Assembly: GCA_020851455.1 (NCBI GenBank)
Contig: JADZCT010000039.1
Location: 1 to 64,000 of the forward strand
Direction: 5' to 3'
DNA length: 64,000 bases
DNA from: Gemmatimonadaceae bacterium
GTDB taxonomy: Bacteria; Gemmatimonadota; Gemmatimonadetes; Gemmatimonadales; Gemmatimonadaceae
The notes under the pieces: generated by a model
What the model saw: only the letters and a program-made list of their open reading frames with translations
Database searches by the model: none
What the model was told of the DNA's origin: nothing
Translations under genes and position numbers: made by a program
Shown: one piece after another, positions 1 through 64,000 of the stretch
Layout: every line of letters starts with the position of its first letter
How positions within the stretch are numbered: the first letter of the stretch is position 1

Positions 1-316
1 CGAGCGCGAGCCCGAGCGCGTTGTGCGTGCCAAGCGAGCCGACCTTCAAAGTCTGGATGGGCAGTTGGAGGTAGTCAATCGGGCTCGCCGGGCTGGCGAA
101 GTGAAGCACCCCGTCGAGGTCGCCGGCCACATACGTATACTGCGAGATGTTGTGCCGGACGAAGGTTAACCGGTCGCGGCCGATGAGGTGCGCAATGTTG
201 TCGGGATGGCCGGTGATGAAGTTGTCGAGCCCCACGACGGCGTGGCCGTCGGCGAGGAACCGGTCGGCGAGGTGCGACCCGAGGAACCCGGCGGCGCCGG
301 TGATCAGCACCCTCAT
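1..316 (-). CDS. UDP-glucuronate decarboxylase (partial, C-terminus off window)
   Basis: This is an NAD-dependent SDR epimerase/dehydratase that probably converts UDP-glucuronate to UDP-xylose. The track shows no ORF in this frame. Translating the reverse complement from the ATG at 316 gives a Rossmann start ([20 protein letters not shown]) followed by [10 protein letters not shown] and [16 protein letters not shown], which are characteristic of UXS-type decarboxylases. About 105 residues are visible; the catalytic YxxxK and the C-terminus lie beyond base 1. Its ATG overlaps the ugd stop (ATGA), so the two are translationally coupled. Ugd makes UDP-glucuronate, which is the substrate of this enzyme, so order and chemistry agree. 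The alternative is another UDP-sugar epimerase, but the ASPASPIDY segment argues for UXS. Confidence 0.88.
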
Positions 317-1617
317 GCGGCGCCCCGTCCGATGGACCGGTACGCAAACCCCATCTGCTCCATCTTCGCAGGATCGTAGAGGTTGCGGCCGTCAACCACC
401 ACTGCTCGCTTGAGGCCTGCCTTCATCCGCGCGAAATCCGGGAAGCGATATTCGTTCCAGTCGGTGACGATCACGAGCGCATCGGCGCCCGTAAGCGCAT
501 CGTAGTTGGAGTCGGCGTACGAGATACGGCTGCCCAGTCTGCGCTCCGCCTCGTGTCGCGCAGCCGGGTCGTGCGCCACGACCGATGCGCCGGCAGCCAG
601 GAGGGACTCTATGAGGGCGAGCGCGGGTGATTCCCGCATGTCGTCGGTCTGGGCCTTGAAGGCGAGCCCCCAGACGGCAATCCGCGCGCCGCGCACATCT
701 CCCAGCGCGGACCTCAGCTTCTCGAACAGGCGCTGCTTCTGCCGCGCGTTCGCCGCCTCCACCGCCTCGAGCACCCGGAGCGGAACACCCTCGGCCTGCG
801 ATGTCCGGAGCAATGCCTGCACGTCCTTCGGAAAGCAGGAACCGCCGTATCCGGGTCCGGGAAAGAGGAACCCCGAACCGATGCGCGAGTCGCTTCCGAT
901 TCCCTTCCGCACGAGATCAACGTTTGCCCCGACGGCTTCGCACAGGTTCGCGATCTCATTCATGAACGATATCCGCGTGGCGAGCATCGCGTTCGCGGCG
1001 TACTTCGTCATCTCCGCCGACGGAATGTCCATGAAGATGATGGGCTTTCCCGTGCGCACGAACGGGCCGTACAGTTCCGTCATGGCGGTTCGCGCGAAGT
1101 CGCTGTCCACGCCGAGCACCACGCGGTCCGGGCGCAGGAAGTCGTCAACGGCCGCACCTTCCTTCAGGAACTCAGGATTGGACACGACGTGGAACGGGAA
1201 CCTGGCATGCCTCGCGACGGCGTCGCGCACCTTCCGGGCCGTGCCGACGGGCACGGTGGACTTGGTAACGACTACCGCCTCGCGGCTGAGGTTCCGGCCC
1301 ACCGTCTCGGCCACCGCGAGCACATGCGACAGGTCGGCCGACCCGTCCTCATCGGGAGGAGTCCCGACCGCGATGAAGATCACGTCGGCCATACTCACAG
1401 CGTGCGCGACATCGGTGACGAAGCTGAGGCGGCCCTGCGTCTGATTCCGCTCCACGAGCGCGTCGAGCCCGGGCTCGTATATGGGCAGCACGTTCCGCGT
1501 AAGCCCCTCGATCTTGCGGGCGTCAACGTCTGCGCACATGACGGTGCTGCCCGTCTCGGCGAAGCATGCGCCCGCGACGAGCCCGACGTAGCCGGTTCCG
1601 ATCACGGTGATGTTCAT
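313..1617 (-). CDS. ugd: UDP-glucose 6-dehydrogenase
   Basis: It oxidises UDP-glucose to UDP-glucuronate with two NAD+ in the cytoplasm. The 434-residue length is normal for bacterial Ugd. The N-terminal Rossmann motif is [19 protein letters not shown]. The catalytic cysteine is in [15 protein letters not shown] near residue 260. The C-terminal UDP-binding domain carries [18 protein letters not shown]. The gene follows wbpA after a 57-base gap and overlaps the downstream decarboxylase by an ATGA. No Shine-Dalgarno is seen before the ATG, but the N-terminus matches the family start. It feeds UDP-glucuronate to the decarboxylase, for UDP-xylose-type precursors of surface polysaccharide. Confidence 0.95.
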
Positions 1618-1674
1618 GGATGGTCGGTGCTCTGTCGGGTTCGTGTGGGCGGCGCTGCGCGGTGCCGGCCGCGG

Positions 1675-3057
1675 CTACGACTTTCGGCGCGCCCTGGCGC
1701 GCGCCGCCGCGCGCGGCGCCGCTGGCGCCCGCGGGGTCAGCGCGACCACGCGCGCGTGGGTTGGGCCGGAGCGGCCCAGGACGTTCCGCGTGTCAATCAC
1801 GAGCGACGCCTTCGCGGCAACGCGCTTCCAGTCAATCGCGGCATGGTCGGTCACCACCACAACCGCATCGGCGCCGGCCAGGACGGCGTCGCTGAGCGGA
1901 ACGCCAACCCGCTCGTGCCCATTCTCCCGGAATGATCGCACGTACGGGTCGTGATAGGTGACCTCGGCGCCATGTTCCTCGAGCAACCGGATCACGTCGA
2001 GCGCGGGGCTCTCACGGATGTCGTCAATATCGCGCTTGTAGGCAACGCCGAGCACAAGCACCCTGCTGCCGCGCAGGGCTTTGCGCTCATCGTTGAGCGC
2101 GTCGCCCACCTTGCGCACCACAACGTCGGGCATCGCGCTGTTGATCTCGCTCGCGAGGTCAATGAAGCGCGTCTTGTAGTTGAGCGTGCGCATCTTCCAC
2201 GCCAGGTAATGCGGATCCAGCGGAATGCAGTGGCCACCGATGCCGGGGCCGGGCGTGAAACGCATGAACCCAAAGGGTTTCGTCGCCGCGGCGTCAATCA
2301 CTTCCCATACGTCCACGCCGAGGCGATCGCAGATGATCGCCATTTCGTTCACGAGCCCGATGTTCACCGACCGGAACGTGTTCTCGAGCAGCTTTACCAG
2401 CTCAGCCGTTTCGGGCGATGAAACCGGTACTACCCGCTCGATGCACGACTCGTACAGCGCGGCCGCGACCTCGGTGCACGCGGGAGTGACGCCGCCAAGC
2501 ACCTTGGGCGTGTTCTTCGTGTTCCAGTCGGGGTTGCCGGGGTCCACTCGCTCGGGCGAGAACGCAAGGAAGACGTCGCCGCCGAGGGTCAGCCCCCGCG
2601 CCTCCAGCCGCGGCTGGAAGACGTCGCGAGTGGTCCCCGGATACGTCGTGCTCTCGAGCACTACCAGCATTCCCGGGTGCGCGTTCCGGGCAACTGCCTC
2701 CGCCGCCGAGACGACGAATGACATGTCGGGGTCGCGCGTCTTGGCCAGAGGCGTGGGCACGGCGATGGAGACGGTGTCGGCATCGGCCAGGCGCGCCTCT
2801 ACCGTCGTGGCCTCGAACCGTCCCGACTTCACGTGCTTGGCGACCCGGCGCGCGGGAATGTCCTGGATGTGCGACTCGCCCCGCATGAGGCCCTGCACCG
2901 TCGCCTCGCTCACGTCGTAGCCAATCACATGGAAGCCCGCGTCGGCAAGCTCCATCGCGAGCGGAAGGCCCACGTACCCCAGCCCGACGACCGCCGTCGT
3001 TGCGGTGCGGCCGTGAATCTTCTGCAGCAGGCGGTCTCGTGCCGCGGTACGCGCCAT
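1675..3057 (-). CDS. wbpA: UDP-N-acetylglucosamine 6-dehydrogenase (WbpA-like)
   Basis: A nucleotide-sugar dehydrogenase of the UDP-GlcNAc/UDP-ManNAc type, which oxidises C6 of the sugar to the uronic acid. It has a Rossmann motif VVGLGYVGLPLAMELADAGF, the catalytic cysteine in GPGIGGHCIPLDPHYLAWK, and a C-terminal domain with LGVAYKRDIDDIRESPAL. GIGGHCIPLDPHYL separates this family from the neighbouring Ugd (GGSCFPKD). The track ORF starts at a GTG at 3084 inside wbpE. The ATG at 3057, seven bases after the wbpE stop, is preferred and gives 460 residues. The C-terminus ends in a basic Arg/Ala-rich tail. With wbpE, wbpB and wbpD it forms the first step of a UDP-2,3-diacetamido-uronic acid pathway. 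Exact substrate is inferred from context. Confidence 0.87.
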   Translation of the reverse strand: MARTAARDRLLQKIHGRTATTAVVGLGYVGLPLAMELADAGFHVIGYDVSEATVQGLMRGESHIQDIPARRVAKHVKSGRFEATTVEARLADADTVSIAVPTPLAKTRDPDMSFVVSAAEAVARNAHPGMLVVLESTTYPGTTRDVFQPRLEARGLTLGGDVFLAFSPERVDPGNPDWNTKNTPKVLGGVTPACTEVAAALYESCIERVVPVSSPETAELVKLLENTFRSVNIGLVNEMAIICDRLGVDVWEVIDAAATKPFGFMRFTPGPGIGGHCIPLDPHYLAWKMRTLNYKTRFIDLASEINSAMPDVVVRKVGDALNDERKALRGSRVLVLGVAYKRDIDDIRESPALDVIRLLEEHGAEVTYHDPYVRSFRENGHERVGVPLSDAVLAGADAVVVVTDHAAIDWKRVAAKASLVIDTRNVLGRSGPTHARVVALTPRAPAAPRAAARARARRKS

Positions 3058-3064
3058 TAGTCGC

Positions 3065-4177
3065 TCAGCGCCCGTAGAAGCCACGGACGGCAGCGGTCAC
3101 CTCGTCCAGCTGAGCGCGCGTGAGCTCGGGATAGATGGGCAGCGACAGCACTTCGGCCGCGGCGCGTTCCGACTCGGGGCACGCGCCCTCCTTGTAACCG
3201 AGGTAGGAGAAGCACTGCTGCAGGTGGAGTGGCAGCGGGTAGTACACGGAGTGGCCGATCCCCTTGGCCGCCAGGTGCTCCTTCAGCGCATCGCGGCGGG
3301 GGGCCCGGATCGTGTACTGGTTGAAGATCGACTCGTTGGCGGGGTCAACGAACGGCGTAACGACCTCGGCCACGTCCGCGAAAGCGGCGTTGTAGTACGC
3401 GGCATTCTCGCGACGCCTGGCCGACCACGCCGCGAGGTGCGGAAGCTTCGCCCTCAACACCGCTGCCTGCAGGGCGTCCAGCCGCGAGTTGAACCCTACC
3501 TCCTCGTGGAAGTAGGTCCTGACGCTGCCATGAGTACGCAGCCGCATGAGCCGGTCGTACAGCGCCTTGTCCTGTGTGACCATCATCCCGCCGTCGCCGT
3601 AACCACCGAGATTCTTGGATGGAAAGAACGACAGGGTGCCAATCGCGGCGCACTCACCCGCCATGCGCCACTGGCCGTCAATTGATCGGCGCGCGCCAAT
3701 GGACTGGGCGGCGTCCTCGATGACCGGAATCCCCGGCGCAAGGCGCTGGATCTCCTCGATGGGCGCCATCTGCCCGAACAGGTCCACGGGAATGATTGCC
3801 TTTGTCTTCGCGGTGACTGCGGCGGCGGCAAGGTCGGGCCGGATGTTGAACGAACGCGGCTCGATGTCAACGAAGACGGCGCGCGCGCCGACGTTGTGGA
3901 TCGTCCCGGCGGTGGCGAAGAAGGTGAACGGGGTGGTGACCACTTCGTCGCCGGGGCCGGCGTCCACCGCCTTGAGGGCAAGGAGCAGTGCGTCGGTGCC
4001 GCTGGCGCACCCGACGGCATACCGGGTGTGCGACAGGGCGGCGACTTCGGCCTCAAGGTCGGCGACCGGCTTGCCGAGGATGAATGCCTGGTCGTCAACG
4101 ACGCGCATCAGCTCGCCGACGACTTCGTCGCGTATCAGGGCGTGCTGGGCACGCAGGTCTAGGAGCGGTACGGACAT
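3065..4177 (-). CDS. wbpE: DegT/DnrJ/EryC1/StrS sugar aminotransferase (WbpE-like)
   Basis: A PLP-dependent sugar aminotransferase. In the Wbp pathway it aminates the 3-keto sugar nucleotide made by WbpB. The PLP Schiff-base lysine sits in SFFPSKNLGGYGDGGMM. The N-terminal LLDLRAQHALIRDE and GVGCASGTDAL-type segment (AVGCASGTDALLLALKA) are typical of the family. Length 370 is usual. The start ATG has no Shine-Dalgarno. An 82-base gap separates it from wbpB and contains a possible promoter, so the distal genes may have their own transcription. The stop is seven bases before wbpA. Confidence 0.88.
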   Translation of the reverse strand: MSVPLLDLRAQHALIRDEVVGELMRVVDDQAFILGKPVADLEAEVAALSHTRYAVGCASGTDALLLALKAVDAGPGDEVVTTPFTFFATAGTIHNVGARAVFVDIEPRSFNIRPDLAAAAVTAKTKAIIPVDLFGQMAPIEEIQRLAPGIPVIEDAAQSIGARRSIDGQWRMAGECAAIGTLSFFPSKNLGGYGDGGMMVTQDKALYDRLMRLRTHGSVRTYFHEEVGFNSRLDALQAAVLRAKLPHLAAWSARRRENAAYYNAAFADVAEVVTPFVDPANESIFNQYTIRAPRRDALKEHLAAKGIGHSVYYPLPLHLQQCFSYLGYKEGACPESERAAAEVLSLPIYPELTRAQLDEVTAAVRGFYGR

Positions 4178-4221
4178 GATAGGGCGTGTGGCGCCCGTGC
4201 ATTAATGGTTAAGAACAGTGA

Positions 4222-4250
4222 AAATTCGCGCCCCGCCCCGGGGAAGTCAA
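4222..4250 (-). promoter_or_regulatory. Possible promoter ahead of wbpE-wbpA-ugd
   Basis: On the minus strand TTGACT (-35, 4245-4250) is followed after 17 bases by GAATTT (-10, 4222-4227), in the longest gap of this sugar operon. The -35 is good and the -10 weak. No operator is evident. It is a guess based on consensus and position. Confidence 0.3.
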
Positions 4251-4259
4251 CGAAGCTGG

Positions 4260-5291
4260 CTACTTCAGGGGCAGCGCGACCTCGCGGCCGGTCTTGGCGG
4301 ACTGGTAGATCGCCAGCACGAGTTCCAGGGACCTCCGCCCGCCGCGACCGTCGGTGTCGGGGCTTCCTTCCCCGCGCAGGGTTGCGAGGACGTTGCGGTA
4401 GTACCCCTCGTGGCCGAACCCGTACACATTCGGCGGCGCGGTGGCCGCCTGCTCGAGGAGCTTGTCGTCGTCGTCGTAGTCGGCGAAAGCCCAGTGCTCA
4501 ACCTTGTTCACCGCCGTCCCACCGATCTTGGCGCTCCCCCGTTCGCCGAGGATCGTGATCGAGCCTTCGATGTTCTTCGGATACGCAAGCATCGTCACCT
4601 GGATGCTGCCGAGCGCGCCGCTCCGGAACTTCAGCACGGCAATCCCGGTGTCCTCGGCCTCGATTCGGCGCGCCAGCGTGGCCGTCTTGGCCATCACGCT
4701 TTCGACCGGCCCCGCGAGCCACTGGATCAGATCTACGTAGTGCGACGCCTGGTTCAGGAACGCACCGCCGTCGAACTCCCACGTACCACGCCATGGCGCC
4801 TGGTCGTAGTACTCCTGTGGCCGCGTCCACCATACGGTAGCGTTGGCAACGTAGATCCGGCCGAACCGGCCCTTGTCTACGGCGCGCCGAAGCAGCTGGA
4901 TGGTAGGGTTCAGGCGATTCTGCTTCACTACGAACAGGCGCACCCTGGCGTCATCGCAGGCTCGGACGAGGTCGTCGGCCGCCTGAAGCGAGGTTGCCAT
5001 CGGCTTCTCGCAGATCACATGCTTGCCTGCCCGGGCCGCGGCTATCCCGTGAACGGGATGGAGCCCGCTGGGGGTGGCAACGGTCACGGCATCGCACGGC
5101 GCCTCTTTGACCATCCGCGCGTAGTCGGTGAACCATGGCACTCCGAGGCGTTCGCCAGCGGCGCGGGCACGGTCTTCACGGTCGTCGCATACGGCGGAGA
5201 CCGCGAGACCTTCGATGCGCGATATCGCATCGAAGTGTGTGCTGCTGATCCGGCCGCAGCCGATGAACGCAATCCTGACCGGTCCGCTCAT
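4260..5291 (-). CDS. wbpB: Gfo/Idh/MocA oxidoreductase (WbpB-like)
   Basis: An NAD(P)-dependent oxidoreductase expected to oxidise C3 of UDP-GlcNAc-uronate before transamination by WbpE. The N-terminal fold begins [18 protein letters not shown], and the family EKP motif is in [17 protein letters not shown]. The track ORF begins 19 codons upstream. I use the ATG at 5291 because it precedes the Rossmann strand directly and overlaps the wbpD stop as ATGA. That gives 343 residues. A possible catalytic His region is [13 protein letters not shown]. It sits between wbpD and wbpE. The Wbp assignment rests on this four-gene context; Gfo/Idh proteins alone are hard to assign. Confidence 0.85.
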
Positions 5292-5898
5292 GAATCGCCT
5301 CCGGTGCGCTCCAGCACATGGCCCTTCTCGCCGTATGTCTTCCCGCACGCGGGACAGATGATCTCGATGATCTCCTCATCGAGCTTCACACCGCATTCGC
5401 AGACCCAGCCCGTGCGCCGCGCCGGTACGCCCGTCATGAGCGCGTACGCCGGCACGTCACGGGTGACGACCGCCCCGGCGCCGATGAAGGCGTACCGGCC
5501 CAGTGTCACCCCACAGACGATCGTCGCGTTCGCGCCGATCGTCGCTCCCTTCCGCACCAGCGTGCGCCGGTACTCGTGCTTCCGCGACACGGCGCTCCGC
5601 GGATTGATCACGTTAGTGAACACCATCGAGGGTCCGCAGAAGGCATCGTCCTCGATCTCGACGCCCTCGTACACCGAGACGTTGTTCTGGATCTTCACGT
5701 TGTTGCCGATCTTCGCGCCGTTCATTACAACGACGTTCTGCCCGAGCACGCAGTCGCGCCCGATGACAGCCCCGGGCATTACATGACAGAAATGCCAGAC
5801 CTTCGTGCCCGCCCCGATGGACGCGCCGGGATCCACGTATGCGCTCTCGTGGACGAAGGGCTCGGCAGCAGGCGCCTCGGCGCGCTCCGGCAGCTTCG

Positions 5899-5902
<4 letters not shown>
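5288..5902 (-). CDS. wbpD: Left-handed beta-helix sugar N-acetyltransferase (WbpD-like)
   Basis: A hexapeptide-repeat acyltransferase expected to N-acetylate the 3-amino group of the UDP-diamino-uronic acid with acetyl-CoA. Repeats such as [35 protein letters not shown] and [17 protein letters not shown] build the beta helix. The C-terminus has a CxC...CxxC putative zinc ribbon ([21 protein letters not shown]). The track starts at an ATG at 5920. The GTG at 5902 is better: it has a strong GGAGGAG five bases upstream and forms a GTGA overlap with the carB stop. This gives 204 residues. Coupling to carB is odd (see findings). Confidence 0.88.
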
Positions 5903-9126
<3,224 letters not shown>

Positions 9127-9172
9127 TACGGACAGTGCTGGATAGGGGGAGTTCGTGTAAGGTAGCGCGGCG

Positions 9173-10141
9173 TCATGCCGGATCGCCGGCCAGAAGGTCG
9201 CGAATGATGTCGTCAACTCCGAAGCGCGGCGTCCAGCCCGTATCGTCGCGGATTCGCGCGTGACTGCCCGAAAGTCGCGGCACGTCTGCCTGGCGCTGCA
9301 GATCCGGGTCAGGAGTGAAGACAACCGCCGCGCCGGCGAGCGCCGCAACGCGCTGCGCCACGTCGCCGATTCCCGTCGCAACGCCGCTCGAAACGTTGTA
9401 CACCTCGCCCGGGAGGCCGGCGGCGACAAGGCCAACGTACGCGCGCACGACGTCGCGCACATGAAGGAAGTCGCGCGACACCGCCGTGTTCCCGATGGGT
9501 ACGGTGTGGCTGCCGGCGCGCTGGGCGGCGCGCACGCGGCGCACGAGCGCGGGGAGCACGAAGTCCGGCGACTGCCCAGGACCGCTGTGGTTGAACGACC
9601 GGGTGCACACCACGCGGACGCCGGATCGCCTGAAGGCGGCCAGGGCGAACGCCTCCTGCGCGACCTTGCTTGCCGCATACCGCGTGAGCGGACGGCACTC
9701 GGCGTCTTCGGAAAGGGGTAACGCGCTGGCGTCGTGCCGTCCGTACTGCTCGCCGCTTCCGACCACGAGGACAACGGGGTCGAGCGCGCCCGCGCGACGC
9801 CGCTCCTCGATCGCATCGAGCAGCCGCACCGCGATTCCGACGTTCGTCTCGAGCGCTATTGCCGAGTCGCGTGCCGCGGCCGGTACGAAAGCAGTTCCCG
9901 CGAGGTGATACACGGCGTCGGGCATGGAGTCGTCCACCGCGCTCGCCACCGCGCCAGGATCGAGGAGGTTGTCACGGCGCCAGCGCACGAGCGCGTGATC
10001 TTCCTCCGCGATCACTCCCGGCCCGGGCGCGCCAAGCAGCGACGATCCCGTGACTTCCCATCCCTCGCGAACCAGTTCGCGGCAGAGCCACTGCCCAACG
10101 AACCCGCCCGCGCCGGTGACCAGGGCCCGACGCGCGGCCAT
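9173..10141 (-). CDS. rmd: GDP-6-deoxy-D-mannose reductase-like SDR epimerase
   Basis: An extended SDR that probably reduces GDP-4-keto-6-deoxy-mannose made by Gmd. It starts with [19 protein letters not shown]; the catalytic motif is [11 protein letters not shown] and the active-site Ser region is [11 protein letters not shown]. Conserved [19 protein letters not shown] is typical of Rmd. The length of 322 is slightly longer than usual. It starts two bases after the gmd stop and is followed 46 bases on by carB. If it were GDP-fucose synthase the NHSGPGQ segment would differ, so GDP-rhamnose formation is favoured. Confidence 0.82.
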
Positions 10142-10142
10142 C

Positions 10143-11111
10143 TCAGGGCGCGCTGGCCGAATGGCGCGCCACGTCAGCGTCCACCATCATCCGCACGAGG
10201 CCGGGGAAATCCACGGTCGGCGTCCAGCCAAGCCGCTCCTGCGCAAGCGTCGGGTCGGCGACAAGCGACTCGACCTCCGCGGGCCGCATGTAGCGCTCGG
10301 ATTGCCGCACGTACTGGCGGTAATCGAGCCCGCGGCAGCCAAATGCTTCTTCGCAGAGCTGACGCACGCTCCACGTCTTCCCCGTGCCAATGACATAGTC
10401 CGCCGGCTCGGGCTGCTGGAGCATTCGCCACATCGCGTCCACGTAGTCGCCGGCGAAGCCCCAGTCGCGCCGCGCATCGAGGTTGCCGAGATCAACGTGG
10501 TTCGCCAAGCCCAGCGAAATGCGGGCAACGGCGTCGGTCACCTTGCGTGTCACGAACTCGAGGCCGCGCCGCGGGCTCTCGTGATTGAACAGGATCCCGC
10601 TCACCGCGTACAGGCCGAACGACTCGCGGTAGTTGACGGTGATCCAGTGTCCGTAGACCTTGGCGACCCCGTATGGCGACCGGGGATAGAACGGCGTCGT
10701 CTCGCGCTGGGGAGTCTCGACGACCTTGCCGAACATCTCGCTGGAGCTAGCCTGGTAGAAACGCGACCTGGGGGCAGCCCGCTTCATCGCCTCGAGGAGC
10801 CGCGTGACCCCGATCGCCGTGAACTCGCCCGTGAGCACGGGCTGCAGCCACGAGGTGGCCACGAAGCTCTGCGCGGCAAGGTTGTAGATCTCGTCGGGCG
10901 CCGTGTCGGCGATGGCGTCCATGAGCGAGGTCTGGTCGAGCAGGTCAGCCGATACCAGTTCCACCCTGTCCACGAGGTGCGCTATGCGGTCGTACGGCGT
11001 GGTGGAGCTCCGCCTGACGATTCCGACCACGCGATAGCCTTTCCCGAGCAGGAGCTCGGCGAGATAGGAACCGTCCTGTCCGGTGATGCCGGTGATCAGC
11101 GCCGTTGGCAT
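10143..11111 (-). CDS. gmd: GDP-mannose 4,6-dehydratase
   Basis: It converts GDP-D-mannose to GDP-4-keto-6-deoxy-D-mannose. Visible motifs are [18 protein letters not shown], the GDP-mannose signature VVGIVRRSS and the catalytic [18 protein letters not shown]. The C-terminal part contains [12 protein letters not shown] and the [11 protein letters not shown] segment of the family. The length, 322, matches bacterial Gmd. It is the first gene after the rpmB terminator, starting only 25 bases beyond its T-run. No Shine-Dalgarno is visible. It pairs with rmd for GDP-6-deoxyhexose synthesis. Confidence 0.93.
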
Positions 11112-11136
11112 GGCTCAATGGCGGGGGTTGGCATGG

Positions 11137-11164
11137 AAAAGGGGAGCCGCACCTGCGGCTCCCC
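11137..11164 (-). terminator. Rho-independent terminator after rpmB
   Basis: A perfect 10-bp stem, GGGGAGCCGC / GCGGCTCCCC, has a 4-base loop and is followed on the minus strand by TTTTCC. It lies 20 bases after the rpmB stop and ends the ribosomal operon. Confidence 0.85.
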
Positions 11165-11184
11165 CCACGGTAACGGGAAGCGCG

Positions 11185-11421
11185 CTAGCGCGCGGCTCCA
11201 CTGGCACGGGCGGCCGCGCCACGGGGAGCGCGGCGGACCTTGTTCGCGTGCAGGCAGCGGGTGCACACCTTCACGCGCTCGACCTTCCCTGCAGTGACGA
11301 TCCGTACGACCTGGAGGTTCGGCTTCCACGTGCGGCGTGTCTTGTTGTTCGCGTGCGAGACCGCGTTGCCGTGGGCGACGCCTTTCCCGCAGGTGTAGCA
11401 CCGATGGCGTTCAATGGCCAT
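11185..11421 (-). CDS. rpmB: 50S ribosomal protein L28
   Basis: A 78-residue L28. Two cysteine pairs, CYTCGKGV and [10 protein letters not shown], show the zinc-binding (C+) form. The segment [19 protein letters not shown] is the conserved rRNA-binding core. The C-terminus is Ala/Arg/Gly-rich. It follows rplQ by three bases and precedes the terminator. L28 is more often paired with rpmG elsewhere; here it closes the alpha operon. Confidence 0.96.
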
Positions 11422-11424
11422 GGC

Positions 11425-11781
11425 TCAGCCCTCGACCAGTTCGATGCGCGCCATGTCCGCGCCATCGCCCTTGCGGTGGCCGGTCTTCACGATGCGCGTG
11501 TACCCGCCCTTCCGGGCGGCGAATCTGGGGCCGATCTCCTGGAAGAGTTTGTCTGCGGCGTCCCGCTTCTGGACGTGCCGGATGGCAAGCCGGCGGGCGT
11601 GCAACGTGCCCGTCCTGGCCTTGGTGATCAGCTTTTCCACGAACGGCCGAAGCTCCTTGGCCTTGGCCTCCGTGGTCTCGATGCCTCCCTGTTCGATCAG
11701 GGAGGTGGCGAGGTTGCGAAGCAGCGCAAGGCGCTGCTCGCTGGTTCGGCGCAGTGAGCGCCCGGCTTTGCGGTGACGCAT
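11425..11781 (-). CDS. rplQ: 50S ribosomal protein L17
   Basis: A 118-residue L17 with the invariant start [20 protein letters not shown] and the core [20 protein letters not shown]. It assembles into the large subunit near the exit tunnel. The gene lies three bases downstream of rpoA, the usual place in the alpha operon, and three bases upstream of rpmB. Confidence 0.97.
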
Positions 11782-11784
11782 GGG

Positions 11785-12849
11785 CTACTGTTCCTCGGGC
11801 TCGTCGTCGGGCGCGTTGGCGGCGGCACGGCTGGGCGGCGTACCCCAGTCAATGACGCGGACGCCGTCGCCCGCTTCCTCGAACCGCATGCCGAAGTTGA
11901 GTCCCTCGCGGTCCAGGAGGTCGGCAATCTCCTGGAGCGACTTCTTGCCGAAGTTCTTGACGGCGAGGATCTGCGGCTCGGTGAGCCGGACCAGGTCGGC
12001 AAGGGTGCGCACGCTCGAGTTCTTGAGCGAGTTCACCGAGCGCACCGAAAGCTCCAGCGTGTCAATGGACGTCGCGAGCACGTTGGCGAGGCGGGTTGCG
12101 TTGGTGCTGCCGTCGCCCAGCGGCGCGGCGCTGGCCGAGCCGAAGCCGGCGAAGTACTGGAAGTGCGTCTGCGCGAGCGCGGCCGCATAGCTCACGGCCT
12201 CCTCTGGCGGAATCGTCCCGTTGGTCTCGACTATGAGAACCAGCCGGTCGTAGTCGGTGCGCTGGCCCACGCGGGTCTCGCTCACCGAGAAGTTCACGCG
12301 CCGCACGGGCGAGTAGATCGAGTCCACCCGCATGAGGTTCACCGAGAGCGACCGGTCGGCCGGGTGCTGCTCCGCCTCGACGTATCCGCGCCCCTTGTTG
12401 ACGTGAAGCTCGATCGCGAAGTCGCGGTCGTCCTGCAGTGTGAGGATGTGGTGTCTGGGGTCCGCCACGCGGACGCCCTTCTGGTTCTCGATGGCCGCGG
12501 CCGTAAGCGCGCCTGCACGGTTTGCCGTGACGCGGAGAACCGTCTCCTCGACGTCGGCGGCGAGTTCCAGCGTCAGCGTCTTGAGGTTGCCGATGATCTG
12601 CTGGACGTCCTCGACGACGCCCGGGATCGTCTGGTGTTCGTGCAATACGCCGTCTATGCGGAACGCCCACACCGCCGAGCCGCGCAGCGACGAGAGCAGC
12701 ATGCGCCGCATGGCGTTGCCCAGAGTGTGTCCGAAGCCACGCTCGAGCGGCTGGAGCCGGAACTCGGCGATGTTCGGGTTGTCGTCGCGCTTCGTTGCTT
12801 CCACCAGCGCCGGCCGAACCAGCCCGCGCAGATCAATTGCCTGTGACAT
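11785..12849 (-). CDS. rpoA: RNA polymerase alpha subunit
   Basis: A 354-residue alpha subunit. The N-terminal assembly domain contains PLERGFGHTLGNAMRRMLLS. The C-terminal domain that contacts promoter UP elements and activators has NSLKNSSVRTLADLVRLTEP and VKNFGKKSLQEI. It is slightly longer than the E. coli protein because of an acidic Asp/Glu/Pro tail. The start ATG is preceded by an AAGGA about ten bases away. A 115-base gap separates it from rpsD, large for this operon. Confidence 0.97.
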   Translation of the reverse strand: MSQAIDLRGLVRPALVEATKRDDNPNIAEFRLQPLERGFGHTLGNAMRRMLLSSLRGSAVWAFRIDGVLHEHQTIPGVVEDVQQIIGNLKTLTLELAADVEETVLRVTANRAGALTAAAIENQKGVRVADPRHHILTLQDDRDFAIELHVNKGRGYVEAEQHPADRSLSVNLMRVDSIYSPVRRVNFSVSETRVGQRTDYDRLVLIVETNGTIPPEEAVSYAAALAQTHFQYFAGFGSASAAPLGDGSTNATRLANVLATSIDTLELSVRSVNSLKNSSVRTLADLVRLTEPQILAVKNFGKKSLQEIADLLDREGLNFGMRFEEAGDGVRVIDWGTPPSRAAANAPDDEPEEQ

Positions 12850-12882
12850 TCGTTATGCGTCCTTGGAGATGTTGGTCAGGCG

Positions 12883-12929
12883 CTGCCTGCGCGGCGCCTA
12901 CGCCCTGCCCCGCCCCTGACGCGCGGCAG
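12883..12929 (-). other. Bulged hairpin between rpsD and rpoA
   Basis: On the minus strand CTGCC-GCGCG can pair with CGCGC-A-GGCAG, with a single bulged A and a 26-base G-rich loop. It fills most of the only sizeable gap in the ribosomal operon. It could be an attenuator or a protein-binding leader for rpoA. No T-run follows, so it is not a standard terminator. Confidence 0.3.
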
Positions 12930-12964
12930 GCCCGTTGGATTGTCAGGGAACCGACCGATCCTTC

Positions 12965-13597
12965 CTACTTCGAATACAACTCGACGACGAGCTGCTCCTG
13001 CGCCGCGAGCGGGATCGCCTGGCGGCTGGGCCGCTCCAGCATCCTGCCCGTGAACGTATCCTTGTCCACTGCCAGCCATGCGGGGGCCGCGCCGCGGGAG
13101 GCCTGATCGAGCGCCGAGAGCACGGCGACCATCTGCCGAGCCGCTTCGCTCACGCGCACCGCCTGCCCCGGATCCACCACGTAGCTCGGCACGTCCACCG
13201 TGCGGCCATCCACTTCGACGTGCCGGTGGCGGATGAGCTGCCGGGCCGCGCGGCGGCTCGCCGCAAAGCCCATTCGGTAGACCATGTTGTCGAGACGGCT
13301 CTCGAGGGCGGCGAGCAGGTTGTGGCCAACAACACCCGGCTGCGAGCCGACGCGCTTGAACGTGTTGTGGAACTGGCGCTCGCTCAGCCCGTACACGCGC
13401 TTGATCTTCTGCTTCTCACGCAACTGCTTGGCATACTCCGACATCTTGCGACGGCGCGCGGTGCTCTGGCCGTGCTGGCCAGGCGCGTACGGGCGGCGCT
13501 CCACCGGGCACTTCTCCGTGAAGCACTTCGTGCCCTTGAGGAACAGCTTGGTGCCCTCGCGCCGGCACTGGCGGCATGCAGGTCCAGTGTATCGCAT
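12965..13597 (-). CDS. rpsD: 30S ribosomal protein S4
   Basis: A 210-residue S4, a primary 16S rRNA binder. The N-terminus carries the zinc-type cysteines CRQCRREGTKLFLKG and CFTEKCPVERR. The S4 RNA-binding domain is in RLDNMVYRMGFAASRRAARQ and the following RHRHVEVDGRTVDVPSYVV. It lies three bases after rpsK and is followed by the 115-base gap to rpoA. S4 regulates the alpha operon in E. coli; whether it does so here is not shown. Confidence 0.97.
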   Translation of the reverse strand: MRYTGPACRQCRREGTKLFLKGTKCFTEKCPVERRPYAPGQHGQSTARRRKMSEYAKQLREKQKIKRVYGLSERQFHNTFKRVGSQPGVVGHNLLAALESRLDNMVYRMGFAASRRAARQLIRHRHVEVDGRTVDVPSYVVDPGQAVRVSEAARQMVAVLSALDQASRGAAPAWLAVDKDTFTGRMLERPSRQAIPLAAQEQLVVELYSK

Positions 13598-13600
13598 GGA

Positions 13601-13978
13601 TCAAACCCTCCGCCGCTTTGGCGGCCGGCAGCCGTTGTGCGGGATGGGCGTCACGTCCTTGATGGACTTCACGACGAGCCCCGCAGACGCGATCGCCTGG
13701 ATGGCGCTCTCGCGGCCCGAGCCCGGCCCCTGCACGCGCACATGCACGCGCCGCACGCCTGCGGTGAGCGCCTCGCGCGCGCACTGCTCGGCCGCGACCG
13801 TGGCCGCGAACGGCGTGGACTTCTTGGATCCCTTGAACCCGGCCTTGCCAGCCGAGCCCCACGACACCGCGTTGCCATGCGAGTCCGTGATCGTGATCGT
13901 CGTATTGTTGAACGTCGCGTTCACGTGGGCGACGCCTTCCGCCTCGATGACGCGCTTGGTCTTCTTGCCGATTGCCAT
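13601..13978 (-). CDS. rpsK: 30S ribosomal protein S11
   Basis: A 125-residue S11. The conserved stretches [35 protein letters not shown]-like ([18 protein letters not shown]) and the C-terminal [15 protein letters not shown] are diagnostic. The ATG overlaps the rpsM stop by one base (TAATG), so the two are coupled. Confidence 0.97.
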
Positions 13979-14355
13979 TACTTGGTCACCTTCTTCTTGC
14001 CGGCGATAGCGCGGCGCGGTCCCTTCTTGGTGCGTGCGTTGGTGTGCGTCCGCTGCCCGCGCACGGGCAGCCCCTTGCGGTGCCGCGCGCCACGGTAGGA
14101 GCCGATGTCCATCAACCGCTTGATGTTCATCGCCACCTCAGTACGGAGTGCACCCTCGACGCGGTGGGTCTTCTCGATTTCCTGACGGAGCCGGTTGACG
14201 TCGGCGTCGGTGAGGTCCTTCACGCGCTGGTCAGGGTTGACGCCGGCTTCCTGGAGGATGCGCCGCGCCACCACCCGGCCAATGCCGTAGATGTACGTGA
14301 GCCCGATTTCAACGCGCTTCTCGCGCGGAAGGTCTACGCCTGAGATGCGTGCCAT
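13978..14355 (-). CDS. rpsM: 30S ribosomal protein S13
   Basis: A 125-residue S13 starting [20 protein letters not shown] and containing the helix-two-turn-helix region [18 protein letters not shown]. The basic tail [17 protein letters not shown] contacts the subunit head and P-site tRNA. It begins four bases after rpmJ and its TAA overlaps the rpsK ATG. Confidence 0.97.
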
Positions 14356-14359
14356 TTGC

Positions 14360-14476
14360 CTAACCCTGCCGCTGCTTGTGCTTGGGATTGCGGGTGCAGA
14401 TGACGCGCATCACGCCACCACGCTTCACCACCCTGCAGTGCTCGCAGATCGGCTTGACGCTGGTCCTGACTTTCAC
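14360..14476 (-). CDS. rpmJ: 50S ribosomal protein L36 (missed by the ORF track)
   Basis: Translation from the GTG at 14476 gives a 38-residue L36: [14 protein letters not shown], then [20 protein letters not shown]. The C-x2-C...C...H zinc ligands of the C+ form are present. A GGAG lies eight bases before the GTG. It is too short for the ORF track. It is the first gene of the operon; infA, its frequent upstream neighbour, is not here. Confidence 0.95.
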
Positions 14477-14510
14477 TCTGGACACTCCGCCTGAACGGGG
14501 CGAAAGACGT

Positions 14511-14540
14511 TATCGTGCCCCGATTTGGGGCAAGACGATA
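14511..14540 (-). other. Inverted repeat at the ribosomal operon transcription start
   Basis: TATCGT-GCCCC...GGGGC-AAG-ACGATA forms an 11-bp interrupted stem just downstream of the predicted -10. It could be an operator or a 5' leader hairpin. No Rho-independent T-run is associated with it. Confidence 0.45.
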
Positions 14541-14569
14541 AGCATAGATGGAGGGAGGGCTTGACACAA
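14541..14569 (-). promoter_or_regulatory. Promoter of the rpmJ-rpmB ribosomal operon
   Basis: On the minus strand TTGTGT (-35, 14564-14569) lies exactly 17 bases from TATGCT (-10, 14541-14546). The expected start near 14534 leaves a leader of about 60 bases before rpmJ. Position and spacing support it. Confidence 0.6.
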
Positions 14570-14658
14570 GGCCCCCGACCGACGTGTACGCAGCGCCGCC
14601 CGCAACGGTTTTTCCCCTGACCACGGCCGCGGCGGCCTGCCGCGACCCGAACGGAGGC

Positions 14659-15387
14659 CTAGCCGGCGGCCGGCGGCGGCTCGGCGCCGCGCAACTCGGC
14701 CACGAGCGCCGCAAAGGCAGCGGCCGGGTCGGCCTCGGCCGTGACGGCACGGCCCACAACCACCCAGGTCGCCCCCGCCATCCTCATTTCGGCGGCGGTA
14801 GCCACCCTTGCCTGATCGTGTGCGGGGCCGCCAGCCCTGCGCAGGCCCGGCACCAGGACACCAAGCCGCGCCCCATGCGCGGCAACGACCAGCGGCGCTT
14901 CGGGGGCGGCGCAGACGACTCCCCGCGCCGCTTCGCGAGCCGCCACCGAGGCCTGCCGGAGTACCGTGTCGGCAGTGCGCACGGCAGGCGCCCCTGTCGC
15001 CTCGGAGTAGTCGGCTTCCGTGTGCGACGTCAGGACTGTCACCACGAGCACACGGGTCGGTGCATCAGCGCCGCCAGCGCCCTCCACCGCGGCCCGCACC
15101 ATGGCGGCCCCGCCGAGCGCGTGAACGGTCAGCAGATCCACGCCGAGCGCCGCAGCCGACTGCGCTGCGCCACGAACCGTGTTGGGGATGTCGTGCAACT
15201 TGAGGTCGAGAAACACCCGCTTTCCCTCGCCACGCAACCACTCGACAGCCCCCGGGCCCTCCCGTGTGAACAGCTGCAGCCCGACCTTGTAGAAGTCCGC
15301 GGCCGGCCCCAGGCGGGCAACGAAGTCCCGGGCCTGCGCGAGCGTCGGAACGTCGAGCGCGACAATCGGCGTCGGATTGACGGCCAT
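14659..15387 (-). CDS. pyrF: Orotidine 5'-phosphate decarboxylase
   Basis: It decarboxylates OMP to UMP, the last step of UMP synthesis. The motif DLKLHDIPNTVRGAA contains the catalytic Lys-Asp array. The N-terminus PIVALDVPTLAQARDFVARL is the first barrel strand, and LGVLVPGLR forms the phosphate-binding region. I use the ATG at 15387, which overlaps the pyrD stop as ATGA, rather than the upstream track start. That gives 242 residues. It ends the smpB-amidase-pyrD-pyrF unit. Confidence 0.94.
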   Translation of the reverse strand: MAVNPTPIVALDVPTLAQARDFVARLGPAADFYKVGLQLFTREGPGAVEWLRGEGKRVFLDLKLHDIPNTVRGAAQSAAALGVDLLTVHALGGAAMVRAAVEGAGGADAPTRVLVVTVLTSHTEADYSEATGAPAVRTADTVLRQASVAAREAARGVVCAAPEAPLVVAAHGARLGVLVPGLRRAGGPAHDQARVATAAEMRMAGATWVVVGRAVTAEADPAAAFAALVAELRGAEPPPAAG

Positions 15388-16325
15388 CAGGGGAGTCTCA
15401 CAGCGCCGACGATCTCGCCCAGCGAGCGAACGCCGTGGCGGTCGCACCACTCCGCCAGGCCACGCACCACACGCTCGGGCACCGACGGGTTGGCCAGCGC
15501 CGCCGTGCCAATCGCCACGAGCGTCGCGCCCGCCATGAGGTACTGAAGCGCGTCATCGGCAATCGAGATACCTCCAACGCCCATGATCGGGACGTTCACC
15601 GCGGCGCGAATCCGCAGCACGGCAAGGACCCCCACGGGCCGCAGCCCCGGGCCGCTCACGCCGCCTGGCCCGAAGCCAAGCGCGGGCTTGCGAGCCTCGG
15701 TGTCAATCACCAGCCCCGGCATCGTGTTCACGGCGGTGATGGCGTCGGCGCCCGCGTCGGCCGCGCAGCGCGCCACTTCCCCGATCTTCGCGAGGGTCGG
15801 CGAGAGCTTCACGAAGAGCGGCCGCCTCGTGGCGTCCCGGGCAAGGCGAATGAGCGACGTGAGCGCGGCCTGGTCAGCGCCAAATTCGATCCCGCCCTGG
15901 CGCGTGTTCGGACAGCTCACGTTGAGTTCGTACGCATGGAATCCCTGCGCATCATCGAGTCTGCGCACGACCTCGGCGAAATCTTCCACCACGCGGCCGA
16001 CGACGTTCACGATCACCCTTGCGACCCGCGCTTCCCGTGCCAGCCATGGCAGTTCGTCACGGATGACGGCGTCAACGCCGGGGTTCGCCAAGCCAACCGC
16101 GTTGATCATCCCGTCGCCGAAATCGGCCACGCGCGGGGCGGGCGCCCCTGCGCGCGGCTCGACGCTCACGGCCTTGGTGACGATTCCGCCAAGGCGTTCC
16201 AGCCGAACGACTCCGGCAAGCTCACGACCGTAGGCCGCCGTCCCGGCCGACAGGAGGATCGGGTTCTGGAAGTCGAGTCCCGCGGCCGAGACGCGGAGCG
16301 GCGATGTCGGCGGGGCGCCGCTCAC
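15387..16325 (-). CDS. pyrD: Dihydroorotate dehydrogenase (class 1B type)
   Basis: An FMN barrel enzyme oxidising dihydroorotate to orotate. The catalytic cysteine occurs in YELNVSCPNTRQGG, which marks class 1 cytosolic enzymes; class 2 membrane enzymes use Ser. NAVGLANPGVD and the FMN-binding GVGGISIADDALQYLMAGA are present. The start is GTG, overlapping the amidase stop as GTGA. Length is 312. Class 1B enzymes normally work with the PyrK Fe-S/FAD subunit, which is not in the window. Confidence 0.93.
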   Translation of the reverse strand: MSGAPPTSPLRVSAAGLDFQNPILLSAGTAAYGRELAGVVRLERLGGIVTKAVSVEPRAGAPAPRVADFGDGMINAVGLANPGVDAVIRDELPWLAREARVARVIVNVVGRVVEDFAEVVRRLDDAQGFHAYELNVSCPNTRQGGIEFGADQAALTSLIRLARDATRRPLFVKLSPTLAKIGEVARCAADAGADAITAVNTMPGLVIDTEARKPALGFGPGGVSGPGLRPVGVLAVLRIRAAVNVPIMGVGGISIADDALQYLMAGATLVAIGTAALANPSVPERVVRGLAEWCDRHGVRSLGEIVGAVRLP

Positions 16326-17263
16326 TTTCCGGACGATCCACCGGTCACGCGCCGGTCGTAACGCGCGAGGTAGTCGAGGGTGGAGCGGGCGATCGAGTCG
16401 GCGAGCTGGGCCTGGCCGCTCGCGCTGGCGATCCAGTCCGCCTCGGACCGGTTCGACCCGAACCCGACCTCCACGAGCACGGACGGCATGAAGGCCTTGA
16501 CGAGCACCACGAGGTTGCCCTGCTTGACCCCCCTGCTCGGCCCCGGGTGCACGGCCCTGAGACCCTGCTGGATCGTGCTTGCGAGGTCGCTCGACTCGCG
16601 CAGGTGCTCGTTCTGGAGCATGTCGCTGAGCATGAAGCCAAGTGCGTCGTCGTTGCGCGGCGCGCGCGGTCCGGTATCGTACTGCACCGACGCGTTCTCC
16701 ATTTCGGCGACGCGCCGCTCGTCCTCCGTCCTCGCCTCGGCCAGGAAGTACGTCTCAAAGCCTCGCGCTGCCGACGGGTCTTTCCAGTTCGGGTTGGCCG
16801 CGTTCACGTGGATCGAGATGAACGCGTCGCCGTCGGCGGCGTTCGCGATCGGGCCGCGGTCGTAGAGTCCGATCAGCGTGTCGGCGGTGCGCGTCATGAC
16901 GACGCGCACCCCGGCGGCCTCGAGGCGGGCGGCAAGAAGGCGGGCGATGGAAAGCGTGATGTCCTTCTCGTACACCGGGCGCCTGGCCGAGGTCATCCCG
17001 GTCATTCCGCGATCAACGCCTCCGTGCCCGGCATCCACGATCACGGTGTGCTGCCGGCGCTTCGCGCCGGGCGCAGCAGCAGGCGAGGCAGCAGGCGAGG
17101 CGGCAGGCGAGGTGGCGGCCTGCGACGCGCTCGCGGAAGGTCGGGCGGCCGGGCTCCGCGCGCCGCCCGCCGCCTGTCCGGCGACCGCCGCAGGCGTGAG
17201 TGCCGGAGTGGCCACCAGGACGGCGGCCAGGAAGGCAAACCGGAGGCGCAGGTTGGCCGTCAT
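16322..17263 (-). CDS. N-acetylmuramoyl-L-alanine amidase
   Basis: An exported zinc amidase (AmiC/Amidase_3 fold) that cleaves the MurNAc-L-Ala bond of peptidoglycan. The ATG at 17263, overlapping the smpB stop, gives 313 residues with a signal peptide (FAFLAAVLVATPALTPAAVA). A linker of Ser/Pro/Ala repeats follows. Zinc ligands are visible in IVDAGHGGVDRG, the Glu in PVYEKDITLSIA, and the His in DAFISIHVNAANP. The catalytic Glu is in SVLVEVGFGSNRSE. The track ORF starts at 17824 by reading through smpB in another frame and is wrong. Confidence 0.92.
   Translation of the reverse strand: MTANLRLRFAFLAAVLVATPALTPAAVAGQAAGGARSPAARPSASASQAATSPAASPAASPAAAPGAKRRQHTVIVDAGHGGVDRGMTGMTSARRPVYEKDITLSIARLLAARLEAAGVRVVMTRTADTLIGLYDRGPIANAADGDAFISIHVNAANPNWKDPSAARGFETYFLAEARTEDERRVAEMENASVQYDTGPRAPRNDDALGFMLSDMLQNEHLRESSDLASTIQQGLRAVHPGPSRGVKQGNLVVLVKAFMPSVLVEVGFGSNRSEADWIASASGQAQLADSIARSTLDYLARYDRRVTGGSSGK
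17079..17114 (-). repeat. Three 12-bp tandem repeats in the amidase linker
   Basis: Three near-identical units of GCAGGCGAGGCA encode the Ser-Pro-Ala-Ala linker between the signal peptide and the amidase domain. The unit keeps the reading frame, so copy changes would alter only linker length. Confidence 0.8.
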
Positions 17264-17748
17264 CGGGCCTTGAGGGCCCGGGCGATCTCGCGGTCGCCCT
17301 CGCGACGACGAATCGTCTCCCGCTTGTCGTGCACCTTCTTGCCGCGGGCGAGGGCGATGCGAACCTTGGCATGCGACCCCTTGAAGTAGAGCTCGAGCGG
17401 GACGAGGGTCAGACCCTGCCGCTCCACGGCACCGATCAGCCGCCTCACTTCCCGCCTGTGAAGGAGGAGCTTCCTCGTGCGCGCCGGGTCGTGATTGAAC
17501 TGGTTCCCCTGCTCGTACGGCGGCACGTGCATGTTCAGGATCCAGAGTTCGCCGTCCTTCACTATGCCGAAGGCGTCGTTGATGGTCGCACGGCCCGCCC
17601 GCAACGACTTGACCTCCGTGCCCGTCAGGACGATGCCGGCTTCCCATTGTTCGAGAATCTCGTAGTCGAAGCGCGCGCGCTTGTTGCGCGCGATCGACTG
17701 GACTTCTTCGCGCGTGTTCTGCTCTGGCTGGGACGGCTTTGGAATCAT
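17260..17748 (-). CDS. smpB: SsrA-binding protein SmpB
   Basis: It binds tmRNA and brings it to stalled ribosomes. The 162-residue protein has the core RARFDYEILEQWEAGIVLTG, TEVKSLRAGRATINDAF, and a basic C-terminal tail (VHDKRETIRRREGDREI) that folds into the empty mRNA channel. The LNMHVPPYEQGNQFNHDP segment is typical. It is the first gene of its operon; the stop overlaps the amidase ATG. The tmRNA gene itself is not found in the window. Confidence 0.96.
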   Translation of the reverse strand: MIPKPSQPEQNTREEVQSIARNKRARFDYEILEQWEAGIVLTGTEVKSLRAGRATINDAFGIVKDGELWILNMHVPPYEQGNQFNHDPARTRKLLLHRREVRRLIGAVERQGLTLVPLELYFKGSHAKVRIALARGKKVHDKRETIRRREGDREIARALKAR

Positions 17749-17805
17749 GCTGATCGTGGCGGGCCGGTACAGGCAATGAGCGCTCCGACAGCGCCGTTCC
17801 GGACG

Positions 17806-17834
17806 AAACTACGAACGGCAGCACCCCTCGACAA
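17806..17834 (-). promoter_or_regulatory. Possible smpB operon promoter
   Basis: TTGTCG (17829-17834) and TAGTTT (17806-17811) on the minus strand are separated by 17 bases, about 60 bases before the smpB start. The -35 is fair and the -10 weak. Confidence 0.35.
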
Positions 17835-17854
17835 CATGACGAATCGCCTGCCCT

Positions 17855-17882
17855 TTGGTATCACGCGGCAAGCCGTTAGCTT
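17855..17882 (+). promoter_or_regulatory. Possible tRNA-Leu promoter
   Basis: TTGGTA (17855-17860) and TAGCTT (17877-17882) with a 16-base spacer lie just before the tRNA. The expected start would fall a few bases ahead of the mature 5' end. Confidence 0.3.
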
Positions 17883-17892
17883 GCGTGTCCCT

Positions 17893-17976
17893 GCCGAAGT
17901 GGTGGAACTGGTAGACGCGCTGGCTTCAGGAGCCAGTGGGCGCAAGCCCGTGGGGGTTCGAGTCCCCCCTTCGGCA
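17893..17976 (+). tRNA. tRNA-Leu (anticodon CAG)
   Basis: The acceptor arms GCCGAAG and CTTCGGC pair, and the discriminator is A. The anticodon stem CTGGC/GCCAG encloses TTCAGGA, giving CAG. A long variable arm (GGGCGCAAGCCC) and the T-loop GGTTCGAGTCC confirm a class II leucine tRNA. The 3' CCA is not encoded. It stands alone on the plus strand among minus-strand genes. Confidence 0.96.
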
Positions 17977-17985
17977 CTAACCCGT

Positions 17986-18013
17986 CCGGGCCGGCGCTTC
18001 AGCGTCGGCCCGG
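17986..18013. terminator. Shared hairpin terminator after tRNA-Leu
   Basis: CCGGGCCGGCGCT and AGCGTCGGCCCGG form a long GC-rich stem with one G-U pair. It lies ten bases after the tRNA and overlaps the stop codon of the convergent gene ending at 17999. It lacks a strong T-run, so its efficiency is uncertain. Confidence 0.6.
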
Positions 18014-18571
18014 CATTGCGCTTGGGGGCACGTTGTCGGGCAGGATCGCCGCTCCGTAGGCCGCCACGAGAGCCGCGTTGGCCTCGCTCACGTAGCGGTC
18101 CAGCACCGATGCGGCCCGCGAGAGCGGCGGCCCGGCCGATCGCGCCCCGCCCGAGGAGAAAGAGAGCAGGACGCGCGCCATCCGCTCGACGCCGCCCGCC
18201 GCGCCACGCGCATGGAACGCGTCACGATAGGTCTGCATCCGCTCGGCAAGCTGCCGCCATGCGAGCTGCCGCATGTCGGGCGCCACGCGTTCATCCACCG
18301 CGAATGCCTCGCGAAGCATTTCATCCACTTCCGACGCGGTGCGGTCGTCAAGGGCGTCGCGCGCCGCGACGAACGCGGCGATGGCCATTCGCGCGTAGCG
18401 GAGCTCCCAGCGCGCATGATCGTCGTCGCCGGCGGCGGCGGCATCGGCAAGCCAGAGGACGTCGGCCTCCCCGGGCTCGGCAAGCGCCATCGCTGCATAG
18501 GAACGGGCGCGCTTCCTGCGCCCGCGGACCTCGCGCCACTCGGGCGTGAAGGGAATCAGGAGCGGCGCCAA
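17999..18571 (-). CDS. Uncharacterised alanine-rich helical protein
   Basis: I do not recognise this 190-residue protein. It is rich in Ala, Arg and Glu and looks almost wholly alpha-helical, with no signal peptide, membrane segment or cysteine cluster. The N-terminus has PFTPEWREVRGRRKRARSYA. Long amphipathic stretches include DDRTASEVDEMLREAFAVDE. The coding region is convincing because the frame is long, follows the codon habits of its neighbours and sits 21 bases downstream of the Rrf2 gene. Its stop lies within the hairpin shared with tRNA-Leu. It could be a partner or target of the regulator, but that is only a guess from position. Confidence 0.65.
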   Translation of the reverse strand: MAPLLIPFTPEWREVRGRRKRARSYAAMALAEPGEADVLWLADAAAAGDDDHARWELRYARMAIAAFVAARDALDDRTASEVDEMLREAFAVDERVAPDMRQLAWRQLAERMQTYRDAFHARGAAGGVERMARVLLSFSSGGARSAGPPLSRAASVLDRYVSEANAALVAAYGAAILPDNVPPSAMPGRR

Positions 18572-18592
18572 CGGTGGCGCGTCTCCGAACCG

Positions 18593-19051
18593 TCAGGCCG
18601 GCTGGACCACGGGGAGCCCCACCCGCTGCCGCACCACCGATTCATCGTGCAGCAAGTCGGCGAGCGTGACGGAGTCCAGCACTTCGTCAATCCGCCGCTG
18701 CAGCATCATCCACACCGGCCGGATGCTGCATTCGTGGGCCATTGAACACCGCGCCTCGTCCACCGGGTGACTCTCGCAGTGCAGGTCGAACGTCACCAGT
18801 TCAGCCGCCGCGATGATCTCCCGCACGGTAACCTCCGCCGGCGGGCGAACCAGCGTGTAGCCGCCACGCGCGCCGCGTGTGCTGGACACGATCCCCGCGC
18901 GCCGGAGCCGCAGGAGGATCTGCTCCACGTAATCGCCGGAGAGGCGCTCCCGGGCCGCGATGTCACGGCCCGTGACGGCACCTTCCTCCGTGCGCCTCGC
19001 CAGGTGCAGCGCGCAGATGACGCCATACTCCGCCCACGTGGTGATGCGCAT
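18593..19051 (-). CDS. Rrf2-family transcriptional regulator
   Basis: A 152-residue winged-helix regulator of the Rrf2/IscR family. The DNA-binding part begins RITTWAEYGVICALHLARR and contains LSGDYVEQILLRLRRAGIV and the wing TRGARGGYTLVRPP. Three cysteines near residues 100-120 (DLHCESHP, EARCSMAHECS) could bind an iron-sulfur cluster, as in IscR and NsrR. The spacing here is C-x9-C-x5-C, which differs from IscR (C-x5-C-x5-C). It lies 51 bases after the fumarase/aspartase stop. No isc or suf genes adjoin it. It could sense Fe-S status, nitric oxide or redox state. Confidence 0.88.
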   Translation of the reverse strand: MRITTWAEYGVICALHLARRTEEGAVTGRDIAARERLSGDYVEQILLRLRRAGIVSSTRGARGGYTLVRPPAEVTVREIIAAAELVTFDLHCESHPVDEARCSMAHECSIRPVWMMLQRRIDEVLDSVTLADLLHDESVVRQRVGLPVVQPA

Positions 19052-19102
19052 ACGGCGTAAACTAGGCCGCAGCCCGCGAACTACAAGCCCGAAACGGCAT
19101 GC

Positions 19103-20539
19103 TCAGTCGCGGCCCGGGACGCCGATCTCGGTCATGCGCGCGAGGTCGAGCACCCGGACGAGATCCTCGTGCGGGAGGATCTTTCTCCTCTCGGCGAGAG
19201 CGCGGATGGTCTCGCCCGTGTGCACCGACTCCTTGGCGAGCTCGGCCGCCCTGGCGTAGCCGATGTACGGCGCGAGTGCCGTGGCAAGCGCGGGCGAGCG
19301 TTCGACCCAGTGAGTCGCCTGCGCCACGTCCGCGACGATGCCAACGACGCAGCGATGCGTCAGCGTGCTTACCGCGTTGTGAAGGATCTTCTGCGAAAGA
19401 ACTAGGTTGTGGCCTATGACGGGCATCATCACGTTCAGCTCGAGCTGCCCATGCTCGGAGGCGAGCGCGACGGTCGTGTCGTTTCCGATGACCTGGAAGC
19501 AGACCTGGTTCACCATCTCGGCGATCGAGGGATTGACCTTGCCGGGCATAATACTGGACCCGGGCTGGACGGCGGGCAGCGTGATCTCGGCGAGGCCGGT
19601 GCGCGGCCCGCTCGTCAGCAGTCGCAAGTCGCTGGAGATCTTGGACAGATCCACCGCGATGGAGCGAAGAGTGCCGCTGTAGGCGGCGACGTCGCCCATG
19701 GACTGCATGAGCTGGATCCGGTCGGCTCCGACGCGCAGCGCGAGCCCGGTTGACTCCTGGAGGTGCGCGACGATGCGCTCGGGGTAGGCGGGCTCGACGT
19801 TCACTCCGGTCCCGACGGCGCTCCCCCCGATGCCCAGGTCGCGCAGGTAATCGGCGGCCTCTTCGAGGCGGCGGGCGTGGCGCGATACGGTGCCGGCCCA
19901 CGCATTGAATTCCTGGCCCAGCCGGATGGGCATCGCGTCCTGCAGGTGCGTGCGGCCCGCCTTGACGATTCCGTCGAACTCGCTGCCCTTGGCCGCGAAC
20001 GCCTCGCCAAGTTCACGAAGCGCCGAGGCGAGCGGCGCCGAGCCAAGCAGGGCCGCGATGCGGATGGCCGTGGGAATCACGTCGTTGGTGGACTGCGCCA
20101 TGTTGACGTGGTCGTTCGGATGGACCGGCGCGTACGCCCCCCGCGCGGCGCCGAGCAGCTCGTTGGCCCGGTTGGCGAGCACTTCGTTCACGTTCATGTT
20201 GAGCGAAGTGCCCGCGCCTGCCTGATACACGTCCACTACGAACTGCTCAGCATGATCGCCGCGGATCGCCTCGTCGGCGGCGCGTACGATGGCGTCGGAG
20301 GCCTTCGCATCGAGGCGGCCGGTCTCGCGGTGAGTGAGCGCGGCCGCGCGCTTGATCAGCAGGATGGCACGGACGAACTCCGCCAGCGGGCGGTAGCCCG
20401 AGATCGGGAAGTTCTCGACGGCCCTCTGCGTCTGCGCCCCGTACAGTGCGACGGCCGGCACGGCGACATCGCCGAGCGGGTCGCGCTCGATCCGGGTTGC
20501 GCCGGCGGGCCCGCCATTGGCGAACGGACTGTCAGTCAT
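19103..20539 (-). CDS. Class II fumarate hydratase / aspartate ammonia-lyase family
   Basis: A 478-residue enzyme of the fumarase C/aspartase superfamily. The signature GSSIMPGKVNPSIAEMVNQV includes the catalytic Ser loop. AGAGTSLNMNVNEVLANRAN, HPNDHVNMAQSTNDVIPTAI and RTHLQDAMPIRLGQEFNAW are the other conserved blocks. Fumarase and aspartase are hard to separate by eye. RTHLQDA leans to fumarase, while AQSTNDVIPT and QLELNVMMPVIGHNL lean to aspartase. The start overlaps the stop of the upstream lipoprotein as ATGA. The Rrf2 regulator is just downstream. Confidence 0.9.
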   Translation of the reverse strand: MTDSPFANGGPAGATRIERDPLGDVAVPAVALYGAQTQRAVENFPISGYRPLAEFVRAILLIKRAAALTHRETGRLDAKASDAIVRAADEAIRGDHAEQFVVDVYQAGAGTSLNMNVNEVLANRANELLGAARGAYAPVHPNDHVNMAQSTNDVIPTAIRIAALLGSAPLASALRELGEAFAAKGSEFDGIVKAGRTHLQDAMPIRLGQEFNAWAGTVSRHARRLEEAADYLRDLGIGGSAVGTGVNVEPAYPERIVAHLQESTGLALRVGADRIQLMQSMGDVAAYSGTLRSIAVDLSKISSDLRLLTSGPRTGLAEITLPAVQPGSSIMPGKVNPSIAEMVNQVCFQVIGNDTTVALASEHGQLELNVMMPVIGHNLVLSQKILHNAVSTLTHRCVVGIVADVAQATHWVERSPALATALAPYIGYARAAELAKESVHTGETIRALAERRKILPHEDLVRVLDLARMTEIGVPGRD

Positions 20540-21336
20540 GGCACACTCACCTGCGTCTCAAACACCGAGACGACGTTGAAGTACGAGCGCGGCACGGCCA
20601 CCTGCTCGAGGATCGAGCGGAGCCGCTGCACGACCATGTCGCGCCTCGACGAACGCAGCCAGTTGATCACGGCGGGCGCCGGAACCGCCGCGGTGCCGTC
20701 GTCAACGAACGTGCAGGCCACCTGGCGGTTGAACGAAGCGACGCTGTCGCTGGATGCGTACCTGAGCGCGACGAGAACGGCCGCACCGCTCCCTCCGGCG
20801 GGCGACCAGTTCACGGTCATCTGGTCGCCGGGAGCGGGCAGGTTCACCGCGCCTACGGTGAGGGCTTCGGCGGTGCGGCCGCGGAAGGTGGAGGCGGGAA
20901 AGCCGTTCGGATCACCGGCGACCCTGATGACCATCGAGTCCCCGGGGGTGAACGGAATGCTCTGGCCACCGCTCGTTCTGTAGAACGGATCCCCCAGCAT
21001 GGACCGCCGCAGCGTGTCGGTGCGGCTGCCGAGGGAGAGGAGCACGTAATCGCCCGCACTGATTCCCGGCGCAACCACCGGCCCGGCGTCGGTTCCGTCG
21101 GAGTACGGGGCGTCGAGGCAACTGTCGCTGGCGACTGACGTGTTCACGAACATCGCGCCCGTGACGCGATAGAACGCAAGGGAAGGCAGCATCGAATACG
21201 ATGCAGAACCGGAGGGATCAGCCTTGAAGGTGCCGAGTGCAACCGGGCTTCCCACGCTGCCGCTCTGGGGCATGTCGCAGGCGGCCATGGCGAGGACGGC
21301 GGCCGCGGCGGAGGCAAGAAGACGGTAACGGAGCAT
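20536..21336 (-). CDS. Putative lipoprotein of unknown function
   Basis: A 266-residue exported protein. The N-terminus RYRLLASAAAAVLAMAACDM is a signal peptide ending in a cysteine with a lipobox-like AMAAC, so a lipid-anchored periplasmic location is likely. The rest is beta-rich with Ser/Thr/Asp-rich loops (SLGSRTDTLRRSMLGD, FTPGDSMVIRVAGDPNGFP). I recognise no family. The track ORF starts too far upstream; the ATG at 21336 directly precedes the signal peptide. It is coupled by ATGA to the fumarase/aspartase gene. Confidence 0.75.
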   Translation of the reverse strand: MLRYRLLASAAAAVLAMAACDMPQSGSVGSPVALGTFKADPSGSASYSMLPSLAFYRVTGAMFVNTSVASDSCLDAPYSDGTDAGPVVAPGISAGDYVLLSLGSRTDTLRRSMLGDPFYRTSGGQSIPFTPGDSMVIRVAGDPNGFPASTFRGRTAEALTVGAVNLPAPGDQMTVNWSPAGGSGAAVLVALRYASSDSVASFNRQVACTFVDDGTAAVPAPAVINWLRSSRRDMVVQRLRSILEQVAVPRSYFNVVSVFETQVSVP

Positions 21337-21401
21337 TGGTCGGCGGGTGCGGTGGTAAGGCACGGCGCGCAGGTGTGGCGCGCGGCGCAAGTGGCGCACT
21401 C

Positions 21402-22118
21402 TCATTCTACACGGTCGCCCCGCCGAACGTTGCCGGGCTCCTCCGGTCCGCGGGGCGCTACGCCGACGGCCCGGGGAGCGCCCGAAATGCGCACGGCTCC
21501 AGTCAGGAACGGGTTGCCGGACCGCTCGCGGCCGATGGTGGTCTGCGGGCCGTGGCCGGCGAAGACCACGGTGGCGTCGTCGAGCGTGAGCAGCCGCTCC
21601 AGCGACTGAACGAACGCGGCCGGGTCGCACAGGGGGAGGTCGGTCCGCCCGACAGAGCCGGCAAAGAGGCAGTCGCCGCCAAGCACCGCGCCGTGGCCCA
21701 CGAGCGCCACGTGTCCCGGCGCGTGGCCCGGTACGTGCCAGACCCTGAACGAGAGCGACCCGAGCCGCACGACGTCGCCGTCGGCATACGACCCGTCGGC
21801 AGGATCAGGCTGCTCGAACGGCACGCCGTACTGCTGCGCAGCCATCGCAGCGTGGGCGTACAACTCCCGGTCAGCCGGATGAAGCACGACCGGAATGCCG
21901 GGCCAGCGCCGCCTCACGCCCTGGACAGCGCCGATGTGATCCAGGTGTGCGTGCGTGAGCCACACGACCGATGGCGAAGCGCCGGCGCGTTCGGCCATCG
22001 CCACGATCCTCGCGGGATCGTCGCCAGGGTCAACGAGCGCGGCCGCACCGGTCCGGTCGTCGAGAACCAGGTAGCAGTTTTCCTCGAACGGACCGACGGT
22101 GACCGCGGAGATCTTCAC
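21402..22118 (-). CDS. MBL-fold metallo-hydrolase (glyoxalase II-like)
   Basis: A metallo-beta-lactamase-fold hydrolase, 238 residues. The binuclear metal motif is THAHLDHIGAV, followed by the ligand His in WHVPGHAPGHVAL, the bridging Asp in GGDCLFAGSVGRTDL, and a final His in VFAGHGPQTTIGRE. This pattern matches YcbL/glyoxalase II-like enzymes that hydrolyse thioesters such as S-lactoylglutathione. The true substrate is unknown. The start is a GTG that overlaps the trxB stop as GTGA, so it is co-translated with thioredoxin reductase. Confidence 0.88.
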   Translation of the reverse strand: MKISAVTVGPFEENCYLVLDDRTGAAALVDPGDDPARIVAMAERAGASPSVVWLTHAHLDHIGAVQGVRRRWPGIPVVLHPADRELYAHAAMAAQQYGVPFEQPDPADGSYADGDVVRLGSLSFRVWHVPGHAPGHVALVGHGAVLGGDCLFAGSVGRTDLPLCDPAAFVQSLERLLTLDDATVVFAGHGPQTTIGRERSGNPFLTGAVRISGAPRAVGVAPRGPEEPGNVRRGDRVE

Positions 22119-23122
22119 GGCTGCCCTGCGCGCCTGACGCTTCCGCCGGTGACGAGCGTCGCCGACGGCGAGGGCGAAGGGGTGCCATTCCGACGGGCGG
22201 CCAGGTACTTCTCGACGGCAATGGTTGCGGTTGTCGCGTCGCCGACGGCAGTGGTTACCTGGCGGGTGAGCTGGGCCCGGACGTCGCCAGCGGCGAAGAG
22301 GCCGCGCATTGACGTCTCCATGTTGGAGTCCGTCAGCAGGTAACCCGCGGCATCGTGTTCGACGTGGCCATCAATGATGCCGGTGTTCGGACGGAAGCCG
22401 ATGAAGACGAAGGCGCCCGTCGCTACAAGGTCACGACGCTCACCCGTCTTCACGTTGCGGATGCGCGCATGGGTCATCAGCCCGTCGGCCCCGGCGATCT
22501 CCTCCACGACGGTATCCCAGATGACCTCGATCTTCGCGTTTGCGAAAACACGGTCCTGGATGATCTTCGACGCGCGGAACCCGTCGCGGCGGTGCACGAT
22601 GTACACCTTGGCGGCGTACCGCGTGAGGAAGTCGGCTTCTTCACAAGCCGCATCACCGCCACCAACAACCATGATCGTGTGCCCACGGAAGAAGGCGCCG
22701 TCGCAGATTGCGCAGTACGACACCCCCCTGCCGGCGTACTCGATCTCGCCCGGCACCTCGAGCTTGACCGGGGTTCCGCCGGCGGTAACGATCACGGCGG
22801 GCGACCGGAACACGTCGCCGTTTTCGACAGTCGTCTCGAAGGCGCCGTCCGCGGCGCGTCGCACGTGCTCTACGCGGTGGTACGGTCGGACGTCGGCTCC
22901 GAACTTGACCGCATGCGACTGGAATTTTTCGGCGAGCTCGCTGCCAAGGATGTGCTCGAACCCGATGTAGTCCTCGATCACCTCGGTGTTGAGCAGTTCT
23001 CCGCCAGGCAGGCCCTGCTCGAGGACCACGGCATCGAGCATGGAACGGCCTGCGTACATGCCCGCGCACAGGCCGGCGGGTCCGGCCCCGACTATGACGA
23101 CATCCTTATCGTGGACTGCCAC
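22115..23122 (-). CDS. trxB: Thioredoxin reductase
   Basis: An FAD flavoprotein passing electrons from NADPH to thioredoxin. The FAD motif is VIVGAGPAGLCAGMYAGRS; the redox pair is in SYCAICDGAFF (C-x2-C); the NADPH-binding loop is VVGGGDAACEEADFLTRY. The C-terminal FAD motif is RGLFAAGDVR. Length is 335. It leads a unit with the MBL hydrolase, which overlaps it by four bases. A possible electron acceptor in the window is TrxC at 57974. Confidence 0.96.
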   Translation of the reverse strand: MAVHDKDVVIVGAGPAGLCAGMYAGRSMLDAVVLEQGLPGGELLNTEVIEDYIGFEHILGSELAEKFQSHAVKFGADVRPYHRVEHVRRAADGAFETTVENGDVFRSPAVIVTAGGTPVKLEVPGEIEYAGRGVSYCAICDGAFFRGHTIMVVGGGDAACEEADFLTRYAAKVYIVHRRDGFRASKIIQDRVFANAKIEVIWDTVVEEIAGADGLMTHARIRNVKTGERRDLVATGAFVFIGFRPNTGIIDGHVEHDAAGYLLTDSNMETSMRGLFAAGDVRAQLTRQVTTAVGDATTATIAVEKYLAARRNGTPSPSPSATLVTGGSVRRAGQP

Positions 23123-23231
23123 TGCGCCTCTCCGATACGGGTGGCGCGCCCCGGCCAGCAGGGCGCATCCCTGAATCTCGCCATTGTGGGAAGCGGGTGG
23201 AACCGGCGCGGTGTCTGGCCTTCGCCTGGGT

Positions 23232-24005
23232 TCAGCGCGCCGAGTGCCGGCCTCCGTCCACGAAGAGCGTTTCGCCGGTCACGTATGGCGCGGTCAACAG
23301 ATAAAGAACCGCGATGGCGACGTCCGCGGGGGTGCCAAGGCGCCTGAGCGGGGTGGCGCGCTCGAAGGCGCGGCGCTTCGCTGCCGCGTAGCCCTGTTGC
23401 GCGAGCACGAAGCCAGGCGCAACCGCGTTGACCCGCACCCGGGGGGCCAGCGCTCCGGCAAGTGCGGCAGTGAGGGCCGACACTCCCGCCTTGCTGATGC
23501 CATGCGGGACGTACTCCGGATGGGACTCGAAACCCATGTGGTCCGAGATGTTCACGATGACCCCGCCACGCGGGCCCATTACGCGGGCCGCCTCGATCGA
23601 GGTGAAGAACACGGCGCGGAGGTTGAGAGCGAACACCCGATCCCAGTCACGCTCGGTGACGGTGCGGAGCGGCGTGCGGAGCATGGACGCCGCCGAGTTC
23701 ACGACGACATCGAGCCGCCCGGCATCCCGCGCGACACGCGCCACGAGAGCGCGCGGCGAGCCGGCACGGGTGAGGTCTGAGCGCACGGCGAACGCCGCGC
23801 CGCCAGCGTCGCGGATTGCGGCAACGGTCAGGCGCGCGCCAGCCGCCGAACCGTGATAGTGGACGGCAACGGTCGCGCCCGCCCGTCCGACGGCAAGTGC
23901 GATTGCCTGCCCAACCCGCGTTCCCGCTCCTGTGACGAGCGCGACGCGATCGGCGAGCGGCGCTGGCTGCCCGCTCGCCTTGAGGCGCCCACGCACTGGT
24001 GTCAT
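23232..24005 (-). CDS. SDR-family oxidoreductase with His in place of catalytic Tyr
   Basis: A classical short-chain dehydrogenase/reductase of 257 residues. The cofactor motif is VALVTGAGTRVGQAIALAVG. NSAASMLRTPL stands for the NNAA motif, VIVNISDHMGFES holds the catalytic Ser, and the C-terminus GETLFVDGGRHS is typical. The start ATG at 24005 overlaps the PHP gene stop (ATGA), so the track start upstream is rejected. The usual Y-x3-K reads HGISK: His168 stands where Tyr is expected, with Lys172 retained. TGAGTRVG and the small size recall pteridine reductase or FabG-like proteins. With Tyr lost, activity may be altered. Confidence 0.85.
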   Translation of the reverse strand: MTPVRGRLKASGQPAPLADRVALVTGAGTRVGQAIALAVGRAGATVAVHYHGSAAGARLTVAAIRDAGGAAFAVRSDLTRAGSPRALVARVARDAGRLDVVVNSAASMLRTPLRTVTERDWDRVFALNLRAVFFTSIEAARVMGPRGGVIVNISDHMGFESHPEYVPHGISKAGVSALTAALAGALAPRVRVNAVAPGFVLAQQGYAAAKRRAFERATPLRRLGTPADVAIAVLYLLTAPYVTGETLFVDGGRHSAR

Positions 24006-24871
24006 GCTGCCCTCCCTGCGAGATGTGCAAGCTGCAGTTCCATCCACACGGCACTCACGTGCATGCAGCCAAGCACGCGGGGTCCGCCCGCGGCGCCGTG
24101 CCAGTCCGAGCCGCCGCTGGGCACCAGGTCCAGTTCATCCACGAGCGCGCGCAGACGTTCGGTATCGGCGGGCGCATGGCTGGGATGGCGCACCTCGAGG
24201 CCGTCGAGCCCTGCAGCGGCGAGCGCCGCCACGCGCTCGCGCGTTCCTTCCGCGCCGGGATGGGCCCAGACCGCAATGCCGCCTGCGGCGCGGATGATCG
24301 CGATACCTTCTTCCACCGCGAGGCGCTGCTTCTCGACATACGCCGGCTTCCCCGCCCCGATCCAGTTGTCGAACACGGCCTGCGCAGTCGCCGCGCGTCC
24401 GGCCTTCACCAGCGCGCGTGCCACGTGCGGGCGGCCCACGGCGCCACCGCCGGCCTCGGCTAGCACGTCGGCCATGCCAAGCTGGACGCCGAGCGCTCGC
24501 AGCTTCTCCACCATCAGACGGGCGCGCTCCACGCGGGCTTTGCGCACCGCGGCAAGCGCGCGCTCGACCATGCCAAGATCGGCGACGTGCAAGCCCAGCA
24601 TGTGGACTTCTTTCCCCTCGGCGTCGTGCACGGACATCTCGACGCCCGCCACCACATGCAGGCCGGCTCCCGCGGCAAGACGCCGCACCGGCTCGACGGC
24701 GGCGACGGTATCGTGGTCGGTGACGGCGACCGCGCTGAGCCCGGCCGCGCGCGCCGCCTGCACGAACCGCTCCGGAGTTGCCGTGCCGTCCGACGCCGTG
24801 GTGTGCGCATGCAGGTCAACGGCGGCGGCATCCCGCAGCGCCGCGCGTCCCTCGGACGGCGCTGCGGTCAC
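24002..24871 (-). CDS. PHP-domain phosphoesterase
   Basis: A 289-residue PHP-fold metal-dependent phosphoesterase of the YciV/RNase AM type, which acts on 3',5'-nucleoside bisphosphates or RNA 5' ends. Metal-ligand motifs are DLHAHTTASDGT, VAVTDHDTVAAV, VAGVEMSV, VWAHPGAEG and GSDWHG. It lacks any polymerase domain. The GTG start overlaps the upstream small gene (GTGA) and the stop overlaps the SDR, so three genes are chained. The precise substrate is not certain. Confidence 0.88.
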   Translation of the reverse strand: MTAAPSEGRAALRDAAAVDLHAHTTASDGTATPERFVQAARAAGLSAVAVTDHDTVAAVEPVRRLAAGAGLHVVAGVEMSVHDAEGKEVHMLGLHVADLGMVERALAAVRKARVERARLMVEKLRALGVQLGMADVLAEAGGGAVGRPHVARALVKAGRAATAQAVFDNWIGAGKPAYVEKQRLAVEEGIAIIRAAGGIAVWAHPGAEGTRERVAALAAAGLDGLEVRHPSHAPADTERLRALVDELDLVPSGGSDWHGAAGGPRVLGCMHVSAVWMELQLAHLAGRAA

Positions 24872-25131
24872 GGCGTGTAGCCGCCCTCCGGCGACGTGTC
24901 GCTTGGCTGCGACGACGCGAAGAGCTCCAGCAGCGTCTCGTCGCTGCAGTCAGCGAGCGACCGGAGGCGGGAGCGCACGCGCCGCGGCCTGTAGCGGGAC
25001 ATCCGGACCTCGCGCTGGCCGCCGGCGCGCACGAAGAGGACGCCGAACTCGTCGGCGTCGTACTGTGTCACGAATCCGGACGGCAGCACGCGCCACTCGA
25101 CTCCACCGACCTTGATCGTCCTGCTTGGCAT
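24868..25131 (-). CDS. Small conserved-looking protein of unknown function
   Basis: An 87-residue protein beginning MPSRTIKVGGVEWRVLPSGF. The beta-rich N-terminal half (VTQYDADEFGVLFVRAGG) is followed by an Arg-rich helix (RYRPRRVRSRLRSLADCSDE) and an acidic/polar tail. I recognise no family. The track ORF begins too early; the ATG at 25131 makes a compact protein 37 bases after the E2 gene, and the stop overlaps the PHP gene. The basic middle could bind nucleic acid, but nothing proves it. Confidence 0.65.
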   Translation of the reverse strand: MPSRTIKVGGVEWRVLPSGFVTQYDADEFGVLFVRAGGQREVRMSRYRPRRVRSRLRSLADCSDETLLELFASSQPSDTSPEGGYTP

Positions 25132-25168
25132 CTTGCGGGCAGCTCCTGATGGGGATGGTTCCGGGGCG

Positions 25169-26515
25169 TCAGTAGCCGCCGTCGGGCACGGATTCGAGAG
25201 AGCGCTTGAGGTCGCCCATGAAGCGGTCGGCGTCGGCGCCGTCCACGACACGGTGGTCGAACGAGAGCGAGAAGTAGGCGCAGGTGCGCACCGCGATAAC
25301 GTCCTCCCCGTCAGCGCCGGCGACGACCTTGGGCCGCTTCTCGATTGCGCCAAGGCCAAGGATCGCCGTGGTGCCGACGGGGATGACCGGCGTGCCGATG
25401 ATGGATCCGAAGGTGCCGAAGTTGGTGATGGTGAAGGTCGCGTCCGACGTGTCGGCCGGGCCAAGCTTCCGGCCGCGGGCACGGCCTGCGAGGTCGTTCA
25501 CGGCCTTCGCGATGCCGGACAGCGAGAGGTCCTCGGCATGCTTCATCACGGGGACAATCAGGCCCGTCGGCTCGAGAGCAACGGCAAGGCCGATGTTGTA
25601 GCGTTTGCGGTAGATGACGTCGCTACCGTTCGTCGCCGCGTTGAGCGACGGATGCCGCCGGAGGTTCGCGATCACGGCGTGAATGATGAACGGCAGATAG
25701 GTGAGCTTCTGCCCGGTGGCTGCCTCGAATCCGGAGCGCATCTTGGCGCGGACGCGCGTCATGCGCGTGAGGTCAACCTCCCACACCGTGGTCACGTGCG
25801 CGGCGACGCGCTTGGCGATCGCCATGTGCTCGAAGGTGAGGCGACGGAGCTTGGACATCGGCTCGACCACGTCACCCTGCCAGGGGGTGGGCGCTGGCAC
25901 CTGCGCGTCGCCGGATGCCGCCGCAGCAATCGCCGTCGCGGCAGGCGCCTTGGTAGCGCCGCTCGCGATGTGCGAGAGTATGTCGCGCCGCGTGACTCGT
26001 CCGGCGATTCCCGATCCAGTCAGCGCCGCAAGCTCGACACCGTGCTCGGCGGCAATGCGCCTGACGAGCGGAGAGCTCCTGGTGCGGATACGGTCGGCGA
26101 GCGACCCGCCGTTCGCGGCAGCAGGAGTGCTTCCGGCAGACGTGCTGGCCGCAGGAGCCGCGGGAACTGCCGTGGCCGCTGGCCTGGCCACCGACGCTGC
26201 GGCTGAGTGCGGCGCCGGGCCAGGCTGCGGCGCAGAAGTCGGCAACGGGGGCGACGGCGCCGTCGCAGCGGCCGCGTCGGTCTCGAGACGCGCCACGATG
26301 GCGTCAACGGGCACGGTCATGCCGTCGCCTACGATGATCTCCGCGAGGATGCCAGCCGCGGGAGACGGGATCTCGGCGTCAACCTTGTCGGTCGAAATCT
26401 CGAAGATGGGCTCGTCGCGCTTCACCGGATCGCCGACCTTCTTGAGCCAGCGCGATACGGTGCCTTCGGCGATTGATTCGCCCATCTGGGGCATTCGCAC
26501 GTCAATTCGGGCCAC
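25169..26515 (-). CDS. 2-oxo acid dehydrogenase complex E2 (dihydrolipoyl acyltransferase)
   Basis: The E2 core of a pyruvate, 2-oxoglutarate or branched-chain dehydrogenase. Residues about 1-75 form the lipoyl domain with the lipoylated Lys in FEISTDKVDAEI. An Ala/Pro linker follows, then the peripheral subunit-binding domain (SSPLVRRIAAEHGVELAALT). The catalytic domain ends with the HxxxDG motif in LSFDHRVVDGADADRF. The start is the GTG at 26515, which has AGGAAGGA five bases upstream; 448 residues result. No E1 or E3 genes are adjacent. The substrate (branched-chain versus 2-oxoglutarate) cannot be set by eye. Confidence 0.92.
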   Translation of the reverse strand: MARIDVRMPQMGESIAEGTVSRWLKKVGDPVKRDEPIFEISTDKVDAEIPSPAAGILAEIIVGDGMTVPVDAIVARLETDAAAATAPSPPLPTSAPQPGPAPHSAAASVARPAATAVPAAPAASTSAGSTPAAANGGSLADRIRTRSSPLVRRIAAEHGVELAALTGSGIAGRVTRRDILSHIASGATKAPAATAIAAAASGDAQVPAPTPWQGDVVEPMSKLRRLTFEHMAIAKRVAAHVTTVWEVDLTRMTRVRAKMRSGFEAATGQKLTYLPFIIHAVIANLRRHPSLNAATNGSDVIYRKRYNIGLAVALEPTGLIVPVMKHAEDLSLSGIAKAVNDLAGRARGRKLGPADTSDATFTITNFGTFGSIIGTPVIPVGTTAILGLGAIEKRPKVVAGADGEDVIAVRTCAYFSLSFDHRVVDGADADRFMGDLKRSLESVPDGGY

Positions 26516-26837
26516 GATTTCCTTCCTGCCCGGCGGGGGCCGGGTCTTGCCTGGGATCCGTGCTACGGGAACGACGCAACGAGCGGACTGCGAGCAATGG
26601 CAGCGTCGCGCCGCCAATCGCTGCTCCACCCGCCCAGTAAAGGTACCAATCGCACGTCGGAATGCCCGTGCACGCCGGCGCCCGGGTGAGGAACGCAACG
26701 GCCTTGGCCACCAGCACGCCGACCATGCCGCCGCTTACCACGCCAAGGAAGGCCGTGAAACAGCCAACGGCCACGAGTCGGGACCGGGCGACGCCCGGCA
26801 CCCCCGGACTCGCTGGGGCTCCCTCGCCTGTGTCCAC
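26502..26837 (-). CDS. Small membrane protein of unknown function
   Basis: A 111-residue protein with two likely membrane segments: LVAVGCFTAFLGVVSGGMVG and the stretch around YLYWAGGAAIGGATLPLLAV. Two cysteines lie in the short loop between them (PACTGIPTCDW). The start is a GTG without a clear Shine-Dalgarno. Its end overlaps the start of the E2 gene by 14 bases. I recognise no family. Confidence 0.6.
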   Translation of the reverse strand: MDTGEGAPASPGVPGVARSRLVAVGCFTAFLGVVSGGMVGVLVAKAVAFLTRAPACTGIPTCDWYLYWAGGAAIGGATLPLLAVRSLRRSRSTDPRQDPAPAGQEGNRGPN

Positions 26838-26850
26838 TGGCCGCGGGAGT

Positions 26851-27165
26851 CTAGAAGGATCCGGTAAGGGCGAAGCGCGGATCCGCCATCCGGTGAACCT
26901 CGACCAGGAACTTCTTGACGTTGCGGTCGAGGCGGCTCTCCCCCATCGCGGTCGTGTCGGCTTCGATGAAGGTGTAGTGCCCGCCCTCCATCCAGACCTT
27001 GATGGTCAAGGAGGACACGACGTCGTCCGGCATGCCCACAGTCCCTTCCCACGAGCGCGCCCGCGGCGTGGAGCCCGTTGGGCGCATGCCGATCGTGGGG
27101 AAGAACTCGTCGGCCGCCTTGAGGACAGCGTCCGGGTGCACGGAGGTGCGATGGAAGTGCTTCAT
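26851..27165 (-). CDS. Small cytoplasmic protein of unknown function
   Basis: A 104-residue protein that starts MKHFHRTSVHPDAVLKAADE. The middle contains two probable beta strands (SSLTIKVWMEGGHYTFIEAD), and a helix follows (RLDRNVKKFLVEVHRMADP). No signal peptide. The ATG at 27165 overlaps the stop of the upstream lipoprotein by ATGA. I do not recognise it. Its place behind the inositol-lipid genes suggests a shared role, not a known one. Confidence 0.65.
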   Translation of the reverse strand: MKHFHRTSVHPDAVLKAADEFFPTIGMRPTGSTPRARSWEGTVGMPDDVVSSLTIKVWMEGGHYTFIEADTTAMGESRLDRNVKKFLVEVHRMADPRFALTGSF

Positions 27166-27629
27166 CGTGCTGTATCGGAAGAGGGGAACGGCGAGCCCGG
27201 GCGCACCATCTGGCGCCAGTCGAGCGTCTGCTGGAGGGCGGTGGATGTGTCCCTGCGGAACTGCACGCCCATGGCCCACTCGCCCGCCGTGACGAAGAGG
27301 AGCCGCGAGTGGTAGGTGCCAACCTCGGGCCCGTACGTGAACGCCTGCCATATGCTGTGACGGTCGGCGTTCGTCGCGAAGATGCGGCCCTGGCCGTTTA
27401 CGATCGGTTCCTTCGTCTTCTTGTCGCGAACGAAGATCGTGTACATGACCGGCTCCTGCGCGAGCGGAGGCGACGGATCCGAGAGCACGCGTATCTCGTA
27501 GTCGTCGGTCCAGAGCCGCTGCGACAGATCCGGTGGGTTTGGCGACCCGCAGGCCGACGCGAGGACGGCAAGGACCGCGACCGCGCCGGTGCGGGCAATC
27601 CGGGTTTGGAGCAGTGAATGAGGCATCAT
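27162..27629 (-). CDS. Putative lipoprotein, small beta-rich domain
   Basis: A 155-residue exported protein. The N-terminus TGAVAVLAVLASACGSPNPP is a lipoprotein-type signal with the modified Cys after ASA. The mature part is short and beta-rich (YEIRVLSDPSPPLAQEPVMY, then YTIFVRDKKTKEPI and GTYHSRLLFVTAGEWAMGVQ), a pattern like YtkA/FixH-type immunoglobulin-like domains, though I am not sure. It begins with ATGATG at the end of ino1; its stop overlaps the next gene. Confidence 0.7.
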   Translation of the reverse strand: MMPHSLLQTRIARTGAVAVLAVLASACGSPNPPDLSQRLWTDDYEIRVLSDPSPPLAQEPVMYTIFVRDKKTKEPIVNGQGRIFATNADRHSIWQAFTYGPEVGTYHSRLLFVTAGEWAMGVQFRRDTSTALQQTLDWRQMVRPGSPFPSSDTAR

Positions 27630-28948
27630 GGCTCATAGTACTCCAGTCCGAGGTGAGTGATCTGCTCTTCGCCCATGAGGTGCCGCAGCGTGTTCTTGAG
27701 CTTCGTCTGCTGGATGAAGAGGTCATGCTCCGGCTGCAGGCCCTCGACCACCATCGGCGACTTGTAGTAGAAGCTGAGCCATTCCTGGATGCCCTTCATC
27801 CCCGCCCGCTGGGCGAAGTCGCTGAAGAGGGCGAGGTCGAGCACGATAGGCGCAGCGAGGATAGAGTCGCGGCAGAGGAAGTTGACCTTGATCTGCATCG
27901 GGTAATTCATCCACCCGACGATGTCTATATTGTCCCAGCCTTCCTTGTTGTCCCCGCGCGGCGGGTAGTAGTTGATGCGTACGACGTGCGAGAAGCCCTC
28001 GTACAGGTCCGGGTACACTTCCGGCTGCAGGATGGTGCGCAGGACAGACAGCTTCGACTCTTCCTTCGTCTTGAACGACGCCGGGTCGTCGAGCACTTCG
28101 CCGTCGCGGTTGCCCAGGATGTTCGTGGAATACCAGCCGCGGAGGCCAAGCATGCGCGCCTTGAGTCCCGGCGCGATCACCGTCTTCATCCATGTCTGGC
28201 CGGTCTTGAAGTCCTTTCCCGAGATCGCAACGGCGCGGTCGAGCGCGAGGCGCTGCAGCGCGGGCGTGTCAACGGCGAGGTTTGGGGCGCCGTTGGCGTA
28301 CGGCACCCCTTCCATTATCGCGGCCCAGGCGTAGAGCATGGCCGGCGAGATGGCCTCGTCGTTCCGGTCCATGGCGCGCTCGAACTCCTCGATGGTCGAG
28401 TGCTGCTGGCCAGGACGAATGAAGACCTCGGTTGACCCGCACCAGACGACGACGACGCGGTCGAGCCTGTTGCGGGCCTTGAAGTCACGGATGTCCTGCC
28501 GGAGCTGGTCGGCGAGGTCGCGCTTCGTCGTGCCCGTCTTGACGTGCGTGCCGTGGATGCGCGTCACGTAGCGGTTGTCGAACACGGCGCTCATGGGGAC
28601 GATCCCCGAAAGGAACGGGGCGATCCGGTCGAGCTCGGCCGAGTTCAGGACGCCGGCGGTGCGGGCCGCCGTCAGCGCATCGTCGGGAATCGGGTCCCAC
28701 CCGCCGAAGACGAGGTCGTCGAGGCGCGCGAGGGGAACGAAGTCGCGAATGAGCGGCGAGCGCTGGTCGGTTCGCTTGCCGAGGCGGATGGTCGCCATCT
28801 GCGTGAGCGAGCCGATCGGCTTGCTGTACCCGCGGCGGACGCTCTCGACGCCGGCGATGAACGTGGTCGCGACCGCGCCGAGCCCGGGGGTGAGGATCCC
28901 CAGCCGGCCTGTCGCGGGGGCAATCGTGCGCGGCGCGGACGGGTTCAT
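27626..28948 (-). CDS. ino1: myo-Inositol-1-phosphate synthase
   Basis: It converts glucose 6-phosphate to 1L-myo-inositol 1-phosphate with NAD+. The 440-residue protein has the NAD region GRLGILTPGLGAVATTFIAG, the conserved core ISGKDFKTGQTWMKTVIAPG with the catalytic lysines, and STNILGNRDGEVLDDPASFK. The ATG at 28948 overlaps the stop of the CDP-alcohol phosphatidyltransferase gene (ATGA), so the track start is not used. The partner gene suggests inositol is used for phosphatidylinositol-type lipids. Confidence 0.95.
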   Translation of the reverse strand: MNPSAPRTIAPATGRLGILTPGLGAVATTFIAGVESVRRGYSKPIGSLTQMATIRLGKRTDQRSPLIRDFVPLARLDDLVFGGWDPIPDDALTAARTAGVLNSAELDRIAPFLSGIVPMSAVFDNRYVTRIHGTHVKTGTTKRDLADQLRQDIRDFKARNRLDRVVVVWCGSTEVFIRPGQQHSTIEEFERAMDRNDEAISPAMLYAWAAIMEGVPYANGAPNLAVDTPALQRLALDRAVAISGKDFKTGQTWMKTVIAPGLKARMLGLRGWYSTNILGNRDGEVLDDPASFKTKEESKLSVLRTILQPEVYPDLYEGFSHVVRINYYPPRGDNKEGWDNIDIVGWMNYPMQIKVNFLCRDSILAAPIVLDLALFSDFAQRAGMKGIQEWLSFYYKSPMVVEGLQPEHDLFIQQTKLKNTLRHLMGEEQITHLGLEYYEP

Positions 28949-29568
28949 CGTGCCGCCTCGGCGGTGGCGCGCCTCACGTACGCGATACGCTGGAAGACGG
29001 TAATCCACGATGTCACCGCGAGCAGCGTGACGATCGCCTTGAGCACGAGGCCGTCGAATGCGAGGCCGAAGAGGGCCTGCGGCGCGGCCATCAGCACGAT
29101 GCGCTCCGGCCGCTGCACGAGCCCCACGCGGGCGTCGAGGCCGAGCCCCTCGGCGCGCGCGCGGGTGTACGACGTGAGGTAGGACCCGACGATCGCAAAG
29201 AGGCAGACGACGACCATCGCGAGCGAATGCCGCGCTGTGCCGGAGGCCCAGAACACGGTAAACCCGCCAAGCACGGCGCCGTCGGCGATGCGGTCGAGGG
29301 TCGAATCATAGAACGCACCGAACTTCGACTCGAGGCCGCCACGCCTCGCCACCATGCCGTCGAGGACGTCGAACACCGCCGTCACCGAGAGTATCCAGCC
29401 GCCGATGCTGATGTGCCCCGAGGCAAAGGTCACGCCAGCAGCAATCGTGCAGAAGAGGCCTGTCGTCGTGATCGTGTTCGGCTTCACACCACGCTTCACC
29501 AGCCAGTCCGCGACCGGCGAGACGAGTCGGATGTATCCCCGTTGGATCCATTGCCAGACAGCCGACAT
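28945..29568 (-). CDS. CDP-alcohol phosphatidyltransferase (probable phosphatidylinositol phosphate synthase)
   Basis: An integral-membrane CDP-OH-P transferase, 207 residues from the ATG at 29568. The family signature D-x2-DG-x2-AR-x8-G-x3-D-x3-D is complete (DVLDGMVARRGGLESKFGAF, then YDSTLDR). About six membrane segments are likely. Co-translation with ino1 favours inositol 1-phosphate as the acceptor, as in mycobacterial PIP synthase; glycerol-phosphate (PgsA) is the alternative. A GTG at 29631 would add 21 residues and cannot be excluded. It leads a four-gene unit with ino1 and two small proteins. Confidence 0.85.
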   Translation of the reverse strand: MSAVWQWIQRGYIRLVSPVADWLVKRGVKPNTITTTGLFCTIAAGVTFASGHISIGGWILSVTAVFDVLDGMVARRGGLESKFGAFYDSTLDRIADGAVLGGFTVFWASGTARHSLAMVVVCLFAIVGSYLTSYTRARAEGLGLDARVGLVQRPERIVLMAAPQALFGLAFDGLVLKAIVTLLAVTSWITVFQRIAYVRRATAEAAR

Positions 29569-29593
29569 TAGGCCGGGAAAGGTGGTGGGCGCA

Positions 29594-29639
29594 GGAGCCG
29601 CGGCTCCGATTGCGCCCAAGACGGCCGGCACGACCGGCC
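29594..29639. repeat. Two inverted repeats in the divergent region 29569-29737
   Basis: GGAGCCGCGGCTCC is a perfect 14-base palindrome (29594-29607), and GGCCGG-CACGA-CCGGCC is a stem-loop (29623-29639). They lie upstream of the phosphatidyltransferase ATG in the region between divergent genes. They could be operators or leader hairpins; if the GTG at 29631 is the start, they are partly coding. Confidence 0.4.
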
Positions 29640-29725
29640 CGCCGCCTGTGACGCACCCATGAAACTAAGCGCGTGCGTCGCAGCCCTGCAATCAGCGGCG
29701 CTCGTTTTCCGGCGCGCCGCGGCGC

Positions 29726-29731
29726 TAATAT
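29726..29731 (+). promoter_or_regulatory. -10 element close to the GH3 start (leaderless candidate)
   Basis: TAATAT lies only six bases before the ATG at 29738, and no Shine-Dalgarno precedes that ATG. This spacing predicts transcription starting at or next to the ATG. No convincing -35 is present. Confidence 0.45.
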
Positions 29732-29737
29732 CACGCC

Positions 29738-32704
29738 ATGCGACCGACCCGCCGCTATCCGCGCCGAACGCTCGGGCCCATGCTCGCGGTTGCCTTCGCG
29801 GCGTGCGTTGCGTCACCGGGGGCGCCCGCGCCCGCCGCGGGAATCCCGCCCGTGGCGCCTGGCACGCGGCTCGACGCCCGGAGCCGACGATGGGTTGACG
29901 CCACGCTCGCCGGGCTGTCGCTGCGCGATCGCGTAGCGCAACTCGTCATGGTGTGGGTGCTCGGTGACTACACCAGCACGACCGACTCTACGTTCGCGCT
30001 GGTGCACGACTGGGTAGCCAACGAGCACGTTGGCGGCGTGGTGATGTCGCTCGGATCGCCGGTCGAGGTCGCGGCGAAGGTGAACGCGCTCCAGCAGGCT
30101 GCGCGCGTGCCGCTCCTCGTCGCGAGCGACCTGGAGCCGGGCCTGGGCCGGCTGGAAGGCGGCGTGTTCGCGCCAACGCTGTACACCGGGGGTTCGGCGA
30201 CGGTGCTGCCCGGTGCGATGGCGATCGGCGCGACCGGGAATCCATCGAACGCGGCCGAGGCGGGGCGAATCATCGGGGAGGAGGCGCGCGCCGTGGGAAT
30301 CCACATGGTGTTCGCGCCCGTGGTGGACGTGAACAACAATCCCGCAAACCCGGTGATCAACACGCGCAGCTTCGGGGAGGATCCTGAAGCCGTGTCGCGG
30401 ATGTCGGCGGCGTTCATCGGCGGTCTGCAATCGGCCGGCGTCGCGGCGACCGCGAAACATTTCCCTGGCCATGGAGACACCGACACGGACTCGCATCTCG
30501 CGCTGCCAGTGGTGCGCAGCGACCGCGCCCGCCTCGACGCGGTGGAGCTGCCGCCGTTCAGGGCCGCGATTGCCGCGGGTGTGGCTGGAGTGATGAGCGC
30601 GCACATCGCGCTGCCGTCCGTATCGCACGACTCGGTGCCGGCCACGCTTGCGCCTGGCATCATGCACGGCCTGCTGCGCGACGACCTTGGGTTTCGCGGA
30701 CTTACCGTCACCGACGCGCTGAACATGCAGGGCGTCGGCCAGGGCTACACCACGGAACAGGCCGCCGTCCGTGCCTTCAAAGCGGGAGGCGACATCCTCC
30801 TCATGCCCGCCGACACGAAGCGGGCGATAGATGCGGTGGTTGCCGCCGTCGAGCGCGGGGAAGTGACGCGCGCGCGCGTGGATTCATCGGTTCGGAGGGT
30901 GCTCGAGTACAAGGCGCGCACCGGCGCACCGTGGCGCAGGGCCGTATCCCTTGACTCGCTGCGGGTTGTGGTTGGCTCGGCCGCGCACCGGGAATCCGCC
31001 GCCCGGATCGCGCGGGCAGCGATCACGCTCCTGCGGGATGAGGGGTCCGTAGTTCCCATGCGGGGCGGCGCGACGCCGGCGGTAATCGTGTCATACGCAG
31101 CAGAGGACGATATCATGGCCGGCCGCGACTTCACCGCTGAGGCACGTGCCTCGCTGGCCAGCGTACGCGCGGTTCGAGTGACTCCGTCCACCGCGCGCCC
31201 GCAACTCGACTCGCTGCTCCGCCCGGGAGAGCGCGTCATCGTGCACGCGCTCGTGCGGACGTTCGAGGGTCAGGGACGCACGGCCCTCGCGCCCCAGTTC
31301 GCGGCGTGGCTCGACTCCGTTGCGGCCACGCGCCCGGTCGTGCTCGTGGCAAGCGGCAACCCGTACATCGTCCGTGAGGCGCCGCGCGTGGGGTCGTACC
31401 TCGCGACGTTCGGGCGCGGGCCAACCCTGGAGCGCGCGGCCGCCGCCGCGCTGACAGGGGCAGCACCGATCGCGGGACGCTCGCCGGTCTCGCTGCCGGG
31501 TTTTTTCAGCCGCGGCGACGGGCTGCAGCGGCCGTTCGTTGGCGCGGCGGGACCCGAGGACGCAGGAGAACCGCGGCGGGTGGCGGCCCCTGGAGGGGCC
31601 GCGCAAGGCAACGTCCGCAGGGCGCTCGCCGACACGCTCCACGCACTCCTCGATGCCGCAGTGCGCGACAGCGCCTTCCCAGGCGCCTACGCCGTGGTCG
31701 GCAACCACGAGGGAGCCCTGGCGTCGTATGGCGCAGGGCACCTCGACTGGTCGCCATCCCCCGTTCCGGACGGACGGACGCTCTGGGACATGGCGTCGCT
31801 CACGAAGGTCGTCGCGCTGACCTCCGTCATGATGCAACTCACGGCCGACGGCCGGGTGAACCTCGACGCGCCTGTCCAGCGGTACCTCCCCGCGTGGAAG
31901 GGTGCGCACAAGGAACTCGTGACGGTCCGCCACCTGCTCACCCACTCGTCGGGACTGCCGGCGTGGAGGCCGGTCTACAAGGAGGCAACGGATGCCGCCG
32001 CGGCGATGCGCCTCGTATACGACACTCCGCTCGACACGCTGCCCGGAGTACGCATGGTGTACTCGGACCTCGGGGCGATCCTGCTCGGCGAAGTCGTGCG
32101 CACGGTCACGGGAGAGCGTCTCGACGCGTACGCCGCGACGCACGTCTTCGCGCCGCTCGGAATGCGCGATACCAGGTTCCTGCCGCCGCCAAGCGAACTT
32201 GGCCGCATCGCGCCAACCGAGGTTGACCCGTGGCGGCAGCGCCACCTGCGCGGAGAGGTGCACGACGAGAATGCGTACGCGCTCGGCGGCGTGTCGGCGC
32301 ACGCAGGGCTCTTCAGCACGGGCGACGACCTCGTGCGGCTTGCGCGGGCCTACCTCGACGGCGGAACCCTCGACGGCGTGCGCGTATTCGATGCGGCCAC
32401 GATTCGCCTCTTCACCACCGTACAGGACTCGTCGTTCTCCAACCGTGCGCTCGGGTGGGAGACGCCCACCGGAAACAATTCGGCCGGCCACCTGCTGACG
32501 CGCCCGGCGTTCGGCCACACCGGGTTCACCGGGACGTCAATCTGGATAGATCCGTCGCGCGACATCTTCATCATCCTGCTGACCAACCGCGTGAACCCGA
32601 CGCGGGCCAACGTGAAGATCACACGCGTGCGGCAGGCGCTGGCCGACGCGGTCGCGGGCGCCGTCGGAGGCGCGGGTCCGGAGCGGAGCAGCCGACTGCG
32701 CTAG
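29738..32704 (+). CDS. GH3 beta-N-acetylhexosaminidase (NagZ-like) fused to a beta-lactamase-family serine hydrolase
   Basis: A 988-residue exported two-enzyme fusion. A signal or lipoprotein-type N-terminus (GPMLAVAFAACVASPG) is followed by a GH3 domain, about residues 45-570. The NagZ motif KHFPGHGDTDTDSH near residue 238 supplies the catalytic His-Asp dyad; FRGLTVTDALNMQG holds the nucleophile Asp. From about residue 620 a class C beta-lactamase/DD-peptidase-like domain carries S-x2-K in MASLTKVVALT (about 686), the Tyr motif MVYSDLGA (about 774), and HTG in place of KTG in GHTGFTGTSIW (about 926). NagZ removes GlcNAc from muropeptides; the second half may be a peptidase or esterase on the same material. 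Its stop overlaps a convergent gene. Confidence 0.93.
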   Translation: MRPTRRYPRRTLGPMLAVAFAACVASPGAPAPAAGIPPVAPGTRLDARSRRWVDATLAGLSLRDRVAQLVMVWVLGDYTSTTDSTFALVHDWVANEHVGGVVMSLGSPVEVAAKVNALQQAARVPLLVASDLEPGLGRLEGGVFAPTLYTGGSATVLPGAMAIGATGNPSNAAEAGRIIGEEARAVGIHMVFAPVVDVNNNPANPVINTRSFGEDPEAVSRMSAAFIGGLQSAGVAATAKHFPGHGDTDTDSHLALPVVRSDRARLDAVELPPFRAAIAAGVAGVMSAHIALPSVSHDSVPATLAPGIMHGLLRDDLGFRGLTVTDALNMQGVGQGYTTEQAAVRAFKAGGDILLMPADTKRAIDAVVAAVERGEVTRARVDSSVRRVLEYKARTGAPWRRAVSLDSLRVVVGSAAHRESAARIARAAITLLRDEGSVVPMRGGATPAVIVSYAAEDDIMAGRDFTAEARASLASVRAVRVTPSTARPQLDSLLRPGERVIVHALVRTFEGQGRTALAPQFAAWLDSVAATRPVVLVASGNPYIVREAPRVGSYLATFGRGPTLERAAAAALTGAAPIAGRSPVSLPGFFSRGDGLQRPFVGAAGPEDAGEPRRVAAPGGAAQGNVRRALADTLHALLDAAVRDSAFPGAYAVVGNHEGALASYGAGHLDWSPSPVPDGRTLWDMASLTKVVALTSVMMQLTADGRVNLDAPVQRYLPAWKGAHKELVTVRHLLTHSSGLPAWRPVYKEATDAAAAMRLVYDTPLDTLPGVRMVYSDLGAILLGEVVRTVTGERLDAYAATHVFAPLGMRDTRFLPPPSELGRIAPTEVDPWRQRHLRGEVHDENAYALGGVSAHAGLFSTGDDLVRLARAYLDGGTLDGVRVFDAATIRLFTTVQDSSFSNRALGWETPTGNNSAGHLLTRPAFGHTGFTGTSIWIDPSRDIFIILLTNRVNPTRANVKITRVRQALADAVAGAVGGAGPERSSRLR

Positions 32705-33252
32705 GGCGAGACCGGGCGCGGCTCGCTACGCTGCCCGACCGCGTCGCGAGCAGCGTCAATCATGAACGCGCTCGGGCGGCCTGGCGCCACCTGCACTCTC
32801 ACGTCGAAGCCGCCGCGCTTGAGCTGGCTTACCGTGGACCATCCCACGTTCACGACTATTGCGCGCGATCGCGTGGACCGGACTATTACGGTGTAGTCTC
32901 CCGGCGACGGCGTGGAGATGCTGATGCTGGCCGTGCACTCCTCCTCGCTGGCGCCCGGGGCCGCGAACCGTGGGCAGTCCACCGTGGCCTCCGATCCGGG
33001 GATGCGCTCGGCGCCGGTCGGCCCGGAGGTCGCCGTTCGCCGGCCGTCGGGTGCGACGATTTCGAGTTCCACGCCATCGCCAGCCACCGACAGGAATGCC
33101 AGGCTGTCGTTGGCCGGTGCAGAGCGTCGGGCCGAACGCTTCGACGAACCCGGCGGCCGCGTGATGCCGATCCAGGCGAGATAGCCGAGCACACCGGACA
33201 GTACCAGCAGCCCGATGAACCCCGCGATTCCTTGAAGACGTGAGCTCGCCAC
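32701..33252 (-). CDS. Single-pass membrane-anchored protein, beta-rich exterior
   Basis: A 183-residue protein from the GTG at 33252. The N-terminal anchor is LQGIAGFIGLLVLSGVLGYL. A basic stretch then leads into a beta-rich domain with two cysteines (ATVDCPRF, SEEECTAS) that may form a disulfide. The repeated pattern TPSPGDYTVIVRSTRSRAIV resembles a pre-peptidase or Ig-like fold. No Shine-Dalgarno precedes the GTG; a -10-like TAAACT lies five bases upstream, suggesting a leaderless message. The track ORF starts far upstream on an antisense reading of the Fe-S carrier gene. The stop shares CTAG with the GH3 stop. Confidence 0.68.
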   Translation of the reverse strand: MASSRLQGIAGFIGLLVLSGVLGYLAWIGITRPPGSSKRSARRSAPANDSLAFLSVAGDGVELEIVAPDGRRTATSGPTGAERIPGSEATVDCPRFAAPGASEEECTASISISTPSPGDYTVIVRSTRSRAIVVNVGWSTVSQLKRGGFDVRVQVAPGRPSAFMIDAARDAVGQRSEPRPVSP

Positions 33253-33260
33253 GCTATAGT
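33232..33260 (+). promoter_or_regulatory. Promoter of the A-type Fe-S carrier gene
   Basis: TTGAAG (33232-33237) and TATAGT (33255-33260) are separated by exactly 17 bases. The -35 lies within the coding sequence of the divergent gene and the -10 lies between the two start codons. Confidence 0.65.
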
Positions 33261-33295
33261 TTACAAAATCTGCGGGCGCGGCGCTCGTGGATCCT

Positions 33296-33300
33296 GGAGG
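33296..33300 (+). promoter_or_regulatory. Ribosome binding site deciding the Fe-S carrier start
   Basis: GGAGG directly abuts the ATG at 33301 but lies an ideal six bases before the ATG at 33307. It supports 33307 as the true start. Confidence 0.75.
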
Positions 33301-33306
33301 ATGCCA

Positions 33307-33663
33307 ATGAGCACGACAAACCAGCCGGAACTCGCCGTGTCCATGACAGCAGCGGCAGCGGCAGAGGTCCGGAAGTTCATGGAAGCGGAGAAGGTTGCGC
33401 CGGATGTTGGCGGCCTGCGGGTCGCCGTGCAGCCGGGCGGCTGCAGCGGATTCAAGTATAGTCTCCTGATCGAGGACAAGCCCGCCGACGACGACACCGT
33501 CGTGACGCAGGACGGCTTCAAGGTGTTCGTGGACCCCTTCTCGATGCAGTACATTGACGGCGTGACGATTGACTACACGTCGTCCATGCAGGGCTCCGGT
33601 TTCACGTTCAAGAACCCGAACTCGTCCGGTGGCTGCGGCTGCGGCAGTTCGTTTTCGGCCTGA
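33307..33663 (+). CDS. A-type iron-sulfur cluster carrier (HesB/IscA/ErpA family)
   Basis: A 118-residue Fe-S carrier that passes clusters to apo-proteins. The three conserved cysteines are seen in VQPGGCSGFKYSLLIED and the C-terminal SSGGCGCGSSFSA. The segment VDPFSMQYIDGVTIDYTSS is standard. Its own promoter (TTGAAG-17-TATAGT) and a well-spaced GGAGG define the unit. IscA and ErpA cannot be told apart by eye; isolation from an isc or suf operon hints at ErpA. The symporter gene follows after 37 bases. Confidence 0.93.
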   Translation: MSTTNQPELAVSMTAAAAAEVRKFMEAEKVAPDVGGLRVAVQPGGCSGFKYSLLIEDKPADDDTVVTQDGFKVFVDPFSMQYIDGVTIDYTSSMQGSGFTFKNPNSSGGCGCGSSFSA

Positions 33664-33700
33664 CCCACCTCCGCGCGGCGGCTGACCGCAGCGGGGTAGA

Positions 33701-35221
33701 GTGACCGCAAGCCGGTTTGGCTGGATTGACATCGCCGTGCTGCTGGCGTATCTCGCCGGCAGCACGGCGTTCGGTTTGTGGGTGGGCCGTCGGCAGAAGA
33801 CCGCGACCACCTACTTTGTGGCTGACCGGGACATCCCGTGGTGGGCCGTGATGTTCTCGGTGGTCGCATCGGAGACGAGCGCCCTCACGTTCATCTCGAT
33901 CCCGGGGCTGAGCTACGCCGGCGACCTCGGCTTCCTGCAGGTCTGCGCGGGGTACATCCTCGGACGGATAGTCGTCGCGGCCGTGCTCCTGCCGCGGTAC
34001 TTCGAGGGCAACCTTGTGACAGCGTACACGCTGCTCGAGACGCGCTTCGGCGGCGCCACGCGGCGATTCACCGCGATCGTCTTCCTGGTAACCCGGGCGC
34101 TGGCCGACTCGGTTCGCGTGTTTGCGACGGCGATTCCGGTGGCGCTGATCATCGGGCCGGTGATGCCGCGGGAGTATCTGATGCCAACGGCTATCCTGGT
34201 GCTCGGCCTCCTTACGGTGCTGTACACCTACAAGGGCGGGATGCGGGCTGTTGTATGGACGGAGCTGCTGCAGGCGGGCATCTACCTCCTCGGCGGCGGC
34301 GCCGCCCTCGTGCTGCTTGGCCGCTTCACGGCAGGCGGCTGGAGCGGAATTCTCGCCGCCTCCGGGGCAGCCGGGAAGTTGCGCGCAGTGAACTTCACCT
34401 TTACGTGGTCGGACCCGCACACAGTGTGGGCGGGGCTCCTCGGCGGATCATTCCTCGCGATGGCCTCGCACGGCGCGGACCAGCTCATCGTGCAGCGGCT
34501 GCTCTCGGCGCGGTCGCTGCGCGACGCACAGCGGGCGATCGTCGGGAGCGGGATCGTCGTGTTCGCGCAGTTTACCCTCTTCCTCACAGTTGGGCTTGGC
34601 CTCTGGTCGGCGTACGCGGGACGGACGTTCGCGAGCACCGACGAGGTCTTCCCGACGTTCATCCTCGAGCAGATGCCCCACGGGCTGCTGGGCCTCGTGG
34701 TAGCGGCGGTGGTGGCCGCGACGATGAGCACACACTCCGGGGCGATCAACTCGCTCGCGGCGACCACGACTCACGATATCTACCTGCCGCTCACGGGCCG
34801 AGGCGCCGACGACCCTGAGACGTTCCGGGCCGGCAAGCGGTTCGCTCTGCTCTGGGGCGTCGTCCTGACCGTTGGCGCCCTGCTCTTCCCCGAAGGCCGT
34901 ACGCCCGTAGTCGTAATCGCGCTCTCCATTGCATCTTTCACCTACGGAGCGCTGCTTGGCGGGTTCTTCCTCGGCATCTTCGTGCCGCGCGCGCGGCAGC
35001 GGGACGCAATCCTCGGCATGAGCGTGGGACTGACCGCCATGGCACTGGTGGTCTTCGCACGGCTGATCGGGACTGCCATCCCGCCGCTCGCGCCGGTGCT
35101 GCACCCGTTCGAGTTCGTCGCGTGGCCATGGTACGTTCTCATAGGATCAACGGTGACCGTCTCGACCGGCATCTTGTCGTCGTTCCTGATGCAACCACCC
35201 CTCAACAAGTCCCGGGCGTGA
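33701..35221 (+). CDS. Sodium:solute symporter (SSS family)
   Basis: A 506-residue membrane carrier with about 13 hydrophobic helices. The SSS hallmarks are YFVADRDIPWWAVMFSVVAS, SETSALTFISIPG and GGMRAVVWTELLQAGIYLLG. QLIVQRLLSARSLRDAQRA matches the conserved loop after helix 7. The start is GTG. The stop overlaps the start of a BadF-type sugar kinase (GTGA), so the cargo is likely a sugar or amino sugar that the kinase phosphorylates. It could also be a sialic-acid or amino-acid importer; context favours an amino sugar. Confidence 0.9.
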   Translation: MTASRFGWIDIAVLLAYLAGSTAFGLWVGRRQKTATTYFVADRDIPWWAVMFSVVASETSALTFISIPGLSYAGDLGFLQVCAGYILGRIVVAAVLLPRYFEGNLVTAYTLLETRFGGATRRFTAIVFLVTRALADSVRVFATAIPVALIIGPVMPREYLMPTAILVLGLLTVLYTYKGGMRAVVWTELLQAGIYLLGGGAALVLLGRFTAGGWSGILAASGAAGKLRAVNFTFTWSDPHTVWAGLLGGSFLAMASHGADQLIVQRLLSARSLRDAQRAIVGSGIVVFAQFTLFLTVGLGLWSAYAGRTFASTDEVFPTFILEQMPHGLLGLVVAAVVAATMSTHSGAINSLAATTTHDIYLPLTGRGADDPETFRAGKRFALLWGVVLTVGALLFPEGRTPVVVIALSIASFTYGALLGGFFLGIFVPRARQRDAILGMSVGLTAMALVVFARLIGTAIPPLAPVLHPFEFVAWPWYVLIGSTVTVSTGILSSFLMQPPLNKSRA

Positions 35222-36144
35222 ACACGATCGTAGTCGGCGTAGACGGAGGCGGCAGCAAGACTTCGGTGGTAGTGACCGACCTCGAAGGCAAGGAGCTGGC
35301 GTCGGTGGTTGGCAGCCCAAGCGCCGTCCGTCCCGGCCAGGCGGCCATGTCGGCCGAGACGATCGCGCTGCTGGTGACCGAAGCGCTCGACGCGTGCGGA
35401 CAGACCGGCGTGCGTCCGGCGGCGATTTGCGTGGGCGTCGCGGGCGTGGGGCGCGACGCCGAGTTTGCGTCGTTCTTCGACGCGATGCAGGATCGCGACG
35501 TCGCCGAGGAACTCGTCGTGCTGCCCGATGCCGTGGTCGCCCTGGAGGATGCCTTCGGGGACGGCGCCGGGATCCTGCTCATTGCCGGCACCGGCTCGGT
35601 GTGCTTCGGGCGTGGCCCGACGGGCAAGCTCGCGCGGTGCGGCGGATGGGGTTTCTTCTGCGGCGACGAAGGCAGCGGCGCATGGATCGGACGGCGCACC
35701 CTGAGCGTGGTCACCGCATCCGCTGATGGCCGCGAGCCGGCGACGGCGCTCGGAGGCGCCCTCCTCAGCGCACTTTCGCTCGCGAAGGTCGAGGAGCTCG
35801 TAGCGTGGGGTGCCGGCGCAACGGTGCAGCAACTCGCGCAGGTGGCTCCGATCGTCGTATCGGTGGCCGCGACGGGCGACCTGCGGGCGAATTCCATCAT
35901 GGCCATGGCTGCGGAGGAACTGGTGCTCCACGTGCGCACGCTCGCGCGCGACCTGTTCGCCGACGAGCGCGCGGCGGTGCCCGTGGCCTTTGCCGGCGGG
36001 CTCCTGCAGCCCGGTTCGTTCCTGCGCAAGCTCGTGGAGCACCGCCTCAAGACGGCGGTACCCGGCGCAGCCGTGCGTCACGAAGCGGTGGTGCCGGTCC
36101 GCGGAGCGCTGAGGGTGGCGCGACGCTCGGCGGCGGGAGCGTAG
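35218..36144 (+). CDS. BadF/BadG/BcrA/BcrD-type amino-sugar kinase
   Basis: A 308-residue ATPase of the N-acetylglucosamine/N-acetylmuramic acid kinase kind. The first phosphate loop is VVGVDGGGSKTSVVVTDLEG, the second ILLIAGTGSVCFG, and CGGWGFFCGDEGSGAWIGRR is typical of GlcNAc/MurNAc kinases such as MurK. The track start is upstream in the symporter; the GTG at 35218 gives the proper N-terminus. With the symporter and the NagZ-like fusion nearby, it would phosphorylate recycled wall sugars. The exact sugar is unknown. Confidence 0.87.
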   Translation: MNTIVVGVDGGGSKTSVVVTDLEGKELASVVGSPSAVRPGQAAMSAETIALLVTEALDACGQTGVRPAAICVGVAGVGRDAEFASFFDAMQDRDVAEELVVLPDAVVALEDAFGDGAGILLIAGTGSVCFGRGPTGKLARCGGWGFFCGDEGSGAWIGRRTLSVVTASADGREPATALGGALLSALSLAKVEELVAWGAGATVQQLAQVAPIVVSVAATGDLRANSIMAMAAEELVLHVRTLARDLFADERAAVPVAFAGGLLQPGSFLRKLVEHRLKTAVPGAAVRHEAVVPVRGALRVARRSAAGA

Positions 36145-36146
36145 CC

Positions 36147-37061
36147 GTGTCCGCGATCCGGATCATCGGAGTCCCCATGGACCTGGGCGCGTCGCGTCGC
36201 GGCGTTGACATGGGGCCGTTCGCCGTGCGCTACGCGGAGCTTCGCGAGCGCCTCGTGCGCCTGGGCCACGATGTAGAGGATGGCGGAAACGTCTCCGTGC
36301 CATTTCGCGAGGATGCCGCCCGGGGCGCACAGCGGGGGGCTCATTACCTCGGCGCAATCACGTCCGTGTGCCGCGACGTCGCGGCCCGCACGCGCGAGGC
36401 GCTCGACTCCGGGCGCACGCCGCTCCTGCTCGGCGGCGACCATTCGCTGGCTACCGGCTCGATTGCGGGCGCGGCCGCGCACTATGCCGCGAAAGGCGGC
36501 CGGCTTGGCCTCATCTGGATGGACGCGCACGCCGATGTCAACACGCCCGCGTCGTCGAGATCCGGCAACGTCCACGGAATGCCGCTGGCGCATCTGCTCG
36601 GCCACGGCGACCACGACTTCGCGGCGCTGGCGGGCGGCACGACTCCCGCCATCCGCAACGCCGACGTGGCGCTGGTCGGGATCCGCGAACTGGACAGCGC
36701 CGAGCGGGAGCACATCGCGCAGTGGGCAGTGCCTGCATTCACGATGAAGGCGCTGGACGAGCGCGGTGTGCGCGCGGTGGTCGCCGATGCCATCGCGTCG
36801 GCGTCGCGTGACACGAGCGCGCTCTGGGTCTCGTTCGACCTCGACGTGGTTGACCCGACGCACGCGCCCGGAGTCGGCACGCCGGTCCCGGGCGGAATGA
36901 CCTATCGCGAGGCGCACCTCGCCATGGAACTGCTCGCCGACAGCGGCCAGCTCGCAGGACTCGACATAGTCGAAGTGAATCCCGTGCTCGACGCGAAGAA
37001 CCAGACTGCCGAACTCGCAGTGGAGCTCGCGCTCAGCGCTTTCGGCAAGCGGATAGTCTGA
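36147..37061 (+). CDS. rocF: Arginase
   Basis: A ureohydrolase splitting L-arginine to ornithine and urea. The Mn-binding motifs are PLLLGGDHSLATG, LIWMDAHADVNTP and LWVSFDLDVVDPTHAPGVGT. The N-terminus RIIGVPMDLGASRRGVDMGP is arginase-like rather than agmatinase-like. The start is the GTG at 36147, with GGGAG about seven bases upstream; 304 residues. It lies three bases after the kinase stop and four bases before an ornithine cyclodeaminase. Formimidoylglutamase is a less likely alternative. Confidence 0.93.
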   Translation: MSAIRIIGVPMDLGASRRGVDMGPFAVRYAELRERLVRLGHDVEDGGNVSVPFREDAARGAQRGAHYLGAITSVCRDVAARTREALDSGRTPLLLGGDHSLATGSIAGAAAHYAAKGGRLGLIWMDAHADVNTPASSRSGNVHGMPLAHLLGHGDHDFAALAGGTTPAIRNADVALVGIRELDSAEREHIAQWAVPAFTMKALDERGVRAVVADAIASASRDTSALWVSFDLDVVDPTHAPGVGTPVPGGMTYREAHLAMELLADSGQLAGLDIVEVNPVLDAKNQTAELAVELALSAFGKRIV

Positions 37062-37065
37062 AGTC

Positions 37066-38178
37066 GTGGACAGCGAACGCCGCTCCGCGCGTGTTCAGTA
37101 CCGGGCGCCCGACTTCAAGTCGTCCCACCTGGTCAGCGCACCGCCCGCGCCAACGGCGAGGGCCGTGCAGGACGGTGTGCTGCCGGACGGGTTCTTCTCG
37201 ACGACCAATCTGCCGACCTACGTGAAGAATCCCGATGGTGCGTGGGTTCTCCCCCGCGAGCCGCGGATGGACGGTTGCCTGGTGCGCGGGCCGAACGGAA
37301 CATGGTTCGTGCGGGAAGCGCGCCGCGTGAAGCGCGGGGATGAAGTGGTCGTGGCGCTGCACGAGGACGGAAGGGACGGGGTGCTCGTGCATGCCACAGG
37401 GTTCGAGGCTCCGCCGGACGCGGCTGGCGACTTCCACTTCATGCAAAGCCAGGTGTCTCGCGAGAAGCCTATAGACTACGCCGCCATCGCGCGTATGCTG
37501 GTCGAGGAGAAGCGCCGCGGAGGGTACATCATCTGGGTCACGGGTCCCGCGCTGGTTCACTCTCGCGCGCGCGCCAACATGGTGTGGTTCATTCGCAACG
37601 GCTTCGTGCAGGCACTGCTCGCGGGGAACGCGGTGGCTGTGCACGACATCGAGGCGGCGGTGGTCGGCACGACGCTTGGAATGACCTCTACCGGCGCGCC
37701 CACCGAGGGCGGCCATTCGGCGCACATGCGCGCGATCAATACCGTGCGCCGCGCCGGATCCATCGAGGCGGCCGTGGAGGCGGGGATCATCCGGGACGGG
37801 ATCATGCGCGCGTGTGTGATGGAGGGCGTGCCGTTCGTCCTCTGCGGATCGATCCGCGACGATGGCCCGCTGCCGGGCGTTATCACCGACACGATCGAGG
37901 CGCAGGACGCGATGCGCGCGCACTGCATCCGCGCCACGACGGCAGTGATGCTTGCGACCGCGCTGCACTCGATCGCGGTCGGCAACATGCTTCCGGCGTA
38001 CTACGAGGACGCAGAGCGCGGCCTCTGTGAGCTGCCCACCATCACCGTGGACGCCGCGGAGTTTCTCGTGAGCAAGTTGAAGGACAGGGGCACGCACCAG
38101 GCCATCGGCGTGGTCACCAACGCGCAGGATTTCATGAGCATCCTCCGGCTGGCGGTCGAGGATGCGATCCGCCGGTAG
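37066..38178 (+). CDS. Archaeal-type ornithine cyclodeaminase (LOR/SDH domain, TIGR00300-like)
   Basis: A 370-residue protein. The C-terminal two-thirds match the LOR/SDH bifunctional domain family, including GGYIIWVTGPALVHSRARAN, FVQALLAGNAVAVHDIEAAV and GMTSTGAPTEGGHSAHMRAI. This family includes archaeal ornithine cyclodeaminase and the C-terminal domain of cyanobacterial AgrE/ArgZ, which deaminate ornithine to proline with NAD. The N-terminal part (YRAPDFKSSHLVSAPPAPT) has the substrate-binding beta domain. Its place directly after arginase gives the right substrate. It is unrelated to the mu-crystallin-type cyclodeaminase. Assignment is by remembered family features. Confidence 0.82.
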   Translation: MDSERRSARVQYRAPDFKSSHLVSAPPAPTARAVQDGVLPDGFFSTTNLPTYVKNPDGAWVLPREPRMDGCLVRGPNGTWFVREARRVKRGDEVVVALHEDGRDGVLVHATGFEAPPDAAGDFHFMQSQVSREKPIDYAAIARMLVEEKRRGGYIIWVTGPALVHSRARANMVWFIRNGFVQALLAGNAVAVHDIEAAVVGTTLGMTSTGAPTEGGHSAHMRAINTVRRAGSIEAAVEAGIIRDGIMRACVMEGVPFVLCGSIRDDGPLPGVITDTIEAQDAMRAHCIRATTAVMLATALHSIAVGNMLPAYYEDAERGLCELPTITVDAAEFLVSKLKDRGTHQAIGVVTNAQDFMSILRLAVEDAIRR

Positions 38179-38184
38179 GGATCG

Positions 38185-39615
38185 CTAGGGCACCGTGACC
38201 TTCGGCATCACGTAGGTCGCGCGCAGCGCCTCCTGGTATTCGGCGAAGAGCGCCTTGATGCCATCGAACTCCTTCTTCACGAGTGTCCGGTACTCGGGGC
38301 GCGTCGCGAAGTCGTAGAGGACGCTGGCCATCGCCTGCGCATCGGTCACGAAACCGGCGTGGCCAACGGCGGTGAGCGCGTCGGCTTCCATCTCATAGGT
38401 ATGGTTCGGTGCGTTCGACGACTTGGCCGAGAAGCCAAGGCCCGGGATGTCGCTCGACACGCTTCCCGTCTCCTCGTAGCCCTGCGGTTTCCCGGGCTCG
38501 GGCGCGATGCCGGTGGCGCCGTACTTCTTCATGTATGCGAACCCAACTTCGGCGAGCGTGCTCACGGCGATGCCGTCACGCGCCTTGCCGTAGTGGTCAA
38601 TCACGACCCTCGTGCCCGTGGCAAGCGCGGCCGCGCGAGCGGCGTTGTCAACCATCTCGGTCACCTGCTCGAGGTACACGGCGTCTGGGTAGCGGATGTA
38701 GAAGTCGGCAACAGTCTTGTCGGGCACCACGTTGGGCGCCGCTCCTCCCTCGACGATTACGCCCTGGATGCGCGTCTCCGGGCGAAGGTTGCTCCTCAGT
38801 CCGTCAATGTGGTTGAAGAGCTCGATCACGGCGGTGAGCGCGTTCCGCCCATTCCACGACGTGAGCTGGTGGGCCGGCGCGCCGTAGAACGTATACTTGG
38901 TGCCGTTGATATTCATGCAGCAGGTGCCGAAGCCAGCGGCCGGACGCGTCGTCGCGGTCGAGGAGTGGGAACGGAGCAGGATATCGGCGCCGCGGAAGAT
39001 CCCGGCGAGGTGCATGTCGGTCTTGGCGTTGGGCGGCATCATCTCCTCGCCAGGAGTGCCGTAAACGGTGACCGACCCGGGTTGACCGCTCTTCCCGAGG
39101 TACTCCGCCATCGCCACGGCCGCCGCAAGGCCGATCGGGCCCTGGGTGCTGTGCTGGTCGCCGTGGAACGCACCCTGCGTGCCGCGGAGCGCGTCGTACT
39201 CGACGATCACGCCCAGGTTCGGCGAGCCACGTCCGCCCTTCCACCGGGCGACGAACGCGGTCTTGAGGCTCGCAACGCCAATCTGGACGTCGAAGTCATG
39301 CGCCCGGAGCCAGTCGCCAAGGATCTTCACCGATCGCTCCTCGACGAATCCGACCTCCGGGTGGCGCGTGATGTCGTCGCCCATCGCCAGCAGTTCGGTG
39401 TCCATGAGCTGCCTGGCCCGGGCGGCAACCTCGTCGCGGGCGGCATTCGGTCCGGTGAGCTTCGCCACAAGGTCCGGCACGCCGAGCGATGCCTCCAGTT
39501 CCGCGATCTTGCGGATCACGCCACGCGCGGCCTCGCGCTCGGTGGGGGTCTCCTGCGCGCGCACGGCCCCGCCCCATGCCGCGACGAGAAGAACGGCCGC
39601 TGTGATTCGACGCAT
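38185..39615 (-). CDS. Exported M20-family amidohydrolase/peptidase
   Basis: A 476-residue zinc hydrolase with a cleavable signal (TAAVLLVAAWGGAVRAQ). M20 features are ITRHPEVGFVEERSVKILGD, NLGVIVEYDALRG with the metal-bridging Asp, GDQHSTQGPIGLAAAVAMAE with the ligand His, and GTPGEEMMPPNAKTDM with the catalytic Glu. The dimerisation domain is around residues 220-330. It resembles AbgB/indole-acetyl-amino-acid hydrolases. The substrate is unknown; periplasmic location and the two following amino-acid transporters suggest release of an amino acid from a conjugate. Confidence 0.88.
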   Translation of the reverse strand: MRRITAAVLLVAAWGGAVRAQETPTEREAARGVIRKIAELEASLGVPDLVAKLTGPNAARDEVAARARQLMDTELLAMGDDITRHPEVGFVEERSVKILGDWLRAHDFDVQIGVASLKTAFVARWKGGRGSPNLGVIVEYDALRGTQGAFHGDQHSTQGPIGLAAAVAMAEYLGKSGQPGSVTVYGTPGEEMMPPNAKTDMHLAGIFRGADILLRSHSSTATTRPAAGFGTCCMNINGTKYTFYGAPAHQLTSWNGRNALTAVIELFNHIDGLRSNLRPETRIQGVIVEGGAAPNVVPDKTVADFYIRYPDAVYLEQVTEMVDNAARAAALATGTRVVIDHYGKARDGIAVSTLAEVGFAYMKKYGATGIAPEPGKPQGYEETGSVSSDIPGLGFSAKSSNAPNHTYEMEADALTAVGHAGFVTDAQAMASVLYDFATRPEYRTLVKKEFDGIKALFAEYQEALRATYVMPKVTVP

Positions 39616-39639
39616 GACTCGACCCTCCGGTGAACCGGC

Positions 39640-40911
39640 TCAGGTGGGAACGACTTCTCCGGGATTCTCGGGAAACTCGCCTTCCCAGCGCGCCATCACG
39701 GCGGTCGCAAGCGAATTGCCCATGAGGTTGATGGACGTGCGGGCCATGTCCATGAATGCGTCCACGCCAAGGATCACCGCGATCGCTTCGAGCGGGAGGT
39801 TGAACATGGCGAGCGCGCCCGCGAGGATGACCAGCGATGCACGCGGCACGGCGGCCACTCCCTTGGACGTCAGCATTAGCGTGAGCATCATCAGGAGCTG
39901 CTGGCCGAAGGTCATGTCTATGCCACCGGCCTGCGCGGCGAACACAGAGGCAATGGCAAGGTAGAGCGTGGAGCCGTCGAGATTGAACGAGTAGCCTGCA
40001 GGGAGCACGAATGCGACGATCCGCTTCGGAATCCCGAACCGCTCGAGGTTCTGCATCATCAGAGGGAGCGCTGCCTCGCTGGAGGCGGTCGAGAACGCGA
40101 TCAGCCAAGGCTCCTTGGTGGCCCTCCAGAACGGCCTGATCGGGACGCGGAAGATGAGAGCCACCGGCAGAAGCACGCACAGCACGAAGACGACAAGGGT
40201 GCCGTAGAGCGTGAGCACCAGGATCGCCAGGCTCTTCAGGACGGTGATGCCGCTCGCGCCGACCGTGACGGCAATCGCGCCGCCGATACCCCACGGCGCA
40301 AACGCCATGACGATCGCGACGAACTTGAACATCACCTCGGCCAGCGACTCGCAGAACTCCAGCATCACCTGACGCGGACGGCCCTGCACCCGCGCCAGAG
40401 CCACGGCAAAGAGGATCGAGAAGAGCACGACCTGCAGCACCTCGTTCTTCGCCGCCGCCTCGAAGAAGCTCTGCGGCACGGCGTGCTCGATGACCCCGGC
40501 GAACGTGATCTTCGTCGCCGCGTACCCTTGCGCCACGTCCGCGCTCGCGCTGGAGAGGGAAATGCCCGCTCCTGGCTTCACGAGGTTCACCGCGCCAAGC
40601 CCGAGGAAGAGCGCGATGGTCGTGACAACTTCGAAGTAGACGATGGAGCGCAGGGCGAGCCGGCCCACGCGCCGCATGTCGTCGCCGTGCCCCGCAATTC
40701 CGACCACGAGCGTGCTGAACAGAAGCGGCACGATCAGCGTCTTGATGAGGCGGAGGAATACGGTGGAAAGCGTTCGCGCGAATGCCGTGACGTTGGGGTG
40801 CTCGGCTGCCGGAAGGAGCCAGCCCGCGAGGATCCCGATGACCATCGAGATCAGAATCCACTGCGTCTGCGAAATCTTCCTGCGCGCGGGAGCGTTGGGC
40901 TCGGTTGCCAT
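39640..40911 (-). CDS. Dicarboxylate/amino acid:cation symporter (DAACS)
   Basis: A 423-residue glutamate/aspartate/C4-dicarboxylate-type carrier. Visible are FLRLIKTLIVPLLFSTLVVG, the serine-rich hairpin TASSEAALPLMMQNLERFGI, the helix 7 motif GYSFNLDGSTLYLAIASVFA (NMDGT-like), and FMDMARTSINLMGNSLATAV. The start ATG at 40911 gives the expected N-terminus; the track extends it wrongly. It lies 24 bases from the amidohydrolase gene. Glutamate or aspartate transport is likely, not proven. Confidence 0.92.
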   Translation of the reverse strand: MATEPNAPARRKISQTQWILISMVIGILAGWLLPAAEHPNVTAFARTLSTVFLRLIKTLIVPLLFSTLVVGIAGHGDDMRRVGRLALRSIVYFEVVTTIALFLGLGAVNLVKPGAGISLSSASADVAQGYAATKITFAGVIEHAVPQSFFEAAAKNEVLQVVLFSILFAVALARVQGRPRQVMLEFCESLAEVMFKFVAIVMAFAPWGIGGAIAVTVGASGITVLKSLAILVLTLYGTLVVFVLCVLLPVALIFRVPIRPFWRATKEPWLIAFSTASSEAALPLMMQNLERFGIPKRIVAFVLPAGYSFNLDGSTLYLAIASVFAAQAGGIDMTFGQQLLMMLTLMLTSKGVAAVPRASLVILAGALAMFNLPLEAIAVILGVDAFMDMARTSINLMGNSLATAVMARWEGEFPENPGEVVPT

Positions 40912-40946
40912 CGCTGGAGGGACGTGGGGGAGTGGAGGAAGCCGCG

Positions 40947-42443
40947 TCAGGCGGCGCTTCGGAGCCGCGACCGGGACCTGCCGTACATGAAGTAAATCAC
41001 GAGGCCAACGATGAGCCAGACCGCGAAGCGCACCCATGCCTCCCACGGCAGGCCCGTGATCACGAATACGCACGCCAGCGCGGCAAGGATGGCCACCGGC
41101 CAGACAAACGGCACCCGAAAGGGCCGCGGACGGTCCGGCTCGATGACCCGCAGCACGAGCACGCCCACCGCAACGAGCGAGAAGGCGAAGAGCGTCCCGA
41201 TGTTGGTCAGGTCGTATGTCTCGCCGGCGTCGCCAACGAGCCCGCCAAGCGCGACGAGCGAGCCGATCGCCAGCGTCGTGAGGTACGGCGTACGGAATCG
41301 CGGATGGATCTTCGATGCCCACTTCGGCAGCAGGCCATCACGCGCCATCGCCATGAAGATGCGGGCCTGCCCGTACTGAAACACCAGGAGCACCGCGCTC
41401 GTGGCCACCACGGCGCCAAGCGCGATGAACCACGTGAACTTCTGCAGGCCAGCCTGGTTGAACGCCGCGGCAAGGGGATCGTTTGCCAGGAGCTGCTTGT
41501 ACGGCACGATTCCGGTTGCCACCGCCCCGACGGCAATGTAGATGACCGTACAGACGAGCAGCCCAAGCAGGATGCCACGCGGCATGGTGCGCTGCGGGTC
41601 TTTGGTCTCCTCGGACGCAGTGGAGATGGCGTCGAAGCCGATGTACGCGAAGAAGACTATAGCCGCGCCCTGATGGATGCCGCGGAAGCCGTTGGGCGCG
41701 AACGGCTTGTAGTTGTCCATGTTGATGTGCTGCACGCCGATCACCACGAACACGGCGAGCACGATGAGCTTCACGAGCACCATCGCCTTGTTCACCCGCA
41801 TGCTCTCGCGCACACCGATCAACAGCAGCCACGTGATGAGCGCGACGATGGCAAACGCGGGAACGTTGAGCAGCACGGGAACCCCGGCGATGTGCGGCGC
41901 ATCGGCGATCAACGCCTTCAGGGGCGAGTCGGGAGCCGCGAGGATAACCTCGCGGTAGCCGTGCGCCAGCCACCCTGGGACATTGATGCCGAAACCCGAC
42001 AGGAGCGACACGAAGTACCCGCTCCAACTGATTGCGACGGCGATGTTGCCCACGGCGTACTCGAGGATCAGGTCCCACCCGATGATCCACGCAATGACCT
42101 CGCCGAGCGTGGCATACGTGTAGGCGTACGCGCTGCCCGCCTGCGGAATCATCGAGGCCAGCTCGGCGTAACACAGGGCGGCCAGCGCGCAGATGGCGCC
42201 GAGCAGGAGGAACGAAAGCACTAGCGCCGGGCCGGCTCCGTAGCGCACCACGGTAACGCCATCGGCGGCCATCTGCCCGGCGGCGGCGGTTCCGATCGAG
42301 GAGAAGATTCCCGCCCCGATCACCGCTCCGATCGAGAGGGCCACGAGGTCAACCGTGCCGAGCGTGCGGCGGAGGCCCTTGCCGCTGTCGGCGTCGTCCG
42401 GAACCAGGTCAGCTATCGGCTTGCGGGCAAACAGTGACGTCAC
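40947..42443 (-). CDS. APC-family amino acid permease (cationic amino acid transporter type)
   Basis: A 498-residue, 12-14-helix permease. The APC start GTVDLVALSIGAVIGAGIFS and the helix 3 region YAELASMIPQAGSAYAYTYA are clear. FAYIGFDAISTASEETKDPQ is the CAT subfamily signature, pointing to arginine/lysine/ornithine or broad amino-acid uptake. It is transcribed after hppA (40 bases) and before the DAACS gene. Arginine import would match the arginase on the opposite side of the region. Confidence 0.93.
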   Translation of the reverse strand: MTSLFARKPIADLVPDDADSGKGLRRTLGTVDLVALSIGAVIGAGIFSSIGTAAAGQMAADGVTVVRYGAGPALVLSFLLLGAICALAALCYAELASMIPQAGSAYAYTYATLGEVIAWIIGWDLILEYAVGNIAVAISWSGYFVSLLSGFGINVPGWLAHGYREVILAAPDSPLKALIADAPHIAGVPVLLNVPAFAIVALITWLLLIGVRESMRVNKAMVLVKLIVLAVFVVIGVQHINMDNYKPFAPNGFRGIHQGAAIVFFAYIGFDAISTASEETKDPQRTMPRGILLGLLVCTVIYIAVGAVATGIVPYKQLLANDPLAAAFNQAGLQKFTWFIALGAVVATSAVLLVFQYGQARIFMAMARDGLLPKWASKIHPRFRTPYLTTLAIGSLVALGGLVGDAGETYDLTNIGTLFAFSLVAVGVLVLRVIEPDRPRPFRVPFVWPVAILAALACVFVITGLPWEAWVRFAVWLIVGLVIYFMYGRSRSRLRSAA

Positions 42444-42483
42444 GGGCCTCCTCGCTTGGCTTGGTTGCCGCCTGCGGCTCCGG

Positions 42484-44661
42484 TCAGATGAACAGCGGCG
42501 CCAGCACGAGCGTGATGGTGCTCAAGAGCTTGATCAGCACGTGCAGCGATGGCCCGGCGGTGTCCTTGAACGGATCGCCGACGGTATCGCCAACCACCGC
42601 CGCCTTGTGCGCATCGGACTTCTTGCCGCCGTGCACGCCGGTCTCGATGTACTTCTTGGCGTTGTCCCACGCGCCGCCGCCGTTGTTGAGGAACCCGGCC
42701 ATCATGATCCCGGCTACGGTCGCGATCATGAGGAAGCCGGCGACAGCCTCTGCGCCAAGCCGTTCGCCATCGCCGCCGATCGCGCGGAACGAGACGCCAA
42801 CGACGATCGGGAAGAGCACGACCAGCGCGCCGGGCAGCACCATCGCCCGGAGGGCCCCCTTGGTGACGATGTCAACGCACGCGCCGTAATCGGGGTTGTC
42901 CGTCCCCTGCATGATGCCCGGCTTCTCGCGGAACTGCCGCCGCACTTCGGTGATTACGCTCTGCGCGGCGCGGCTCACCGCGCGAAGCGCGAGCGAACTG
43001 AACCAGAACACGAGCATCGCGCCGAGGAGCGCAGCGACGAATACCGGCGGCTTGGAGAGGTCTACGTGCAGGACGCTGCTCGTGTAGTGCTGCACCTCGT
43101 CGAGGTACGCCGAGAAGAGCAGGAATGCGGCAAGCGCGGCAGACCCGATCGCGTAACCCTTGGTGAGCGCTTTCGTGGTGTTGCCCACGGCGTCCAGGCG
43201 ATCCGTCTTCTCGCGGATGGACTCGGGCTGCCGCGACATCTCCACTATACCGCCGGCGTTGTCGGTGATGGGCCCGAACACGTCCATCGCCAGGATATAG
43301 CCGGCCGAGCCAAGCATGCCCATCGTCGCTACCGCGGTGCCGAAGAGGCCGCCCGCGGGCTCGCCGTTGATCACGATCCCGCTCGATCGGCCGAGCAGGA
43401 AGCTCGAGACGAGCGCGATGCCGATCGTAATCACCGGCAGCACGGTGGATTCCATGCCGACGGAGAGCCCCATGATGATGTTGGTTGCGGGGCCGGTGAG
43501 CGAAGCATCCGCGATCGCCTTCACCGGCCGGTAGCGGTACTCGGTGTAGTACTGTGTGATGAAGACGAAGGCCACCGACGTGGCTACGCCGACCATCGCA
43601 CAGAGGAAGAAGTGCCACCACGCGTCGGGAGCGTCGGGCGAGGCAAGAAGCGTGCGGCAGATGAAGAAGATCGCGACCGAAGCCAGCGCGGTCGTGAGAT
43701 AGAAGCCGCGGTTGAGCGCGTTCATCGGATCTTCGTCCTCGCGCGCCTTCACGGACATGATTCCGATAATCGAGGCGACGATGCCAGCGGCGCCGATAAC
43801 GAGCGGGAAGAGGATGCCGCGGACGCCGAAAGACTGGTAAAGGAGCACGCCCAGGATCATCGCGCCGATGTTCTCGGCCGCGGTTGACTCGAAAAGGTCA
43901 GCGCCGCGCCCGGCGCAGTCACCAACGTTGTCGCCAACGAGGTCCGCGATCACGGCCGGGTTACGCGGGTCGTCCTCGGGGATCCCCGCCTCGACCTTGC
44001 CAACGAGATCGGCGCCGACGTCGGCCGCCTTCGTATAGATGCCGCCGCCAAGCTGGGCGAAGAGCGCCACGAAGCTCGCCCCAAATCCGTAGCCGACGAT
44101 CAGGAACGGAATCTTCTGGGCCCACAGGTCGGCGCCCATGCCGGCGGGCGCGAAGGCCGAGAGCATGGCGAAAAGGCCGCCGACGCCCAGGATTGACATC
44201 CCTACCGTGAAGAGGCCGCTCACCGCGCCACCGCGCAGTGCGGTCTGCAGCGCAGCGTTCAGCGAACTCGTGGCGGCGGCGGCCACGCGGATGTTCGTGC
44301 GTATGGACACCCACATGCCCATGTAGCCGGCGATCCCGGATGAGAGGGCACCGAGCAGGAACGAGATCGTGACGTAGAAGGCGAGCATCGCACGATCGCT
44401 CACCGGGTCGGTGGGCAGCGACTGCCGCAGGACGCCGTAGCCGAACGCGAGAAGGATCGCCACGAGCACGGCGAGCAGCGATATCGTGCGGTTCTGCCGG
44501 CGCAGGTACGCCTCGGCGCCCTCCTGAATGGCGTCGGAGATCTTGCGCATCTCCGGCGTGCCGGTGTCACGGGCGAGGACCCAGCGTGCGAGCACGACGG
44601 CAAAGGCGAGCGCACCAGCGCTGCCGCCCAGGACGATCCAGAGCAAAGTCGAAAGGGACAT
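42484..44661 (-). CDS. hppA: Membrane-bound proton-translocating pyrophosphatase
   Basis: A 725-residue, 16-helix ion-pumping pyrophosphatase. The PPi site is in KAADVGADLVGKVEAGIPED and NPAVIADLVGDNVGDCAGRG; the C-terminal site is NAKKYIETGVHGGKKSDAHK and the following AAVVGDTVGDPFKDTAGP. The selectivity stretch GNTTKALTKGYAIGSAA has Lys and Thr at the two positions that mark potassium-independent proton pumps. No Shine-Dalgarno is seen before the ATG. It leads toward the amino-acid permease 40 bases downstream. Confidence 0.96.
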   Translation of the reverse strand: MSLSTLLWIVLGGSAGALAFAVVLARWVLARDTGTPEMRKISDAIQEGAEAYLRRQNRTISLLAVLVAILLAFGYGVLRQSLPTDPVSDRAMLAFYVTISFLLGALSSGIAGYMGMWVSIRTNIRVAAAATSSLNAALQTALRGGAVSGLFTVGMSILGVGGLFAMLSAFAPAGMGADLWAQKIPFLIVGYGFGASFVALFAQLGGGIYTKAADVGADLVGKVEAGIPEDDPRNPAVIADLVGDNVGDCAGRGADLFESTAAENIGAMILGVLLYQSFGVRGILFPLVIGAAGIVASIIGIMSVKAREDEDPMNALNRGFYLTTALASVAIFFICRTLLASPDAPDAWWHFFLCAMVGVATSVAFVFITQYYTEYRYRPVKAIADASLTGPATNIIMGLSVGMESTVLPVITIGIALVSSFLLGRSSGIVINGEPAGGLFGTAVATMGMLGSAGYILAMDVFGPITDNAGGIVEMSRQPESIREKTDRLDAVGNTTKALTKGYAIGSAALAAFLLFSAYLDEVQHYTSSVLHVDLSKPPVFVAALLGAMLVFWFSSLALRAVSRAAQSVITEVRRQFREKPGIMQGTDNPDYGACVDIVTKGALRAMVLPGALVVLFPIVVGVSFRAIGGDGERLGAEAVAGFLMIATVAGIMMAGFLNNGGGAWDNAKKYIETGVHGGKKSDAHKAAVVGDTVGDPFKDTAGPSLHVLIKLLSTITLVLAPLFI

Positions 44662-44880
44662 TGTGGGGTGTTATGTCGAATTCTTGCCATCGGGAGCATG
44701 CCCTCCGGCGACCGCCGGTGGCAGCACCATCAACCGCGGGCCATCTCGTTATGGCGTCACGGTTTGCACGGAAGCGTGGGAAGTTAAGTATTGAGCCACG
44801 CCGGGGGTAGTGTCGCCGCGGTGGCAGCAGGGTGGCTACGGCTGCCGGGTCGCCGGATATTCGAGCCGGCCGTCAGGCCC
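44662..44880. other. 219-base intergenic stretch between hppA and the second TonB gene
   Basis: No coding sequence or RNA gene is seen. It holds a possible stem GGCAGC...GCTGCC near 44823-44846, one isolated TTAAG (44784-44788), and a short AT-rich patch (GAATTCGACATAACA on the minus strand) close to the hppA start that could be part of its promoter. None is convincing alone. Confidence 0.4.
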
Positions 44881-45693
44881 TCAGGCTGGGGCGCTGGCGG
44901 TGATGGATGTGGTGTCCTTGACAGGAGTGCCGTCGGCGCGGACGGCTGGACGGAAGCGCACCTCGTCAAGCATCGCCCTGATCTTCCGGTTGTACCCCGC
45001 GTCCCGGCTCTCGTTGAAGTGAAGGAGTCGCGCGTTCCCCTTCTCATCCACCTCGAACACGGCCACGAGGGTGTATGGGCGGACCTTGGCCGGCACGGGC
45101 AATGGGAGCAGTGCAAGGTTCGTCACGGACGGCGGATAGACGCGCGAGCTCCCACCGCCAGTTCCCGGCCCGTTGCCGGATCCCGTCCCGGTTCCCGAGC
45201 CAGACCCGACCCCACCCCCCGTTCCCGTGCCGCTTCCCGCGCCATCTCCGCCCGTTCCCGCGCCCGAGCCGGTGCCGGGCAGCTTCGATACCGCGGTTGG
45301 CAACGGTTCCGCCGTGGGGAGTTCCGGCTTGAGCTCCGGCGGCTTCACGACCGGCTGCGGGGCCACGACCGGCTGCGGGACCTGGGGTGTCTGGCGCTCC
45401 TGCGCGGCAGCTGGCGGCGGGGGCGCAACTTCTATGTACAAGGCGCGCTCCGGACCTCCGCCGCGACGTCCGCCGCCACCCCCACCCGCCGGCCCCTTGC
45501 CGCCGGCGCCCTCGTTCCGGCTCACGATCATGTCGTGCGCAATCACCGGGCCGAGTATCAGGAAGGCGATGATCGCGTGCAGGAGGATGGACGCGGCGAT
45601 GCTTGTCACCCGGTTCTGGGGTGGCAGCGGAAGCCCGACCGGCGGGCGGTATGGCCTGTGGGGGCCCGGTGGCGGTGCGGGTTCGGTTTCCAT
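44881..45693 (-). CDS. TonB-like energy transducer with Gly-rich spacer
   Basis: A 270-residue protein. The N-terminus is Pro-rich and cytoplasmic. A single membrane anchor, SIAASILLHAIIAFLILGPV, is followed by a Gly-rich and Pro-rich periplasmic spacer, including a 44-residue Gly/Ser/Thr tract (about 140-183). The C-terminal domain VRPYTLVAVFEVDEKGNARL is TonB-like. It would carry proton-motive energy to outer-membrane receptors. It is the last gene of the TonB/Exb unit, 68 bases after exbD. A TolA-like role is the main alternative. Confidence 0.78.
   Translation of the reverse strand: METEPAPPPGPHRPYRPPVGLPLPPQNRVTSIAASILLHAIIAFLILGPVIAHDMIVSRNEGAGGKGPAGGGGGGRRGGGPERALYIEVAPPPPAAAQERQTPQVPQPVVAPQPVVKPPELKPELPTAEPLPTAVSKLPGTGSGAGTGGDGAGSGTGTGGGVGSGSGTGTGSGNGPGTGGGSSRVYPPSVTNLALLPLPVPAKVRPYTLVAVFEVDEKGNARLLHFNESRDAGYNRKIRAMLDEVRFRPAVRADGTPVKDTTSITASAPA
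45145..45276 (-). repeat. Low-complexity Gly/Ser/Thr coding tract
   Basis: Imperfect short repeats built from GGNACNGGN-like units encode residues about 140-183 of the TonB-like protein. They form a flexible spacer across the periplasm. Copy-number slippage would keep the frame only in multiples of three. Confidence 0.7.
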
Positions 45694-45761
45694 GGCGTGT
45701 TAAATGATACGACCGGCGAACCACGAAAGGTTCGCCGGCCGCATCAATGCACGCGCAGTGG

Positions 45762-46187
45762 CTACTGTTTGCTGCCCGGAACCGGTGGCGTGGTGCCGAT
45801 CACCTTGACACCCGCCCCTCGCGCCTGGTCCATCGCGAAGATCACGTCCTGGTACTTCACCTCGGGATCGCCCTTGATGAAGATGATCTTCTCCGGACGC
45901 GGCTCGTAGATCTTCTTGAGCTCGTTGAACAGCTCCCCCTTCGAGACCTGCGCCTTGTTGATGAGGAACTGCTCGCCGGGATTCACCTCGAGCACGATTT
46001 GGTTGACCTTCTGGTTCTTCGGCGGCGGCGTCACCGTAGGATCGGGTAACTGGACGTCGAAGGCCTTTCGCCCCATCGGGATGATGACCATGAAGATGAT
46101 CAGCAGCACGAGGAGCACGTCAATCATTGGCGTGAGGTTAGGCTCGGAATTGAAGCCGCCTTTGCCACCTCCGGCACTCATGCCCAT
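45762..46187 (-). CDS. exbD: ExbD/TolR-type biopolymer transport protein
   Basis: A 141-residue inner-membrane protein of the TonB-ExbB-ExbD motor. The N-terminal helix NLTPMIDVLLVLLIIFMVII contains the essential Asp that carries protons. The periplasmic part has EVNPGEQFLINKAQVSKGEL. The start overlaps the TAA of the other exbD by one base (TAATG). Two non-identical ExbD proteins are encoded in tandem. Confidence 0.92.
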   Translation of the reverse strand: MGMSAGGGKGGFNSEPNLTPMIDVLLVLLIIFMVIIPMGRKAFDVQLPDPTVTPPPKNQKVNQIVLEVNPGEQFLINKAQVSKGELFNELKKIYEPRPEKIIFIKGDPEVKYQDVIFAMDQARGAGVKVIGTTPPVPGSKQ

Positions 46188-46663
46188 TACTTTTTCCCTC
46201 CGCCGAGGCCCATGTCCTGACCAGCGTTGTCAGACTCGATGAGCGACTGCGTGCCCTTGGTCTGGTCTGTAACAAGCGCCGCTACGCGCACGCCCTGGTG
46301 GGCGGCGATGTCCATGGCGTCTATGATGCGCTGGTACTTCAGATTCCGGTCAGCCTTGATGAACAGGATCTTGTCCTGGGTGCGGACGTCGTAGATCGCC
46401 CGGATCTTGGACGGCAGTTCTTCGTCCGAGTAGGGCTTCTTGTCGAGGTAGAACTTGCCCTCGGCGTCAATCCCGAGGATGACGTCCTCGTCCTCGTTCG
46501 GATGCGGCCTGATGTTCTGTCCTTCCGGCGGGACTGCATTGAAGCCGGCCAGCAGCTGCGGGATCACGATCATGAAGATGATCAGCAGCACGAGCATGAC
46601 GTCAATCATCGGCGTCACGTTTGGCTCGGCCCTTACGCCGTCATTGCTGAGTTGTACGGCCAT
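46187..46663 (-). CDS. exbD: ExbD/TolR-type biopolymer transport protein
   Basis: A 158-residue ExbD paralogue. NVTPMIDVMLVLLIIFMIVI holds the proton-carrying Asp. The periplasmic domain has LGIDAEGKFYLDKKPYSDEE and DKILFIKADRNLKYQRIIDA. It lies 35 bases after exbB and is coupled to the second exbD. Heteromeric ExbD pairs are known in other bacteria, but stoichiometry here is unknown. Confidence 0.92.
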   Translation of the reverse strand: MAVQLSNDGVRAEPNVTPMIDVMLVLLIIFMIVIPQLLAGFNAVPPEGQNIRPHPNEDEDVILGIDAEGKFYLDKKPYSDEELPSKIRAIYDVRTQDKILFIKADRNLKYQRIIDAMDIAAHQGVRVAALVTDQTKGTQSLIESDNAGQDMGLGGGKK

Positions 46664-46698
46664 CGGTTACCTCCCCGAGTGGTTGGTATCCAAACGGC

Positions 46699-47430
46699 TC
46701 AGACCTTGGCCGCGTTCTGCGCGGCGGTGTTGAACTCGCGCGTGAAGCGGCTGCGGCCGAACTCGCCCGAGACGCCCTTGATGAGATAGTCAATCATTTC
46801 CTTCGACGAGTACGTCATCTCGGCCGTGATGTTGTCAACCTTCGTCTGGAAGTAGTTGAACATCCACACCGCCGGGATTGCGACGAGGAGGCCGAAGGCG
46901 GTCGTGATGAGCGCCTCGGCGATGCCCGCCGAGATCGCGCCAAGGCCGCCGCCGCCGGACTGCGCCATGCCCGTGAAGGCGTTGACGATTCCCATCGTGG
47001 TACCGAGGAGGCCGACGAACGGCGCGGTGGCGCCGGTGGTGGCGAGCACGCCAAGTCCGCGCTTGGTGAGGACGATCGTCATCAGCATCTCGCGCTCGAC
47101 GGCGCGCTCCGCGGAGTTGATGTCGGAAACCGTCACGGAGCCGTCGGCGATGAGCGGCTTGATGTCGGCGAGCGCGTTGCCGAGGACGCGGGCAACATGC
47201 GACTTCTTGTAGCGCTGGGCGAGGTTGATAGCCTCGGCGAGGTTGTCCTCCTCGAGGAACTGGGAGAACTCAGGGGCGAACTTGCGCGTCTGCGATGCGG
47301 CAACGCGCAGGGCCCACCACTTCTGGATCATGATGGTGAGCGACCAGATGGACATGATTGCCAGGGTGAAAACGACGCCCTTGGCGAATGCGCCCATGGT
47401 GCCGTACAGCTCAACCAGGGAGAGATTCAT
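46699..47430 (-). CDS. exbB: ExbB/TolQ/MotA-family proton channel
   Basis: A 243-residue, three-helix ExbB. The first helix is GVVFTLAIMSIWSLTIMIQK, and the conserved pore region is LGVLATTGATAPFVGLLGTT with GIVNAFTGMA. The last helix is ALITTAFGLLVAIPAVWMFN. It stands between tonB and the two exbD genes, the usual order for a Ton system. Confidence 0.94.
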   Translation of the reverse strand: MNLSLVELYGTMGAFAKGVVFTLAIMSIWSLTIMIQKWWALRVAASQTRKFAPEFSQFLEEDNLAEAINLAQRYKKSHVARVLGNALADIKPLIADGSVTVSDINSAERAVEREMLMTIVLTKRGLGVLATTGATAPFVGLLGTTMGIVNAFTGMAQSGGGGLGAISAGIAEALITTAFGLLVAIPAVWMFNYFQTKVDNITAEMTYSSKEMIDYLIKGVSGEFGRSRFTREFNTAAQNAAKV

Positions 47431-47465
47431 GACTCAAATGCTCCGGCAAGAGTGAGAGACTGGGG

Positions 47466-48155
47466 CTACTTCTGGATTGCAAATACGAACGGCTGCTGCA
47501 CGAGCTGGCGGACGCGCTTGTTGCCGACCTCCGCCGGGATGAATCGCATGCCTGGCAGCGCTGCGCGCACGGCGGCCTCGAACAGCGGGTGCGATGTCTT
47601 CAGCACCTTGAACGAGCCCGGCTCGATGCGGCCCAGCGTGTCCACCACGAACTGCGCGAGCACTTCGCCTTCGACACCCGCCGACTTCAGGATGTCGGGG
47701 TAGCGCGGGCGGGCCGTGTTGGAGGCCTCGGTCACCGGCTTCTCGACCATGAACTCGAAGTACGGCTGGTCGCCTTCCGGCTTTGCCAGGACCGCCGGCC
47801 CAGCCGCGGCCTTGGCGGCCTGCACTCCCTTGCCCGAGAAATCGGCCTCGTTGGTCAGCTTCGCCGTGAGGTCAATGTCCGGCAGGACGTTCGGGATGTT
47901 CACCGGCGCGGTGAGCACCTGGAAGCTCTGCGGCGGAGGCGGAGCCTGGGCGGGCGGCGGCTTCGGCGGAGGCGGCTCGTCCTTCTTCACCTCCACGAAG
48001 TTCACCTTCTCCTCGACCTTCTCCTTCTCCTGCGTCGCCTGAAGCGTTGCCTTCACCGCGAGCACGATGAGCACGGTGTGCAGCACCAGGCTCATTATCG
48101 TGCTCCCGACGGAGCGCTGCTTCTGGGGTTTCGACTCCAGCAGGTTGTTGAACAA
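47466..48155 (-). CDS. tonB: TonB-family energy transducer
   Basis: A 229-residue TonB. The N-terminal anchor SVGSTIMSLVLHTVLIVLAV follows a short basic stretch; a Pro-rich spacer (KKDEPPPPKPPPAQAPPPPQ) spans the periplasm. The C-terminal domain RPRYPDILKSAGVEGEVLAQ is a TonB fold. The start is a rare TTG at 48155 with GAGGTG about five bases upstream. It leads the tonB-exbB-exbD-exbD-tonB unit. Phased TTAAG repeats lie about 95-120 bases upstream. Confidence 0.92.
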   Translation of the reverse strand: MFNNLLESKPQKQRSVGSTIMSLVLHTVLIVLAVKATLQATQEKEKVEEKVNFVEVKKDEPPPPKPPPAQAPPPPQSFQVLTAPVNIPNVLPDIDLTAKLTNEADFSGKGVQAAKAAAGPAVLAKPEGDQPYFEFMVEKPVTEASNTARPRYPDILKSAGVEGEVLAQFVVDTLGRIEPGSFKVLKTSHPLFEAAVRAALPGMRFIPAEVGNKRVRQLVQQPFVFAIQK

Positions 48156-48248
48156 AATGACACCTCGTGCGTGCTGTGGCCCAACTCGAAGTGGCTTGCG
48201 GACACAGGATAGTAAAGCCCGTTACATGGGGCCGTAATGGCGGAAAGA

Positions 48249-48275
48249 TTAAGATTTCCTTAAGTCAGCGTTAGA
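48249..48275. promoter_or_regulatory. Phased TTAAG repeats: candidate response-regulator site for the tonB operon
   Basis: TTAAGATTTCC, TTAAGTCAGCG and TTAGATGTTCC follow one another at an exact 11-base period (48249, 48260, 48271). Direct repeats one helical turn apart are the usual binding pattern of OmpR/PhoB-type regulators. The last unit overlaps the end of the histidine kinase gene; tonB starts about 95 bases further on. Confidence 0.5.
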
Positions 48276-49767
48276 TGTTCCTTGCTCCGCCAGGCGCTTG
48301 GGGAAGGATCACCGTGAAGGTGGTGCCGCGGCCGAGGCGGGAGGCGACGTCAATCCGCCCGTCGTGCGCTTGCGCAATCCACTGTGAAATCGCGAGCCCG
48401 AGGCCGGCTCCGCCGCCCGTTGAGCGCGTACGGGCAAGGTCGGCGCGCCAGAACCTGTCGAAGACGAAGGGAAGGTCGGCCGCCGCGATACCGATTCCGT
48501 CGTCGCGCACGGTGACGATTGCCTCGTCGTGACGGGCCTCGAGCGAGATCTCGACGGTTCCCCCGGACGACGTGTACTTCACGGCGTTCGTCGCGATGTT
48601 GAGGAACAGCTGGCGAAGCCGTTCCGGGTCGCCTTCGACGGCTACTGACTCCATGCGGGGCATCGTGACCGTGACGCCGCGCTCTTCGCCCAGGATCTGC
48701 GCCGTCTCCGCCACGTCGCGGATCACCGCTTCGAGGTCGAGCGGCACGCGCACGATGTCGAAGCGGCCCTCGTCGGCCCTGGCCAGCGTAAGGAGCGACT
48801 CGACGAGGCCCGTCATGCGCGACACCTCGTGCAGGGCTTCCTCCAGCGCCACCGCGTGCTCGTGCGCATCGCGCGGCGTCGCCATGGCGCGCTCGACGTC
48901 GGCACGGATCACGGCAAGGGGGGTGCGAAGCTCGTGGCTTGCGTCGGCGGTGAAGCGGCGCAGGGCGCCGAACGACACCTCGAGCCGCGAGAGCATGTCG
49001 TTCAGCGTCCTGGCGAGACTGCCGAACTCGTCGCGGGCATCGCCCTCGACGACCACACGGCGGTGAAGCGACCGGCCGTCGGTGATGGCGCCCACGTCGG
49101 CGACCACTCGCTGCACGGGCTCGAGAATCCGCCCGCCAAGCATCCAGGCCGCCAGCAGCGACACTGCGATGAGCAGCGGCGCCGAGAGCAGCGCTACGCT
49201 CGCCATCTCCCTCGTCGTCTCAGTCACGCGCCTCATCGAGACGCCAACGACGATGCGGCGTACGCCCCCGCCGAGCGGCGGGTCGTGCAAGCTGGCAACG
49301 AGCATGACGTCGTCGAAATTCAGCGATACGACCCGCGGCTCGCCTCCGCGTCTGATCGAATACGCGGCGCCCGTCAGACGGTCGAGATCCTGCCGCCACA
49401 GCCCCCGGATGTCGCCGATGAGGGCGTTGTTCGCGGCCTGCGCCTGGATCTGGCGTACGTCGCGCGACCAGTAGAAAACCTGGGTCGAGTCGCCGATGAT
49501 GATGTAGCCGGGGAGGTGATCGAGGAGCGAGCTGACCGTCGGCGTGAACGGCGAGGTTGGGGTGCCGAGGGCGTCCACCGCGACGCCGCGAAAGCTCTGG
49601 CGCTCGATGATGCCGCTCGCGAGCGCGGCAGTGTTGGTCGCCTCCTCGCCGATCTGCGCGGTGACCGCTGCGCGGCGCTGCGCTATGAGAATGGCGACGA
49701 GCAGCGCCAGGGCGCCAATCGTCGCGCCTCCGTACGACGCCATGATGCGCGAGCGAACGGACGCCAC
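48271..49767 (-). CDS. Sensor histidine kinase with HAMP domain
   Basis: A 498-residue membrane sensor kinase. The first helix is TIGALALLVAILIAQRRAAV; a periplasmic loop to about residue 185 carries the sensor; the second helix is SAPLLIAVSLLAAWML. A HAMP domain follows, then the dimerisation box with His278 in ASHELRTPLAVIRADVERAM. The ATPase domain has NIATNAVKYTSSGG (N box), VRDDGIGIAAADLPFVFDRF and GGGAGLGLAISQWI. It starts at a GTG nine bases after its response regulator. Input signal is unknown. Confidence 0.94.
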   Translation of the reverse strand: MASVRSRIMASYGGATIGALALLVAILIAQRRAAVTAQIGEEATNTAALASGIIERQSFRGVAVDALGTPTSPFTPTVSSLLDHLPGYIIIGDSTQVFYWSRDVRQIQAQAANNALIGDIRGLWRQDLDRLTGAAYSIRRGGEPRVVSLNFDDVMLVASLHDPPLGGGVRRIVVGVSMRRVTETTREMASVALLSAPLLIAVSLLAAWMLGGRILEPVQRVVADVGAITDGRSLHRRVVVEGDARDEFGSLARTLNDMLSRLEVSFGALRRFTADASHELRTPLAVIRADVERAMATPRDAHEHAVALEEALHEVSRMTGLVESLLTLARADEGRFDIVRVPLDLEAVIRDVAETAQILGEERGVTVTMPRMESVAVEGDPERLRQLFLNIATNAVKYTSSGGTVEISLEARHDEAIVTVRDDGIGIAAADLPFVFDRFWRADLARTRSTGGGAGLGLAISQWIAQAHDGRIDVASRLGRGTTFTVILPQAPGGARNI

Positions 49768-49776
49768 GGCTGGCCC

Positions 49777-50445
49777 CTAGCCCTTGATCACGTACCCGAC
49801 GCCGCGAACCGTCGTGATGAGCCTCTTCCGGCCCTTGTCGTCAACCTTCTTGCGAAGGTGGTTGATCACGACGTCCACGATGTTGGTGCCGGAATCGAAG
49901 TGGTATCCCCATGCGTACTCCGTGATGAGCGTCCGGCTCATCACCTTCCCCGCGTGGCGCATCAGGTACTCGAGGACGAGGTACTCCTTGGGGGTGAGCA
50001 CGATCGGCGCGCCGCCGCGGCTCACCTCCCGCGAGTCCAGATTGACCGTGAGGTCCGCAACCTTGAGCACCGGCGACGCTATGGCGCGCGGACGCCTCGA
50101 CAGCGCCTCGACCCGGGCGAGGAGTTCCTCGAAGGCGAACGGCTTGGTTACGTAGTCGTCCGCGCCCGCGCGCAGGGTCTCGACCTTTGCATCCACGGCG
50201 TCCTGCGCGGTGAGCACAAGCACCGGGCGCTCGAAGCCCTTCGCTCTCAGGCTCCGCAGAATCTCGATTCCAGACCGCTGTGGGAGGCGCAGGTCGAGCA
50301 CGAGGAGATCGTACGGCTGCGTGGAGGCGAGGCGCTCGCCTTCGCCGCCGTCGGCAACGAGGTCCACGGTGTAGCGCTGCTCCTCGAGGCCGCGCTTCAC
50401 GAAACTGCCGACGGTCGGGTCGTCCTCGATGACGAGCACCTTCAC
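49777..50445 (-). CDS. OmpR-family response regulator
   Basis: A 222-residue regulator. The receiver domain has the acidic pocket VIEDDPTVG and the phospho-accepting Asp51 in LLVLDLRLPQRSG; the conserved Lys is in DDYVTKPFAFEELLAR. The C-terminal winged helix contains VLTPKEYLVLEYLMRHAGKV and NIVDVVINHLRKKVDDKG. The start is GTG. It is paired with the kinase immediately downstream. Its likely target is the 11-base TTAAG repeats after the kinase gene, an inference from family habits. Confidence 0.95.
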   Translation of the reverse strand: MKVLVIEDDPTVGSFVKRGLEEQRYTVDLVADGGEGERLASTQPYDLLVLDLRLPQRSGIEILRSLRAKGFERPVLVLTAQDAVDAKVETLRAGADDYVTKPFAFEELLARVEALSRRPRAIASPVLKVADLTVNLDSREVSRGGAPIVLTPKEYLVLEYLMRHAGKVMSRTLITEYAWGYHFDSGTNIVDVVINHLRKKVDDKGRKRLITTVRGVGYVIKG

Positions 50446-50491
50446 GGCGCCGCCCGCGAGCGTGCGACGGCTGACGCGACTGAGCGCCGGG

Positions 50492-52024
50492 TCACTCTTC
50501 GACTCCTGGCAGGACCACGCGGAAAGTGCTCCCCACGCCCACAGCGCTCTCGACCTCGAGGCGACCGCCGTGATCCTGCACGATCCCGTAGCAGATGGAC
50601 AAGCCGAGCCCCGTTCCCTTCCCCGCCTCCTTCGTCGTATAGAAGGGCTCGAATATCTTGCCGAGCTCTGACCGGGGGATTCCGGCGCCCTGGTCTACGA
50701 CCTCGGCGATGACGCACTCCGACGGGCTGCGGCCGCGGCGCGTGCGCACGACCACCTTCCCGGGCCTGTCGGTCATTGCATCCATCGCATTCAGCAGCAG
50801 CGCCATGAACACCTGCACGAGCTGCTCGCCGCTGGCGCGCGGCACTCTCGGCACGCCCTGGTCGAGGTCTCGCTCGAGCGGAAGCCGCTTGAAGCGCACA
50901 TGGTGCTTGAGGAGCATCAACGTGCGCTCGATCACCTCGTTGATGTCCACCCGCTCCCGCAGCGGCTGCTTGGGGCGGCTGAAGTCGAGCAGCCCGTCCA
51001 CGATCTGCTTGCAGCGCGCCACTTCGTTGTCAATGATCGTGAGATACTCCGGGATGTCGGGCGAGAGGACGGCGCCGGCCTTCCTGGCGTCGTCAATCTT
51101 GAACGCGAGACTCTCGGCGATCGCCGCAATCGTGGCGAGCGGGTTGTTGATCTCGTGCATGACGCCGGCCGCGAGCTGGCCGATGGCGGCGAGCTTCTCG
51201 GCGTGGGCGAACCTCGTCTGCGCCTCCCGCCAGTCGGTGATGTCCTCGCCGATGGTGATCACGTGCGTCACGCCGGAATCGCCGAGCCGCATGGGGATCT
51301 TGGAGATGCGGTACGTCCGCAGCTCGCCGGTGGCCACGGACTCCATCTGGTACTCCTGGATGCGGCCCGTGGCGAACACGTCGTCGAACTCGCGGCGGAG
51401 CATTTCCGCCGGCTGGCGGTGGAGTACCTCGAAGATCGTGCGGCCGATCGCCTCATCGCGCGAGACGCCCTGCATCCCCGCCTCCCGCTTGCGGTTCCAT
51501 GCCTGGATCCGGTAATCGCGGTCAATGACGTAGAGGCCCACCGGCATCGAGTCAATGATCCGGTCCATGAACCGGCGCTCGCGGTCAATCGCTGCGGTGC
51601 GCTCCTCGACCTCCACCTCCAGCCGGTGGTTCCGGTCGGCATGCACGAGAGCCGGCGCGAGGAGGTTGGCGACGGCCGTGATCAGCAGACGCCCGTCAGC
51701 ATCAACCGGCCGCGCGCACCGGACGGCCAGCCTGCCCGGGGCTCCGTTGCCGGTGGGGATCGTCGCGACGGCTACGGGCGCGTTGGCAGGCGGCGCATGG
51801 GCTGCCGCTGAAACGTCGTCGAGGGTCAGCGCGGCGACGCCAACGTCCCATGTGCGCACGAGAGCGCCATCGTACGTGAGCCACACGGCTGCTTCCTCGG
51901 CACCGATGGCAACGCGGAGCGAATCCAGGGCAAACACCACGGATTCGTCGAGCGGCCGGTCAACCGCGAGGCCGGCTATGATGCCCGCGAGGGCGTCGAG
52001 GACCGGTGCTTGTGCTGGTCTCAC
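50492..52024 (-). CDS. GAF-PAS histidine kinase (NtrB-like, soluble)
   Basis: A 510-residue cytoplasmic kinase without membrane segments. A GAF-like domain covers about residues 10-130, then a PAS domain (MDRIIDSMPVGLYVIDRDYR to about 265). The phospho-accepting His290 is in AAGVMHEINNPLATIAAIAE. The ATPase domain has LLLNAMDAMTDRPGK, DQGAGIPRSELGKIFEPFYT and GTGLGLSICYGIVQDHGG. The track start is 196 codons too early; the GTG at 52024 overlaps the ccmH stop (GTGA). It is thus co-translated with cytochrome maturation genes, and the OmpR-type pair follows 46 bases later. Confidence 0.88.
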   Translation of the reverse strand: MRPAQAPVLDALAGIIAGLAVDRPLDESVVFALDSLRVAIGAEEAAVWLTYDGALVRTWDVGVAALTLDDVSAAAHAPPANAPVAVATIPTGNGAPGRLAVRCARPVDADGRLLITAVANLLAPALVHADRNHRLEVEVEERTAAIDRERRFMDRIIDSMPVGLYVIDRDYRIQAWNRKREAGMQGVSRDEAIGRTIFEVLHRQPAEMLRREFDDVFATGRIQEYQMESVATGELRTYRISKIPMRLGDSGVTHVITIGEDITDWREAQTRFAHAEKLAAIGQLAAGVMHEINNPLATIAAIAESLAFKIDDARKAGAVLSPDIPEYLTIIDNEVARCKQIVDGLLDFSRPKQPLRERVDINEVIERTLMLLKHHVRFKRLPLERDLDQGVPRVPRASGEQLVQVFMALLLNAMDAMTDRPGKVVVRTRRGRSPSECVIAEVVDQGAGIPRSELGKIFEPFYTTKEAGKGTGLGLSICYGIVQDHGGRLEVESAVGVGSTFRVVLPGVEE

Positions 52025-52509
52025 GCGCCGGGCGATGAGCCGCCGGTTTGCGCGCCGGCGCCGCCGGAAGGGCGCGTCCAGCGCCGCACGTTCAGCGCGA
52101 CGATCACCCCACCCAGCGCGAGAATCGCGGCCGGGAGCAGGTATGCAAGCAGATTGAATCCCCGGGCGCGCGGCTCCAGGAGGATGAACTCCCCGTACTT
52201 CGACAGGAAGTAGCCGCGGACTTCGGCGTCGGACTTGCCCTCGGCAACCTGGCTCTTGATGAGCGCGCGCATCTGCTGCGCGAGCTCGGAGGGCGAGTCC
52301 TGTATCGAGAGCCCCTGGCATACCGGACACCTGAGCGAGCCGGCAAGCGCGGTGGTGCGCGCCTCGACGACGGAGTCGGGGAGGGCTGGCGCGGCCCGGC
52401 CGGCCGGGTCGGCCGACCGCGGCTGCTGCGCCGGGAGCGATGCGCCGACGAGCAGGATGCCGGCGAGCCGCAGCCAGCGGGCACGGCGCAGTGGCGGCAA
52501 GGCGGTCAT
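52021..52509 (-). CDS. ccmH: Cytochrome c maturation protein CcmH (CycL)
   Basis: A 162-residue periplasmic thiol-redox protein anchored at both ends; it helps reduce the apocytochrome CxxCH motif. The redox pair C61/C64 is in SLRCPVCQGLSIQDSPSELA, the family signature. GYFLSKYGEFILLEPRARGF and a C-terminal membrane helix (LLAYLLPAAILALGGVIVAL) follow. The ATG overlaps the ccmG stop (ATGA). The short CcmH lacks the TPR domain (CcmI), which is not found here. Confidence 0.94.
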   Translation of the reverse strand: MTALPPLRRARWLRLAGILLVGASLPAQQPRSADPAGRAAPALPDSVVEARTTALAGSLRCPVCQGLSIQDSPSELAQQMRALIKSQVAEGKSDAEVRGYFLSKYGEFILLEPRARGFNLLAYLLPAAILALGGVIVALNVRRWTRPSGGAGAQTGGSSPGA

Positions 52510-53093
52510 TCGCCCTTCGGCCCGGAGGCCGCTGGTGTCGCGGCGGCAAGTATCGAGTCCACCTTCGCCGTAAGCAGGCCGGCCCAGATAGGCCCGGTGT
52601 GCTTATAGGCAATCTTTCCGGAGGGGTCTATGACGAACGTCTCGGGCACGCCGTAGAGGCCGTAGTCAATCGCGGCGCGGGCTCCCGGGTCATCGAGCGC
52701 CGGATAGGCTTCCCCGCCCCGCTGGGCGACCCACTGGCGGCCGGCGTCCTTCACGTCGTTGTAGAGGACGCCAACGAACTGCACGGGCTTGCCGGCGAGC
52801 TGGCGGGCGGCAAGCGAGAGATCCTGGTGCTCGGTGACGCACTCGAGACACCACGAAGCCCAGAAGTTGAGCACCACGACCTTGCCACGGAGCGCCGCGA
52901 GCGACACTGTGTCGCCCACGTTGCGGGCATGCGCGCCTTCACCGGGGATGAAAACCTCGAGCGCAAATTCCGGTGCCTGCCGCCCCGGGAGCGGGGACGG
53001 AATCTCGCGAGGATCCTTCGTCAGGCCCCAGGCCAGCAGCACAATGAACGGCGCGGCAACCGCCGCGGCGACAGCGGATCGCTTCCAGTTCAT
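52506..53093 (-). CDS. ccmG: Thiol:disulfide interchange protein CcmG/DsbE
   Basis: A membrane-tethered periplasmic thioredoxin that supplies reductant to CcmH and apocytochromes. The ATG at 53093 gives 195 residues with an N-terminal anchor (AVAAPFIVLLAWGLT). The active site WASWCLECVTEH holds C82 and C85. The cis-Pro loop is in YGVPETFVIDPSGKIAYKHT. It overlaps ccmF (ATGA) upstream and ccmH downstream. The track start is 24 codons too early. Confidence 0.94.
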   Translation of the reverse strand: MNWKRSAVAAAVAAPFIVLLAWGLTKDPREIPSPLPGRQAPEFALEVFIPGEGAHARNVGDTVSLAALRGKVVVLNFWASWCLECVTEHQDLSLAARQLAGKPVQFVGVLYNDVKDAGRQWVAQRGGEAYPALDDPGARAAIDYGLYGVPETFVIDPSGKIAYKHTGPIWAGLLTAKVDSILAAATPAASGPKGE

Positions 53094-55042
53094 CCCAACC
53101 TCCGCGCCGGCCACCCTGCGATGAGCGCCCCAAGGCAGATGATCCCGCCGCCCGTCCAGATCCACGGCACGAGGGGCTCGCTGATGATCTTGATCGTTGC
53201 GGTTGATCCGTCCTGCGCGAACGACATCAGATTCATGTAGACGTCACCCACCGGCGTGCTCCGGACGTCGGGCGTCGGCACCGGCTGCTGCGACATCGGA
53301 TAGATGTTCATCCGCGGCGACATCGTCGCGTAGGGCTGTCCGTCGCGGAGCAGTTCCACCGTCGCGCCGATCACCGCCCGCTGCGGCTCCTCGCGGGCCC
53401 ATACGTCGTTCAGCCGCGCGTTGACCGACCCAAGGGTGAGCACCTCCCCCGGCTTCAGCGTAGCTTCACGCTCGCTGCGAAGCGTGGAGCTTGCAGCCAC
53501 CCCGATGGCCGCGACGAAGATCCCCATGTGCGCCACGTAGCCGCCGTAGCGCCTCCGGTTGCCGGCAACCAGGCGCGCGAGGGCCACGGGCACGGTTTCA
53601 CCATGGGCCGTGCGGCGGGCGCGCACCCCGGTCACGAACTCGGCAATATTGAGCGTCGCGGCGAAGCCCGCGAGCGCGAACGCGAGGATGCCATACGCGC
53701 TGCGGGCGCCGGCCGCGGCCGCGAGCGCGCTGAGCAGCACGCCGACTGCCGCGCCGGGAATCATCTTGCGCCGGAGCGCCGGCCAGTCGCCCCGCCGCCA
53801 CGGGAGCGCCGGGCCCACTCCCATGAGGAACAGCAGCGCGACGACGAGCGGCAGCGTCATCCGGTTGAAGAACGGCTCGCCGACACTCACCTTGACGCCA
53901 CGGAACGCTTCCGCAACGAGCGGGAAGAGCGTGCCGATGAGCACGGTGAACATGAATGCCGTGAGCAGGAGGTTGTTGAGGAGAAAAACCGTCTCGCGCG
54001 AGAGCGGCGCGTCGAGCCGGCCCTCGGTGTGGAGCTTGTCGGAGCTGCCAGCCACGAGCACGGCGGATCCGATCAGGACGAGCGCGATGAAGCCGAGGAA
54101 GTAGTAACCGATCGGTCCCTGCGTGAACGCGTGAACCGAGGAGATGATGCCGCTTCGCGTGAGGAACGTGCCGAGGATCGTGAGGACGAAGGTCACGACC
54201 ATGAGGTTCACGTTCCAGAGTTTCAGCATCCCCCGCCGCTCCTGGACCATCACGGAGTGCAGGTACGCGGTAGCGGTGAGCCAGGGAATGAACGAGGCAT
54301 TCTCGACGGGGTCCCATGCCCAGTAGCCGCCCCAGCCGAGCACCTCGTACGACCACCACATCCCGGCGACGATCGCGGCGCTGAGGAATCCCCACGCCAG
54401 CAGCGTCCAGCGCCGCGTGAGGCGGATCCACTCCTCGTCCTGCTTCGCGCCCGTGATGAGCGCGGCGACGGCGAAGGCGAACGGCACCGACATCCCCACA
54501 TAGCCCAGGTAGAGGAGCGGCGGGTGGACCGCCATGAGGATGTGGTTCTGGAGCAGCGGGTTGGGGCCGGGGCCGTCGGGCGGCGCAGGGCTTACGAGGT
54601 GGAAGGGATTGGCCGGCCCGGTGAGCAGGACGTGGAAGAACAGGGCAATCACGAGCAGCACTGCCGACGCGTACGGCACGAGGTTCCCGGGCCGGTTGCG
54701 GTTGGCATAGACGACGAGCGCGCTGTAGAGCGCGAGCACCCACGCCCAGAAGAGGATCGAGCCCTCGAGCGCGCCCCAGACCGATATGATCGTGAAGAAG
54801 ACAGGCGTCGCGCGGCTCCCGACCTGCGCCACGTACGAGATGGAAAAGTCGTGGGTGACGAGCGCGAAGATCATCGCCGCGATCGCGACGGTGACGAGGG
54901 CGAAGTTGGAATACACGGCAGCCCGCGCGATGGCCACCCACTCCCGCCTTCCCCGCGCGATCGCGATGGGCGCCACTATCCCGCCCACCGCACTGACTGC
55001 CAGCGCGAACCAGAGCGCGTCGAGCGCGATCAGCCGGGTCAC
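53090..55042 (-). CDS. ccmF: Cytochrome c haem lyase subunit CcmF
   Basis: A 650-residue, 15-helix membrane protein that transfers haem from CcmE to apocytochrome c. The WWD haem-handling domain is in MWWSYEVLGWGGYWAWDPVE and NASFIPWL. Conserved His residues lie in LMAVHPPLLYLGYVGMSVPF and TAYLHSVMVQERRGMLK. The start is a GTG overlapping the ccmE stop (GTGA). Confidence 0.96.
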   Translation of the reverse strand: MTRLIALDALWFALAVSAVGGIVAPIAIARGRREWVAIARAAVYSNFALVTVAIAAMIFALVTHDFSISYVAQVGSRATPVFFTIISVWGALEGSILFWAWVLALYSALVVYANRNRPGNLVPYASAVLLVIALFFHVLLTGPANPFHLVSPAPPDGPGPNPLLQNHILMAVHPPLLYLGYVGMSVPFAFAVAALITGAKQDEEWIRLTRRWTLLAWGFLSAAIVAGMWWSYEVLGWGGYWAWDPVENASFIPWLTATAYLHSVMVQERRGMLKLWNVNLMVVTFVLTILGTFLTRSGIISSVHAFTQGPIGYYFLGFIALVLIGSAVLVAGSSDKLHTEGRLDAPLSRETVFLLNNLLLTAFMFTVLIGTLFPLVAEAFRGVKVSVGEPFFNRMTLPLVVALLFLMGVGPALPWRRGDWPALRRKMIPGAAVGVLLSALAAAAGARSAYGILAFALAGFAATLNIAEFVTGVRARRTAHGETVPVALARLVAGNRRRYGGYVAHMGIFVAAIGVAASSTLRSEREATLKPGEVLTLGSVNARLNDVWAREEPQRAVIGATVELLRDGQPYATMSPRMNIYPMSQQPVPTPDVRSTPVGDVYMNLMSFAQDGSTATIKIISEPLVPWIWTGGGIICLGALIAGWPARRLG

Positions 55043-55512
55043 GCGCCGCTGCCCTTGATCAGCGAGCGGTACATCTCCTGCGGCTTCTGGCCCTCCTTGG
55101 GCGGCCGGTACTCGTTCGAGTGCTTGATCATCAGGTTCGTGCTCTGGAAGACGCTGTCGCGGCCGAGCCGGCCCTCGACCACCACGCCCATGCCGTCGCG
55201 GAACATCTGCGGCGGCGCGCCCTTCGAGTTGACGCGCACGACTTGTGTGGTATCAACGTCCATCACCTGGAACTCGAGCTTGAGCGTCTTCTCGTCCCAC
55301 TTCACCGACCCGGGACGTACCTCGCCGCCGAGGCGTACTGGCTTGTCAACGACCTCGGTGCCCTTGGCCAGCAGTTCGCCCGGGGTGAGGAAGAAGACCA
55401 CATTCTGGTCGAGGTTGCCGAAGATGAGCCATGCAAAGGCGCCCAGCAGAACGGCAAGGGCCGCAATGACGCCCAGTCGCCTGCGCTTGTGGCGTCCGTT
55501 GGATTCCGTCAC
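55039..55512 (-). CDS. ccmE: Cytochrome c maturation haem chaperone CcmE
   Basis: A 157-residue periplasmic haem chaperone with an N-terminal anchor (RLGVIAALAVLLGAFAWLIF). The OB-fold includes VRLGGEVRPGSVKWDEKTLK and FRDGMGVVVEGRL. The covalent haem ligand is His131 in LMIKHSNEYRPP; the nearby Tyr fits the His-type (not Cys-type) CcmE. The GTG at 55512 overlaps the ccmD stop; the track start 32 codons upstream translates ccmD in the wrong frame. Confidence 0.93.
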   Translation of the reverse strand: MTESNGRHKRRRLGVIAALAVLLGAFAWLIFGNLDQNVVFFLTPGELLAKGTEVVDKPVRLGGEVRPGSVKWDEKTLKLEFQVMDVDTTQVVRVNSKGAPPQMFRDGMGVVVEGRLGRDSVFQSTNLMIKHSNEYRPPKEGQKPQEMYRSLIKGSGA

Positions 55513-55658
55513 CTTGCACCCCCGACAGAACGGGCATGGTCGAGGGCGGCGCGCGCGCGGGCGTTGGCCGCGCGCAGGCGCAGGAGATAGCCGATCACGG
55601 TCGCCCACGTCACCGCGTAAGCGCCAATCACGAAGGACAGGTTGTTGCCGCTACCCAC
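55509..55658 (-). CDS. ccmD: Haem exporter subunit CcmD (missed by the ORF track)
   Basis: A 49-residue single-helix protein between ccmC and ccmE: MGSGNNLSFVIGAYAVTWAT, then VIGYLLRLRAANARARAALD. A hydrophobic helix followed by a basic tail, and the gene position, fit CcmD, which releases holo-CcmE from CcmC. The GTG start sits over the ccmC stop and has GGAGGAG six bases upstream; its TGA overlaps the ccmE GTG. It is too short for the track. Confidence 0.88.
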   Translation of the reverse strand: MGSGNNLSFVIGAYAVTWATVIGYLLRLRAANARARAALDHARSVGGAR

Positions 55659-56373
55659 GGGCTGCTCCTCCGAGCACGGCGGCCTGCAGCGTCTGCTCGG
55701 CCACGCGCTCCGTCAATGCCGCCTCGTAACGGCGGCGGATGAAATAGATGCACAGGAAAAGGATCGCGAACGCGTTGAGCCGGAGACTCAGGGTGTACGC
55801 CGGGTCGAGCGTGCTCGGCGCCGACTGCACCTGGTGGAGCGTGCGCCACCAGCGCACGGACATGTACACCACCGGGTAGTTGATGGCGCCGAAGATGCCC
55901 GCCGCCGCGCTCCACTGCGCGCGACGCTCGGGCTCCTCGACGAAGGCGCGAAGGGCAAGATACCCCGCGAACACGAGGAACATGATCAGCGTCGAGGTGA
56001 GCCGCGCGTCCCACGTCCACCAGACGCCCCAAGTGGGACGCCCCCATATCATGCCGAGCGCGAGCGTCAGACCGTTCAGCACCGTGCCCACCTCGGCGGC
56101 CGATGCGGCAACCAGGTCGTTGCGCTCGTCGCGCTTCCACAGGTACCGGAGACTGTAGATCGCCACGAGCAGATAGCAGATCCCCATGTTCCATGCCGCG
56201 GGGACGTGTATGTAGAGGATCTTCTGCAGGTCGCCCATATCGCGGTCAGGCGGCGAGATGGCGATGGAAATCGCCTGGGCGGCAATGAGGAACACAATCG
56301 AGAACCAGCCGAACCAGGCCCAGCGGCCCGGCTTGGGCGCTTCGAGAATCATGGGAGCGGCAGAAGTATTCAT
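55651..56373 (-). CDS. ccmC: Haem exporter membrane subunit CcmC
   Basis: A 240-residue, six-helix protein that presents haem to CcmE. The WWD motif is in MIWGRPTWGVWWTWDARLTS; the flanking His residues are in KILYIHVPAAWNMGICYLLV and RTLHQVQSAP. It begins ten bases after ccmB and ends within the start of ccmD. Confidence 0.96.
   Translation of the reverse strand: MNTSAAPMILEAPKPGRWAWFGWFSIVFLIAAQAISIAISPPDRDMGDLQKILYIHVPAAWNMGICYLLVAIYSLRYLWKRDERNDLVAASAAEVGTVLNGLTLALGMIWGRPTWGVWWTWDARLTSTLIMFLVFAGYLALRAFVEEPERRAQWSAAAGIFGAINYPVVYMSVRWWRTLHQVQSAPSTLDPAYTLSLRLNAFAILFLCIYFIRRRYEAALTERVAEQTLQAAVLGGAARG
55665..55671 (-). promoter_or_regulatory. Ribosome binding site of ccmD
   Basis: GGAGGAG on the minus strand, within the end of ccmC, lies six bases before the ccmD GTG. 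It supports the reality of this short gene. Confidence 0.75.
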
Positions 56374-56383
56374 TGAAAAGCCG

Positions 56384-57070
56384 TCACGCCTCGATCACGG
56401 CGTCGAACGCCAGGAACGTGGCAGAGAGAAAGATGGCATCGTACGCAACGAGTAGGCTGATCCACGCGCGGGCATCCCGCATGACGTCGCCGGCCAGCAG
56501 CGCCTTCGTGGCCTCCATGGCTGCCAGCAGCACCGGTACGAGCATGGGGAAGAGAAGGAGCGGGAGCAGCACTTCGCGCGCGCGGCTGCGGCTCGCCATG
56601 GCGGCGTAGAACGTGCCGAGCGTGGTGAGCCCGACCGCGCCCAGGAAGATGACCAGGAGCATGGCCGGCCACGTTGGCGGGACCGCCACGTGGAAAAGCA
56701 CCAGGCTGGCCGCGACCACGATCGCCACCAGGAGGAGCACGAAGACGAAGTTCGCGAGGAGCTTGCCGGCGAAGAGCGAGCGCCGCGACCCGGGGAAGAG
56801 GAGCAAGGCGTCGAGCGCGCCGCCCTCGAGCTCCACCTGGTACGAGCGGTTGAACGCCAGCACGCCGGCGAAGAGCGCAGCGAGCCAGAGCGCACCGGGA
56901 GCCGCCGCGCGAATCGCTTCAGCGTCGGGGCCGAGCGCAAAGCCAAAGAGAACGAGGATCGTGATGCCAAGCGCCGCGACGGAGTTGAAGCCCGCCTTCG
57001 ACCTTCGCTCGGCGGTCAGGTCCTTCCATGCAACCGCCCGTGCCCGCATCCAGTCGTCCCTGAAGGCCAT
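56384..57070 (-). CDS. ccmB: Haem exporter membrane subunit CcmB
   Basis: A 228-residue, six-helix ABC permease subunit of CcmABCD. The N-terminus is RARAVAWKDLTAERRSKAGF and the conserved stretch is AFNRSYQVELEGGALDALLL. The ATG at 57070 overlaps the ccmA stop (ATGA); the track start inside ccmA is rejected. Confidence 0.94.
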   Translation of the reverse strand: MAFRDDWMRARAVAWKDLTAERRSKAGFNSVAALGITILVLFGFALGPDAEAIRAAAPGALWLAALFAGVLAFNRSYQVELEGGALDALLLFPGSRRSLFAGKLLANFVFVLLLVAIVVAASLVLFHVAVPPTWPAMLLVIFLGAVGLTTLGTFYAAMASRSRAREVLLPLLLFPMLVPVLLAAMEATKALLAGDVMRDARAWISLLVAYDAIFLSATFLAFDAVIEA

Positions 57071-57789
57071 CAGCGCACCGCCACCGCGGGAGAGGGAGAC
57101 GGTGGGCCAATCGCGTCGAGTACCGGAGGCGGCGCGGCAATCGCCTCCACACGCCCCTCGCGAAGCGCCAGCCACCGGCCAACGACTGGCATTGCGGAGG
57201 CGACATCGTGTACGACCACGAGCGCCGCGCCGCCACGCCCAAGCGTCCTGCGAATGGCGTCGTTGAGCAGCGCAATGCCTTCGGTGTCGAGGTTGTTGTA
57301 CGGCTCGTCGAGAAGCAGCAGACGGGGCTGCTGCACGATAAGCCGCGCGAGCGCCAGCCGTCTCAGCATCCCGCTCGAGAACCCGCGCACGCGGTCGTCA
57401 GCAACGTGGCTCAGGCCAACCCGCTCCAGCGAACTGTCGGCATCCGCCGCGGGACGCCGCAGCATCGTCGCGGCGAAACGCACGTTCTCCCGCGCGGTAA
57501 GGTCGTCGTAAACGCCGGGAACCGGCGAGAAGAAGCCCGCGGCTTCGCGAACGAGATCCGCCTCGCGCACCAGGTCCGCGCCGAACACCGAGGCAGAGCC
57601 CGTCGAAGGCCGGATGAGCGTACAGAGTACACGCAGGAGAGTGCTCTTCCCGGATCCGTTCTGGCCAACGAGGCCAGCGGCCTCGCCGGCGCCGAGGGTG
57701 AACGACACGCCACGCAACACCCATCTGGCGCCAAAGCGCCGTGCGAGCATCCGCGCGTCAATCGCGAGGTCGGCGGAGTCTGAAGTCAC
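57070..57789 (-). CDS. ccmA: Haem exporter ATP-binding subunit CcmA
   Basis: A 239-residue ABC ATPase that uses ATP to free holo-CcmE from CcmC. The Walker A is GLVGQNGSGKSTLLRVLCTL, the signature is VRGFSSGMLRRLALARLI, the Walker B is RLLLLDEPYNNLD, and the switch His is in VVVHDVASA. The track ORF reads through the upstream tRNA-Ala and is wrong at its N-terminus. The GTG at 57789 is the best start, though its Shine-Dalgarno is weak. It is the first gene of the ccm unit, 13 bases after tRNA-Ala. Confidence 0.92.
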   Translation of the reverse strand: MTSDSADLAIDARMLARRFGARWVLRGVSFTLGAGEAAGLVGQNGSGKSTLLRVLCTLIRPSTGSASVFGADLVREADLVREAAGFFSPVPGVYDDLTARENVRFAATMLRRPAADADSSLERVGLSHVADDRVRGFSSGMLRRLALARLIVQQPRLLLLDEPYNNLDTEGIALLNDAIRRTLGRGGAALVVVHDVASAMPVVGRWLALREGRVEAIAAPPPVLDAIGPPSPSPAVAVR

Positions 57790-57802
57790 GCGAATCACGG
57801 CA

Positions 57803-57875
57803 TGGAGCGGACCGGGATCGAACCGGCGACCCCCTGGTTGCAAACCAGGTGCTCTCCCAGCTGAGCTACCGCCCC
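57803..57875 (-). tRNA. tRNA-Ala (anticodon TGC)
   Basis: GGGGCGG and CCGCTCC pair as the acceptor stem with discriminator A. TAGCTCAGCTGGGAGAGC forms the D-arm. CCTGG-TTTGCAA-CCAGG gives anticodon TGC. The T-arm is GCCGGTTCGATCCCGGT. CCA is not encoded. It is not in an rRNA operon; it directly precedes ccmA on the same strand. Confidence 0.96.
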
Positions 57876-57973
57876 GTATAGCGTTGAAATGTAACGTGTT
57901 GGAGGGCAACAGAGCGGCTACCCACCACCCCGGTTCACTGGCCTCAGCCCGGCCAGTCTGTTAGTGATTCATT

Positions 57974-58429
57974 ATGACGAACGAACAAGCCACCGACGCC
58001 AGCCCCAGCGTTGTGCTCCCCTGCCAGTTCTGCGGGGCATGGAATCGCGTGCTCACGAGCCGGGCCCGGGACAGGCCGAAGTGCGGAGAGTGCGGGAAGC
58101 CGATGCTCCTGGACCGGCCCTTCCCTCTGAGCGACGAGACGTTCGAGCGGGTGATCGCAGAAGCGGGAGTGCCGGTTCTTGTGGACTTCTACGCCGACTG
58201 GTGCGGCCCGTGCAAGATGATGGCGCCGGAGATTGATGCGTTCGCGGCCAGGAATGCGGGTGAGGTTTTCACCGCAAAGCTGGATACCGACCGGAACCAG
58301 GTCACAGCCCAGCGGTTCAACATCCGCGGGATCCCGACGCTGATCCGCTTTGCAGGCGGAGCCAGGACGGCCGAGCAGTCGGGGGCGATGCGCCTGGCCG
58401 ACATCGAGCGCTTCGCGGGCATCGAATAG
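57974..58429 (+). CDS. trxC: Thioredoxin with N-terminal zinc ribbon (TrxC/thioredoxin 2)
   Basis: A 151-residue thioredoxin 2. The N-terminal zinc ribbon has two cysteine pairs, C17/C20 in LPCQFCGAWNRV and C37/C40 in PKCGECGKPM. The thioredoxin fold follows with the redox site FYADWCGPCKMMAPEI (C77, C80) and the cis-Pro loop NIRGIPTLIRF. It is the only plus-strand protein gene between 38.2 kb and the window end, and is flanked by respiratory cytochrome genes. TrxB at 22115 could reduce it. Confidence 0.95.
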   Translation: MTNEQATDASPSVVLPCQFCGAWNRVLTSRARDRPKCGECGKPMLLDRPFPLSDETFERVIAEAGVPVLVDFYADWCGPCKMMAPEIDAFAARNAGEVFTAKLDTDRNQVTAQRFNIRGIPTLIRFAGGARTAEQSGAMRLADIERFAGIE

Positions 58430-58432
58430 GTA

Positions 58433-58464
58433 GGAGCGGGGCGGTGTGGCCACCGCCCCGCTCC
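58433..58464. terminator. Bidirectional hairpin between trxC and actF
   Basis: A perfect 14-bp stem, GGAGCGGGGCGGTG / CACCGCCCCGCTCC, has the loop TGGC and begins three bases after the trxC stop. It sits between convergent genes, where it could stop transcription from both sides, though neither flank has a T-run. Confidence 0.65.
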
Positions 58465-58537
58465 CAGAACCATCGCGTCACGCCTGCCTGGCGACCGAGC
58501 CTGGGAGGGAGACCCCGGCTGGGCCGCCGGCTTCGCG

Positions 58538-59866
58538 CTACTCGTGCGCCGGCAGGGGCTCCATCGTCTTCGGATCCACGGGCACCTGCACCTCGTCACG
58601 GTAGGGCGAGGTCAGCAGCAGTGTGGCGAACTTCGGGAAGGCGTCCATGAACGCTGTGTAGCAGAACCCCCAGACGCCCAGGAAGCCGAGGGTAACCGCG
58701 ATCTCCCAGAAACCGAACGGCGCGTTGGAGACGCTCCCGTACACGGACGGGTAAACCTCGATGTAGCGCTGGAGGTAGATGCCCAGCGCCCCGCAGGCCG
58801 CGAAGAGGAGCATCGTTGGCGAGTACAGCTTCGCCTTCACGGAGAGCAGGCCGAAGAACGGCACGACGAACGCCAGCATGCCCACGGCAACCGTGAACGG
58901 AGTCCACGCACCGATGAGGCGCTGCCGGATGAAATGCGTTTCTTCGGGGACGTTGCCGTACCAGATCACCAGGTACTGGGCGAAGGTGATGTATCCCCAG
59001 AACGCCACGAACGCGAAACAGAGCTTGCCGATGTCGTGGAAGTGGGTCTCGGTGATGAGGTCCTCGGCGCCCAGCCGATTCCTCCAGAAGCGCACCAGGC
59101 CGGAGAGAGCCATCAGCGCCACCAGCCAGCCGCCCATGAACACCTGCCAGCCGTACATCGTGCTGAAGAACATCGGGTCCAGCGTCATTGACTGGTCCCA
59201 TGCGAGCACGATCCAGCCGAAGCCCCAGATGATCGCCATCCAGACGGTGATCTTACCCTGGATGGAGTGCGTGCTGTGAAGCTCGCGCCGTTCCTCGCCG
59301 AACGCGGAGCGCATGCGCGCCCGCAGCCCTGCCGCCCACGAAGATCCCGCTTCAGGCGAGATGCCGACATCGAGGCGCACCGCGTTCCACACGTACCATA
59401 GCTGCAGGATCGCGATGACGGTGAACACCGCGATGGAGCGGATCGTGAAGAACGAATGCCCGAGGTACACCTGCTTCTCATGGGGGAGCGAAGCGAGCGA
59501 GTTCCACCACGGATAGAGGTGCTCGCGCCCGGCGAGGACCATGAGGACGAGCCCGATCCACGCGAACGGGAGGAACGAGACCATTCCGTCGAGGAGCCGG
59601 ACCACGCCGCGCGACCAGCGGGCAGTGGTGATGCGCTGTGCGGCCGCGAACATAACGCCAGCCGACGACGCGACCGTGAAGAACAGCCAGTTGAAGTGGA
59701 ACGCGTGCCAGGCGCGGCTGTTGCCCGTTGCCGCGCCATACGCGAACGTGGCGAGACCCAGGACGGCCAGGATGAGCGAAACGGAGCGGATGCGCCCGCC
59801 CATTGGCGTGGCGCCGGCGGAGATGACACGCTCGCGGTCTGGTGCTGCAGGCGCGTGGGCGCTCAT
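58538..59866 (-). CDS. actF: Alternative Complex III quinol-binding membrane subunit ActF
   Basis: A 442-residue, about ten-helix subunit of the quinol:cytochrome c oxidoreductase ACIII. Family stretches include SRAWHAFHFNWLFFTVASSA, GREHLYPWWNSL, and WDQSMTLDPMFFSTMYGWQV. The last part has THFHDIGKLCFAFVAFWGYI. The ATG overlaps the actE stop. It ends the act cluster, 73 bases from the shared hairpin. Confidence 0.9.
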   Translation of the reverse strand: MSAHAPAAPDRERVISAGATPMGGRIRSVSLILAVLGLATFAYGAATGNSRAWHAFHFNWLFFTVASSAGVMFAAAQRITTARWSRGVVRLLDGMVSFLPFAWIGLVLMVLAGREHLYPWWNSLASLPHEKQVYLGHSFFTIRSIAVFTVIAILQLWYVWNAVRLDVGISPEAGSSWAAGLRARMRSAFGEERRELHSTHSIQGKITVWMAIIWGFGWIVLAWDQSMTLDPMFFSTMYGWQVFMGGWLVALMALSGLVRFWRNRLGAEDLITETHFHDIGKLCFAFVAFWGYITFAQYLVIWYGNVPEETHFIRQRLIGAWTPFTVAVGMLAFVVPFFGLLSVKAKLYSPTMLLFAACGALGIYLQRYIEVYPSVYGSVSNAPFGFWEIAVTLGFLGVWGFCYTAFMDAFPKFATLLLTSPYRDEVQVPVDPKTMEPLPAHE

Positions 59867-60567
59867 TGACGTGACTCCGGGTTGCGATCCGCATTGCCAT
59901 GGGGGACGGCGTACACGGAAGGCACGGTTGGCCCCATGCGCGTCGCGCCGGGGAGCTTGTCGCCGGTTTCGCCGGGACGGCCCACCGGGCCGGTCGGGAC
60001 TGGTGCGCTGAGCTTTCCCTGCAGCCCGCGAACGTAGTTCACCACGTCCCAGCGGTCAGCTTCCTCGATGCGGTTGTACGTGGGCATCGTCACGCGCCCG
60101 TTGCGAATGATTCCCCAGATGTAGCCGTCGGTGCGTGCCTTGGACACATCGGTGAGGAGACTGGGCGCGAAGCTGTAGGCCGCGTTGGCCTGTCGCAGGG
60201 CGCCATCTCCGTCGCCCGCGTACCCGTGGCAGACCGCGCAGTTGATCGCGTAGTACTTGTGTCCGTTCGCGATCGAGCGCGCATCCGGCGCGACGGGGTT
60301 ATGAAGGCCGCTCATCGAGTCGAGCGTCGCCGGCAGGTTGGCGTAACTCACCACGAAACCGGGCATTTCGCTGCCCGTAGTGGGTACGCTTCCGACCGGG
60401 TTTCCGCGGAAGCCGCGGTTTGCCGCGGAATCCGTGCTGAAGTACTGCCATGGCCCCACGGACGGCTGCTCCTTGAAGTCCGTGAACCAGTCACAGCCGG
60501 TGAGCGAGACGGCGCAGGCGGCGAGCGCGAGCGCGGCCGCACGGCGGCCCATGATGCTACTGGTCAC
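59863..60567 (-). CDS. actE: Alternative Complex III monohaem cytochrome c subunit ActE
   Basis: A 234-residue c-type cytochrome. The signal ends in a lipobox, SLTGC (Cys25), so it is membrane-anchored at the outer face. The haem motif is C110-x2-C113-H114 in INCAVCHGYAGDGDG; the distal Met is probably in GRVTMPTYNRIEEADRWDVV. The GTG at 60567 is chosen over the ATG at 60552 because AGGAGG lies six bases before it; this overlaps actD by 11 bases. It receives electrons from the ActB iron-sulfur part and passes them to oxidase or a soluble cytochrome. CcmA-H would mature it. Confidence 0.9.
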   Translation of the reverse strand: MTSSIMGRRAAALALAACAVSLTGCDWFTDFKEQPSVGPWQYFSTDSAANRGFRGNPVGSVPTTGSEMPGFVVSYANLPATLDSMSGLHNPVAPDARSIANGHKYYAINCAVCHGYAGDGDGALRQANAAYSFAPSLLTDVSKARTDGYIWGIIRNGRVTMPTYNRIEEADRWDVVNYVRGLQGKLSAPVPTGPVGRPGETGDKLPGATRMGPTVPSVYAVPHGNADRNPESRQ

Positions 60568-61060
60568 CGCGCACCTCCTCCGCGCCTGCCTGGCGCAGGA
60601 TCGTCTCGGCGTCCCTGAGGCGTTCGGGCGCGCACTCGACCCACACGCCGTAATGCGAACCCGAGAATCTGGGATCGTAGCCAACGGTCATCGTCAGGCG
60701 CGGCACGCGCGCATGGATGAAAAGCCCCGCCACCGTGGAGAGGCCGCCAATGAGCACCATCAGCTCGAAGGCGAAAACAGTGTACGGAATCCAGGTGGAG
60801 ATTGCCTTGCCGCCCACGACGAGCGGCCAGTAGTTCGATCCCCAGATCGAGATCCACCACCCGAACACCGCGCCGGATAGCGCGCCGATCAGCGTGTACA
60901 TACGGACCGGACTGCGCGGCGGCTGCAGCGCGTGCTCGAACTCGTGGCGCGGCGCCGGTGTGAACACGGTAATCCTGCCGACGTTCTGCTTGCGGAGCGC
61001 CGCGATGGCGTTGCAGGCAGCGTCAATCTCGATGAAGGCGCCAAGCATGCCCTGTGCCAT
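60557..61060 (-). CDS. actD: Alternative Complex III membrane subunit ActD (DUF3341)
   Basis: A 167-residue subunit with two membrane helices. MAQGMLGAFIEIDAACNAIA begins the usual N-terminus, and the helices are around YTLIGALSGAVFGWWISIWG and TVFAFELMVLIGGLSTVAGL. The C-terminal part binds near ActF. I use the ATG at 61060, one base after actC, with GGGGGA seven bases upstream; an ATG at 61078 would add six residues and overlap actC. Confidence 0.88.
   Translation of the reverse strand: MAQGMLGAFIEIDAACNAIAALRKQNVGRITVFTPAPRHEFEHALQPPRSPVRMYTLIGALSGAVFGWWISIWGSNYWPLVVGGKAISTWIPYTVFAFELMVLIGGLSTVAGLFIHARVPRLTMTVGYDPRFSGSHYGVWVECAPERLRDAETILRQAGAEEVRGDQ
60574..60579 (-). promoter_or_regulatory. 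Ribosome binding site deciding the actE start
   Basis: AGGAGG on the minus strand, inside the end of actD, is six bases before the GTG at 60567. The in-frame ATG at 60552 lacks such a site. Confidence 0.7.
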
Positions 61061-61061
61061 G

Positions 61062-62471
61062 CTAGTGTCCCCCGCCATGTGAAGCTGCCTCTTTCAACCT
61101 AGGGGGCACGATTTCCTTGACTTCGGAGATCGCGATCACCGGCAGCTGCTTGATGAAGAGCAGGAACCACATGAAGAACCAGCCGAAGGAGCCGATCAGG
61201 ATTCCCATGTCAATGAACGTCGGCACGTAGCCCGTCCACTGCCACGGCTCGAACTCGTGCGAGAGGCCCGGGACCACGATCACGAACCGCTCATACCACA
61301 TCCCGAGGTTGATGAAGAGCGAGAGGATCCAGAGCCACGTCGGGTTGCGGCGCAGCTTCTGGGAAAAGAGCGAAAGCGGCAGGATCACGTTGCAGGTAAG
61401 CATGATCCACGCGGCCCACCACCATTGGCCGAACACGCGGTTCATGAAATAGTCCTGCTCCGCGGGCACGCCGCCGTACCAGGCGATGAAGTACTCGACC
61501 ATGTACGCGCAGCCCACCACCATGGAAGTGAAGAGCGTGAGCTTCGCGCCTGCGTCCATCACGTTCAGCGTGACGTAGTGCTCCAGCTTGAAGAACTTCC
61601 GGATCGGGATGATGATCGTGTACACCATGCCCATGCCGGAGAAGATCGCGCCGGCCACGAAGTACGGCGCGAAGATCGTCGTATGCCAGCCCGGCACCAG
61701 TGCCATCGCGAAGTCGAACGACACGATCGAGTGCACCGACAGCACCAGCGGCGTCGAGAACGCGGCCAGGAACAGGTAGGCCCTCGCGAAATGCCGCCAC
61801 TCGTTCTCGCTGTTCCGCCACCCGAACGACAGCGCGCCCAGGATGCGCTTCCTGAACGGATTCTTCTCCGCGTCGCGCAACGTCGCGAGATCGGGCAACA
61901 GCCCCACGAAAAGGAAGGTGACCGAGATCGTGAGGTAGGTGAGGATCGCGAATACGTCCCACACCAGCGGCGACTTGAAGTTCGGCCAGAGGAGCCGCCA
62001 GTTGGGGTACGGAAGCAGCCAGAAGAACTTCCAGGGCCGCCCGAGGTGGATGATGGGGAAGAGCCCGGCCGTCATCACCGCGAACACCGTCATTGCCTCG
62101 GCGCACCGGTAAATCGTGGTGCGGAAGCCGGCCCGGAACAGGTAGAGGATGGCGGAAATCAGCGTTCCCGCGTGGCCGATGCCGATCCAGAAGACGAATG
62201 TGACGATGTACACGCCCCACATCACCGGCGGCGCGTAGCCGGCAACTCCAAGCCCCTCGTGGATCTGGTAGATCCAGCTCAGGGCGCCGACGCCAAGGCA
62301 GGCGACCGAGACCATCAGCAGGATGAACCAGCCCCGCGTGGGATGCAGCGTCCCCATTATCTCGCGATCTACCTGAGCGTAGTCCTTCACGGCAGGAAGC
62401 TGCAGGCCCGCTTTCGCGATGTTGGGGCGCATGGGCCCGGTGTCCGGTCCGGGCTGAGCGAGCGTAGCCAT
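61062..62471 (-). CDS. actC: Alternative Complex III NrfD-like quinol-binding subunit ActC
   Basis: A 469-residue, ten-helix NrfD/PsrC-type protein where quinol is oxidised and electrons pass to the ActB clusters. Typical stretches are THPT-like GTLHPTRGWFILLMVSVACL, WGVYIVTFVFWIGIGHAGTL, and PIIHLGRPWKFFWLLPYPNW. The helix bundle later has WYERFVIVVPGLSHEFEPWQ. The ATG overlaps the actB stop (ATGA). Confidence 0.93.
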   Translation of the reverse strand: MATLAQPGPDTGPMRPNIAKAGLQLPAVKDYAQVDREIMGTLHPTRGWFILLMVSVACLGVGALSWIYQIHEGLGVAGYAPPVMWGVYIVTFVFWIGIGHAGTLISAILYLFRAGFRTTIYRCAEAMTVFAVMTAGLFPIIHLGRPWKFFWLLPYPNWRLLWPNFKSPLVWDVFAILTYLTISVTFLFVGLLPDLATLRDAEKNPFRKRILGALSFGWRNSENEWRHFARAYLFLAAFSTPLVLSVHSIVSFDFAMALVPGWHTTIFAPYFVAGAIFSGMGMVYTIIIPIRKFFKLEHYVTLNVMDAGAKLTLFTSMVVGCAYMVEYFIAWYGGVPAEQDYFMNRVFGQWWWAAWIMLTCNVILPLSLFSQKLRRNPTWLWILSLFINLGMWYERFVIVVPGLSHEFEPWQWTGYVPTFIDMGILIGSFGWFFMWFLLFIKQLPVIAISEVKEIVPPRLKEAASHGGGH

Positions 62472-64000
62472 CAGCGGGCCTCCGCGGCGCTGCCTGCGGC
62501 CGCCGGATGATTGACCTTTCTCAAGTAGACCACGGCCGTATATGTGTTGAGTTCCTCGAACACGTGATACGCGCGCTTGTCGTCAACCATGCGCGCCACT
62601 GCCCACTGCTCGTCGGCCGCGTCGCCGAAAGTGATTGCCTTTGACGGGCACGCCTGCGCGCAGGCCACCGTGAACTCGTCGGGCTTGACCTCGCGTCCCT
62701 CGAGTTTCGCGCGATTCTCCGCCTCGCGGATGCGCTGGAGGCAGAAGGTGCACTTCTCCATCACGCCCTTGCCGCGCACGGTGACGTCTGGGTTGAGCTG
62801 CCAGTTGAGCGGCTCGGGGAACGCGTACTGCGAGCGGTTCGGCTCGCCGTACCCGAACCAGTTGAAGTAACGCACCTTGTAGGGGCAGCCGTTCGAGCAG
62901 TAGCGCGTGCCGACGCACCGGTTGTAAACCTGCACGTTGAGCCCGTCCGGCGAATGGTACGTCGCGTACACCGGGCACACCGGTTCGCAAGGTGCGTTGC
63001 CGCAGTGCTGACACATCATCGGGATGACGCGGGTGTCGAAGGCCGGGTTGAACTCCACGTCCTTCGGCTCGCGGTCAATCTCGAAGTAGCGCTCGAGGCG
63101 CAGCCACGCCATCTCGCGCCCGCGCAGGATATTGGCTCCGTGGCCGGTGTCGCTTGGCCACAGCCGGGGGCCCTGCCACGGCGCTCCGACCGTCGGAATG
63201 TTGTTCTCTGCGTAGCACGCGGTCACGCACGCCGAGCACCCGGTGCAACGCGCCAGGTCCACTACCATGGCCCAGCGCCGCTTGGCGACGCCGCTCCAGT
63301 GGTTCGGATCGTACTGGCCCTTCTTGGCCGAGTTCGGGTCGCCGAGGTCGCCCTGGGCGTCGTTCGCAACCGGGGAACGGAGGCCCGGAAGGAACTCCGT
63401 GCTTGCCTGACCGGCAAACACGTGCGGGTGCTCGCCGGTCTCGCCAGCGCGAAACTGGTCAATGGTGATCGCCTGGGCGATGCCGCGATCGTGCTGGCGC
63501 GCCGAGCCCTCGGTGGTGACGATCTTCGAGTGGCCGGACGCCTTCGCGATGGCTGCGCGCGTCCCGGCCAACACCGCCTGCCCCGACCGCATGTCCTCGG
63601 CCACGCCGAGGAGGCCCATCGCGTTCGAGCCGCAACCCCTGGCGTACCGGCCGAACTCCGTGTGGCCTCGACCGGTCGCGACCGCGACGGTGTCGGGACG
63701 GATGCCGATGTAGAGGTACGCCGGCGCAGTGAGAGAGCCGGCTGCCGTCGTAACGGTCACGTGATCACCCTGCTCGACCGACAGCTTGCGCGCCGTTTCC
63801 GGGTGCAGCTCGACGACCGTCTGCCAGGCGATCTTGGTGACCGGGTCTGGAAGTTCCTGCAGCCACGGCTTGTTCGCGCCGCGGCCGTCGCCGAGCACGG
63901 GAGACTGGTAGACCTGCAGGAAATAGTCGCCCTGCCCTGCGGCGTCGCCGCCCTTTGGGGCGGCTGCCTTCTGCGAGGGGGCCGGCAGCGAGCTGCCGTG
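62471..64000 (-). CDS. actB: Alternative Complex III iron-sulfur/molybdopterin-like subunit ActB (partial)
   Basis: The C-terminal 509 codons of ActB; the frame is open to base 64000, so the N-terminal molybdopterin-like domain lies outside. The ferredoxin-like part has four cysteine clusters: CTGCSACVTACYAEN, CQHCGNAPCEPVCPVYATYH, RYCSNGCPYKVRYFNWFGYG and CTFCLQRI with VACAQACPSKAITFG. These carry electrons from ActC toward the haem subunits. The track start at 63898 is only an internal GTG. The visible upstream part (GDYFLQVYQSPVLGDGRGAN) belongs to the molybdopterin-like domain, usually cofactor-free in ACIII. ActA would lie beyond the window. Confidence 0.93.
   Translation of the reverse strand, partial: HGSSLPAPSQKAAAPKGGDAAGQGDYFLQVYQSPVLGDGRGANKPWLQELPDPVTKIAWQTVVELHPETARKLSVEQGDHVTVTTAAGSLTAPAYLYIGIRPDTVAVATGRGHTEFGRYARGCGSNAMGLLGVAEDMRSGQAVLAGTRAAIAKASGHSKIVTTEGSARQHDRGIAQAITIDQFRAGETGEHPHVFAGQASTEFLPGLRSPVANDAQGDLGDPNSAKKGQYDPNHWSGVAKRRWAMVVDLARCTGCSACVTACYAENNIPTVGAPWQGPRLWPSDTGHGANILRGREMAWLRLERYFEIDREPKDVEFNPAFDTRVIPMMCQHCGNAPCEPVCPVYATYHSPDGLNVQVYNRCVGTRYCSNGCPYKVRYFNWFGYGEPNRSQYAFPEPLNWQLNPDVTVRGKGVMEKCTFCLQRIREAENRAKLEGREVKPDEFTVACAQACPSKAITFGDAADEQWAVARMVDDKRAYHVFEELNTYTAVVYLRKVNHPAAAGSAAEAR

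Follow-up and report, generated by a model that had tools for sequence, protein, structure and literature searches.

In this study, two overlapping genes were examined on the minus strand of a 64,000-nucleotide stretch of DNA (the window; contig C94), which belongs to a genome of 2.96 Mb that is 97% complete and whose nearest relatives are Gemmatimonadaceae. The first gene (28945–29568, ATG start at 29568) encodes a class I CDP-alcohol phosphotransferase of 207 aa, hereafter PIPS, and the second (27626–28948, ATG start at 28948) encodes an inositol-3-phosphate synthase of the Bacteroidetes/eukaryote-like type with 440 aa, hereafter MIPS. As the initial annotation had noted, the two genes share an ATGA at 28945–28948, in which the stop codon of PIPS overlaps the start codon of MIPS. 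Longer GTG starts are available at 29631 for PIPS and 29008 for MIPS, and the ATG starts are favored because the alignments of the relatives begin near them. The overlap suggests that PIPS and MIPS are translationally coupled.

Downstream, the gene of a putative lipoprotein of 155 aa (27162–27629, minus strand) overlaps the MIPS stop codon and is followed by the conserved gene of a 103-aa protein of no known family (26851–27162, minus strand); neither protein had a Pfam or NCBIfam match. These two genes separate MIPS from a 2-oxoacid dehydrogenase E2 gene, and in one relative the E1 subunits adjoin as well (L111, 8138–10257). The lipoprotein gene is conserved in 43 loci and is retained where MIPS has been lost. 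Since the downstream genes lack a domain match and are kept beside 2-oxoacid dehydrogenase genes even without MIPS, they were rejected as members of the pathway and treated as mere neighbors. On the other side, divergent from PIPS, lies a fusion of a GH3 (NagZ-like) and a serine beta-lactamase-family domain (29738–32704, plus strand), which is conserved at this place in 43 loci; locus L121, taken as G. aurantiaca, matches the beta-lactamase half only.

Identity of the synthase and the transferase

MIPS matched PF07994 (5e-95, 319 bits) and PF01658 (1e-32, 113 bits) in Pfam over its full length. Its best solved relative is the Bacteroides enzyme BT_1526 (7nwr; 552.7 bits, 60% identity, 423 residues), compared with at most 207 bits for the eukaryotic enzymes and 146 for the Archaeoglobus enzyme, and the Mycobacterium enzyme 1gr0 barely aligns (E 0.047). 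In the alignment, the equivalents of yeast D320, N350, K369, K373, D410, K412, D438, and K489, which we take to be the active-site residues, are all identical in the window's enzyme. BT_1526 has been assayed and shown to have MIPS activity, and inositol lipids are lost when it is deleted (PMC9246714).

The transferase matched PF01066 in Pfam (3e-16) and carries all eight residues of the signature DxxDGxxAR...GxxxDxxxD, which is near-invariant in the alignment across 68 relatives. The top NCBIfam profile was NF045883 (PIPSynth), the profile that also matches in Corynebacterium, at 169.6 bits; this is 0.4 short of the equivalog cut-off of 170, which is reached in five of the 249 phylum genomes. 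The runners-up were the archaetidylinositol phosphate synthase profile (151.5 bits) and then BT1523 (125.7 bits). Among solved structures, the transferase matched the PIP synthases RsPIPS (5d92, E 9e-30) and MtPgsA1 (6h53, E 4e-25). Alignment with these enzymes of R. salmoninarum and M. tuberculosis revealed that R94, S132, Y133, R137, R152, R155, and R195 (M. tuberculosis numbering) are kept and that K135 is replaced by R; R155, R195, and R94 correspond to R156, R194, and R93 in the window's enzyme. From structures and mutants, R155 and R195 (R153 and R191 in R. salmoninarum) were proposed to hold the phosphate group of the inositol phosphate (PMC4634129, PMC6506517) and were reported to be absolutely conserved among PIP synthases (PMC4634129), and R94 was reported to be crucial for the activity of the M. 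tuberculosis enzyme (PMC6506517). The inositol-phosphate arginines show no variation or almost none. The AF2 model is helical (pLDDT 90, pTM 0.81), and its comparison with solved folds placed 14 PIP synthase chains first (TM 0.74–0.89), whereas PGP synthase 7drj and PS synthase each reached a TM of 0.52; with a TM of 0.89 to 5d92, the model has the six-TM-helix integral membrane fold.

The family has two further members in the genome, a PgsA-like enzyme (105 bits) and PssA (122 bits), so a third CDP-alcohol enzyme would be dispensable for PG or PE. The residues, the predicted fold, and the separate PgsA therefore argue against a glycerol 3-phosphate transferase, which the initial annotation had named as the finding that would overturn its proposal, and on this basis of sequence and model we assign the transferase as a phosphatidylinositol-phosphate synthase. 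That it is a phosphatidylglycerophosphate (or phosphatidylserine) synthase standing beside MIPS by chance is scarcely credible: it shares a superfamily with these synthases and weakly matches the pgsA and pssA profiles (28.8 and 27.9 bits), but glycerol-3-phosphate or serine specificity was rejected in view of the dedicated paralogues, the arginines, and the much poorer fold match to PGP synthase.

The gene pair and its predicted product

In 67 of 80 relatives, the gene immediately upstream of MIPS, in the same orientation, is a PIPS; the exceptions are mostly Chloroflexota, Acidobacteria, and other phyla. The spacing is mostly between −8 and +62 nt, with −4 in eight relatives and +2 to +5 nt in many others, and this adjacency is not due to chance. 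With PIPS counted as present at E at most 1e-20, MIPS (PF07994) was found in 227 and PIPS in 237 of 249 Gemmatimonadota genomes; 220 have both genes, 17 PIPS alone, 7 MIPS alone, and 5 neither (Fisher p 0.0018, without correction for phylogeny). From these gene contents, inositol phospholipids are predicted to be a near-universal trait of the phylum. In Chloroflexota (Tepidiforma and relatives; L055, L056, L080, and L083), MIPS is 71–73% identical to the window's and has no adjacent upstream PIPS. The adjacent pair is present in both G019, presumably G. aurantiaca T-27, and G074, taken as Gemmatimonas groenlandica TET16; photosynthetic reaction-centre genes are found in G074 and are absent from G019.

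Sequence, predicted fold, and conservation establish the identity of both enzymes, their active-site residues, their coupling, and their co-conservation, and the gene pair very probably represents a two-gene inositol-phospholipid module. MIPS would convert glucose 6-phosphate to 1D-myo-inositol 3-phosphate with NAD+ as a redox-neutral cofactor. PIPS, predicted to span the membrane with six helices and to hold two metals at an aspartate site, would then move the phosphatidyl group from CDP-diacylglycerol to inositol 3-phosphate, yielding phosphatidylinositol phosphate (PIP), and a further phosphatase would probably turn PIP into phosphatidylinositol, the presumed membrane lipid. The route from glucose 6-phosphate and CDP-diacylglycerol to phosphatidylinositol phosphate had already been proposed in the initial annotation, and its enzymology appears well supported by the residues, the fold, and the separate PgsA. 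One CdsA gene is present in the genome. A PgpA-type phosphatase, the family of the Bacteroides PIP phosphatase, is absent from this genome and was rejected for this step; the family is also absent from 116 of 121 phylum genomes, and four of the five genomes that have it belong to the deep-branching family f10. Five PAP2-family genes and one IMPase gene are the unspecific candidates for the PIP phosphatase.

MIPS might instead chiefly supply another inositol product (free inositol made by the single IMPase, or a solute, surface glycan, or thiol cofactor), with the inositol lipid being minor. We regard this as unlikely: the IMPase-family gene is present, a little inositol reaches the capsule in Bacteroides (PMC9246714), and no PI has been reported from cultured relatives, but the coupling of MIPS with PIPS is tight and conserved, and MIPS without detected PIPS occurs in just the 7 of 249 genomes, and the assemblies of several of these are fragmented or incomplete. 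As for a thiol cofactor, no MshA scored above the cut-off in the genome, which holds only generic glycosyltransferases at that point; mycothiol is therefore an unlikely competing use of inositol phosphate and was rejected as its sink.

The proposed two-gene module can be compared with three known systems. Like the BT_1522–BT_1526 cluster of Bacteroides thetaiotaomicron (PMC9246714), the window holds MIPS (60% identical) and PIPS in one cluster in a Gram-negative phylum. Unlike that cluster, it has no adjacent PgpA-type PIP phosphatase, Gtr-A protein, or PI-ceramide synthase; its order is PIPS and then MIPS, overlapping; and its PIPS prefers the PIPSynth profile over the BT1523 profile. With the actinobacterial PIP synthases (RsPIPS and MtPgsA1), PIPS shares the fold, the signature motif, and the inositol-phosphate arginines, although Actinobacteria have a divergent MIPS (1gr0) and the MIPS to which the window's PIPS is coupled is Bacteroidetes-like. 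The archaeal archaetidylinositol phosphate synthase (NF040950) performs the same inositol phosphate chemistry with CDP-archaeol as the donor, and the score of PIPS against its profile is under the 180-bit cut-off.

Replacement and loss of MIPS

In family f10, which branches deeply and lies outside the class, PIPS is present and PF07994 has no match, and four of the six genomes have a PF01658 protein instead. The one checked (G007) is a Mycobacterium-type MIPS, matching 1gr0 at 509.6 bits; a gene of this type lies at L102 (928–2055), from the deep-branching family, which keeps PIPS and lacks the Bacteroidetes-like MIPS. In C. glutamicum, the Mycobacterium-type MIPS was likewise missed by PF07994 and found by PF01658.

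Three genomes from the window's own genus have PIPS without either type of MIPS, and so do eight from genus g2; their completeness is 92–100%. Relocation of MIPS elsewhere in these genomes was rejected, as both PF07994 and PF01658 were negative there. In the seven MIPS-less genomes examined, only MIPS is gone from an otherwise intact neighborhood. Two loci of the window's genus retain a C-terminal remnant of MIPS between intact PIPS and lipoprotein genes (L106, 7212–7382; L107, 6324–6508, the latter in two frames). Between the two genomes with remnants, PIPS has a dN of 0.023 and a dS of 0.631 (dN/dS about 0.04), and the orphan PIPS keep the inositol-phosphate pocket residues, apart from R137, which is K in some. 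Because dN/dS is low and these residues are kept, PIPS stayed under strong purifying selection after the loss of MIPS.

The retention of PIPS in genomes without detected MIPS, where no source of the acceptor is apparent, counts against the module, as do the narrowly missed equivalog cut-off of PIPS, the absence of a PgpA-type phosphatase, and the lipid profiles of cultured Gemmatimonadota. The simplest reading is inositol salvage in these genomes, and another acceptor is possible. PIPS throughout the phylum might take a different or broader polyol phosphate, inositol phosphate being just one of its acceptors; we consider this improbable, as the selection on PIPS beside MIPS remnants and its retention in genus g2 would accord with it, but the pocket residues kept in the orphan enzymes fit inositol salvage equally. 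It is a further, unlikely, conjecture that PIPS in the MIPS-less Gemmatimonadaceae makes a phospholipid with an unreported polyol-phosphate headgroup and that the window's enzyme shares this wider specificity.

Predicted inositol lipids in Gemmatimonadota

The published lipid profiles of cultured Gemmatimonadota name no PI: the major polar lipids of G. groenlandica are PE, an aminolipid, and DPG (PMC7844134), and those of Gaopeijia are PE, PG, DPG, and an aminolipid (PMC11651109). As these profiles represent the major lipids detected by TLC, PI may have been missed through low abundance or poor extraction, and the extraction of PIP is poor without acid (PMC9246714). In an incomplete literature search, no publication that connects inositol lipids to Gemmatimonadota came up.

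The initial annotation had pointed to inositol lipids in a Gram-negative-type organism; the enzyme genes are indeed present, but the novelty is diminished, since inositol lipids made by homologous enzymes have already been characterized in Bacteroidetes (2022, PMC9246714), so that a Gram-negative host is to be expected by now, and the enzymes are of known kinds. What is new, to our knowledge, is the phylum-wide trait, the pair in cultured Gemmatimonas despite TLC profiles that name no PI, the PIPS of f10 with a Mycobacterium-type MIPS, and the loss of MIPS in some Gemmatimonadaceae with PIPS under selection.

The phylum-wide spread, the mismatch with the published lipid profiles, and the losses of MIPS make the system worth following. 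The combination of a Bacteroidetes-like MIPS with a PIPSynth-like PIPS, together with the Mycobacterium-type MIPS that replaces the Bacteroidetes-like one in f10, bears on the spread of bacterial inositol lipids, and close relatives that have deleted MIPS and kept PIPS at the same locus offer a natural experiment on the source of inositol phosphate. As Gemmatimonadota are a common soil and freshwater phylum, Gram-negative and poorly cultured, the predicted inositol lipids would extend to strains that are held in culture collections.

Follow-up and report, generated by a model that had tools for sequence, protein, structure and literature searches.

The three repeats that precede tonB in the 64,000-nucleotide stretch of DNA analysed here (the window) are best explained as a three-unit, head-to-tail operator. 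Its binder would be the OmpR/PhoB-family response regulator encoded upstream on the tonB strand, which is probably phosphorylated by its cognate sensor kinase and most likely activates the tonB-exbB-exbD-exbD genes (Table 1). We put the probability of this reading at roughly 0.8. On the forward strand the repeats start at 48249 and 48260 (TTAAG) and at 48271 (TTAG), with exactly 11 bp between starts. This bears out the preliminary description of three repeats at 11-base spacing, and its placement of the site ahead of tonB is also correct (the array lies some 92-120 bp upstream of the TTG start at 48155). The functional strand of the array is the minus strand, that of tonB, on which its three units, at 11-bp intervals, give CTAAC-N6-TTAAG-GAAATC-TTAATC. 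OmpR/PhoB tandem operators consist of direct repeats, each about 6 bp long, at a spacing of 10-11 bp on one face of the DNA, and the array has this arrangement. Taken with the preceding C, units 2 and 3 give CTTAAG-GAAAT-CTTAAT, which follows the PmrA-box pattern YTTAAKN5YTTAAK exactly. The window site is the single exact match to this pattern in the whole 2.96 Mb genome, and no further site was found across that genome at one mismatch. The kind of site is well known; the regulon, consisting of tonB genes, appears undescribed.

Table 1. Features of the window that make up the proposed regulatory unit, in order along the minus strand.
Feature	Positions	Strand	Remarks
OmpR/PhoB-family response regulator, proposed binder	49777..50445	-	222 aa; receiver and Trans_reg_C winged helix
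Cognate sensor histidine kinase	48271..49767	-	HAMP, HisKA, HATPase_c; PAS-like extracytoplasmic sensor
Operator unit 1	48269..48274	-	CTAACG; TAA is the kinase gene stop codon (48271-48273)
Operator unit 2	48258..48263	-	TTAAGG (with preceding C, CTTAAG)
Operator unit 3	48247..48252	-	TTAATC (with preceding C, CTTAAT)
-35-like hexamer	48232..48237	-	TTACGG; aligned sites have TTnCC, +15 to +20 from unit 3; predicted position
-10-like hexamer	48209..48214	-	TACTAT, 17-bp spacer; aligned sites have TAnnnT, about +37 to +43 relative to unit 3; predicted position
tonB	47466..48155	-	229 aa; TTG start, GAGGTG just upstream; TonB_C Pfam match; first operon gene
exbB/tolQ-like proton channel gene	46699..47430	-	MotA_ExbB domain
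exbD-like gene	46187..46663	-	ExbD domain
Second exbD-like gene	45762..46187	-	ExbD domain

The genes downstream of the array carry TonB_C, MotA_ExbB and ExbD domains consecutively, as in a TonB-ExbB-ExbD operon. The ExbB-like protein scores higher against TolQ (143.8 bits) than against ExbB (105.9 bits), both below cut-off, so that the operon could equally be TolQ-like. The last gene after the exbD pair (44881-45693, minus strand) encodes a TonB- or TolA-like, Pro/Gly-rich protein with one N-terminal membrane segment, for which neither a Pfam nor an NCBIfam model gave a match.

The candidate binder combines a receiver with a winged-helix Trans_reg_C domain, and an orthologue adjoins the site in almost all genomes. 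With few exceptions across the order, these orthologues are found 2-3 kb upstream of tonB and on its strand; nearly all are 65-89% identical, and the gene order regulator-kinase-tonB is maintained across three families. The orthologues are confined to the order: outside it the best homologue reaches at most 50% identity, no better than paralogues. Two genomes with tonB at the class level (three loci, one with little upstream DNA) had neither a regulator neighbour nor the repeats. Among curated families, the regulator scored highest with the heavy-metal family CusR/CopR/CzcR (TIGR01387; 244.2 bits, below the cut-off of 279.2), and it stayed below the cut-offs for the PmrA equivalog NF007928 (188.9 against 330 bits) and PhoB TIGR02154 (177.1 against 296.2 bits). 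Its closest solved DNA-binding domain is that of PcoR (2jzy). The sensor of the kinase is predicted with confidence to have a PAS-like fold (pLDDT 89); because Foldseek gave only weak matches (best E ~1e-3; WalK/LuxQ/PAS), we claim no ligand for it. A second histidine kinase gene (PAS_4, HisKA, HATPase_c; 50492-52612, minus strand) stops 46 bp short of the regulator gene, and many relatives have a kinase-like match at this position. It is possibly on the regulator's transcript and may also feed the regulator. Cytochrome c biogenesis genes of ccmH-like and thioredoxin/redoxin-like type (52021-53165, also on the minus strand) lie upstream of the two-component genes.

Conservation in relatives, the lack of which would have refuted the preliminary description, is strong. 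Nearly all members of the order that were sampled (Gemmatimonadota; three families) have the array ahead of tonB; the named relatives are Gemmatimonadota, labelled mostly Gemmatimonadaceae or Gemmatimonas. In 56 orthologous tonB upstream regions, drawn from the three families, TAAN/TCAT word pairs occurred 89 times at 11 bp, 55 times at 22 bp and 15 times at 33 bp, against a shuffle expectation of 0.8-0.9 at each of these distances, and every other spacing from 4 to 35 bp had at most 4 pairs; the shuffles preserve nothing beyond base composition and the loci share ancestry, so these counts describe the pattern and are no measure of probability. A profile built from 112 distinct tonB upstream regions reads [CG]TAAC, TT[AC]A[GT]C and TTAAT[CG]TT, with TTAAT of unit 3 nearly invariant within the window's family, and 97% of these regions score above 12 bits. 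When the profile was trained without the window's genus and the closest named relatives, the window site still scored 40.7 bits, for which the chance expectation in the window is 9e-10 (E ~1e-9); the second-best place in the window scored 12.0 bits. Alignment of 102 sites gave three islands of conservation 11 bp apart, with flat flanks except for a promoter-like pair. Together with the spacing and the conserved unit 1, this order-wide conservation supports the earlier interpretation as an OmpR/PhoB-type tandem site for the adjacent regulator.

The repeat at 48271 (unit 1) overlaps the stop of the kinase reading frame and contains the stop codon, which looked like a coding coincidence and could indicate that the whole array consists of chance AT-rich repeats or is a by-product of that codon. 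Unit 1 overlaps the kinase stop in 10 of 53 related genomes and is situated entirely past it in 29; the kinase frame of the other 14 is longer, with its stop in unit 2 or unit 3. Most of the 29 genomes with unit 1 wholly outside the kinase gene keep the TAA/TCA core, and in most relatives the unit is CTAAC, GTAAC or CTAAT, also where it is outside the kinase frame. Because the core is kept there, unit 1 is a DNA element at which the kinase gene happens to end. With the conservation and the spacing statistics, this refutes chance or a stop-codon by-product as the origin of the repeats. Roughly half of the genomes use an operator TAA triplet as the kinase stop, and which repeat provides it varies (loci L035, L041, L055 and L056).

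The core of the window site can also be read as a palindrome, TTAAG-N5-CTTAA, which would suit a symmetric dimer or an RNA hairpin. The orthologous GTCATC-N5-GTCATC and CTAAC units are non-palindromic and all point in the same direction, and the sites found in both other families contradict the inverted-repeat reading, which we consider very improbable. An RNA element was rejected: Rfam gave no match, the sister-family sites cannot pair, and no terminator-like site was found.

The 31-nt sequence profile (covariance-model route) was searched against whole genomes. Matches were present in 35 of 41 genomes, and in 33 of these the top match preceded a tonB gene; of the two exceptions, G041 has its top match elsewhere and G045 is undecided at a contig end. 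A second set of 26 genomes, a few of which may overlap the named loci behind the model, gave matches in 21, the top one before tonB in 20. The window's own genome contains exactly one match. Unlinked tonB paralogues carry a matching array in 14 of 17 cases, and a fifteenth was recognised by eye, with the repeats in another register. The arrays of the unlinked paralogues L248, L249, L250 and L243 comprise four or five units at 11-bp spacing, e.g., with repeated CTAAC plus TTAAC. Other exact TTAAGN5CTTAAT matches (G030, G022, G043 and G026), one intragenic and none at tonB, were treated as chance. Autoregulation is common in two-component systems of the OmpR/PhoB sort. It was not seen here: among the related genomes that were scored, none has a copy of the site (above 12 bits) in the 300 bp preceding the regulator gene.

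The strongest pointer to the neighbouring regulator as the binder is a covariation between protein and DNA. There is almost no variation in the recognition helix, TNIVDVVIN[H/R]LRKK (TNIVDVVINHLRKK at residues 187-200 in the window regulator, with His196), and residue 196 is its sole fixed difference. All 36 regulators from the window's family have His there, as do all 71 named ones, and all 22 from the two other families have Arg. Units 2 and 3 begin with T in 31/34 and 30/34 genomes of the His196 group (the remainder having C or G), and with G in 19/19 of the Arg196 group. Position 196 corresponds to Arg201 of PhoB, which hydrogen-bonds guanine, to Asn196 of PmrA (PMC3973317), and to His198 of KdpE (PMC3264566). 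Residue 196 tracks the first half-site base as the PhoB Arg201-guanine contacts predict, although the correlation is essentially that of one evolutionary event between families, with exceptions tolerated.

This bears on the alternative that another OmpR/PhoB-family regulator, e.g., a PhoB or PmrA homologue, binds the array, leaving the neighbouring pair a bystander. The genome does encode several more OmpR-family regulators, and the core fits known boxes, YTTAAKN5YTTAAK (PmrA) in the window and TGTCATN5TGTCAT (Pho box) in the other families of the order. However, site and neighbouring regulator occur side by side in about 55 genomes and over the same taxonomic range, the helix residue and the half-site base covary, and the sites occur almost only at tonB genes, which is not a regulon of PhoB or PmrA size. 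We regard a different binder as improbable.

Among the closest known systems, the PmrA (BasR) box consists of two head-to-tail hexamers with a 5-bp spacer, matched exactly by the window core (PMC3973317, PMC10927774), but the window has a third unit 11 bp upstream, its target is tonB and not lipid A modification genes, and its regulator has His instead of Asn at position 196 and is not a PmrA equivalog. The Pho box TGTCAT-N5-TGTCAT resembles the TGTCATCGAATTGTCAT found before tonB in the sister families, whose regulators have Arg at the position of PhoB Arg201, whereas the window site is of the TTAA type, at tonB, with a regulator below the PhoB cut-off. The KdpE site (TTTATA/TTTACA, 5-bp spacer) likewise has AT-rich hexamers at 11 bp, and His occupies this helix position in KdpE as well (H198; PMC3264566); the KdpE site, however, has two units and lies at a potassium pump operon. 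CusR/CopR/CzcR (TIGR01387) is the best curated family for the regulator, with the PcoR domain as the closest solved one, yet the regulator falls below the cut-off and the window operon has no metal-resistance genes. VgrRS (ColRS) of Xanthomonas also exerts two-component control over TonB-dependent uptake, but it controls the receptor gene tdvA and hundreds of other genes, without a dedicated tonB operator (PMC5231390).

The position of the operator gives an indication of the sign of regulation. In operator-aligned sites, conservation resumes downstream only at TTnCC and TAnnnT, while the distance from operator to tonB start varies from 71 to 162. A promoter-like pair at constant spacing downstream of the operator suggests activation. 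A plain sigma-70 consensus scan gave no match in this analysis. Transcription would start near 48202, with the units at about -49, -60 and -71. The same operator and regulator could instead repress tonB, for example by blocking or holding polymerase at the promoter; the position of a site does not by itself determine the sign, and VgrR represses a TonB-dependent receptor gene (PMC5231390). Against this, the array stops about 9 bp short of the -35-like hexamer and does not overlap it, which is the usual activator arrangement, and the hexamer itself is poor (TTACGG), as is often the case in activator-dependent promoters. We consider repression the less likely sign, and the constant location of the operator just ahead of the promoter-like pair suggests activation.

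In the mechanism we favour, the kinase would phosphorylate the regulator upon an extracytoplasmic signal, and two or three regulator subunits would then align along a single face of the DNA, immediately ahead of the -35 element. The bound regulator most likely activates tonB-exbB-exbD-exbD, the motor of TonB-dependent outer-membrane uptake, and in relatives it probably acts in trans on unlinked tonB paralogues as well. A literature search, with subscription journals outside its coverage and in which absence is weak evidence, found no two-component system with recognisable sites nearly all at tonB, no paper joining a tonB promoter with a response regulator and a two-component system, and nothing on this system in Gemmatimonas.

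We lean, by a modest degree, towards a broader picture in which an order-wide two-component system is dedicated to the TonB energisation genes, each genome having one operator or a few, always at tonB genes, the operator having drifted from a Pho-box-like to a PmrA-box-like form by a single Arg196 to His change. As operator and helix change together, the order is also a natural test of specificity change in OmpR/PhoB regulators. Iron repression is the control for which the tonB gene is best known. If true, a two-component system dedicated to the TonB motor would mean that outer-membrane uptake in this abundant and poorly studied phylum follows a different control logic.
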